Below are positions 1 through 34,660 of a stretch of DNA of 34,660 bases, one piece after another. The DNA lies in assembly GCA_944390225.1 (NCBI GenBank), contig CALXPB010000009.1, forward strand, positions 1-34,660, given 5' to 3'. Under the pieces are notes generated by a model that had not been told where the DNA came from, did not search any database, and saw only the letters and a list, made by a program, of their open reading frames with translations. This stretch comes from an uncultured Alphaproteobacteria bacterium (GTDB lineage Bacteria; Pseudomonadota; Alphaproteobacteria; Rs-D84). Made by a program: the position numbers and the translations under genes. Positions within the stretch are counted from its first letter, which is position 1. The number at the start of each line of letters is the position of its first letter.

Positions 1-1456
1 CACGATAAAACCCGTCATTACATACCCAAGGACAATCATTACCACCCGGCGAACCGGCACCCGTGTAATACGAGTTCTCGGGTCCGTTAGTACAAGATTT
101 ACTGTATGTGTAGTAAACTATTCCGTTAAGAATTTTTGCTACATCCAAGTAATACCCAGTATTCGCTGAATACCAATATTTAGTCGCGGTTGTGTAATCT
201 AATGGATATTTTGAACCGTCGTAGTCCTGGCTTCTGAATATCATATACTCACCTTCTGTGGTAGAAACATAAATATATAATACGTAACAGTTTGATATAC
301 TTGACGCGTTTGTTTCTGGCGATGTATATGTATAACTATATTTGATAAAATTATGTCCTTTTGGCGGATTATCCAATGTTTTTCCAAGAATCACCTCAGG
401 ACATTCATAACGGATATTATTATTACAATAAACCCCGTAATCAACACAACTACTACATAATTTACCATTCAGATAATACCCGTCAAAACATTTAATCTCT
501 GTACTGCCGGCAGGGCAATTCGAATTATTGGGACAAACCGTGCAACTAGTCCCATTATTATAATATCCTGCAATACATTCAAAATCTTCCGCACTGCTAC
601 AAGTGGAATTTTCAACACACTTTGTACATATACCACCTGAATCATAACAACCCGAATTACACTTTGGCGCAGTTCCACAATCATCTTGTGCATAAGTCAG
701 ACAACGTCCGTCATCGTGTTTGTACAGGCCGTCTGGACAAACTATTTCTTCTATCTTACCCCCAGGACATACAACATCGTCATCACACTTCGTACAACTG
801 CCACCTGTACGATAATATCCTGATGCACAATAGTTATATACATTAGAACTTGTAGATTCCCCCAATGGACAATAGTATCCCATTGGACAAGATTTGCAAC
901 CTGCTCCCGTTTCATTATAATATCCCTCTTCGCATTTATATTCTGTTGTTCCTGGTGGACAATATTGATTAGTAGAACATTTATAACATCCGTGAGTTGA
1001 ACTTTTATAATAACCTGCGGCACAACTTATAAGGGTTTCACCGTCACATACATGACCTGAACAAGAAAAACATTGTGGGGTATTATCTTGATAAATCTGT
1101 TTATAATACCCGTCCTTACAACGAAAATACTCATTACCACCGGCACAAGTTGCGTTCTCTGGACATGCGTTACACGATTTGCCGTCATCATAAAAACCGC
1201 TTAAACAACTGTAATCTTCTGCACTGGTACATGTTGCATTTTCTACACTGCACTTTGTGCATACGCCACCGCTGTTATACCAACCGTCATTACACACGAA
1301 CTTTACACCGTCATCACAAGATGCATTTGCAGGGCAAGTATAGCAATATTGACCGTCGGTATATTGCCCGACATCACAAACAACCGCATTTGCAGAAAAA
1401 AACGGCATAAAAATAAATATGAATAAAGCCAAAATTCTCCGCATTTGCACCGACAT
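1..1456 (-). CDS. Secreted cysteine-rich repeat protein, 3' end cut by window edge
   Basis: 485 codons are open from the start at 1456 to the left edge, so the C-terminus is missing. Residues 1-24 form a signal peptide (MRRILALFIFIF, then SANA), so the protein is exported. The rest is packed with Cys pairs in units like C-x-x-G-Y-Y-x(n)-G-x-C-x-x-C, resembling EGF-like or growth-factor-receptor-type repeats. Residues 55-117 and 266-327 are clearly an internal duplication (both carry GG-[VI]-CTKC, a -TC[TS]SAED- stretch and a final -DGYY). Residues ~355-455 are a Tyr-rich, Cys-poor segment, after which CPWVCNDGFY restarts the repeat. The start is uncertain: AGGGGG lies only 2 bases before the ATG at 1456, 8 before an in-frame GTG at 1450 and 14 before the ATG at 1444. 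A surface or adhesin role is inference; no specific function is recognised. Confidence 0.85.
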   Translation of the reverse strand, partial: MSVQMRRILALFIFIFMPFFSANAVVCDVGQYTDGQYCYTCPANASCDDGVKFVCNDGWYNSGGVCTKCSVENATCTSAEDYSCLSGFYDDGKSCNACPENATCAGGNEYFRCKDGYYKQIYQDNTPQCFSCSGHVCDGETLISCAAGYYKSSTHGCYKCSTNQYCPPGTTEYKCEEGYYNETGAGCKSCPMGYYCPLGESTSSNVYNYCASGYYRTGGSCTKCDDDVVCPGGKIEEIVCPDGLYKHDDGRCLTYAQDDCGTAPKCNSGCYDSGGICTKCVENSTCSSAEDFECIAGYYNNGTSCTVCPNNSNCPAGSTEIKCFDGYYLNGKLCSSCVDYGVYCNNNIRYECPEVILGKTLDNPPKGHNFIKYSYTYTSPETNASSISNCYVLYIYVSTTEGEYMIFRSQDYDGSKYPLDYTTATKYWYSANTGYYLDVAKILNGIVYYTYSKSCTNGPENSYYTGAGSPGGNDCPWVCNDGFYR

Positions 1457-1473
1457 ATCCCCCCTGATTTACA

Positions 1474-1580
1474 TAAATTAAACGGTGGTTTTTTTATGCA
1501 ATTTTTTTATTGAAAAAAGTCTGGAAAACTGGCTAAAATACATTCAAGAAAAAAGAACAAAAAAACCACCGCTTAAATTA
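1474..1580. repeat. 22-bp near-perfect inverted repeat flanking 63 bp (MITE-like or regulatory)
   Basis: The left arm 1474-1495 and right arm 1559-1580 are inverted copies with two mismatches, core CGGTGGTTTTTTT. The unit is 107 bp and sits directly upstream of the cysteine-rich gene. It could be a very small non-autonomous element with terminal inverted repeats, or a long hairpin in the 5' region of the minus-strand transcript. No clear target-site duplication is seen. The rest of the 1457-1685 gap is AT-rich and holds nothing else I can name. Confidence 0.5.
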
Positions 1581-1685
1581 TGCATATAAAAATCCTAGGC
1601 AGACGGCAGAAAACCAGTACTTTCAGGAATTATTTTTTATATAAAAAACTTTTATATATTTGATAAAAATATGGTTATAAAACTT

Positions 1686-2420
1686 TTAATTATTTTCTTC
1701 CCAAGTACACATTACAAAAGCGTGTTCTAAGGAATCACCCGTTAATATTTTATGTCGCGACACCAGACCGTCTATTGCAACACCAACAGATATTTCAGGG
1801 GTATCAGGGCTTATTTCTTTTTTAAAATTTAGTTCTATACTTTTTAACTTATGCTGATTGCGGTAAACATAGCCGACGCTTTCCGTAGCCCAAACCGCAT
1901 ACACTGCGTTATTAATATGCTGATTAACATCTACATCATCAAAACGGCACTTCATAGTATGATATCTTGTAGGTTCAAAGTCTGGATATTTTTGAAAATC
2001 TTTATTCCATGCGCGCTCATGAATTATATTCCACGTAGCCAAATTATCGACCAACCTTAACGGTCGTCTGTTTTCCATATTCATTAGTATCCACTGAGAA
2101 GTTGCACGAACCATTAAACGCCCGTCACTGCCACGAACCTCGAAATCACGCGTTGCGCGAACACCGTCTTCATTGGCTGGCCAAGTTATAAAGGACAATT
2201 CTTCTGCTTCGTGTGGCATCTCGACAATATCAACAAGGTAATGCGTCACAACCCAAGCCATGTTATGCGCTATTAAATAAGTACGACCGCACCCCAAAGC
2301 CTCGGCATGCGTATCCGCAACACCCTGCAATTCATTCATCAATATCAACGGTCGGACATTACCATACCTATCACATTGATATGCTTGAAGAACTCTTTTT
2401 GCTATATATTTATCCGGCAT
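1686..2420 (-). CDS. Acyl-ACP thioesterase (FatA/FatB-type double hotdog)
   Basis: This 244-residue protein should hydrolyse acyl-ACP to release free fatty acids in the cytoplasm. It shows two hotdog halves. The N-terminal one begins YIAKRVLQAYQCDRYGNVRP and contains NMAWVVTH. The C-terminal one contains DVDVNQHINNAVYAVWATES, matching the D-x-N-x-H-x-N-N-x-x-Y signature of plant and bacterial acyl-ACP thioesterases, with candidate catalytic Asn, His and Glu. The length is usual for the bacterial family. The ATG is preceded by AAGGGA at good spacing. It follows comF on the same strand across a 113-base gap holding a 7-bp inverted repeat (2492-2512). Chain-length preference cannot be read from the sequence. 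Confidence 0.87.
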   Translation of the reverse strand: MPDKYIAKRVLQAYQCDRYGNVRPLILMNELQGVADTHAEALGCGRTYLIAHNMAWVVTHYLVDIVEMPHEAEELSFITWPANEDGVRATRDFEVRGSDGRLMVRATSQWILMNMENRRPLRLVDNLATWNIIHERAWNKDFQKYPDFEPTRYHTMKCRFDDVDVNQHINNAVYAVWATESVGYVYRNQHKLKSIELNFKKEISPDTPEISVGVAIDGLVSRHKILTGDSLEHAFVMCTWEENN

Positions 2421-2533
2421 AATTTATCCCTTGATTCTTTTAAGACACCACGTTTTCTGATTATCAGGAACATCTGAACTTCTATTTTTTTATGTTAATA
2501 AGGCTAACATATTAAAAAATTTTTTCAAGTTTA

Positions 2534-3277
2534 TCATATTACTCTGACAACCCGACAAAATACCACACCATAAACAGAAACCGCACCTGCTTTCATCAAT
2601 ACACGCCTTAATTCCGCAAATGTAGCACCCGTCGTCATAACATCATCTACAAGTAAAATTTTCTTACCCCGAATTCTGTCTGGTCTGGATACTTTGAATA
2701 CACCACGAATATTTTCTGCGCGTTGCACCGCGTTCTTGTGCCCCATATCAGGACGATAAATTCTGCGAATACTATCTAAATCCATTTTGACATTCATCGC
2801 CTTTGATATCGGACGCGCTAATAAAGTCGCCTGATTATACCCACGATGACGCAACCTGCGCCACGCAAGAGGTACTGGTATTATTATATCCGGTTTTAAT
2901 TCCATATCACGCATAGACCACATCATCGCACGAGACATAAAATTTGAATATTTTATCCTGCCACCGTGCTTAAAAGGCAATACCGTTTCTCTGGATACAC
3001 CGTCATAAACACACGCAGAACGAATCATATCCAACGGACATTTACCAGAAGCGCAATTGGGACATATGGGATTTAAACCTAAATCTAAATTTGCAGGAAA
3101 AGGATAACCGCATTTCGTACACTTCGGATTACTGATCCAATTAAAAGACGCCCAACAATCTGCGCATAACTCGCCATGAACAGAAACAGGCGCTCCGCAC
3201 AAAGGACAAGACGAAGGAAATAAAAAATCTATACAATTATTTGCAAGTTTTAAAAGCAAATTTTTTATTTGCCACAT
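2534..3277 (-). CDS. comF: ComF family phosphoribosyltransferase-like protein
   Basis: 247 residues from the ATG at 3277. The N-terminus carries zinc-finger-like Cys pairs (CPLCGAP, CADCW, CTKCGYPF, CPNCASGKC). The C-terminal half is a type I PRTase fold with KKILLVDDVMTTGATFAEL, the PRPP-binding loop. ComF proteins support DNA uptake in competent bacteria, but the substrate is generally unknown and many non-competent bacteria carry one. A TTG at 3292 in the same frame would overlap the upstream stop; the ATG, 8 bases after that stop, gives the usual ComF N-terminus and is preferred. It is probably co-transcribed with the OmpA-like gene and murG. Confidence 0.88.
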   Translation of the reverse strand: MWQIKNLLLKLANNCIDFLFPSSCPLCGAPVSVHGELCADCWASFNWISNPKCTKCGYPFPANLDLGLNPICPNCASGKCPLDMIRSACVYDGVSRETVLPFKHGGRIKYSNFMSRAMMWSMRDMELKPDIIIPVPLAWRRLRHRGYNQATLLARPISKAMNVKMDLDSIRRIYRPDMGHKNAVQRAENIRGVFKVSRPDRIRGKKILLVDDVMTTGATFAELRRVLMKAGAVSVYGVVFCRVVRVI

Positions 3278-3285
3278 TACGCAAC

Positions 3286-4626
3286 TTACCAAGACATACT
3301 TTTATATGTTTTCTTATTGACCGTATCACCAAACATATTCTTTTGTTTCTGAGTCAATGTTTCGTATTGCTCTAAAGATATCATGCGCAAAACGAACCCT
3401 TCCTCGTCGCGTTGCGAAAGAACCGGTAAAATGCGTTGCTCGGACACACCGTTATCGCGTAGAACTTGCTCTACAATTGCCAATCTGCGTGCCGCCAATT
3501 TTTTTTCGTCTGAATTACGAGTCGCGCTTTCCGGTATAGATATTTGTATCGCGCGCGTAGGATTACTAACTATGATACTGGCATACTCGGACAACAAAGT
3601 ATAATTAGCACGTGATAACGCAGAATCATCATTACGGAATTTTATCTTTATTTCTAACGGACGAATGTCGTTTGTTTCAGATAGATCGCGTGATGAAGTA
3701 AAACCTTCTATATTCGTCGTCATATCACTGGCAACATCAAACCTGTCATCTATTTGAAAAGTAGATAAATGCTTATTTTCTGATAAAAATGTTTTTCTAA
3801 ATGCTTTGCGTAATTCAGTCGGGCTCATCTTTGTCATATCCTCGCGCACAGACATTATCCGAGGCGATTCCGCTTTTTCTATTGCACGAACAACCACATC
3901 TTCTTCCATAGGCACAACCAAACGACTTAATTTTATATCCTCTTCGTTACGTACATAATCATCTGAACTTTTCTTAGAAAACTTATTTTCAGAATTATAA
4001 GATTTATTTACCGCAACTTCTTGAACCGGAGCAAAATTTTTCTGTACGCTTTCTTCTGCACGACGCTGTAATTCATTAAGCCTTGCAATTCGTGCCTCTA
4101 TTTCAGACAAAGCACTATCTATACCTTCAGTTTTTACTGAGTTAACAGTGTTTTCTGACACGGCATTACGCGCAACTATTGCACGACCAGACGTACCATC
4201 TAAACTTTCTTCGGGTAATTCAAAGTCAGATTTTATAACTGAAAATTCCTCTGGCTGAGGCAAACGTAAAGGCGCATCGTTTTGTGCCCATAAATCATAA
4301 CTTGGTCTACGAGGAACCAGAACATCATTTCCTGCAACAATTTTGTCGCCATTGTCTTTTTGAACGTTGATGTTTTTATTAACACTTTTGGTTGACGCCG
4401 TTCGCGCAACAACCGAACGACCTGATTTATTATCATTCTTACCGGCATTTGAAACAACCTCTGCATTACTCTGTGAGGTTTTCTTTACAGGTTGAACGAT
4501 AGGCTCTCCGAAAGCGGCACGAGCAGAAACACCACCCGCAGCAAGATTTACAACTGGCAACCGTGCATCCGCAAACGCGGGTAATATCAAAAACATTGCC
4601 AATACAGAAATTTTTATCTGTCGCAT
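3286..4626 (-). CDS. Secreted protein with degenerate OmpA-like C-terminal domain
   Basis: 446 residues. Residues 1-22 are a signal peptide ending PAFADA. The middle is low-complexity and charged, with two R-x-(V/I)-V-x-R motifs (GRSVVAR at 69-75, GRAIVAR at 147-153) and a short coiled-coil-like stretch near 170-195. Residues ~324-415 resemble an OmpA/MotB peptidoglycan-binding domain: a strand with IKIKFRNDDSALS, a helix, a strand with IQISIPES, then KLAARRLAIVEQVLRDNGVSEQRI, like the LSxRRAxxVxxxLxxxGVxxxRI segment of OmpA. The usual Asp in the GHTD-like loop is not visible, so peptidoglycan binding may be altered. The start has a strong GGAAGGAAAGGAAA tract. It lies 70 bases after murG and before comF, consistent with an envelope role. 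Confidence 0.75.
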   Translation of the reverse strand: MRQIKISVLAMFLILPAFADARLPVVNLAAGGVSARAAFGEPIVQPVKKTSQSNAEVVSNAGKNDNKSGRSVVARTASTKSVNKNINVQKDNGDKIVAGNDVLVPRRPSYDLWAQNDAPLRLPQPEEFSVIKSDFELPEESLDGTSGRAIVARNAVSENTVNSVKTEGIDSALSEIEARIARLNELQRRAEESVQKNFAPVQEVAVNKSYNSENKFSKKSSDDYVRNEEDIKLSRLVVPMEEDVVVRAIEKAESPRIMSVREDMTKMSPTELRKAFRKTFLSENKHLSTFQIDDRFDVASDMTTNIEGFTSSRDLSETNDIRPLEIKIKFRNDDSALSRANYTLLSEYASIIVSNPTRAIQISIPESATRNSDEKKLAARRLAIVEQVLRDNGVSEQRILPVLSQRDEEGFVLRMISLEQYETLTQKQKNMFGDTVNKKTYKSMSW

Positions 4627-4696
4627 TTTCCTTTCCTTCCTTCTTCATCATAGAACAAATCGCGAATCGCAAGCAAGAAGAAAAACGCAATTTATT

Positions 4697-5743
4697 TCAT
4701 TTTGTTATTTCGTCAGAAATTTTTTTTACCGCCTCGTTTTTAACCAAAGATTTTTTCGCCATTTTTTCTAGTCTTGAAGGGTTATCAAATAACTCTGTCA
4801 GCGTTGCAGAAAGCCACTTTGCAGTAAATTTATCTTGTGACACAGAAAACCCGCCACCTAATTTTGCAAAACTTGCGGCATTGGCTGCTTGATCTGGGTT
4901 TATACCAAGCGGAACTAATATCGCACCACGTCCTATGGTTTCCAATTCTACAACTGTACTTGCACCACTGCGCCCTATTACCAAACTGGAACTGGAAATC
5001 GTACCTGCCATATCATGAATAAAGGATAATACATTCGCCTTTATTTTATTATCCGCATACAATTTCTGTAATCTAGAAACATTTTCAGGACGCGTCTGAT
5101 GCGTTACGAAAATCTTTTTATTTTTCATCTGCAATAACGCCGCAGGTACAACATCGTCTAATATCTGAGCCCCCTGAGACCCACCTGTAATAAGTAGACT
5201 TGGAACCTTAGGCAATTCTTTTCCTGCCATTGCCAAGAACTCTTTTCTTACAGGCAACCCCGTATAAACTATTTGCGCATTTGAGCCGACAGGAACCCCC
5301 TCTACTTTTGGGAAACTTGTCATTAAGGTTTTTACCCACCTAAGTGCGAATTTATTTGCACGTCCTATTGCAGCGTTTTGCTCGTGCAAAAAAGTAGGTA
5401 CGCGCCAAAAATGCGCAGCAAAAACGGCCGGTACAGAAGCATATCCCCCAAAAGCCACAACCCTATACGGACGAAATATTCCAAATCTTAATACCAACGC
5501 CACAGAAGATATCATTATTTTAAACAAAGCCCATAACTGTTTTAACTTGCTTTTAGCCCCCACACCAGAAGCCCATATATGTGCAACACCTGCACCTTTG
5601 GGGCGACCGTCCCTGACCATTTTACTAACGCGCCCATCACAAGAAATTGTCACACGATACCCACGAGAAACAAGTTCTTCTGCGACACTAAGAGCAGGAA
5701 ACACATGTCCACCCGTACCGCCTGTTGCAATCCAAATATTCAT
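4697..5743 (-). CDS. murG: UDP-GlcNAc:lipid I N-acetylglucosaminyltransferase MurG
   Basis: MurG adds GlcNAc to lipid I to make lipid II at the inner face of the membrane. Seen: the N-terminal ATGGTGGHVFPALSVAEEL glycine loop, HEQNAAIGRANK, TGGSQGAQILD in the second Rossmann domain, and the donor-binding GRSGASTVVELETIGRGAILVPL. It is 348 residues from the ATG at 5743, a normal length. An upstream in-frame start at 5779 would lie inside ftsW; the ATG at 5743 has an AAGGAAA site overlapping the ftsW stop and puts the GGTGG loop at the proper distance, so it is chosen. Translational coupling with ftsW is likely. Confidence 0.97.
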   Translation of the reverse strand: MNIWIATGGTGGHVFPALSVAEELVSRGYRVTISCDGRVSKMVRDGRPKGAGVAHIWASGVGAKSKLKQLWALFKIMISSVALVLRFGIFRPYRVVAFGGYASVPAVFAAHFWRVPTFLHEQNAAIGRANKFALRWVKTLMTSFPKVEGVPVGSNAQIVYTGLPVRKEFLAMAGKELPKVPSLLITGGSQGAQILDDVVPAALLQMKNKKIFVTHQTRPENVSRLQKLYADNKIKANVLSFIHDMAGTISSSSLVIGRSGASTVVELETIGRGAILVPLGINPDQAANAASFAKLGGGFSVSQDKFTAKWLSATLTELFDNPSRLEKMAKKSLVKNEAVKKISDEITK

Positions 5744-5753
5744 AGCATTTTCC

Positions 5754-6893
5754 TTATTTCCATTTATCCTCTCTAACAACAGCCAAAATCATACCGAACA
5801 ACAAACAAAACGCAACGAAAGAACTACCACCATAAGAAATAAAAGGTAAAGTCATCCCCTTGGGCGCAAAAATATGCAATGTTGACATCAGGTTTATACA
5901 AACCTGAGTCCCAAATAACGCTGCCGCACCACCGGCAGCATAAACCACAAATGAATCACGTGCATTAATTGCATCTGTCATTAAACGTTTTAATACATAT
6001 AACAACAATGCTAGTAATGCACACGCCATTATTGCCCCCCAGTCTTCCGCAATAGCCGCAAATATAAAATCGGTATGCGCATCCGGCAAAGACTGCTTAA
6101 CAAAAGCATCATCACCACTACCTAACAATCCGCCATGTTGAATTGACTGTATAGATTGCCTGACTTGATAAGTATCACCTGTACCGGAAAACCATGAAAT
6201 AATTCTATTATGAACGTGCGGCATCGTAAAAAACGCGAACAGACCGACCACCGCCATAAGTCCAAATAATGCGGGCAATACTATTATCGGTAACCCTGCC
6301 ATAAAAACCATACCTGTTAATACCGTAAAATATAAAATAGAAGTACCAAAATCTGGATGTCTTAATATTATTAGAAAAGCTGGAACAAAAACAGCAAGAT
6401 AAGTCCACCAACTGGCCCATTTAAATTGCCATGCTTCTTTATTAAAGAAAATATCATAGCCGTATTTTTCTTTCATCATAGCCAAAAACCACGCTGTAAT
6501 TATTATGAAACCGGGTTTCATAATATCCGACGGCATTACATTAAACGGCCCCAAAGCAACAAATCTGGCGGACCCCTTGATTAAATGAGGCGAAACAAGA
6601 GTGACCAACAATAACAAAAGTCCGGCAACAACATTCAAAGCAGATATACCAAGTACCCATTTTTTATTTAACATGCTGGTTATAAACAGAGTCACCAAAC
6701 CGATAAAATAAAACGGTAATGCTTTTACTATAAAAAAGTACCAAGGTTGCCCGATTCTTTCTGCTGCAACAGACCCGGCAGAAACCATAAATAAAACGCC
6801 TACAAAAATCAAAACCAACAGAGCCCACAGCAGACGTCGATCTACTTCAAAATACCAACTTGTAATTTTACTTTCTTCCGTTCGTTTAAACAT
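5754..6893 (-). CDS. ftsW: SEDS-family lipid II polymerase FtsW
   Basis: 379 residues with about ten membrane segments. FtsW polymerises lipid II glycan strands at the division septum with its partner PBP. Diagnostic motifs: HPDFGTSILYF (usually QPDFGT), PDAHTDFIFAAIAEDWG with the essential Asp, and PKGMTLPFISYGGSS near the C-terminus. No Shine-Dalgarno site is visible. Instead TGATATAAT (6903-6911) ends 9 bases before the ATG, suggesting a nearly leaderless transcript starting just after the mraY terminator. murG follows 10 bases downstream. murD, often between mraY and ftsW, is absent. Confidence 0.96.
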   Translation of the reverse strand: MFKRTEESKITSWYFEVDRRLLWALLVLIFVGVLFMVSAGSVAAERIGQPWYFFIVKALPFYFIGLVTLFITSMLNKKWVLGISALNVVAGLLLLLVTLVSPHLIKGSARFVALGPFNVMPSDIMKPGFIIITAWFLAMMKEKYGYDIFFNKEAWQFKWASWWTYLAVFVPAFLIILRHPDFGTSILYFTVLTGMVFMAGLPIIVLPALFGLMAVVGLFAFFTMPHVHNRIISWFSGTGDTYQVRQSIQSIQHGGLLGSGDDAFVKQSLPDAHTDFIFAAIAEDWGAIMACALLALLLYVLKRLMTDAINARDSFVVYAAGGAAALFGTQVCINLMSTLHIFAPKGMTLPFISYGGSSFVAFCLLFGMILAVVREDKWK

Positions 6894-6902
6894 ATCAAAT
6901 TC

Positions 6903-6911
6903 ATTATATCA
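6903..6911 (-). promoter_or_regulatory. Extended -10 promoter of ftsW-murG
   Basis: Read on the minus strand this is TGATATAAT, a consensus -10 box with an upstream TGn. It ends 9 bases before the ftsW ATG and lies after the mraY terminator, so ftsW-murG can be transcribed independently with a leader of only about 3 bases. Confidence 0.55.
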
Positions 6912-6952
6912 TCTTTTTTATGAAAATATACTGATGAAAAAAAATTATTTTA

Positions 6953-6972
6953 AAACCCGGTTTACCGGGTTT
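6953..6972 (-). terminator. Intrinsic terminator after mraY
   Basis: The stem AAACCCGG/CCGGGTTT (6953-6960 with 6965-6972) has a 4-base loop and is followed on the minus strand by AAAATAATTTTTTTT. It lies 5 bases after the mraY stop and separates mraY from ftsW. Confidence 0.8.
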
Positions 6973-6976
6973 CGTG

Positions 6977-8065
6977 TTAAGCAAATTTTAATATTATCAG
7001 TGCCAATCCAGAAAACAATATTGAAATTATAAAAAACCTTTCAACTATTTTTGTTTCGGGCCACCCCAATTCTTCAAAGTGGTGATGCAACGGAGCACGC
7101 AAAAAGATACGACGACCTGTACCAGTTATCTTTCTTGTGGCTTTGAAATACATCATTTGCAAGAAAGAAGATAGCAAAATCAGAACCATCATACCCGCTG
7201 CTATTGCCATTATAATTTCTGATTTTAATAGCATTGCTACTGTTCCCATAAATCCACCCAGAGCCAAGGAACCTACATCTCCCATAAATATTGAAGCAGG
7301 TTTTGAGTTATACCACAAGAACCCCAAAATTGCACCAAACGCCGCTCCTAGTACGGCATACAAACCACTTGCTGTCGGCAGAAACATAACGGTATCCATA
7401 AAACCTATACGCGTTGCACCATATAACGCCACAACCAGAACTATTAAAACAGGCATATATAACTTTGATAGCATCCCGTCCAAACCGTCGGTAATGTTCG
7501 TAGCATTTGCACTGCCTGCAATAACCAAATAAGCAAATACATAATAAAACAAGCCAAATGGTAAAATGAAACCGAATGGTAAAGCCAATGATAACTCAGG
7601 AATATAAGGAGGCATTGTTTTATTAACTAAATAGGCAATTAAAACAACGCACAAGGCTTCTATTACCAACCGAGATATTGGCGACAAACCGTTTGAGGCT
7701 TTTTTAGACTGAGAAACAACTTTTTTATAATCATCGGCGAAACCGATTAAGCCGAACAAAAACAAAGCTAGCAATGCAATCCAACCCGTAGGATTAGAAA
7801 TCGGCATAAATAAAACGCTGGGGATAATGATTGCTATACAGATTAATATACCTCCCATTGTTGGTGTACCGGCTTTTTTTATATGTTCCTGCGGTAAGTT
7901 CTCGTTTATTGGTTGCCCATTTTTTTGCAAACGATGCATTGCTTTTATGAAGGATTTCCCAAACAATAACATTATTAAGAAAGCCAGTCCAAAAGCAGCA
8001 GCGAACTGGGTCCAACCGCTTGCGAAAAAACTTACTCCATTATTTAACAAAAAAGACGTCAGCAT
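6977..8065 (-). CDS. mraY: Phospho-MurNAc-pentapeptide translocase MraY
   Basis: MraY transfers phospho-MurNAc-pentapeptide to undecaprenyl phosphate, giving lipid I. The 362-residue polytopic protein shows HIKKAGTPTMGGILI near residue 65, the FADDYKK Asp pair, NATNITDGLDG, GDVGSLALGG and RAPLHHHFEELGWPE, all family signatures. The ATG is preceded by AAAGGGAG, 8 bases away, which lies partly in a hairpin. It follows mliC by 55 bases on the same strand. Its downstream side ends in a strong terminator, so the usual murD-ftsW continuation of the dcw cluster is broken. Confidence 0.97.
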   Translation of the reverse strand: MLTSFLLNNGVSFFASGWTQFAAAFGLAFLIMLLFGKSFIKAMHRLQKNGQPINENLPQEHIKKAGTPTMGGILICIAIIIPSVLFMPISNPTGWIALLALFLFGLIGFADDYKKVVSQSKKASNGLSPISRLVIEALCVVLIAYLVNKTMPPYIPELSLALPFGFILPFGLFYYVFAYLVIAGSANATNITDGLDGMLSKLYMPVLIVLVVALYGATRIGFMDTVMFLPTASGLYAVLGAAFGAILGFLWYNSKPASIFMGDVGSLALGGFMGTVAMLLKSEIIMAIAAGMMVLILLSSFLQMMYFKATRKITGTGRRIFLRAPLHHHFEELGWPETKIVERFFIISILFSGLALIILKFA

Positions 8066-8067
8066 AA

Positions 8068-8094
8068 AAAATCTCCCTTTTATTATGAGATTTT
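8068..8094 (-). promoter_or_regulatory. Hairpin overlapping the mraY ribosome binding site
   Basis: AAAATCTC (8068-8075) pairs with GAGATTTT (8087-8094) around an 11-base loop. The mraY Shine-Dalgarno sequence AAGGGAG (8073-8079 on the minus strand) lies half in the stem, so folding could reduce mraY translation. A U-rich stretch follows, so partial termination is also possible. Confidence 0.4.
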
Positions 8095-8120
8095 ATCACA
8101 TAAATCAAACAAAACCAAAA

Positions 8121-8417
8121 TTATTTAGCGGTACAACTTATCGGTGTATTTTCTTCAAAATACAGCGTCCAATCGTCCCCCTTATTCCATAATACGATTT
8201 CTGTTTCGTTTTTAATACCGACATAACGAACACCTGATGCAGAAATTGCGATATTAAAATTAACATTTTCATCATTTATCGTCGTATTTAATTTTTCTCC
8301 GTCTTCTGACATATCAATTTTAACATCATAATCACCACAAATAACATTTATTGTGTTTTTTCTATCACAAGCAGAAAAGCAAACTGCACAGAACAGTAAT
8401 AATAATATTTTTTTCAT
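8121..8417 (-). CDS. mliC: MliC/YdhA-type lysozyme inhibitor lipoprotein
   Basis: 98 residues. A short hydrophobic leader ends in the lipobox-like FSAC, so Cys17 is probably lipidated and the protein envelope-anchored. The mature part matches the MliC family: ISASGVRYVG near 65 and LWNKGDDWTLYF near 80 correspond to ISASGARY and FWSKGDEATVY of E. coli MliC. Two further Cys (in NVICGD and PISCTAK) sit where the family forms a disulfide. MliC inhibits C-type lysozyme through its SGxxY loop, protecting peptidoglycan from host enzyme. It lies 15 bases downstream of the PBP1A gene with its own AGGAA site, so the two are probably co-transcribed. Confidence 0.85.
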   Translation of the reverse strand: MKKILLLLFCAVCFSACDRKNTINVICGDYDVKIDMSEDGEKLNTTINDENVNFNIAISASGVRYVGIKNETEIVLWNKGDDWTLYFEENTPISCTAK

Positions 8418-8432
8418 TATTTATTCCTATAT

Positions 8433-10472
8433 TTAGAATACCCCACCGACAACAGGTCCAGACTCTTTTGCTTTAACCGCTGGTGCAGGATTTGGTTTCT
8501 GCCCTTGTTTAAACGCTTCTGTAATTATTACGCCATTCGGATCCTCGGTTGCGGCAGCACCACTGCGACGGTTAACTCGAACAAAAGTCATTCCATCTGG
8601 AACTGCAAAAGGTTGATCTTTTTCGTTTGCCAGCGCAACTTTCATAAAATCTGCAAAAACACGTGCAGCCATATGACTACCGGCACCCTTACCCAACGGA
8701 GTCGGTGTATCAAATCCCAGATAAACACCGGCAATTAAATTCTTTGAAAAACCAACAAACCAGACATCTTTTACATCGTTTGTCGTACCAGTCTTACCGG
8801 CAATAGTATGTCCAGGGACGCGCGCTTGCCTGCCAGTTCCTCTTTCAACAGTACCCTGTAAAATAGAGACTATTTGATACAGGCTTTGAGAATCTGACAA
8901 AGGTTCCGTCCCAACCTCTTCTTCCATAGGTAATAGGCCGTCATACCAATCTATCATTTCTGTCTTCTGTCCTCCCAGAACACGACCGTAACGATCTTCT
9001 ATATAATCTACTAATTTCGGCTGAATTAAATGACCACCATTTACAAATGCGGAATATCCCTGAACAAGACGTAATAAAGTGGTTTCTCCGGACCCCAAAG
9101 CCAGTGATAAATTAATATTTTGCAAATCATCTGGATAAACACCGAAACGTTGTGCAGCCTCTATTGCGTTTTCTACACCAATCTGCTGAACAAGACGAAC
9201 GGCAGGAACATTTCTGGATGTTTCCAACGCCAATCTTAACGGGACTTCCCCTAAGAATTTTCTATCATAATTTTCGGGTTTCCAAAGCGAGTTATCTTCA
9301 CGCAAACCAACAATTGGTGCATCTAAAATCATTGCTTCTGGCGACATACCTCTTTCTAATGCAGCCAAATAAACAAAAGGTTTTATCGTACTACCTATCT
9401 GACGCATGGCCTGCGTTGCACGATTAAACGAACTTTCAGAAAAAGACCTACCGCCAGCCATCGCCAAAACATGACCAGTATGTGGGTTCATCGCAATTAT
9501 TGCCCCCTGTAATTTCTCAGTGCGCCCCTCATTATAACTATCCAACTCCTTATTTAATGCCGCACTGGCAGCCCTCTGAAACTCTGGAACTATGGTTGTC
9601 TTTATATACAAACCTTCATTATACAAAGTTTCTCTACCCAAACTTTCCAGCAATTGACGACGTACATCTTCTGCAAAATATTGAAAATCTTCTTCCATCT
9701 GAGCAGTAAAACCGCTATTTATATTCAGCGGTTCCGCAGCCGCCTCGTTTGCCTGTGCCTGCGTTATAAAACCTTCTTCAACCATACGACGCAGAACATA
9801 ATTTCTACGTTCTACTGCCCGTTCCCTGTTATTAGGTGCTTTTGGTAAAGATGCAAGAAAAGCGCATTCTGCTAAACTTAATTCCGAAACAGGTTTATTA
9901 AAATACATCAACGCGGCAGAACCTACCCCGTATGCACGCGCCCCTAAAAATATCTGATTTAAATATAAAGTCATTATATGTTGCTTTGAAAAAGTACGTT
10001 CTAACCGCAGTGCAAGTATTGCTTCTTTTATTTTACGAGAAATCGTACGCTCTGACGTCAGAAAAAAATTCTTCGCAACCTGTTGCGTTATAGTCGAAGC
10101 ACCAGAAAAATGAGTATCAAAACCGAATAAACGCATACCATTGTTTATCAGAGCACGCGTTATTCCTTGGACGTCTATACCCGGATGAGTCCAGAAATTT
10201 TGATCTTCGGCCGCAACAAACGCGTTTATTAATTGCGGTGGCATATCAGAAAAATCTATAAAAACGCGTCGTTCTTCGGCATATTCAATAAGCAAACTAC
10301 CGTCTGACGCATACAACCTTGTTGCAACAGGCGGAGCATATGTTGCCAATTTCTTATAATCTGGTAAATCATTACCATAAATTAAAACTAATCCCGCCAA
10401 AGCGGCTATACCCGCCGTAAAGCACCAAAATAATGTATTAAGTAAAACGCGTAATATCTTTTTAAATTTCAT
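8433..10472 (-). CDS. mrcA: Class A penicillin-binding protein 1A (glycosyltransferase/transpeptidase)
   Basis: 679 residues. One N-terminal membrane segment (~10-32) is followed by a GT51 domain with AEDQNFWTHPGID (catalytic Glu89), TQQVAKNFFLTSERTISRK and LYLNQIFLGARAYGVGSAA. The transpeptidase domain has GSTIKPF (active Ser, SxxK) near 360, SRN in LETSRNVPAVRL, and KTGTTNDVKDVWFVGF near 560. It polymerises and cross-links peptidoglycan in the periplasm. It is somewhat shorter than the ~850 residues of E. coli PBP1A. A candidate small RNA lies just upstream on the same strand. The C-terminal tail is Pro/Ala/Lys-rich. Confidence 0.95.
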   Translation of the reverse strand: MKFKKILRVLLNTLFWCFTAGIAALAGLVLIYGNDLPDYKKLATYAPPVATRLYASDGSLLIEYAEERRVFIDFSDMPPQLINAFVAAEDQNFWTHPGIDVQGITRALINNGMRLFGFDTHFSGASTITQQVAKNFFLTSERTISRKIKEAILALRLERTFSKQHIMTLYLNQIFLGARAYGVGSAALMYFNKPVSELSLAECAFLASLPKAPNNRERAVERRNYVLRRMVEEGFITQAQANEAAAEPLNINSGFTAQMEEDFQYFAEDVRRQLLESLGRETLYNEGLYIKTTIVPEFQRAASAALNKELDSYNEGRTEKLQGAIIAMNPHTGHVLAMAGGRSFSESSFNRATQAMRQIGSTIKPFVYLAALERGMSPEAMILDAPIVGLREDNSLWKPENYDRKFLGEVPLRLALETSRNVPAVRLVQQIGVENAIEAAQRFGVYPDDLQNINLSLALGSGETTLLRLVQGYSAFVNGGHLIQPKLVDYIEDRYGRVLGGQKTEMIDWYDGLLPMEEEVGTEPLSDSQSLYQIVSILQGTVERGTGRQARVPGHTIAGKTGTTNDVKDVWFVGFSKNLIAGVYLGFDTPTPLGKGAGSHMAARVFADFMKVALANEKDQPFAVPDGMTFVRVNRRSGAAATEDPNGVIITEAFKQGQKPNPAPAVKAKESGPVVGGVF

Positions 10473-10529
10473 AATCAGAAATTTTAAGATATTTATTATG
10501 CGTTTGCAAGTTTTGTATTAAAAATAAAA

Positions 10530-10664
10530 AAAGTAACTCGGCATTGCAACGATCCAGAGGAGAGATTTTTCCGTCACGCTGATAACCGAGTCATAATCTA
10601 TTCAACAGATACCATTTTATAAAAAAAACGATAACCTGCCTTAATGCGTTTTATTCGCCTAGGA
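10530..10664 (-). ncRNA. Candidate small RNA with its own promoter and terminator
   Basis: This lies in the 261-base gap between the suhB-like gene and the PBP gene, transcribed toward the PBP. A promoter (TTGCAA 10692-10697, TGGTATAAG ending at 10672) predicts a start near 10664. The 3' domain is closed by ACTCGG/CCGAGT (10586-10591 with 10536-10541) and followed by TTACTTTTTTTATTTTT. Its loop holds UCUCUCCUCU, an anti-Shine-Dalgarno-like single-stranded run typical of alphaproteobacterial regulatory RNAs. I see no ORF in it. It could instead be a PBP leader with an attenuator. No known RNA family is confidently recognised, although Rhizobiales have an sRNA class (suhB/mmgR) named for its position near suhB. 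Confidence 0.45.
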
Positions 10665-10669
10665 ACATA

Positions 10670-10697
10670 ATCTTATACCATAAAATTCTGATTGCAA
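10670..10697 (-). promoter_or_regulatory. Promoter for the candidate small RNA
   Basis: A TTGCAA -35 at 10692-10697 precedes overlapping -10 choices on the minus strand: TAAGAT (10670-10675, 16-base spacer) or TATAAG with an extended TGG (10672-10680). The same ATGGTATA string occurs before other genes in this window. Confidence 0.5.
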
Positions 10698-10733
10698 ACT
10701 TATTTTTATCAAAAATGAACTGTGCAAAAGATT

Positions 10734-11438
10734 TTATATCTCTACCTTACCATTAGTTGCAACAAAATCGGTTCCCATTTCTACCTTACCGTCTGCCTCG
10801 CGTACTAATAAATCACCTGCGGCAATTTCTGCAAAATCTAATGGGTCAGAAACGAAAGCATCAAATTTACCTGCCGCAACCCATGCCAAATCTAGTGCCG
10901 GACAACCAGTCCTGCGAACATCGCCAATCGTCTTTCTTGTATCTGTTGTATTATAAGCGACGGTCAACTCAGACGGTTCCGATATATTTGAGACTTTTAT
11001 TCTTGCAGAATGGTAAGTAGAATATATATATGCACCTCGTTCTGCCTCGGCGTAATATAATCTTTCATCTATGGGCGAATAAATCAAAGCAATTTTCGTT
11101 TCATCGCCACTACGTAAAGCCAAAGATATTGCAAAATGAGGATTTCCACGAACAAAATTCGCCGCACCAGATAAAGACAAAACGAACTCGTCACGACCGT
11201 CACCTTCATGACTAACATTCGGCGTCAGCAAACCCGCTGACGGGCGGACAAGCACCAAATCAGATAAAATACTTTCTTCTATTCGTGCGGACGCTTTTTG
11301 AACAAAATCGCGCGCACTATGTAATGAACGCTGCAGATTTTCAACCTCTCCAAAATCATGTCGCAAACCCGATGCAGTACGTTGCAAGGCCATAAACATC
11401 TTGTTTAATTCCGAAGAACCTTTTATCAACAGCTCCAT
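10734..11438 (-). CDS. SuhB/inositol monophosphatase-like protein with lost metal ligands
   Basis: 234 residues, aligning by eye along most of E. coli SuhB: NPHFAISLALRSGDETKIALIYSP matches LPHFAVSIAVRxxxxTEVAVVYDP, RRTGCPALDLAWVAAGKFDAF matches RRTGSAALDLAYVAAGRVDGF, and AAGDLLVREADGKV matches AAGELLVREAGGIV. The catalytic motif DPLDGTTNF is replaced by LSLSGAANF, WD of WDFAAG is replaced by AE, and the GEE loop by SHEG. The Mg-binding Asp and Glu set is therefore essentially gone, which predicts a non-phosphatase. E. coli SuhB also acts in rRNA antitermination without catalysis, a possible retained role (inference). The start has GAGGGA. It lies 27 bases after rpmE, probably in the same transcript. 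Confidence 0.8.
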   Translation of the reverse strand: MELLIKGSSELNKMFMALQRTASGLRHDFGEVENLQRSLHSARDFVQKASARIEESILSDLVLVRPSAGLLTPNVSHEGDGRDEFVLSLSGAANFVRGNPHFAISLALRSGDETKIALIYSPIDERLYYAEAERGAYIYSTYHSARIKVSNISEPSELTVAYNTTDTRKTIGDVRRTGCPALDLAWVAAGKFDAFVSDPLDFAEIAAGDLLVREADGKVEMGTDFVATNGKVEI

Positions 11439-11465
11439 TTTCTATCCCTCAAAATCCGCAAAGAA

Positions 11466-11678
11466 TTAAAATTTAAAACCAGCGAATTTATCTTTGAATT
11501 GCGCTGCACGACGACCCTTTTCACCAACGTTGCTACGTTGCCCTGTCCATGCCGAATGATTCAAGTTATCCGTAGACAAAACCAAATCTTTCTTTACAGA
11601 AGAATACATTTTTACGGTATTACCGTCCGTCATCGTGACATTTATTTCATGATATTCTGGATGAATGCCTTTTTTCAT
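11466..11678 (-). CDS. rpmE: 50S ribosomal protein bL31
   Basis: 70 residues, a normal bL31 length. It begins MKKGIHPEYHEINVTMTDG and contains STDNLNHSAWTGQRSNVGEKGRRAAQFKDKFAGF, matching bL31. It lacks the zinc-binding CxxC, so it is the C-minus form. bL31 bridges the ribosomal subunits. The start has AAGGG, and a promoter (TTGCTT-16-TATAAT) lies immediately upstream. The SuhB-like gene follows. Confidence 0.95.
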   Translation of the reverse strand: MKKGIHPEYHEINVTMTDGNTVKMYSSVKKDLVLSTDNLNHSAWTGQRSNVGEKGRRAAQFKDKFAGFKF

Positions 11679-11710
11679 CTTTTACCCTTTTTTATTTTTT
11701 TAGCCACAAA

Positions 11711-11738
11711 ATTATACAAAGAATTTTCTATAAAGCAA
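11711..11738 (-). promoter_or_regulatory. rpmE promoter
   Basis: On the minus strand, TTGCTT (11733-11738) is followed by a 16-base spacer and TATAAT (11711-11716), then an A/T-rich leader with an AAGGG ribosome site before rpmE. Confidence 0.65.
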
Positions 11739-11752
11739 GCATTTTAATGCGT

Positions 11753-12271
11753 CTAGTATCTACCGATGCACCCAAGATAAGAATTTCCGGTTGACTCTAA
11801 AATATTTATGAACTGGTTCTGATTTTTTCCAGAAAACAGTGCTAAAATAGTTCCTGCGTCTGTTGCCAACATATCTGCTATGGTTGCAATACCAGAATTC
11901 ATCTTCTTAAAAAAACCGCTGGCCGGATAAATTTCTGCCGCCAACAGTTGATTCTTTCCGCTTTTTTCGGGTTTCAAAGACCTTTTTTCTGATTCAATTA
12001 CCATTAACTGACATTCCGACGAGATTATTAATTTGTCGGTTACAACCGCACCACCACCCAACAGCTCTCCCCACCAACCCGTAGACTCACAGAAAACAGG
12101 GTAATAAACTTTGGCATTCTGATTTTCAGAAAAAATCTGCAAAAAATCCAAATTTTCTGTCACAACTTCTGGCATCACACCCGTTGCATTATTTATAACC
12201 TTGCGTGCCAGCTGATATTCTGTATCTGCTGTCGTTTTACGAGGCCAATAAAGAATCGGAAACTCTTTCAT
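11753..12271 (-). CDS. Unknown protein, 172 residues
   Basis: I do not recognise this protein. It begins MKEFPILYWPRK, has no signal peptide or membrane segment, and contains ESTGWWGELLGGGAVVTDKLII and a fairly hydrophobic C-terminal half (IATIADMLATDAGTILALF). It ends in TAG, a rare stop among the genes here. TGATATAAT (12280-12288) ends 8 bases before the ATG with no Shine-Dalgarno site, suggesting a leaderless mRNA; the -10 lies within a 6-5-6 inverted repeat (12272-12288) that could be an operator. It precedes rpmE on the same strand, but rpmE has its own promoter. Confidence 0.75.
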   Translation of the reverse strand: MKEFPILYWPRKTTADTEYQLARKVINNATGVMPEVVTENLDFLQIFSENQNAKVYYPVFCESTGWWGELLGGGAVVTDKLIISSECQLMVIESEKRSLKPEKSGKNQLLAAEIYPASGFFKKMNSGIATIADMLATDAGTILALFSGKNQNQFINILESTGNSYLGCIGRY

Positions 12272-12279
12272 TGATATGA

Positions 12280-12288
12280 ATTATATCA
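12280..12288 (-). promoter_or_regulatory. Extended -10 inside a small palindrome
   Basis: TGATATAAT on the minus strand, 8 bases before the ATG at 12271, lies in the dyad TGATAT-N5-ATATCA (12272-12288). The arrangement suggests a leaderless start and a possible repressor site covering the promoter. Confidence 0.45.
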
Positions 12289-12339
12289 GATTCGGGAATC
12301 ACATAAAAGCCCCCCTATGTAAATAAAGCACTTGATTTT

Positions 12340-13629
12340 TTATTTTTTTAGTGAGTCGTACAGTTTTGTAAGGCTTTTCCACATTGTTTTCATATCTTTT
12401 TTTACATTTTCATAAAAATCTGTAGGAATGATGTCAGCAAATAAGGTTTTTACCAGAACAGGTATCATCGACATAAACATCGCAATAAACAGCCCCATTA
12501 AAACTATTGTTATAAGGCTATCATTTCTCATCATAAGGCCGTCCATTAAAAAGGTCGAATCATTCTGTAATAAAGCAAGTTGTAACCTGGACGTTCCTTC
12601 AAATTTACCGAAAACAGCGTTTAAAAACATTATAGAAAAACTTACAAAAACACCGACCAAGGCTATACCGACGGTTCCTTTTACGACGTCATTTATTATT
12701 TCTTGTATATTTTTACCACCGTCTGGGAAAATAGACCCGTTGTCGTTTGACCACCCCTTAAACAACCAAGACAGCATCATAAAAGGCAACATTATTAAAT
12801 CCATCGACAGTTTTATCAAAACTTCTAAGAAATATATCGGTATAGGTACTAACGCCAATAAAAATAATACAAAAATAAGCAACCCAGCAAAGAAAATGGG
12901 AACATTTGGAAAAATAGGAATATCCCACATAATCTTATGTTTATATTCATCATTAAACGCCATATTAAGCATAGTCCAACCGACAGTCATACCAAGCCCT
13001 GTCATTTGATGAACATTCGCAATTTCACAAGCAAGATTATGTCTTAATTTCGGTGAAAACGCCTCCTTGGGATTAACAGAAGCCGATTCGGCAATAGCGG
13101 TTGCAACGGTACATTTTGCAAAATCATCATTTCCTGCTACGGCTCTATTTAAAGATAGCCCCACATTAAAAACAGGTTCTACAACTATATCCGTTAATAA
13201 CCTTGGCAACGGTATCACCAACAAAGCCCCGACAAATGCCAGTTTTATTAAATGGACCCCAAAAAAACTTGTCAGATTCCAAGGCTCTTCAATTTTAGCG
13301 TTAAAAAATCCTGAAAACAGTTTCCAAGCAAACCACACTATCGTAAGGGTTACCGCAACTGGAATTATAAAACTACCTATTGCGCTATATGCACGTGGCA
13401 ATAAACCAGACATTGCAGAAATGATTTCTGAAAACATCTGACAAGACCAACAACTTGAAAAAAAGTTTAACGCGTCTTGAATATTAACAGGTGCCATATT
13501 TCTGTATATAGAAAAACCAGAAATCAGACCTATACCTATGGCAAGTTTTATGACAAACGGCGCAACAGCCCCAGCAGAAAGGGGAAGAAAAGATAAAAAA
13601 ATTATCCAAAACTTTTTTAACCTGCTCAT
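12340..13629 (-). CDS. VirB6/TrbL-like polytopic membrane protein (paralogue 1)
   Basis: 429 residues from the ATG at 13629. A signal-like helix (1-23) is followed by a periplasmic segment with CWSC (C60, C63), then about six further membrane helices. Hallmarks shared with the four plus-strand neighbours are VVEPVFNVGLSLNRAV (the P-x4-G/A-x3-S-x-x-[IV]-like motif), a loop with two Cys about 30 apart, and a lysine-rich cytoplasmic tail with a Trp (TMWKSLTKLYDSLKK). This topology resembles VirB6/TrbL channel subunits of type IV secretion, but I see no VirB4, VirB8-11 or VirD4 partner. In-frame starts exist at 13647 and 13656; the ATG at 13629 is preferred because TGGTATACT ends 8 bases before it and the signal peptide begins there. 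Confidence 0.72.
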   Translation of the reverse strand: MSRLKKFWIIFLSFLPLSAGAVAPFVIKLAIGIGLISGFSIYRNMAPVNIQDALNFFSSCWSCQMFSEIISAMSGLLPRAYSAIGSFIIPVAVTLTIVWFAWKLFSGFFNAKIEEPWNLTSFFGVHLIKLAFVGALLVIPLPRLLTDIVVEPVFNVGLSLNRAVAGNDDFAKCTVATAIAESASVNPKEAFSPKLRHNLACEIANVHQMTGLGMTVGWTMLNMAFNDEYKHKIMWDIPIFPNVPIFFAGLLIFVLFLLALVPIPIYFLEVLIKLSMDLIMLPFMMLSWLFKGWSNDNGSIFPDGGKNIQEIINDVVKGTVGIALVGVFVSFSIMFLNAVFGKFEGTSRLQLALLQNDSTFLMDGLMMRNDSLITIVLMGLFIAMFMSMIPVLVKTLFADIIPTDFYENVKKDMKTMWKSLTKLYDSLKK

Positions 13630-13637
13630 TGTTTTTA

Positions 13638-13646
13638 AGTATACCA
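13638..13646 (-). promoter_or_regulatory. Extended -10 promoter, minus-strand paralogue
   Basis: TGGTATACT on the minus strand, 8 bases before the ATG at 13629, predicts a leaderless mRNA. It lies back to back with a TATAAT at 13666-13671 facing the plus-strand operon, so this gap is probably a bidirectional promoter for the whole paralogue cluster. Confidence 0.5.
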
Positions 13647-13665
13647 TATTTTGCAATAAATGTGA

Positions 13666-13671
13666 TATAAT
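13666..13671 (+). promoter_or_regulatory. -10 box of the four-gene VirB6-like operon
   Basis: TGATATAAT (TG at 13663-13664, hexamer at 13666-13671) precedes the ATG at 13695 by 23 bases. Transcription from near 13678 would leave a leader of about 17 bases containing a weak GCGAG site. No good -35 is seen. Confidence 0.4.
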
Positions 13672-13694
13672 TGATAATAAATTTATAAGCGAGA

Positions 13695-14990
13695 ATGTAT
13701 TTTATTAAAAATAATATTTTTAATTTATTAAAACGCGTAATTACATTGATGGTAATTACGGGATTGTTTTTATCACCTATCCCTGCTTGTGCTAATATTG
13801 TAGATGCTTTAAATCTTGCTCCTGTTATTCCTACAATTCTGGACGCTTTTATGACGGTTGCAACCGGCAGCTATGAATTTTTTGTCGGCAACGGAACAGG
13901 TATAATTTATATATTCATTTGGGGGTTTTTAATAATTTCTTTGTCTTTATACCTCTTAAAAATGTATTTTCCAAAAAACTGGCTATCCTTTTTCGGTTTT
14001 TCTGGCGGTGGCGAAATTGCCGAAGGAAAAGCAGACGCAATGACAATAAGTGCAAATGTACTGAAACCGATTATTCGTGCTTTAATTGCTGCTGTGGTAT
14101 TATTGCAAATAAGACCAGTTTATTTGACGGAATTTTTAGTTAACCCTTTTTTACAGTTTGGTTCGTTGTATACAGAAAGCATCATCAGCTCCATAAACGA
14201 AGTGGGAATAAAAGCAGAAAAAATAGAATGCCCGCCTTCAATAACTGAAAAAGGGTGGCTAACGGAATCCAGTTGCGAATTTATGGTTCAACCCGTTGCA
14301 GACCTTTCACATGCAAACAACCAAATTATCAAACGCGGATTTGATTTTCTGAAACGTGGGTTACGCGGATTAATGACACTTATCCCACACGGTGGTGAAA
14401 ATTTTCTTAATATAATAACAGGAATTTTTCTTATCGTCACATTCGTATCAAGTAATTTATTTATGGCTCTTCTTATTATTCAGGCAATCTTTAACTTTGG
14501 CATGTCTTTAATTTTATACCCCTTTCAAGTTTTAGTATATGTTGCGAAACCTAATGAAAAATGGTTTGATATTTGGCCTGCTTTTTCCGGCGTTACAAAA
14601 GCACTACAACAAATGATAATCACTATGATTGCGTGTGCTATTATTCTTTTTGTAAACATATCAATAATAAAATCTTTATTTCAGTGGAACTCGTCTGTAT
14701 TTGTAATAGCTGCAAATGGAAGCGCGTCTTCTAATGTACCCCAAACCGTATCAAACGTTAGCGGTTTCGGCGAACATTCTATTTTATGGTTGTCATCAAT
14801 ATTAACCTTTTACTTGATGTTTAATATATTTAACATGGCCCGCGAACAATTAAATAAATACACCGGAAAAGGAATGGATAGCCTATATAAACAAACCATA
14901 GAAGATACAAAAACAATCTGGGAAAGCGCAAAAACACAGCACAAAAAAATAAAAGAAATAAAAGAACTTATAGGCAAAGAAAAAAACTGA
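13695..14990 (+). CDS. VirB6/TrbL-like polytopic membrane protein (paralogue 2)
   Basis: 431 residues. A signal peptide ends about residue 33 (SPIPACA). Several membrane helices follow, then LVNPFLQFGSLYTESI, the motif shared by all five paralogues, and two loop Cys (CPPSITEK and SSCEFMV). The tail is hydrophilic, Lys-rich and Trp-containing (YKQTIEDTKTIWESAK). It lacks the N-terminal CxxC of paralogues 1, 3 and 4. It is the first gene of an operon; the next starts 12 bases downstream. A VirB6/TrbL-type inner-membrane role is inferred from topology and tandem arrangement; sequence similarity is low. Confidence 0.7.
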   Translation: MYFIKNNIFNLLKRVITLMVITGLFLSPIPACANIVDALNLAPVIPTILDAFMTVATGSYEFFVGNGTGIIYIFIWGFLIISLSLYLLKMYFPKNWLSFFGFSGGGEIAEGKADAMTISANVLKPIIRALIAAVVLLQIRPVYLTEFLVNPFLQFGSLYTESIISSINEVGIKAEKIECPPSITEKGWLTESSCEFMVQPVADLSHANNQIIKRGFDFLKRGLRGLMTLIPHGGENFLNIITGIFLIVTFVSSNLFMALLIIQAIFNFGMSLILYPFQVLVYVAKPNEKWFDIWPAFSGVTKALQQMIITMIACAIILFVNISIIKSLFQWNSSVFVIAANGSASSNVPQTVSNVSGFGEHSILWLSSILTFYLMFNIFNMAREQLNKYTGKGMDSLYKQTIEDTKTIWESAKTQHKKIKEIKELIGKEKN

Positions 14991-15002
14991 TGAATTAATA
15001 AA

Positions 15003-16220
15003 ATGAATAACCTTCTTGACACTTTTGTAGAAAATAACATGCAGTGTTGGAGCTGTCCTATATTTGATCGCCTGTTTCAAATAGTTTCTGAAGCAGCAAG
15101 TGCCGTCTATAATCAATTTGTAATATTATGTGCGATTTTATTCTGCGTTTTATTTGCTTTCTTCGTAATCAACGCAGTTTGGCAGAATTTTAAAAACGAC
15201 CAAAAAGACCCTTTGTATCAGAAATCTATAAAACCAGTAATTATAAACTCACTATTCGCATTAACTTTTCTAAGCATGGGTGTATATTTACCACGTTTCA
15301 TAACCACCATAACTTTTGAACCGGCAGCAGAAATAGCGTTAATTTACTCCCAAAGTATACTAAGAACAGATAATCAAAAAGTAAATAAACTGGTACATTA
15401 TAAACAGAACGAAATTTCAGAATCTGGATTTTATCGCCCGCAATTACGCGATACTATAATTATGCTTATGAAGACGACGATTACACAATTTCAGTCTTAC
15501 ATAAAACTCGGAATTTCTGTAATGGATAAAGCGTTTTCTTTAAGCGCATTAAAAAGTATCAGTGCATTTATCAAACATATAACTTTATTCCTTATCGGAT
15601 TATACCTTGCGTATGCATTCTTTAAATTATTTCTTAAATTCTGTTTTTATTTCGTAGATATAATTGTCGCAATGACCTTTTTTGCATTCTTTTTTCCTCT
15701 GTCTTTGATGTTAGTATCTTTCAAAGGTGCAGATAGTCTGCCATCTTGGATTTCATCTTTGGGTAAAAATATCGGAACAAAGCAATTTAAAGATTTAATA
15801 AACGCAATTATTACTCTTGCCGTAGCAGTTTTAACATATACGGTAATTACGGTTATAATTTCTAAATTCTTTCTACCTGGGCAATCTGTAGAAGAAATTA
15901 TGACAATGATTACAAGCGGTGATATATTCGCAATCGATTTATCAGAAGAAAACCTTTTTGATTATACATTAGTTGAATGTATAATTTTAGTATATGTATT
16001 AAATTTCATATATGATCAAATTCCGAATGTTACTTCTATGGTACTTCAAACATTTGGGGTATCAGAGAAAAAAGAAATGGGAGAAGAACTGGCAAATTCC
16101 GCAATGCAGTTGACTAAATCTACTGTTAATCTGACAGTAAAAGTCGGGCAAAGCATACTAACTAGTAAAGACTCGGGAAAAGACGATACGAAAGATAAGA
16201 AAGAAGAAGATAATAAATGA
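15003..16220 (+). CDS. VirB6/TrbL-like polytopic membrane protein (paralogue 3)
   Basis: 405 residues. There is no classical signal peptide; it starts almost at the CxxC (MQCWSCPIFDRLF, C15 and C18), the same motif as CWSCQMF in paralogue 1. Membrane helices occupy ~40-60, 80-100, 185-240 and the C-terminal half. TFEPAAEIALIYSQSI is the shared motif, but the downstream Cys pair of the other paralogues is missing. The last ~35 residues are acidic/basic and cytoplasmic (SGKDDTKDKKEEDNK). No obvious Shine-Dalgarno site is present. Its stop overlaps the next start by 4 bases (ATGA), indicating translational coupling. Confidence 0.7.
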   Translation: MNNLLDTFVENNMQCWSCPIFDRLFQIVSEAASAVYNQFVILCAILFCVLFAFFVINAVWQNFKNDQKDPLYQKSIKPVIINSLFALTFLSMGVYLPRFITTITFEPAAEIALIYSQSILRTDNQKVNKLVHYKQNEISESGFYRPQLRDTIIMLMKTTITQFQSYIKLGISVMDKAFSLSALKSISAFIKHITLFLIGLYLAYAFFKLFLKFCFYFVDIIVAMTFFAFFFPLSLMLVSFKGADSLPSWISSLGKNIGTKQFKDLINAIITLAVAVLTYTVITVIISKFFLPGQSVEEIMTMITSGDIFAIDLSEENLFDYTLVECIILVYVLNFIYDQIPNVTSMVLQTFGVSEKKEMGEELANSAMQLTKSTVNLTVKVGQSILTSKDSGKDDTKDKKEEDNK

Positions 16221-17656
16221 AAGCAAAACTTATAATGCTTGGGATACGTATCATAATGGGTGCAATTGCGCTTGGTATCGGCATATGGTATTTGTCTTCT
16301 TCTATAAACGGCGACGCAATAACCTATACCAGCATGGACGGATTCATGAAAGCAATTGGGGTAACGAATGGCGACATTGCCACTGCGAACGGTTGCTTTA
16401 TGTGCGGTTATGTATCAGAACTATTTGGTGTTATAAGCCGAGCGACAGAAATGTTCTGGACTGCGATGGTTGATAATATTTGGATACTAATGGCACTAGG
16501 TTTTGGGTTATACCTTTTCATTCACACGGCAAAATACCTTTTTAACACAAGCAAAAAAAACGCAGCGTTTGACGAAAAAGAAAACAATTTAAGTTTCAAA
16601 GAATGGTTTGACCCAATCTGGCGACAAGCAGCAAGAGTCATGATTGTCGGGGCAATGATGGGTGCACTGGGGCTGGGTGGGACCACTGCTTTAAGAACAG
16701 TAGCAAATATTACGATTACACCCGTTCTTTTTGTCGGGGCAGAATTATCTATGGCAGCAACAGGGGTTTCTGATGCGGCAAGTTGCGGTGCACTGGATAC
16801 AGTAAATACCGACGATAATTTATTAAACCCGATTTTACAACCATTTATGTGCGTAATAGGTAATATAAATAGCGTTATGCTGGCCGGTGCTGCGGGTGGT
16901 TTTTCATTGATGAACTATGCTTGGCTTGGTATGGGAGGCGGGGTATTTACATGGCTGGCGGGGCTTGGTCTTGTCATAATGTTTCTAATAATCGGGTTTA
17001 ATTTATTCTTTCAGTTTTTATCCGTCATATTTAAATTGGTTTTCTTAATCATTTTTTTACCTCTTATATTGGCTGCGACCGCTTTTGAAAAAACATGGAA
17101 ACTTGCAGAAAATGTTTTAAAAAACGCTGTCAATAAAATATTAGTAAAATCTGCTGTTCAAATTATCGGCATAACATTAAAGACAATAATAATATACGCA
17201 ACAGTTTCCTTTGTTGCGGACGAGTTTTTTCCTGGGCCAAACGACAATTACAGCGCAATTCTACCGCCTATGCTGGGGCAAACAGTAGAAAATCCTGATG
17301 CTCAAACGCTGTCCGTAATAAACGTATTTTCTGAATGCGAGAAAGTGGCATTAATAGACGGTAAAATTGATGCCGATAAATTCAAACCGTGTTTTACGGC
17401 CAAAAGAGCAGAAGTAGAAAGGAAATATCCAGGTGCATTTGATTTTATGGCCGACGGTTGGGACTTCTTATTAATGATGTTAGGTTTATTTCTTGTATAT
17501 TTTTATGTGGTCAGCCCAAAAATCGACGAAATTCTTGGAAAAGACAGTCCAGAAGAATTTGACTTTGGCGGTTGGCTAAAAGATTTAGGTAAGAAAGTTT
17601 GGGGTTTCCCGAGACAAATATTCGGGGCAGTATCAAAAGCGTTTGGAAAAAAATAA
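16217..17656 (+). CDS. VirB6/TrbL-like polytopic membrane protein (paralogue 4)
   Basis: 479 residues, the longest of the five. A first helix (~5-28) is followed by a short periplasmic part with GCFMCGYVSELF (C60 and C63, the same positions as in paralogue 1). Further helices flank TITPVLFVGAELSMAA, the shared motif, and a Cys-bounded loop (CGALDTVN to FMCVIGN). A glycine-rich helix region (LAGAAGGFSLM, GMGGGVFTWLAGLG) and a late periplasmic loop with two Cys (FSECEKVAL, KPCFTAK) are unique to it. The tail is basic with KKVWGFPRQIFGAVSKAFGKK. It overlaps paralogue 3 and ends 3 bases before paralogue 5. Confidence 0.7.
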   Translation: MKAKLIMLGIRIIMGAIALGIGIWYLSSSINGDAITYTSMDGFMKAIGVTNGDIATANGCFMCGYVSELFGVISRATEMFWTAMVDNIWILMALGFGLYLFIHTAKYLFNTSKKNAAFDEKENNLSFKEWFDPIWRQAARVMIVGAMMGALGLGGTTALRTVANITITPVLFVGAELSMAATGVSDAASCGALDTVNTDDNLLNPILQPFMCVIGNINSVMLAGAAGGFSLMNYAWLGMGGGVFTWLAGLGLVIMFLIIGFNLFFQFLSVIFKLVFLIIFLPLILAATAFEKTWKLAENVLKNAVNKILVKSAVQIIGITLKTIIIYATVSFVADEFFPGPNDNYSAILPPMLGQTVENPDAQTLSVINVFSECEKVALIDGKIDADKFKPCFTAKRAEVERKYPGAFDFMADGWDFLLMMLGLFLVYFYVVSPKIDEILGKDSPEEFDFGGWLKDLGKKVWGFPRQIFGAVSKAFGKK

Positions 17657-17659
17657 TAT

Positions 17660-18958
17660 ATGAAAGTATGTAAATGGATTTTATCAAAAATTATGATATG
17701 TATTACGGCATTTCTGCTTGTAATTCCGGCATACTCTGCAACAAATTTACCTATGTCTGAAATCGGTGATTATGGAACATGGTTAACAGAAACAAATAAC
17801 GAATTATTTACAACAAAAATAAAAAATGACTTAACAGAATTTCAATCGACTTTTCAAGCGAACCAACTTGTAAAAGACTATGTCCCAATAGAAGCAAAAG
17901 TCGGGTTAGCATTAATGAACGCATTATCAAATGTCGGAGAAATCTTAAAAGAATCTTTGGTACGCTTCATCATAATATTTATTATAATTGCGTATATATT
18001 TTGGATCACGTTTGAAGCATATAACATGATAAAAAATGGTAGCAGTGCAATGGAACTGGGCGAAAACTTGGCCAAGAAAGGTTTCGTAATTGCTATCTGG
18101 ATTATAATTCTTACTCAGGATCCTGCAAAAGTTTTTATGTGGGTAGTAAGTCCCATAATAAGACTGGGCTCGTATTTATCAGACTTGATTTTAAATTCAG
18201 TTGCAAACTTTTCCGGCGCGAAAATACCCGATACATGTGCCGCAATTCACGAATATGCCGTTGCACACACTTCTAGTAATATGTTGGTTGACGCAAACAC
18301 AGCCGCAGATATTCTCTGTGTTCCGACACGATTGTCTGGTTTCTTTTATACGGCAGTCTCTGCCGGTTGGCACTGGGTCATAGCAGGAATAGGAAGAAGC
18401 GGTCTTACTATATTAGTAGGTATTATCTTTATATACATATTTATAAAGAACATTTGGAAGTTTGCTTTAATGGCACTGGGGGTAATTACTGATTTATTCC
18501 TGTCCATATTATTATTACCTTTTACAGCAATTGCCGAAACGCTTGGTCAAACATCTTATAAAGGAGTTGCAGGAGATATATTTAACAGTTTTCTTGGTGT
18601 TTTTAATGCGAAATCTTTTTCCTTATCAAACCAGATTCAGAAATTCGTACAAGCAACGATTTATTTCGTATCTCTTTCTATTGTTATAGCAATATGCGCT
18701 GCTTTGCTTTCCGGAGTAGTTGGTACAAATCTTGCCGCAGAAGTTCCTACCCTAGAAAATAACGATTTCATTGCGATATTATTAACGGGATGTTTAGTAT
18801 CGCACTTTGCAAATAAAGCAGGAGAAATTGCAAAAGATATGGGCGGAAGCGTAAACGATAGTTTTGGAAATGATTTAAAATCTCATATTACTGGTCTTTG
18901 GAAGAAAACAGTTGGTTACGGTAAAGATTTATGGAAAATAGTCAGAAAGAAAAAATGA
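17660..18958 (+). CDS. VirB6/TrbL-like polytopic membrane protein (paralogue 5)
   Basis: 432 residues. Signal peptide residues 1-27 end PAYSA. The periplasmic segment has no CxxC. Helices follow at ~95-120 and 140-160, then VVSPIIRLGSYLSDLI (shared motif), a Cys pair (TCAAIHEYA and DILCVPTRL), more helices with LLLPFTAIAETL, and the basic Trp-containing tail (GLWKKTVGYGKDLWKIVRKKK). It is the last gene of the operon, starts 3 bases after paralogue 4 without a clear Shine-Dalgarno site, and converges with uvrD 9 bases away without a visible strong terminator. Confidence 0.7.
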   Translation: MKVCKWILSKIMICITAFLLVIPAYSATNLPMSEIGDYGTWLTETNNELFTTKIKNDLTEFQSTFQANQLVKDYVPIEAKVGLALMNALSNVGEILKESLVRFIIIFIIIAYIFWITFEAYNMIKNGSSAMELGENLAKKGFVIAIWIIILTQDPAKVFMWVVSPIIRLGSYLSDLILNSVANFSGAKIPDTCAAIHEYAVAHTSSNMLVDANTAADILCVPTRLSGFFYTAVSAGWHWVIAGIGRSGLTILVGIIFIYIFIKNIWKFALMALGVITDLFLSILLLPFTAIAETLGQTSYKGVAGDIFNSFLGVFNAKSFSLSNQIQKFVQATIYFVSLSIVIAICAALLSGVVGTNLAAEVPTLENNDFIAILLTGCLVSHFANKAGEIAKDMGGSVNDSFGNDLKSHITGLWKKTVGYGKDLWKIVRKKK

Positions 18959-18967
18959 CCTGTTTTT

Positions 18968-21058
18968 TCATTCTATAAATGTTATAAATTGACGAGCAAC
19001 TTTTTTAATCCCCTTTGACCTAAAAGCAACGGTTAAAACGTCTTCATTTTCTTCTATAACGACGCCACGTCCCATTTCTGCATGTTCAACTAACCTTCCT
19101 ACAACAGATTTCTTTTCTTTTACCACGGTTCTAGGGCGAGACTGATACAAAGTAGGCATGCGCGCATAAGAACGAGGTGCTCCTCCTTGAAAGTCCAAGT
19201 ACTTACTGTCCATTTCTGTTATAAATCGGCTTGGAGAATTATTCTGTCGCTGTCCGAAAACCATTCGAAATAGAGTATTTATTATTATCGCACGACGACG
19301 CGCACGAGTAATTGCGACATACGCCAGCCGTCTTTCTTCTTCCAGACCACCTTCATTTACTGCTTTTTCGTTTGGGAATATACCTTCTTCCCACGCAGGC
19401 AAAAATACTGTATCAAATTCTAACCCCTTGGCCGCATGTATAGTCATTATACTTACCGTATCAGAAGATGAATTTATTTCCTCTGCATCATTATCATCGG
19501 TCATCATCAAAGCCGCATGTTCCAGAAATTCTGGCAAGGAATCATACTTAGAAATAACATTTGTTATTAATTCTTTAAGATTATCTAATCTATCGGCAGC
19601 GTCTGCATCTTTTGAATCGCGCCACATTTTTAAATACCCAGATTTTTCCAATAAGTTCTGTGCAACGTTCATAGGTTTCATTGATTTCCAATCAAAATTG
19701 AATAAATCCAGAAATTCGTCTGCCGCAATACGTTGTTTACCTGTAAAATCAATTTTTTTTAACCCGTCCATTAAATTTTTACCGTGCATTCGTATTTTAG
19801 AAATTGCAGAAGTACCAAATCCGCGTCTTGGTTTTCCGATTATACGAACAAACGCTAAATCATCAAAAGGGTATACCAACAAACGTAGATACGCTATTGC
19901 GTCACGAATTTCCATTCTATCATAAAATCTGGTTGCCCCGATAAGTCTAAAAGGTATTCTACGAGATGTAAATTCTTCTTCAAACATACGCGACAGACTG
20001 CCGGCTCGGATAAGAATCGCATAGTTAGAATAAGGTTCAGAAACATCTTTTCTCACGATTGTTTCTGCGATTATACGCGCTTCATCCCAGTCCGTCGGCA
20101 CAGTCAGAACATAAACGGGTTCTCCGGTTTCTTTTTCCGATATGCTACGTAAATCTTTTCCCAATCGGCCTTGGTTATGTCGTATTAAAGAATTTGCTGC
20201 ACCAAGTATATTAGGTGTACTTCTATAATTGGTTTCCAGTCTGATTATTTTTGCACCGGCAAAAGTTTTCTCGAAATTTAAAATGTTTTTTATTTCTGCA
20301 CCGCGCCACGAATATATAGATTGGTCATCATCTCCGACACAGCAGATGTTTGGAGAATCTAGACCTTGCGTTAATAACTCTAAAAACTGCATTTGGGCTT
20401 TATTAGTATCTTGAAACTCGTCAACCATGATATACCTAAATTGACGCTGATATTTATCCAATATATCCGGATACGAATTAAACAGTTTCAATACCTTTAA
20501 TATTATATCTCCGAAATCAACGGCACCCAGGCGGTTTAGTTCTTCATTATATGCAGTTAATATACGTTCTGCAATTTCAGAAATACTGTAATCTGAATTC
20601 AAACCCTTATCTTTTATTGCCGAAATTCTTTCCAACCAATCTGCCGGATTAAAGTCTTTTATATCCAAGCCCATATTATTAAATACATTTTTTAATACCG
20701 CTTTTTGTTCGTCTTCCCCGTATATCAAAAAATCTTGTCTTAGTCCTGCTGCCAAAGCATTCGAGCGTAAAATTCTTAAACATACAGAATGAAAAGTCCC
20801 ACACCAAACATCACTTGCATACCAACCTGCTCCGTCTATTGCGAAAGCAGACAAACGATTCTTCATTTCATTCGCTGCTTTGTTAGTAAAAGTCAGTGCC
20901 AATACCTGCCAAGGTTGTGCCAAAGCATTATTTAAAATGTAGGCAATTCTTGTCGTTAAAACGCGCGTTTTTCCTGTTCCTGCGCCAGAAAGAACCAGCA
21001 AAGGACCTTCTGTGGTTTCAACGGCTTTTTTTTGTTCTGGGTTAAGATTTTCTAGCAT
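18968..21058 (-). CDS. uvrD: UvrD/PcrA-family 3'-5' DNA helicase
   Basis: 696 residues from the ATG at 21058. All SF1A motifs are visible: GAGTGKTRVL (Walker A), LALTFTNKAANEMK, GTFHS, VDEFQDTNKAQ (Walker B), GDDDQSIYSWRGA, ETNYRS, TIHAAKGLEFDTVFLP and EEERRLAYVAITRAR. The C-terminus (VGRLVEHAEMGRGVVIEENEDVLTVAF) looks like the Tudor-fold domain of UvrD/PcrA that contacts RNA polymerase. It unwinds DNA in nucleotide excision and mismatch repair. A GTG at 21094 is possible, but GCGGTGA lies just before the ATG at 21058. It is divergent from dnaQ. Rep cannot be fully excluded. Confidence 0.93.
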   Translation of the reverse strand: MLENLNPEQKKAVETTEGPLLVLSGAGTGKTRVLTTRIAYILNNALAQPWQVLALTFTNKAANEMKNRLSAFAIDGAGWYASDVWCGTFHSVCLRILRSNALAAGLRQDFLIYGEDEQKAVLKNVFNNMGLDIKDFNPADWLERISAIKDKGLNSDYSISEIAERILTAYNEELNRLGAVDFGDIILKVLKLFNSYPDILDKYQRQFRYIMVDEFQDTNKAQMQFLELLTQGLDSPNICCVGDDDQSIYSWRGAEIKNILNFEKTFAGAKIIRLETNYRSTPNILGAANSLIRHNQGRLGKDLRSISEKETGEPVYVLTVPTDWDEARIIAETIVRKDVSEPYSNYAILIRAGSLSRMFEEEFTSRRIPFRLIGATRFYDRMEIRDAIAYLRLLVYPFDDLAFVRIIGKPRRGFGTSAISKIRMHGKNLMDGLKKIDFTGKQRIAADEFLDLFNFDWKSMKPMNVAQNLLEKSGYLKMWRDSKDADAADRLDNLKELITNVISKYDSLPEFLEHAALMMTDDNDAEEINSSSDTVSIMTIHAAKGLEFDTVFLPAWEEGIFPNEKAVNEGGLEEERRLAYVAITRARRRAIIINTLFRMVFGQRQNNSPSRFITEMDSKYLDFQGGAPRSYARMPTLYQSRPRTVVKEKKSVVGRLVEHAEMGRGVVIEENEDVLTVAFRSKGIKKVARQFITFIE

Positions 21059-21125
21059 TAAATTCACCGCTTTATTATAATACACAAAGTTCACTTATCA
21101 AAAGCATATTTTAACAGGGAATAAC

Positions 21126-21803
21126 ATGAAACGCATCATCTGTTTTGACATTGAAACGACCGGTCTAGAATTTACACGTGGCGACCGTTGCATAGAAATA
21201 GGCGCAGTTGAAATGATAGACGGCAAACTGACGGATAATAACTTTCATGAATACATAAATCCAGAAGGCAAAATCATACCACCCGATTCGTATATGGTTC
21301 ATAAAATATCAAACGCTTTTTTGGAAGACAAACCAACAATGGCGGTTGTTGCGCCAAAATTCTTGGAATATATTGCGGACAGTCCTGTTGTTGCTCACAA
21401 CGGTCTGGACTTTGACTTTCCATTTATAAATTACGAGTTATCTAAACTTGGTTTATCGCAAATACCACGCGAACAGCAACTTGATTCCATAGTAATTGCA
21501 AGAAATCGCGTATTCGGCCCGAAAAGTTATTCCTTGGACGCACTGGCAAAGTGGTATGGAATATCGCTTACTACACGCGCAGACGCGCACGGTGCTTTGA
21601 TTGACGCCGAAATCTTGGCAAAAGTTTATAAAGAACTTGAAAACACTAACCCTGCACCAGATATCAGCGAAGTTATCGCAAAACAACATGACGCCTTTTT
21701 AAAACATCCTAAGATAGGCAAAAATTTTCCTTACCGAACATTTTCTGCACACGAAGATGAAATAAATGCCCATACCGAATTCATGGAAAAAATTATGAAT
21801 TAA
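21126..21803 (+). CDS. dnaQ: DNA polymerase III epsilon subunit, DEDDh 3'-5' exonuclease
   Basis: 225 residues. Exo I is FDIETTGLEF (Asp and Glu), Exo II is VVAHNGLDFDFPFINYEL, and Exo III is HGALIDAEILAKVY (His and Asp), the DEDDh set of the replicative proofreading subunit. KSYSLDALAKWYGI precedes Exo III, as in DnaQ. The 40-residue tail after the exonuclease domain would bind the alpha subunit. AGGGA precedes the start at good spacing. Its stop is 11 bases from the stop of the converging secreted protein gene; an A/U-only hairpin (21799-21818) could be a weak terminator. Confidence 0.93.
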   Translation: MKRIICFDIETTGLEFTRGDRCIEIGAVEMIDGKLTDNNFHEYINPEGKIIPPDSYMVHKISNAFLEDKPTMAVVAPKFLEYIADSPVVAHNGLDFDFPFINYELSKLGLSQIPREQQLDSIVIARNRVFGPKSYSLDALAKWYGISLTTRADAHGALIDAEILAKVYKELENTNPAPDISEVIAKQHDAFLKHPKIGKNFPYRTFSAHEDEINAHTEFMEKIMN

Positions 21804-21813
21804 AACAATACTT

Positions 21814-24099
21814 TTAATCTTGTGCTACTGGTGGAGTTATAGTTCCAGTTCCAGATCCAACATCTTCTCGGCAAACGCCATTTACATTTGTATAACCCGT
21901 ATTACACACACAAATACCATTTTGATTACGTGTAGAATGCTCTTGACACTCTGGCAAACACTGCGTACCAAATACTTCATAGCCATCAATACATTTACAA
22001 TGTTCATTTACATATCCGTCTTCTGAATACACACCAGAATTTATTACATACACAGAATTTTCTGGACATAATAATGACTGATAAAATACTTCTGAAACCT
22101 TTTGTATACACATATCATCATTATCAGGTGGGCAACTTGTTTGATCATTAGCAAAAACAGCATATGCGCAAGTTAATGCAACATTTCGGCAAGCACCCCT
22201 CATTACATTATATATGCTATTAACGCTTGCACTGGTAGACCATGAATTAATCTGTGTTACCTGCTGATTATAACAAGATGCAATATCCACCATACAACTG
22301 GACGCATAATCAGAAATTATCTTACGCTGTCCCGATTGAATATTTACCATTGCACGTTGTATATAGTTAACGACAACATCGTTATACGGTTTATAATTCC
22401 CGTTTGAATCGTAAGTATAATATTGACATTTATCCAATACGGCACGACATAATCCTTCGTCTGTTACCTTTTGCTTGGTTCCTATTTTCTGTAATAAATA
22501 TTTTGCAACACAAGACCCATCGTTTTTATCTTCCGCACACGTTTGGGTATCCATGCTTACTGTATAAGCATCCTCTAAAAAGCCTGAATTTATCGCTGCG
22601 TTATTATAGTTGGTCATAAAGTCTATTATATTCGTAATATCTTGACCTAAAATGACCTCGCCGTTTTCATCGATATAACGCTTTGTAGGATCCAGACATT
22701 TCGTATAGTCTGTACCGCAAACCATGTCATCTGTCATGCAAGTTTCCAAAGCCCCTATACATCCCCTGGCATCATATTGATTTTTATTCTGTAATACCGC
22801 AAGACGCGCTTTTTGCAACATCAGATTTGCACTACGGACGTTTGAAACCAGAGTTTCATTCATTTTGGTTAAACCCTGTTCATAGGCAATACAATCTTTA
22901 TCAATCGCTAAGTCATAATTACCGGTAATTTGATCAACGTTTGCCCCGACCTCTTTGCATTGCGTCAGAACTGTATTACAACGTTTTTTTGCAGCATTAT
23001 ATAAATCAGTGCCTCGCAAGTTAGAGAAACTGGTCGTATTCGTATTCAAGAAATCTAAACTAAATATATCGGACATTTCCGAAGAAAAGTCCAAATTCAT
23101 ATCCAAACCAGTGTAAGTATTAGAAGAATACGAAGTAGAACTTGTCGGGTCTTTTATTAACTTTTCGATTTCATCCAGCATATTTCGGGTTTCCGTGTTA
23201 TCAACGGCACCAGAAAGAGCCTCTTCCGCTTCGGTTTCATTCATTATCGCCCGAATTTCATCTGCGGACAAACCGACATAACGTATCCTTTGCGCGACCT
23301 CGTTTAATTGAGTATTTGCATCTTTTACAGCATCTTCTACTTTGGTATAATTTGATAAATTTGCAGAGCAAGAACAACGTTTCTGATTAGAGTCAATAAC
23401 CGAGCAGAACTGATCCATACAATCATTATATTGTTGCTGACACGACTGATTTAAATCTGCGGTCTGCTCTAAACGAGTCTTTGCCTGCTCTATCGTCTCA
23501 GAGTTAGTGGTTGTAGTACTACTGGTTGTACGTGCCTGCAATGCCCTAACTTCACTAGCAATATTTGACCCAGTCTGAACGTCCGTTTCCCCTATTGTTG
23601 CGCGACCACCAACCTCTGCCGTAGACGGTCGCAAAGTTAAACCGGCACGACGAACAACAGGGTTATTATTTATACTGGCCTCGCTTACTCTTGCGTTTCT
23701 ACCGACCGTGTTTATAGTTGCTTCTAACTTATCGCGTGCCGTACTTGTTGAACTGGAAACATTCGCTGAACGTGATACAACCCCAGAAGAAACAACATTC
23801 CCAGTTCCACGTCCAGAAGTAGTTAAAGTTTTACTATTATCAACATTCAAAACACGACCGATTGTATTATCTTCACTAGTTTTTTCGGCGACGGAAGAAG
23901 TCGTGCTACGACCAACCACACTTCGTGATGCTTCTGTTGAAACACTGCGTGAACTCGCCGTGGCATTTCGTGAAGTTGCAGTAGTGGATTTTGTACTGTT
24001 ACTAGAAGGCACTACCCTTGATATAGCACCAGTTCCGTCTGCAAAAGCAAACGGCATAAAAAAAGCCATTAAGAAAAAACAAAGCGAAAGTTTTTTCAT
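21814..24099 (-). CDS. Secreted Cys-rich protein with R-x-V-V-x-R repeats (paralogue of the 24952 gene)
   Basis: 761 residues from the ATG at 24099; signal peptide 1-20 (MKKLSLCFFLMAFFMPFAFA). Residues ~25-195 are Ser/Thr/Arg-rich and low-complexity, with SRSVVGR (59-64 region) and GVVSRS (106-111). A Cys core follows (C220, C227, C232, C242, C244), spaced exactly as in the 731-residue paralogue. A mainly helical region with further Cys pairs comes next, then an EGF-like tail (CKCIDGYEV, CVCNTGYTNVNGVC). TGATATAAT ends 10 bases before the ATG; a TTG start at 24126 would overlap this promoter and is rejected. Function unknown; envelope or surface location is inferred from the signal peptide and the Cys content. 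Confidence 0.82.
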   Translation of the reverse strand: MKKLSLCFFLMAFFMPFAFADGTGAISRVVPSSNSTKSTTATSRNATASSRSVSTEASRSVVGRSTTSSVAEKTSEDNTIGRVLNVDNSKTLTTSGRGTGNVVSSGVVSRSANVSSSTSTARDKLEATINTVGRNARVSEASINNNPVVRRAGLTLRPSTAEVGGRATIGETDVQTGSNIASEVRALQARTTSSTTTTNSETIEQAKTRLEQTADLNQSCQQQYNDCMDQFCSVIDSNQKRCSCSANLSNYTKVEDAVKDANTQLNEVAQRIRYVGLSADEIRAIMNETEAEEALSGAVDNTETRNMLDEIEKLIKDPTSSTSYSSNTYTGLDMNLDFSSEMSDIFSLDFLNTNTTSFSNLRGTDLYNAAKKRCNTVLTQCKEVGANVDQITGNYDLAIDKDCIAYEQGLTKMNETLVSNVRSANLMLQKARLAVLQNKNQYDARGCIGALETCMTDDMVCGTDYTKCLDPTKRYIDENGEVILGQDITNIIDFMTNYNNAAINSGFLEDAYTVSMDTQTCAEDKNDGSCVAKYLLQKIGTKQKVTDEGLCRAVLDKCQYYTYDSNGNYKPYNDVVVNYIQRAMVNIQSGQRKIISDYASSCMVDIASCYNQQVTQINSWSTSASVNSIYNVMRGACRNVALTCAYAVFANDQTSCPPDNDDMCIQKVSEVFYQSLLCPENSVYVINSGVYSEDGYVNEHCKCIDGYEVFGTQCLPECQEHSTRNQNGICVCNTGYTNVNGVCREDVGSGTGTITPPVAQD

Positions 24100-24109
24100 C
24101 TTTTTATTA

Positions 24110-24118
24110 ATTATATCA
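24110..24118 (-). promoter_or_regulatory. Extended -10 promoter of the 761-residue secreted protein
   Basis: TGATATAAT on the minus strand, 10 bases before the ATG at 24099, with no Shine-Dalgarno sequence. It lies downstream of the rpmA terminator. Confidence 0.5.
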
Positions 24119-24160
24119 TAACGCAAAAAAACAGAAAAGATTATTTTTTATAAACAACCT

Positions 24161-24187
24161 AAAAAAGCACCCGAAGGTGCTTTTTTT
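24161..24187 (-). terminator. Intrinsic terminator after rpmA
   Basis: Stem GCACC/GGTGC (24167-24171 with 24176-24180), tetraloop CGAA (UUCG on the transcribed strand), flanked by A and T runs. It overlaps the rpmA stop codon region and ends the rplU-rpmA transcript. Confidence 0.85.
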
Positions 24188-24455
24188 ACTTTGTTTCTTT
24201 ATCTTCTGGTACAACAGAAACCGTTTTTCTGTCGCCCAAACCCCTTTTAAATTTAACGATACCCGCAATTTTTGCGAATATTGTATGATCTTTACCCATA
24301 CCAACATTTTCGCCAGGATGTACAGACGTACCACGTTGACGAATAATGATATTTCCTGGAATTACGCGACTGCCACCAGATTTTTTAATACCTAATCTGC
24401 GACCTTCTGAATCGCGTCCATTGGCTGTTGAGGTACCCGCTTTCTTATGTGCCAT
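24186..24455 (-). CDS. rpmA: 50S ribosomal protein bL27
   Basis: 89 residues starting [22 protein letters not shown], with [35 protein letters not shown], the full bL27 pattern. The flexible N-terminus reaches the peptidyl-transferase centre. It lies 47 bases after rplU, the usual order, and ends in a strong terminator. Confidence 0.98.
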
Positions 24456-24502
24456 GATTAAACTCCTTTAATTTCTGATTATTCTGATTTATACACCAGA
24501 AA

Positions 24503-24802
24503 TTAACCTTTGATTTCCGTTATCTTTAAAACTGTTATATACTGACGATGCCCGTGCGTACGACGATAATTCTGACGACGCTTTTTCTTAAATACCAGAA
24601 CCTTGTCAGTACGTTTCTGTTCCAAAACTTCTGCAACAACCTTGGCACCTTCAACAAAAGGATTACCAACTTTATCACCGACCATTAATACCTGGTCAAA
24701 TTCGACTTTACCTTCGGCATTCAGTTTTTCAACTTTTACAATATCCCCCGTCTGAACGCGATATTGCTTGCCACCGGTTTGAAAGATTGCAAATTTGCTC
24801 AT
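24503..24802 (-). CDS. rplU: 50S ribosomal protein bL21
   Basis: 99 residues from [22 protein letters not shown], with [20 protein letters not shown] and the basic [16 protein letters not shown] loop typical of bL21, which binds 23S rRNA. An upstream in-frame extension to 24874 runs through the leader and is rejected; the ATG at 24802 has an AGAGAAAG purine tract and gives the family N-terminus. A promoter lies 53-80 bases upstream. Confidence 0.97.
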
Positions 24803-24854
24803 TTTCTTTCTCTTTGCTATTGTTCTTGTTCTATTTTGTTTAAAAGTTTCTACA

Positions 24855-24882
24855 AAAATAACATTTTTTAGCAAAAAGTCAA
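24855..24882 (-). promoter_or_regulatory. rplU-rpmA promoter
   Basis: TTGACT (24877-24882 on the minus strand), a 16-base spacer, and TATTTT (24855-24860). The predicted leader to rplU is about 45 bases. Confidence 0.5.
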
Positions 24883-24922
24883 GCGTTTTGCATATTTTTT
24901 TCTACAATTATAATTAAACAAA

Positions 24923-24949
24923 ATAAAAAAACCGCCCATAAGGGCGGTT
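24923..24949 (-). terminator. Intrinsic terminator after the 731-residue secreted protein
   Basis: Stem AACCGCCC/GGGCGGTT (24930-24937 with 24942-24949), 4-base loop, followed on the minus strand by TTTTTTATTTTG. It lies just after the stop at 24952. The same ACCGCCC stem recurs at 33508 and 34261. Confidence 0.88.
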
Positions 24950-24951
24950 AT

Positions 24952-27147
24952 TTAATTTCCTGAAACGGTGCTTGGCGTCCATTCACGTATTGCCTCTACA
25001 CCATTGTTCAACAGGCACTGTTCGCGCAATTCCGCAGAATTACACTTTCCAACATTGGTACCAGTACACAAATCTGAACCAGCACCAACCCCTGTCGCAC
25101 CGTTAACACCGTTCAATATTTCGTTTAACGTCACGATATTACGGCAAGTATTTTGTGTGTAATCCTGACTATTATTACATTGTTCGCTATCTTGTTTGTC
25201 TATAACGGCCTTGAATTGTGCGGTAGACGGATTACATATCATCGTTTCATAACAATGTGGAACGTTCGCAATCTGAGCACAATAAGTCTTTATACGCGCC
25301 TCTGGCCAATTAGGATTAGAAGACGCCTGCGTTTCATAGCAATCATATATTTCACTTAAACATTCATTAAAGTTCGTACCCGCTGAAATTGCTTCGCTAA
25401 GGACAGTTTCTCTTTCTTCCTCTGCAAACTCTAAGCGCTTTTGTTGCAGAGCCTGTTGCGCGGCGACTTTCTGATATCCGATATTCTGCGCAGTTGTACG
25501 CAACTGTTCCCCATAAGCATCACAATCTGCGTTTGCGTCTAATGCATATTTCTGCATAATGCTACGACGCGCATCTGCAACCGGACCACGCAAAGAAGAA
25601 TATGGATCCCCAGACGCCGTTGTATAACCAAAGCAAGTTGCAGAATTAGATGCTGTATATCCTGTATTAGGCTCTATAAAATCTAACTCATATGTTCCTG
25701 TATTAGACACAGAAATATAACTATTATAATTATAAGGACATTGAGAAGCACCATTTCCACACTTACGCCCATTTGACGGTGGTGTTCCGCAGGCCTCGTA
25801 AATACCGTTAAAGCAAGAGTCTAATACGCGATTACATACATTATTGTGCGCATATTCAAATAACTCGTACCCCCACGTTTCTGCCAAAGAATCTTTTAGA
25901 TTTTCAGAATCTGCAAATGCGCCGTCTATACCTGCCAGATTACCGACAACATTGGTTAAATTATCAAACGCACTTAATAAACTATCAGAATCATCAGAAA
26001 TTATTGTCAAAGTTGCTTCTTTGGCATTGGCCCAAGACTGTAAAGATGCCAATATATCACTGCCTGTCCCATCTAAAGAAGAAACATCAAAGCCGAAATT
26101 ATTACCAGATTCTTTACAGTATGACGGAGGTGTATTATGACTGCAAGTACCGTCAAATATAGCATGTTGTTCGCACCAATCACCGAAATCAGCCTCCGAA
26201 GCGGTACCGTTTTCACTGGCTTCTTGCCAAGATACGCAGTTCATAACTTTTTCTGCGTCTGTTAATTGGAACGCCTCGCTAACGTCCTTACCTTTTGTAG
26301 CAATTAACAAAGCCAATTCGCCAGACACTTTTATCAATTCTTCGTTCGCCGTTTCCAAAGCGGATTCCGCTTCTGCAAAAGCCTTTACACGACCAGCGCA
26401 AGCGCAACGACGTTGTGCGGAATTACGCGCGGTACAAATTTCATCCATGCAAGCATAATAAGACTCTAAACAATTATTATACGCGTCCGAAGAAATTAAT
26501 CCCGTTGTAGAATCAATGATATTAGAATAATTACCTGTATACAGTTTATTTGACAGGTATGTATAAGTATTAGAATTTATAGCCGCTTTACTACCTCTAA
26601 TTGCACTACCTTGCAGGGAGACGCGTGACGGAGTTGTAGTTGTACGAGAACGAACCGTACGATTATTATTAACCGCCACCCGAGAGGTTGTATTTGCAGT
26701 GCTACGAGATACAACATTTCTGCTTGTATTTCCGGTTACCGTTGCCGTTTCACGAGAAACCGTAGTACTTGGTCGGGCACTGGCAGTCGCAGCAACACGT
26801 GAAGTGCTAGTTGTCGTAGGCGTAGAAGTTGCCGTTCTGGTTACAGCGTTTGTTGTTGCCGTCCGAGAAACAACTGCCCGAGAGTTAGTCGTAGTAGTTC
26901 CAGAAGCAGGTCTTGCCACTGTATTATTTGACGTTTCACGCGTCGTTACCGGACGCGATGACGCACGCGGAGAAGCGCTGGTACGCGCAGATTGCGTTGT
27001 TGCAACGGACGCCTGCATTGGTGCAATTGGATCTGCCAGCACGGAACGCATCGATAAAAGCGTAGAACAAACAAAAAAAGCACCTGCCAGTAAGAAAACT
27101 GTTCCAATAGCGTTTTTACAACAATCTGTAAAATTACGGCTTTTCAT
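24952..27147 (-). CDS. Secreted Cys-rich protein with long Ser/Thr/Arg repeat region
   Basis: 731 residues. A hydrophobic export signal spans ~13-38 (VFLLAGAFFVCSTLL to VLA). Residues ~45-190 are almost only Ser, Thr, Ala, Arg, Val and Asn, with SRAVVSRT (89-96), SRNVVSRS (142-149) and several SRVA/TVSR variants. The Cys core (C226, C233, C238, C248, C250) has the same spacing (7, 5, 10, 2) as the paralogue at 21814, with the shared pattern CMDE.C and RRCAC. A helical, coiled-coil-prone segment (QQALQQKRLEFAEEERETV) and many scattered Cys follow. AGGAGAG lies 6 bases before the ATG. Upstream is a 29-bp dyad that may be an operator. Role unknown. Confidence 0.82.
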   Translation of the reverse strand: MKSRNFTDCCKNAIGTVFLLAGAFFVCSTLLSMRSVLADPIAPMQASVATTQSARTSASPRASSRPVTTRETSNNTVARPASGTTTTNSRAVVSRTATTNAVTRTATSTPTTTSTSRVAATASARPSTTVSRETATVTGNTSRNVVSRSTANTTSRVAVNNNRTVRSRTTTTPSRVSLQGSAIRGSKAAINSNTYTYLSNKLYTGNYSNIIDSTTGLISSDAYNNCLESYYACMDEICTARNSAQRRCACAGRVKAFAEAESALETANEELIKVSGELALLIATKGKDVSEAFQLTDAEKVMNCVSWQEASENGTASEADFGDWCEQHAIFDGTCSHNTPPSYCKESGNNFGFDVSSLDGTGSDILASLQSWANAKEATLTIISDDSDSLLSAFDNLTNVVGNLAGIDGAFADSENLKDSLAETWGYELFEYAHNNVCNRVLDSCFNGIYEACGTPPSNGRKCGNGASQCPYNYNSYISVSNTGTYELDFIEPNTGYTASNSATCFGYTTASGDPYSSLRGPVADARRSIMQKYALDANADCDAYGEQLRTTAQNIGYQKVAAQQALQQKRLEFAEEERETVLSEAISAGTNFNECLSEIYDCYETQASSNPNWPEARIKTYCAQIANVPHCYETMICNPSTAQFKAVIDKQDSEQCNNSQDYTQNTCRNIVTLNEILNGVNGATGVGAGSDLCTGTNVGKCNSAELREQCLLNNGVEAIREWTPSTVSGN

Positions 27148-27192
27148 AAATACTCTCCTGTATTCCGGAAACGACCGGAAACCCGTTGTTTT

Positions 27193-27221
27193 ATAGTACT
27201 ACTTCTCACAAGTTATACTAT
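27193..27221. promoter_or_regulatory. 29-bp dyad between divergent secreted-protein and pagL-like genes
   Basis: ATAGTA-CT-ACTT-CTCAC-AAGT-TA-TACTAT reads as a dyad centred on 27207, mismatched only at the inner two-base positions. It overlaps AT-rich -10-like sequence for the minus-strand gene and could be a repressor operator or leader hairpin. Confidence 0.4.
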
Positions 27222-27301
27222 TATTTTATATAATTATAACATTTTTGTTGCGTTCTGTAAATACGGAATTTTTTATTATTTCTTATTTAATAATATTGCT
27301 G

Positions 27302-27307
27302 TATAAT
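27302..27307 (+). promoter_or_regulatory. -10 box of the pagL-like gene
   Basis: A perfect TATAAT ends 9 bases before the ATG at 27317; no Shine-Dalgarno site is present. This fits a leader of about 3 bases. The -35 is weak. Confidence 0.45.
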
Positions 27308-27316
27308 ATCGTAGTT

Positions 27317-27871
27317 ATGAAAAAATCTTTTTTATTTTTTATTGTTTTGCTTTCTGTCCCTGCGTTTGCAGAGGTAAATCCTATGTTCGGTACAGATACA
27401 CGAAATTCTGTAAACTTATATATCGGTCAAGGTACAGGCAGTGGTTCTTTATTCAAACTAGTTGACCCGTTTTTATGGGAGTTTGAACCAATAACTATAT
27501 TAATGGCGCAATACAGTCAACCAATGGAAATTTTCAGATTGCCGTCCAGAATAAATTTGAACTTTGTACAGAATTTCGGTTATAAAAGTAAGCACGGTTT
27601 ATCTTTTATGGCAATCGGTATCTCTTGGGATGTCGTAATTGTGAATTGGAACGGTTTTTACATAGGATTTGGGTTGGGACCGTATATGCGAGATTCACGC
27701 GATTATTACGTTGACAGCCGTCTTGTTTTTGGCGAAAGATTTTTTATCGGTAAAAACATATCAAATAATTGGCATGTAGAATTATTTACACAGCACTTTT
27801 CAAACGGTGATTTCACAGAAATAAATCAAGGCTTTAACTTTACCGGTCTTGCAATAAATTACAGTTTCTGA
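27317..27871 (+). CDS. PagL-like outer-membrane lipid A deacylase
   Basis: 184 residues from MKKSFLFF; signal peptide ends PAFA (residue 18). The rest is alternating aromatic beta-strands ending in Phe (INYSF), typical of an outer-membrane barrel. HVELFTQHFSNGDFTEINQGFNF carries the H-x-S-N of the PagL/acyloxyacyl hydrolase family near the C-terminus, with catalytic His and Ser. PagL removes the 3-O-acyl chain of lipid A. The third catalytic residue (Glu) cannot be assigned with certainty, so activity is inferred. An upstream in-frame ATG at 27245 would add a non-signal hydrophobic stretch and span the promoter; the later ATG is preferred. The gene converges with ppdK. Confidence 0.7.
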   Translation: MKKSFLFFIVLLSVPAFAEVNPMFGTDTRNSVNLYIGQGTGSGSLFKLVDPFLWEFEPITILMAQYSQPMEIFRLPSRINLNFVQNFGYKSKHGLSFMAIGISWDVVIVNWNGFYIGFGLGPYMRDSRDYYVDSRLVFGERFFIGKNISNNWHVELFTQHFSNGDFTEINQGFNFTGLAINYSF

Positions 27872-27875
27872 AAAT

Positions 27876-27913
27876 AAAGAAACAACCGTCAAAAAAGACG
27901 GTTGTTTCTTTTT
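27876..27913. terminator. Bidirectional terminator between pagL-like gene and ppdK
   Basis: A 12-bp stem GAAACAACCGTC/GACGGTTGTTTC (27879-27890 with 27897-27908), extendable to 15 bp, six-base A loop, with A-rich and T-rich flanks serving both converging genes. Confidence 0.88.
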
Positions 27914-27921
27914 CCCAAATA

Positions 27922-30582
27922 TTATTTATTTCTTGGGAATTTAACTGCGGCCTGCGCTGCTGCCAAACGAGCAATTGGCACACGGAACGGACTGCATGAT
28001 ACAGAGTCAAATCCGACCTTATGGAAGAATGTAATAGATTCTGGATCACCCCCATGCTCACCACATACACCCAAGTGGATATGTTCGCCCTTTGTTTGAC
28101 GTGCTTTTCCAACAGCGTCTTTAATCAAGATACCAACACCTTCCTGATCAACAGATGCAAATGGGTCCGCTACATATACACCACGTGCACGATATTCATC
28201 CAAGATTTTACCGGTATCATCACGGGACATACCCAAAGTTGTCTGAGTTAAATCGTTCGTTCCAAACTCAAAGAATTCGCAACTTTCTGCAATTTCATCG
28301 GCCAAAACTGCGGCACGAGGCAATTCAATCATTGAACCTACTGTATATTCAATGCTATCACCTGTTTCTGCGAACAATGAATTTGCCGTTGCGTCGATAA
28401 CCGCCTTAACGATATCAACTTCTTTCTTAGAACCAACCAAAGGAACTTCGATTTCTGGGAATACGCGAACGCCTGCGTTCTTGCATTCCAGCGCAGCCGA
28501 CAAGATTGCGCGAGTCTGCATTTCACAAATCTCTGGATATGTAATAGCCAATCTGCAACCACGATGTCCCAACATAGGATTCTGTTCATGCAACGCTTCT
28601 GCACGAGCCTTTACAAATTCCACAGATTTACCGATATGTTCTGCCAATTCTTTAATATCCGCTTCTGTATGAGGCAAAAACTCATGAAGCGGTGGGTCAA
28701 TTAAACGAATTGTGACCGGCAAACCATCCATAATTTTGAACAATTCAACAAAGTCCGCTTTCTGATATGGCAATAATTTTGACAATGCAGCGCGTCTGCC
28801 TTCTACATCTTCTGCTAAAATCATTTCTCGCATATCTTGTATACGATTTGGGTCAAAGAACATATGTTCTGTACGCGCCAAACCAATACCTTCTGCACCA
28901 AAGTCACGTGCTTGTTTTGCGTCTTTCGGTGTTTCTGCATTTGCTTTAACAGTCAAATCTTTGATTTCATCGACCCATTTCATCAATGTACCGAAATTAC
29001 CGGTTAATTCTACAGACACGGTTGGGACTTGCCCTTCAATGATTTGTCCCTTGGCACCGTCAATAGAAACCCAATCGCCTTCTTTGATTGTAACGCCGCT
29101 GGTCGTTTTCATTGTCTTGGTTTCATAATCAATCTTGATATCAGGTGAGCCAGATACACAAGGCGTTCCCATACCACGCGCAACAACCGCCGCATGAGAC
29201 GTCATACCACCGCGCGCCGTGATAACCCCCTGCGCCGCGTTCATACCCGCAATATCTTCTGGGGACGTTTCAACGCGGATAAGCATGACTTTCTTGCCTT
29301 CTTTTGCCCACTTTTCTGCGTCTTCGGCATTAAATACAGCCTGACCAACCGCAGCACCTGGTGATGCAGGCAAGCCAGTCGCGATAACTTTCTTTTCTGC
29401 CTTTGGATCCAACATAGGATGCAACAAATGGTCTAACTGGTCTGCACCAACACGCAGTATCGCTTCTTCTTTTGTCAGCAAGCCTTCTTCTACCATTTCA
29501 ACAGCCATGCGAACAGCAGCAGCAGCAGTACGTTTACCGTTACGGCACTGCAACATCCACAATTTACCATGTTCAATTGTGAACTCCATATCCTGCATGT
29601 CTTTGTAGTGCTTTTCCAACTTTTCACGAACGTCGCACAATTCTTTATAAACGTCTGGCATTGCTTCTTCCAAAGACAGGCGACCAGAATCATCTTTGCT
29701 CATAGGCTGTGGTGTACGAATACCTGCAACAACGTCTTCACCTTGGGCGTTAATCAAGTATTCACCATAGTATTTATTTTCACCTGTTGCAGGGTCACGG
29801 CTGAAGCAAACCCCAGTTGCAGAATCATCACCGGAATTACCGAATACCATCGCCTGAACGTTTACCGCAGTACCCCAATCTCCAGGAATATTATTTAATT
29901 TACGATATGTAATTGCCTTCTTTGACATCCAACTGCCAAATACCGCACCGATACCTAACTTCAACTGTTCCCAAGGGTCTTGTGGAAATACTTTGCCAAT
30001 CTTAACACCGATTTCTTTGAACTTTTCTACCAATTCTTTCAAGTCATCGGCTGTTAATTCTGTATCTACTTTATAGCCTTTGTCTTCTTTCATACGTTCC
30101 AAGGTGTGTTCAAACAAATCAATATCTGCGCCCAATACAACATCACTGAACATCATGATAAAACGACGATAAGAATCATATGCAAATCGTTCGTTACCAG
30201 AATGTTTTGCCAAAGCTTTAACTGTTTCGTCGTTCAACCCAAGATTTAAAACAGTATCCATCATACCAGGCATAGAAACGCGAGCACCAGAACGAACAGA
30301 AACCAATAAAGGGTTTTCCATGTCGGCAAATTTCTTTCCCATAATCTTTTCTATATGTGCGATACCGTCGCGAACTTGGTCCATTAAATCTTCAGGATAA
30401 GTTTGATTGTTATCATAGTAATAAGTACAAACTTCTGTTGTTACCGTAAAACCAGCAGGCACAGGTAACCCGACTAAATTCATTTCGGCCAGGTTTGCAC
30501 CTTTACCACCAAGCAGATTTCTCATATCTGCTTTACCTTCAGCGTTACCGTTGCCGAAAGTATACACCCATTTATTACTCAT
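27922..30582 (-). CDS. ppdK: Pyruvate, phosphate dikinase
   Basis: 886 residues, the usual length. PPDK interconverts pyruvate + ATP + Pi with PEP + AMP + PPi. N-terminal ATP-grasp features: GNGNAEGKADMRNLLGGKGANLAEM and RSGARVSMPGMMDTVLNLGLN. The phosphohistidine domain has GGMTSHAAVVARGMGTPCVSG with the catalytic His. The C-terminal PEP/pyruvate barrel has GIGLARTEHMFF, NPMLGHRGCRLAITYPEI, FFEFGTNDLTQTTLG and the catalytic Cys in GVCGEHGGDPESI. The start has AAGGAG. It is the largest metabolic gene here, is monocistronic by context and shares a terminator with the pagL-like gene. Confidence 0.98.
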   Translation of the reverse strand: MSNKWVYTFGNGNAEGKADMRNLLGGKGANLAEMNLVGLPVPAGFTVTTEVCTYYYDNNQTYPEDLMDQVRDGIAHIEKIMGKKFADMENPLLVSVRSGARVSMPGMMDTVLNLGLNDETVKALAKHSGNERFAYDSYRRFIMMFSDVVLGADIDLFEHTLERMKEDKGYKVDTELTADDLKELVEKFKEIGVKIGKVFPQDPWEQLKLGIGAVFGSWMSKKAITYRKLNNIPGDWGTAVNVQAMVFGNSGDDSATGVCFSRDPATGENKYYGEYLINAQGEDVVAGIRTPQPMSKDDSGRLSLEEAMPDVYKELCDVREKLEKHYKDMQDMEFTIEHGKLWMLQCRNGKRTAAAAVRMAVEMVEEGLLTKEEAILRVGADQLDHLLHPMLDPKAEKKVIATGLPASPGAAVGQAVFNAEDAEKWAKEGKKVMLIRVETSPEDIAGMNAAQGVITARGGMTSHAAVVARGMGTPCVSGSPDIKIDYETKTMKTTSGVTIKEGDWVSIDGAKGQIIEGQVPTVSVELTGNFGTLMKWVDEIKDLTVKANAETPKDAKQARDFGAEGIGLARTEHMFFDPNRIQDMREMILAEDVEGRRAALSKLLPYQKADFVELFKIMDGLPVTIRLIDPPLHEFLPHTEADIKELAEHIGKSVEFVKARAEALHEQNPMLGHRGCRLAITYPEICEMQTRAILSAALECKNAGVRVFPEIEVPLVGSKKEVDIVKAVIDATANSLFAETGDSIEYTVGSMIELPRAAVLADEIAESCEFFEFGTNDLTQTTLGMSRDDTGKILDEYRARGVYVADPFASVDQEGVGILIKDAVGKARQTKGEHIHLGVCGEHGGDPESITFFHKVGFDSVSCSPFRVPIARLAAAQAAVKFPRNK

Positions 30583-30698
30583 ATTGGTTTCTCCTTATGT
30601 TAAAAACGCGTAGGCATTCTGCGGTAAATCAATCAAAAAAGCAAGAAAAAATCATAAAAACAAATAAAAATTTAACTTTACAGATAATATTTATCTTT

Positions 30699-30704
30699 TA
30701 TACT
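30699..30704 (+). promoter_or_regulatory. Promoter of the tsaC remnant
   Basis: TTTACA (30677-30682), 16-base spacer, TATACT (30699-30704), ending 9 bases before the ATG at 30714. The promoter looks intact although the gene is broken. Confidence 0.5.
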
Positions 30705-30713
30705 TTTCTTATT

Positions 30714-30857
30714 ATGACAGATTTAAAAAATCTGGGCTTTATAAAAAAATTAAATGAACATTTATCAAGTGGTGGCGTTATCGCTTTCCCAACTAGCATA
30801 ACAGTCTGGAGACGAGAACCATTACCAACATGCACAATGACAGATGAAATCAAATAG
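30714..30857 (+). pseudogene. 5' remnant of a tsaC/sua5 (threonylcarbamoyl-AMP synthase) gene
   Basis: The first ~27 residues, MTDLKNLGFIKKLNEHL then SSGGVIAFPT, match the N-terminus of TsaC/Sua5 proteins, where GG-[VI]-[VI]-AFPTETVYGLG is the hallmark. After AFPT the family sequence collapses into unrelated residues (SITVWRREPL) and the frame ends in TAG after 47 codons instead of ~200. Only a T-V of the ETVYG motif may persist. The end overlaps the converging 3-methyladenine glycosylase gene by 8 bases, suggesting that a rearrangement or gene arrival removed the rest. TsaC is needed for tRNA t6A, so an intact copy should exist elsewhere. It could alternatively be a short expressed peptide. 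Confidence 0.6.
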
Positions 30858-31386
30858 GTTTACTTATAAAAGGGCTACCTTTTATGACAAATCGCCACGG
30901 TAATTCTGCATCTAGCCCGGCATAATCTATACCTATTCTTTTACCTGCTGCAATTTCTAGATCAAAATCACGTGGCTCTATCCACATTTTTTCGCTATTA
31001 CATAAATCTATCTTATTGTCTGAACGAGTAATTCCTAAAAACCGAGTAAGTTTACCAGGACCTTCACAACCTTTGTGTTCCAGCGCACGAATTAAAACAG
31101 CCGCTGCGATACCCTCTTTATCAAGCACTATATTCAGCATATTATACATACCATAGCAGAGATAAACATAAGTATGCCCGCCAGACAAAAACATAGCGTC
31201 ATTTCGCTTGGTACATTTACCCCCAAAAGCATGACAGCCCTTTTCCTTTTCGGTATAAAGTTCTAATTCGCAAATTCGCGATCTGAAAATCGAACCGTCC
31301 TCCAACCTGCAACACAAATTCGCACCAACTAACTCTAATGAACTTTGGAAAGGGTCTTTTGTAAAAAATTTTTTATCAAGCCTCAT
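30850..31386 (-). CDS. mpg: 3-methyladenine DNA glycosylase (AAG/Mpg family)
   Basis: 178 residues. It begins RLDKKFFTKDPFQSSLELVGANLCC, with ICELELYTEKEKGCHAFGGKCTKRN containing the catalytic Glu, GGHTYVYLCYGMYNMLNIV, AVLIRALE and GPGKLTRFLGI, all characteristic of alkyladenine DNA glycosylases that excise 3-methyladenine and related bases. Length is slightly short (usual ~190-200). It ends with TGA and overlaps the tsaC remnant's end on the other strand. No clear Shine-Dalgarno site; upstream sequence is AT-rich. Confidence 0.92.
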   Translation of the reverse strand: MRLDKKFFTKDPFQSSLELVGANLCCRLEDGSIFRSRICELELYTEKEKGCHAFGGKCTKRNDAMFLSGGHTYVYLCYGMYNMLNIVLDKEGIAAAVLIRALEHKGCEGPGKLTRFLGITRSDNKIDLCNSEKMWIEPRDFDLEIAAGKRIGIDYAGLDAELPWRFVIKGSPFISKPI

Positions 31387-31441
31387 TTACATATTCCATA
31401 AGTTAAACATATAAATTATAAAAAAACATTTTCTAAAAAAC

Positions 31442-31471
31442 AACAAAAGCCCCACTTTATTTAGTGGGGCC
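31442..31471 (-). terminator. Intrinsic terminator after the 119-residue gene
   Basis: Stem GCCCCAC/GTGGGGC (31449-31455 with 31464-31470), A/T loop, followed on the minus strand by TTTTGTTGTTTTTT. It ends the 31491-32226 unit before mpg. Confidence 0.85.
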
Positions 31472-31490
31472 GTTTCATAAATCCAGCAGA

Positions 31491-31850
31491 CTATTTAACA
31501 AATATCTTTTTCCTTGCGATTATTTCAGAACGCGGATCAAAATATCCCTTTTGATGATTTTTTATATTTTTAGCAGTTTCAGATTTAAAGTAATAACCAC
31601 TTGGAAATCCTTTACCCTCTTTTTCATATGCAGGTACTGTCATATTTTCTACAAAAGCACCGTCTGCCATTCTTTTATAAAGATTTAGCAAATACATATT
31701 TGCACAATCAATAGAATCAAATTCATTTTTTTCACAATTGTCTATCGAGATTCTATTATTTATCTTAAAAAAATATGGTAAAGATACGATACAATATCTA
31801 CCTTCTTTCGTACGATAACTGCAAACATAAAAAATTTTTCCGTTTTTCAC
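31491..31850 (-). CDS. Unknown protein, 119 residues
   Basis: Not recognised. It is basic and aromatic-rich, with no signal peptide or membrane segment (VCSYRTKEGRYCIVSLPYFF at the N-terminus; ends EIIARKKIFVK). It begins with GTG at 31850, supported by AAGGA six bases upstream; an ATG five bases earlier is in another frame and stops at once. It starts 19 bases after the stop of the 31870 gene, so the two form an operon closed by a strong terminator. Confidence 0.6.
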   Translation of the reverse strand: MKNGKIFYVCSYRTKEGRYCIVSLPYFFKINNRISIDNCEKNEFDSIDCANMYLLNLYKRMADGAFVENMTVPAYEKEGKGFPSGYYFKSETAKNIKNHQKGYFDPRSEIIARKKIFVK

Positions 31851-31869
31851 GACATATCCTTTTGTATTT

Positions 31870-32226
31870 TTAATGTTGATTTTGTTTTTTAGTTTTTATT
31901 TTTTGCATTTCGTCATTATAACTCTTTGCAAAACTTTTTTGTACACAATTTTGAGACAAAAAAGCGTTTTTTTCGTCATAATATTCCGCCCAGAAAGTAT
32001 CGCTATAATTTAAAGAAATATTATCTTCTTTTTTGTCATCTTGTTTTTCACCAGGTACCAGATTTTTAAAATCTTCTGGGTCATAACCGAAACCAGTAGT
32101 CAAAGCCCCTTCATAACCGTTAATTTTCTTTTCCGAGTCGACTTTTTTGCAAGAACCAAACATTCTAGGAAGTTTTTGATTTCCATAACAAAAGCCACCG
32201 TATAAAAATTCTGTTTTCTGTTTCAT
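31870..32226 (-). CDS. Unknown protein, 118 residues
   Basis: Not recognised. Soluble and hydrophilic (GGFCYGNQKLPRMFGSCKK near the N-terminus; Lys/Gln-rich tail MQKIKTKKQNQH). A good ribosome site (AAGGAA) and a consensus-like promoter upstream argue that it is real. It is the first gene of a two-gene operon with the 119-residue protein. Confidence 0.6.
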   Translation of the reverse strand: MKQKTEFLYGGFCYGNQKLPRMFGSCKKVDSEKKINGYEGALTTGFGYDPEDFKNLVPGEKQDDKKEDNISLNYSDTFWAEYYDEKNAFLSQNCVQKSFAKSYNDEMQKIKTKKQNQH

Positions 32227-32257
32227 TTCAATTCCTTTTTATATAAGAACACGCATA

Positions 32258-32286
32258 TAAATAACACACAAAAATGTATTTGTCAA
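32258..32286 (-). promoter_or_regulatory. Promoter of the 31491-32226 operon
   Basis: TTGACA (32281-32286), 17-base spacer, TATTTA (32258-32263) on the minus strand, with a leader of about 25 bases to the AAGGAA site and ATG. The rest of the 32227-32424 gap is AT-rich with no further gene seen. Confidence 0.6.
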
Positions 32287-32424
32287 CAAAAAAGACAATT
32301 GATACCCAGTTTTTTATAAAGAATCTACCTACCTTATAAGAGGTTTTTATATTATTATATTCGTGCGAACTGTATTTTATTGATTAGAGCGGTTAGATTT
32401 CGGACATATTCTTTTTATTAAAAA

Positions 32425-32745
32425 TCATCTAGTTCTGAAAAGACAGACTTCACGAAAGATTGCCCAGTAATCTGATCCTCCCAGTTTTTTAGGGCAATTA
32501 TTTGGTTTACAACTACGACTTTTGGAATAAAAAACGCACTTATATAAAGGGTTACGCCCATTTAATATTTCTATATATCCTTTATATTTATCAAGTGCCA
32601 ACTCGTAATTCTTCGTTGAAAATGTTTTACAGCGGTACACCCCTTTTCTTACACACTTCCCCATCAAAACGAAAAAAGAGTTCATTCCTTTCACTAAATA
32701 CGCTTTACCTTTATCGCATTCATATGACGCTATTTCTTTTAACAT
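32425..32745 (-). CDS. Unknown small basic protein, 106 residues
   Basis: Not recognised. It has six Cys and many Lys/Arg (FYSKSRSCKPNNCPKKLGG), no signal peptide and no membrane segment. AAAAAGGA is 7 bases before the ATG, and a promoter (TTGCAA-16-TATGTT) lies upstream, so expression is plausible. No obvious terminator follows within the 198-base gap. Confidence 0.55.
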   Translation of the reverse strand: MLKEIASYECDKGKAYLVKGMNSFFVLMGKCVRKGVYRCKTFSTKNYELALDKYKGYIEILNGRNPLYKCVFYSKSRSCKPNNCPKKLGGSDYWAIFREVCLFRTR

Positions 32746-32772
32746 AAAACATCCTTTTTATAAGACATTTTT

Positions 32773-32800
32773 AACATAGCATCTATAAAAAAGGTTGCAA
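32773..32800 (-). promoter_or_regulatory. Promoter of the 106-residue gene
   Basis: TTGCAA (32795-32800), 16-base spacer, TATGTT (32773-32778) on the minus strand, just after the terminator of the transglutaminase-like gene. Confidence 0.5.
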
Positions 32801-32824
32801 TAAAAAAAACGCCAAAAGGGCGGC
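32801..32824 (-). terminator. Intrinsic terminator after the transglutaminase-like gene
   Basis: Short stem CGCC/GGCG (32810-32813 with 32819-32822), loop of five, followed on the minus strand by TTTTTTTTATT. Confidence 0.65.
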
Positions 32825-32825
32825 T

Positions 32826-33476
32826 TTAGTCGTTTTGTTTTATGAAGCAGTTTCTTAAATTCTTCCAAAAATTAATTTTACTTTTACCATTCTCAAAATC
32901 TTGTTTTTTACCGTTACTTCTATAAATATATAAATCACGAAGTTTTTTATAAGTGTTCACTTTTGCAAACTCTTGTGGTGTTAAAATAGCAGTAATACGG
33001 TGCGGTACAACCTCCCCATCAAAATAAAAGTTAATGATATTACCGACTTGAATATCTGATTTAATATATCTTAATTCTTTACGTCCTGGGTCAAATGCAC
33101 GCAATTTACCGTTTTTATTATATACAGCAATAATCTGATGTCCGCTTATGATACGTTCTTTTCTACCGCTTGTGCGGTCTTGCTCTGCGTCATTTAAGTT
33201 TTTTTCACGTGCAGTCGTTAAAACGACATGTTTTAAGCCTGCCTCCGTTGCAAGTTTAGAAAAAACTTTTGATATTCCTGTGCATCCTGCAACCGCACGC
33301 GGTATTCTTTGCTTTATGATATCATCGGCAGATAAAGAAAAATGCCAATCTATGCCGCTAACATTATGTTGCCGCATATAATTACTACGATTATTGGGGC
33401 CTGCCGCCTTATCAAACATAGCGTGCATTTTATCCAGTAAAGATTGAATTAATTCATCTTGATTCACGAAAGGCAT
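32826..33476 (-). CDS. Transglutaminase-fold (papain-like) protein
   Basis: 216 residues from the ATG at 33476. The core reads AVAGCTGISKVFSKLATEAG (Cys65), SGHQIIAVYN (His113) and LRAFDPGRKE (Asp129), the Cys-His-Asp order and spacing of transglutaminase-like cysteine hydrolases or proteases. No signal peptide is seen, so a cytoplasmic location is likely. The basic C-terminus is family-external. The reading frame extends upstream to 33560, but that stretch contains the preceding terminator and promoter; TGGTATAAT overlaps the ATG at 33476, and an in-frame GTG at 33467 lies at the predicted transcription start, so GTG may be the true leaderless start. Substrate unknown. Confidence 0.65.
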   Translation of the reverse strand: MPFVNQDELIQSLLDKMHAMFDKAAGPNNRSNYMRQHNVSGIDWHFSLSADDIIKQRIPRAVAGCTGISKVFSKLATEAGLKHVVLTTAREKNLNDAEQDRTSGRKERIISGHQIIAVYNKNGKLRAFDPGRKELRYIKSDIQVGNIINFYFDGEVVPHRITAILTPQEFAKVNTYKKLRDLYIYRSNGKKQDFENGKSKINFWKNLRNCFIKQND

Positions 33477-33502
33477 TATACCATAAAAAAATAAAAATTC
33501 AA
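33475..33502 (-). promoter_or_regulatory. Promoter of the transglutaminase-like gene
   Basis: TTGAAT (33497-33502), 16-base spacer and TATAAT (33475-33480, extended by TGG) on the minus strand, directly after a terminator. The predicted start (~33468) coincides with the GTG at 33467. Confidence 0.55.
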
Positions 33503-33525
33503 AAAAAACCGCCCGATTGGGCGGT
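33503..33525 (-). terminator. Intrinsic terminator after the 47-residue gene
   Basis: Stem ACCGCCC/GGGCGGT (33508-33514 with 33519-33525), loop GATT, T-run after it on the minus strand. Sequence-identical hairpin core to 34262-34279. Confidence 0.85.
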
Positions 33526-33531
33526 ATAATT

Positions 33532-33675
33532 TTATAATTTAACTTTTTTGATTTGACCATTTATAGAATAATAAACCGGCACCCCCGCGCGACGGGCTTT
33601 CTCTTGGGCTTTTCGAGTTCCACGATTGGCCAAACGTAGTATTTTTGCCGACAATTCATAATCATTTTTTGTCAT
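33532..33675 (-). CDS. Small zeta-kinase-associated protein (possible antitoxin), 47 residues
   Basis: MTKNDYELSAKILRLANRG begins a basic protein with RKAQEKARRAGVPVYYSING and ends IKKVKL. The A-R-x-A-G-V-P-V-x-Y-S-x-N-G pattern resembles short proteins commonly encoded next to zeta-toxin-like kinases in Proteobacteria; I recall this pairing from general knowledge and have not checked it. The start codon overlaps the end of the kinase frame by 14 bases, indicating translational coupling. A terminator follows the stop. It remains intact although the kinase has a nonsense codon. Confidence 0.65.
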   Translation of the reverse strand: MTKNDYELSAKILRLANRGTRKAQEKARRAGVPVYYSINGQIKKVKL

Positions 33676-34225
33676 ATTTTATACCCTTGTTAAATTTATT
33701 ATAGGTTGCCTCGTTCGTGATGTCAATATTTTCACCACGACCTTGGGCTATTGGCTCAAAATTATCTTCGCCATTATAGTATAATGCCCAATGTGATGCT
33801 CGCAATGCCGTTGGCCAAAAATTAGCCATACTACGTTCATATCTGCGTCGAACATCAGTTTCTGGAACATCGTGCCCACCAACCGCCACACGTTGTTTTA
33901 TACGCAATAAATTTTGTTCCACAGAATCCAAGAAAATATATATAAATATTATTTCATACTTTAACCGCTTGGCACGTTCCATAACACCAAAATGATACGC
34001 ACCAGATATTGTGGATTCCAAAACAATAGTATCACCAGCGACTAATAATTTATCCAATTTTTCTAATAAAATCCGTCCAGATTTTATTCCGATGGTATCT
34101 GAACGTTTTTTTGCGATCTAGTCCGCATTCAAAAAAGCAATTTTATCTTCTTTGACCAATTCATTGGCTAGCGTGGTTTTCCCACTGCCGTTTGGCCCGG
34201 CAATAATGTATAATTTCTTTGTCAT
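33662..34225 (-). pseudogene. Zeta-toxin-type P-loop kinase interrupted by an in-frame TAG
   Basis: One continuous frame of 187 codons reads MTKKLYIIAGPNGSGKTTLA (Walker A) at the start, FLNAD at 31-35, then TAG at codon 36 (34118-34120), followed in frame by IAKKRSD, IVLESTISG, the GGHDVPETDVRRRYERS segment and a kinase-like C-terminus. Zeta-family proteins usually have an acidic or other residue after NAD (for example NADEIA), so a single GAG-to-TAG change would explain the break. Zeta toxins phosphorylate UDP-GlcNAc. The split leaves no functional kinase unless the amber codon is read through or an internal start such as 34057 makes a fragment. The ATG at 34225 has TGGTATAAT ending 8 bases upstream. 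Confidence 0.8.
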
Positions 34226-34233
34226 AATGATGA

Positions 34234-34242
34234 ATTATACCA
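34234..34242 (-). promoter_or_regulatory. Extended -10 promoter of the zeta-like locus
   Basis: TGGTATAAT on the minus strand, 8 bases before the ATG at 34225, downstream of the 5S terminator. It predicts a leaderless mRNA. Confidence 0.5.
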
Positions 34243-34251
34243 TAAAAACCA

Positions 34252-34280
34252 CAAAAAGAAAACCGCCCGATTGGGCGGTT
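34252..34280 (-). terminator. Terminator of the 5S rRNA gene
   Basis: Stem AACCGCCC/GGGCGGTT (34261-34268 with 34273-34280), loop GATT, followed on the minus strand by TTCTTTTTG. It lies about 30 bases after the 5S 3' end. Confidence 0.85.
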
Positions 34281-34310
34281 AAAATTCGGTTTCCATGTCG
34301 GACTGGATTT

Positions 34311-34428
34311 ATTTTGGCGACGACCTACTCTTCCGTGGCTTAAGCCAAAGTACCATCGGCGATACGGAGTTTCCCTGTCTGGTTCGGAATGGAACAGAGG
34401 GTGACTTCCGCTCTATAATCACCAGAAT
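34311..34428 (-). rRNA. rrf: 5S ribosomal RNA
   Basis: On the minus strand the sequence shows TTCTGGTGATTATAGAGCGG at the 5' end, CATTCCGAACC in the loop C region, GATGGTACTTTGGCTTAAGCC, and GAGTAGGTCGTCGCCA near the 3' end. The two ends pair in helix I, which continues beyond the mature ends as a 17-bp stem (34303-34319 with 34420-34436), probably the processing stem. Mature ends are approximate. There is no 23S rRNA sequence in the 224 bases upstream; a promoter and a terminator flank the gene, so it is a separate unit. Confidence 0.93.
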
Positions 34429-34487
34429 AAATCCAGCGAACATTCGTAAATTCATTTCAAATCAACATGCTTTGAACTTACTCTTCA

Positions 34488-34516
34488 AGCATACGTCTGA
34501 CTTAACAAAAAGTCAA
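34488..34516 (-). promoter_or_regulatory. Promoter of the orphan 5S gene
   Basis: TTGACT (34511-34516), 17-base spacer and TATGCT (34488-34493) on the minus strand; the start near 34481 leaves a leader of about 50 bases before the 5S. Confidence 0.65.
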
Positions 34517-34550
34517 ACAAAAAGATAAAATGTCAACATCCGCGACATAA

Positions 34551-34660
34551 CTGCGCGCAGGCAACCATGAATTGGTAAAAGACGGAACCTGGGTCGGGAC
34601 GCCGGCCAAAATTAATTTCTGTTGCAACCAAGGATACCAGTACGATGCGCAAAACGGTAT
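34551..34660 (+). CDS. Possible partial coding frame at the right edge
   Basis: A 36-codon frame is open to the window end and includes LVKDGTWVGTPAKINFCCNQ then GYQYDAQNG. The C-C-x-x-G-Y-x-Y-x-A-x-x-G pattern resembles the Cys/Tyr/Gly repeats of the secreted protein at the left edge. It follows an in-frame TAA at 34548 and has no ATG, only TTG at 34572, so it could be a gene starting at TTG, a truncated remnant, or chance. A competing open frame exists on the minus strand. Confidence 0.25.
   Translation, partial: MRAGNHELVKDGTWVGTPAKINFCCNQGYQYDAQNG

Follow-up and report, generated by a model that had tools for sequence, protein, structure and literature searches.

The closest described counterpart of the locus analysed here is the rvh type IV secretion system (T4SS) of Rickettsia, which has five RvhB6 proteins that are about 80% diverged and whose genes lie in islets around the genome (PMC2653234). 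Its hallmarks are duplicated VirB4, VirB8 and VirB9, multicopy VirB6 and the lack of VirB5 (PMC11077975). Anaplasma phagocytophilum has four VirB6 genes, which are co-transcribed and all made as protein (PMC7648143). In the R388 system VirB6 (TrwI) is a pentamer with five VirB2 sites (PMC9259494): it has two inner-membrane helices and forms the stalk base at which five pilins are recruited and assembled (PMC9259494, PMC12624023).

We analysed a window of 34,660 nucleotides which makes up the entire contig C9; the genome assembly comprises 0.94 Mb in 26 contigs and is 96% complete. The source organism belongs to the Candidatus Enterousia group, small-genome gut Alphaproteobacteria that a 2025 paper, following GTDB, puts in the order Rs-D84 (PMC12306168) and that the NCBI taxonomy lists as Alphaproteobacteria incertae sedis, outside any named order. 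An array of five polytopic open reading frames occupies positions 12340-18958 (VirB6a to VirB6e; Table 1). We conclude that these are five old, non-interchangeable VirB6 homologues which very probably form the stalk, spanning inner membrane and periplasm, of a complete, dispersed P-type (rvh-like) T4SS of the Candidatus Enterousia/Rs-D84 lineage.

The initial annotation had described five tandem genes for polytopic proteins of 405-479 residues. The reading frames are verified, and b to e do lie on one strand, with a gap of 12 bases between b and c, a 4-base overlap in which the start of d lies over the stop of c, and a gap of 3 bases between d and e; but a is on the minus strand, divergent from the others rather than head-to-tail with them. 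The region between the divergent genes a and b is overlapped by promoter-like sites on both strands, in a number not above chance. The neighbours of the array, named by eye from their translations, are housekeeping genes: MurG, FtsW, MraY, a penicillin-binding protein, UvrD/PcrA, L21/L27 and PPDK.

Elsewhere in the window are three exported-looking proteins, one of them OmpA-like and two Cys-rich, which have in common the sequence [SG]R-x-[VI]V-x-R (SRSVVGR, SRAVVSR, SRNVVSR, GRSVVAR and GRAIVAR), possibly a processing or sorting signal of the lineage. A further Cys-rich repeat protein (CPxxAxC / GxY) with a signal peptide is cut by the contig end.

Table 1 Coordinates of the array, its motifs and the other genes discussed. 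Positions refer to the window unless a contig (C) or locus (L) of the analysis is given.
Feature	Position	Strand	Remarks
VirB6a	12340..13656	-	438 aa as called; translation probably begins at codon 10, a Met conserved in the genus alignment (~13629); best PDB match of AlphaFold model is R388 TrwI/VirB6
VirB6b	13695..14990	+	431 aa; genus alignment and profile links
VirB6c	15003..16220	+	405 aa; genus alignment and profile links
VirB6d	16217..17656	+	479 aa; genus alignments, profile link, fold match to R388 VirB6
VirB6e	17660..18958	+	432 aa; genus alignment and profile link
CxxC of VirB6a (CWSC, residues 69-72)	13441..13452	-	Invariant, 48 alignment rows
CxxC of VirB6c (CWSC, residues 15-18)	15045..15056	+	Both Cys invariant, 32 alignment rows
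CxxC of VirB6d (CFMC, residues 60-63)	16394..16405	+	Invariant, 46 alignment rows
a/b intergenic region	13630..13694	.	Between divergent genes
Exported-looking protein	3286-4626	-	
Exported-looking protein	21814-24126	-	
Exported-looking protein	24952-27147	-	
Cys-rich repeat protein	2-1456	-	
VirB3 and VirB4, adjacent	C2:97.4-100.1 kb		
Exported repeat protein, 1757 aa	L032 12264-17537	+	This genome
VirB8, VirB9 and VirB10	C8:22.3-27.1 kb		
VirB9 with SPOR domain	L090 7044-8594	+	This genome
VirD4	C2:21.1-23.3 kb		
VirB11-type ATPase	C4:5.8-6.8 kb		331 aa
Second VirB8-like gene and neighbour, tandem pair	C4:33.0-34.3 kb (L257 6987-8329)	-	PF04335 matches the first only
Three successive ORFs preceding VirB9, G059	L258 2554-5149	+	By eye
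Position-5 VirB6-like protein with M23 domain, G071	L036 2539-5499	-	
Three-gene unit beside array	L161 13777-17630	+	
Three-gene unit beside array	L036 12821-16646	+	
Three-gene unit beside array	L246 about 9010-9474	-	

A Pfam and NCBIfam search of the five proteins returned no family match at a meaningful level; weak matches to PF14967 and a HATPase model were taken as noise. PF04610, the VirB6/TrbL model (curated cut-off 25.9 bits), matched none of the window proteins and, at E 0.001, nothing in the genome. Among relatives it matched array position 4 of genome G069 at 19.5 bits, under the cut-off, and outgroup arrays at up to 33.7 bits (genome search of G097).

Profile-profile comparison connects the five to one another: the E-values were 3e-13 for a-c, 8e-11 for b-e, 8e-7 for a-e, 1e-6 for a-d, 3e-6 for c-d, 2e-5 for c-e, 4e-5 for d-e, 1e-4 for a-b and 1e-3 for b-c, with b-d the sole pair of the ten to give no signal, and reversed-profile controls for the paralogue pairs gave E 0.009 to 0.6 (no better than 0.015 for the five strongest pairs). 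BLAST within genus members also recovers several links between paralogues. Each of the five also matches position-specific profiles built from the order's other families (E ~1e-13 to 5e-41): VirB6c matches array position 3 (E 3e-26), VirB6d position 4 (E 5e-41) and VirB6e position 5 (E 7e-20), while VirB6b ties between positions 2 and 1 (E ~1e-13 to 1e-12) and VirB6a between positions 1 and 5. The order-level position profiles in turn match the outgroup arrays (E 1e-23 to 3e-31), and these match a canonical TrbL profile, from an alignment built by iterative HMM, at E 1e-7. Direct profile comparison of the five with canonical TrbL was weak, with a best E of 0.008. We do not file the five as PF04610 matches; the chain of profiles is what identifies them as homologues.

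AlphaFold models of VirB6a (mean pLDDT 73.7, pTM 0.64) and VirB6d (mean pLDDT 64.5) were compared with solved structures. The best match of VirB6a is R388 TrwI/VirB6 (8rt9_F; Z 14.3, 264 of 272 residues), with DotA (9ngy), Legionella's equivalent of VirB6, fourth at Z 8.9 and the best unrelated row at 7.4. VirB6d matches R388 VirB6 at Z 12.8 (267 of 268 residues), 12.7 and 12.2, with the next row at 7.8; helical bundles may reach Z 13 by chance, but the matches of both models cover almost the entire R388 protein and stand well clear of the other rows, which disfavours that reading. Foldseek also places R388 VirB6 first for both models, at E 0.016 and 0.088, values which are not significant alone. 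The predicted VirB6 fold of a and d is therefore based on rank and coverage and on the distance to unrelated rows. The five had initially been called VirB6/TrbL-like paralogues, and both parts of that call hold: the profile links, judged against their reversed controls, support homology among the five, and proteins 1 and 4, the two modelled, both match R388 TrwI/VirB6 best. All five are supported as diverged VirB6 homologues, by profiles for the five and by fold for two.

The same proteins had been credited with a common motif, P-x4-(G/A)-x3-S. Its P-x4-(G/A) part stands: the prolines of all five fall in one alignment column, which is Pro in 70 of 78 VirB6-like rows, and the Pro is invariant within each of the five genus alignments. 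The trailing Ser is not common to all five, and that part of the motif is lost. The CxxC seen in proteins 1, 3 and 4 is verified and is invariant or near-invariant in the genus; that of VirB6a shares an alignment column with those of c and d, and in the models of a and d it is found where the VirB6 domain's first long helix begins (H70-118 in a). The CxxC had been thought unusual, but it is found repeatedly in the order and also in PF04610-linked arrays beyond it. Of 50 order and window members, 37 have a CxxC-xx-hydrophobic sequence, versus a mean of 1.7 (maximum 5) in composition shuffles; in arrays outside the order, 8 of 8 have it. A CxxC stands at array position 4 in all nine arrays of other families. 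The CxxC is a recurrent mark of this VirB6 subfamily. Because a Lys-rich segment follows the first long helix, the positive-inside rule suggests that the CxxC faces the periplasm.

A Cys pair in the next loop is likewise confirmed in four proteins and is invariant (C182/C210 in a, C179/C194 in b, C190/C212 in d, C193/C220 in e), and the basic Trp-containing tail ascribed to most of the five is present in four, protein 3 being the one which lacks it. The conserved Trp of the VirB6 cytoplasmic loop was set aside as evidence: an invariant Trp is found nearby in a, b and d, but in different alignment columns.

The five-gene order proved to be kept in related genomes. Among 80 loci of named genomes of the same genus, 70 show the complete order a-,b+,c+,d+,e+, and these are all of the loci that span the array; the remaining 10 are partial subsets in the same order, fitting contig ends. 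VirB6e is present in all 58 same-genus genomes. Nine complete arrays from five other families have exactly five VirB6-like genes each. A tree explains the five positional groups with 7 label changes, where the least possible is 4 and shuffled labels require 42.9. Since the profiles and the tree show positional groups shared across families, the fivefold multiplication most likely took place before the order spread. In the outgroup genome G097, the members of a five-gene array group with members from G078 (SH-aLRT 99). An AU test did not reject that gene 4 of G097 belongs with position 4 (p 0.136), and at that value we do not claim an independent, convergent arrival at five in G097.

Some loci carry additional features. 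In genome G058 the VirB6 genes are present more than once, on small contigs (C5, C16 and C17; L048 and L049), which may reflect a second array or a mixed assembly. Next to the array in families f2 and f4 lies a divergent unit of three genes (about 700, 373 and 190-203 aa), the smallest of which has a homologue on contig C1 of the genome studied here. In G071, an M23 peptidoglycan peptidase domain (PF01551, E 2e-21) is inserted behind the helices of the position-5 VirB6-like protein, which might replace VirB1.

The array had been described as free-standing, with no other secretion genes. This is true of the window and fails for the genome: a search for virB4, virB8-11 and virD4 found virB4, virB8, virB9, virB10, virB11 and virD4, virB3 is also present, and a T4SS with dispersed genes is encoded both here and throughout the order. 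VirB10 was found in 66 of the 79 relatives searched, VirD4 in 72 and VirB4 in 61, counts which include some same-class genomes. PF03135 finds VirB4 once in this genome and in every genus or order genome with a match, and PF03524 finds VirB9 once in each of the 38 genomes it matches, searches that a very diverged second copy could escape; VirB10 is found once per genome. The VirB2 pilin model PF04956 matched nothing in this genome, though in another of the order's families five genomes have matches above cut-off. No VirB5 turned up in the searches directed at other components.

A second PF04335 match in this genome (G000:C4:34060) scores 19.8 bits, under the cut-off, and second VirB8 copies are above that cut-off in several relatives. 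The C4 tandem pair may hold further VirB8 copies, as may three successive single-pass membrane ORFs which precede VirB9 in G059. The VirB9 of this genome has a C-terminal SPOR (peptidoglycan-binding) domain, and the C-terminus of the G059 VirB9 is similar. Just downstream of virB3-virB4 lies a gene for a 1757-aa exported protein with repeats of ~26 residues ('MFxxTFxGCSGLTGEIP'), a candidate surface protein or substrate. The virB3-virB4 pair is on contig C2 and the array on C9, and in G071 they are also on different contigs; in G059 the array is ~6.5 kb from virB8-virB9-virB10.

The system shares with rvh its five tandem, strongly diverged VirB6 proteins (RvhB6a-e in Rickettsia), the scattering of its T4SS genes and extra VirB8 copies: multicopy VirB6 and duplicated VirB8 are the rvh traits present. 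Unlike in rvh, one VirB4 and one VirB9 were detected per genome and the array is away from virB3-virB4, so that duplicated VirB4, duplicated VirB9 and a position of virB6 after virB3-virB4 are the rvh traits not found. Further differences are the inverted gene a of the Enterousia genus, the SPOR domain of VirB9 and the compact size of the Enterousia-genus proteins (405-479 aa, against the large flanking extensions of those of rvh). We take the array's system to work like rvh, but do not file it as a member because VirB4 and VirB9 duplication was not found and the array is apart from virB3-virB4.

R388 TrwI/VirB6 (PDB 7O3V, 8RT9) offers the same fold over nearly the whole R388 protein (Z 12-14 for the models of a and d), and the VirB6 domain of protein c is, as there, preceded by little or no extra sequence. 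R388 differs in using five identical copies together with VirB5, where five different genes are found here; identity is only 9-12%, and the CxxC and loop Cys pair are typical of the array's subfamily. Anaplasma and Ehrlichia, with virB6-1 to virB6-4, also have tandem VirB6 paralogues in a reduced alphaproteobacterium, but these are four genes beside virB3-virB4-1, and VirB6-4 has a very large C-terminal extension (PMC7648143). DotA of the Legionella Dot/Icm system (PDB 9NGY), the fourth fold match of VirB6a, is also a pentamer (PMC12857230), though it is a single large protein of a type IVB system.

We infer that the five act in the encoded T4SS, and propose a topology and assembly for them. 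By analogy with R388, each subunit would put its first two helices in the inner membrane, the rest would build a central stalk above the VirB3/VirB4 complex, and pilin or substrate would be passed along the stalk toward the VirB9/VirB10 outer-membrane core. The multi-subunit conduit that the initial annotation had raised is plausible on this model, as R388 VirB6 is a pentamer (PMC9259494).

How the five would be arranged in such a stalk can be read in more than one way. Tentatively, it could be an obligate heteropentamer with one copy of each paralogue, asymmetric and with five different pilin or substrate sites, the gene count then reflecting the fivefold symmetry. This is the most economical reading since five genes match the C5 symmetry of the VirB6 stalk, and since five distinct paralogues are maintained together, with a tight b-e operon. 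By its title, a 2009 study by Bao et al. reports interaction among the four VirB6 paralogues of Ehrlichia and VirB9, a result in keeping with mixed assemblies. The four paralogues of A. phagocytophilum and Ehrlichia chaffeensis speak against one copy of each, and are a misfit unless one is used twice (PMC7648143). Covariation between paralogues over 54 paired loci gave no specific signal, as the UvrD control scored as high as the VirB6 pairs, and for a, c and d even pairs inside one protein showed no enrichment. Each homologue could instead form its own homopentamer, giving alternative stalks for different substrates, hosts or growth states; we regard this as possible rather than probable. The paralogues are highly diverged and similar only at the profile level, as Rickettsia's five RvhB6 are also highly diverged (PMC2653234), and the divergent orientation of a from b-e means that its expression could be separate. 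The overlap and short gaps of b-c-d-e are rather those of one co-expressed complex, however, and no complete array lacks any of the five genes, in genomes reduced to 0.5-1.1 Mb that have a single VirB4, VirB9 and VirB10.

It is unlikely that only one or two of the five are real VirB6 proteins, with the others derived membrane proteins that serve as substrate adaptors or surface proteins or in peptidoglycan remodelling. Extended VirB6 forms do exist, and the M23 domain of the G071 position-5 protein would suit such a role, but all positions retain the VirB6 core, the P-x4-G/A motif and the Cys features, and although VirB6d is the most conserved of the five, VirB6a also has the predicted VirB6 fold. 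That the proteins are not VirB6 at all, and are unrelated multi-helix transporters or channels whose likeness is one of hydrophobic helices only, is very improbable: the missing Pfam and NCBIfam matches would fit it, but the top fold matches are specific and far above all unrelated helical proteins, the profile chain has its reversed controls, and T4SS genes are co-encoded, with the array linked to virB8-virB10 in G059.

The Rs-D84/Candidatus Enterousia bacteria inhabit the gut, are uncultured and are believed to rely on partner cells (PMC12306168). The paper describing the reduced genomes of Candidatus Enterousia makes no mention of a secretion system (PMC12306168), and none of the literature searched links type IV secretion to Rs-D84, so that a T4SS in this lineage seems not to have been described before in that literature. 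The assignment of the five proteins to the VirB6 family is ordinary; a fixed set of five paralogues across an order is unusual. With a conserved, complete T4SS, the Rs-D84 lineage has a concrete machine for contact. Because exactly five VirB6 lineages are fixed across the order, it becomes testable why VirB6 multiplied in Rickettsia and its relatives, given that the VirB6 of R388 is a homopentamer.
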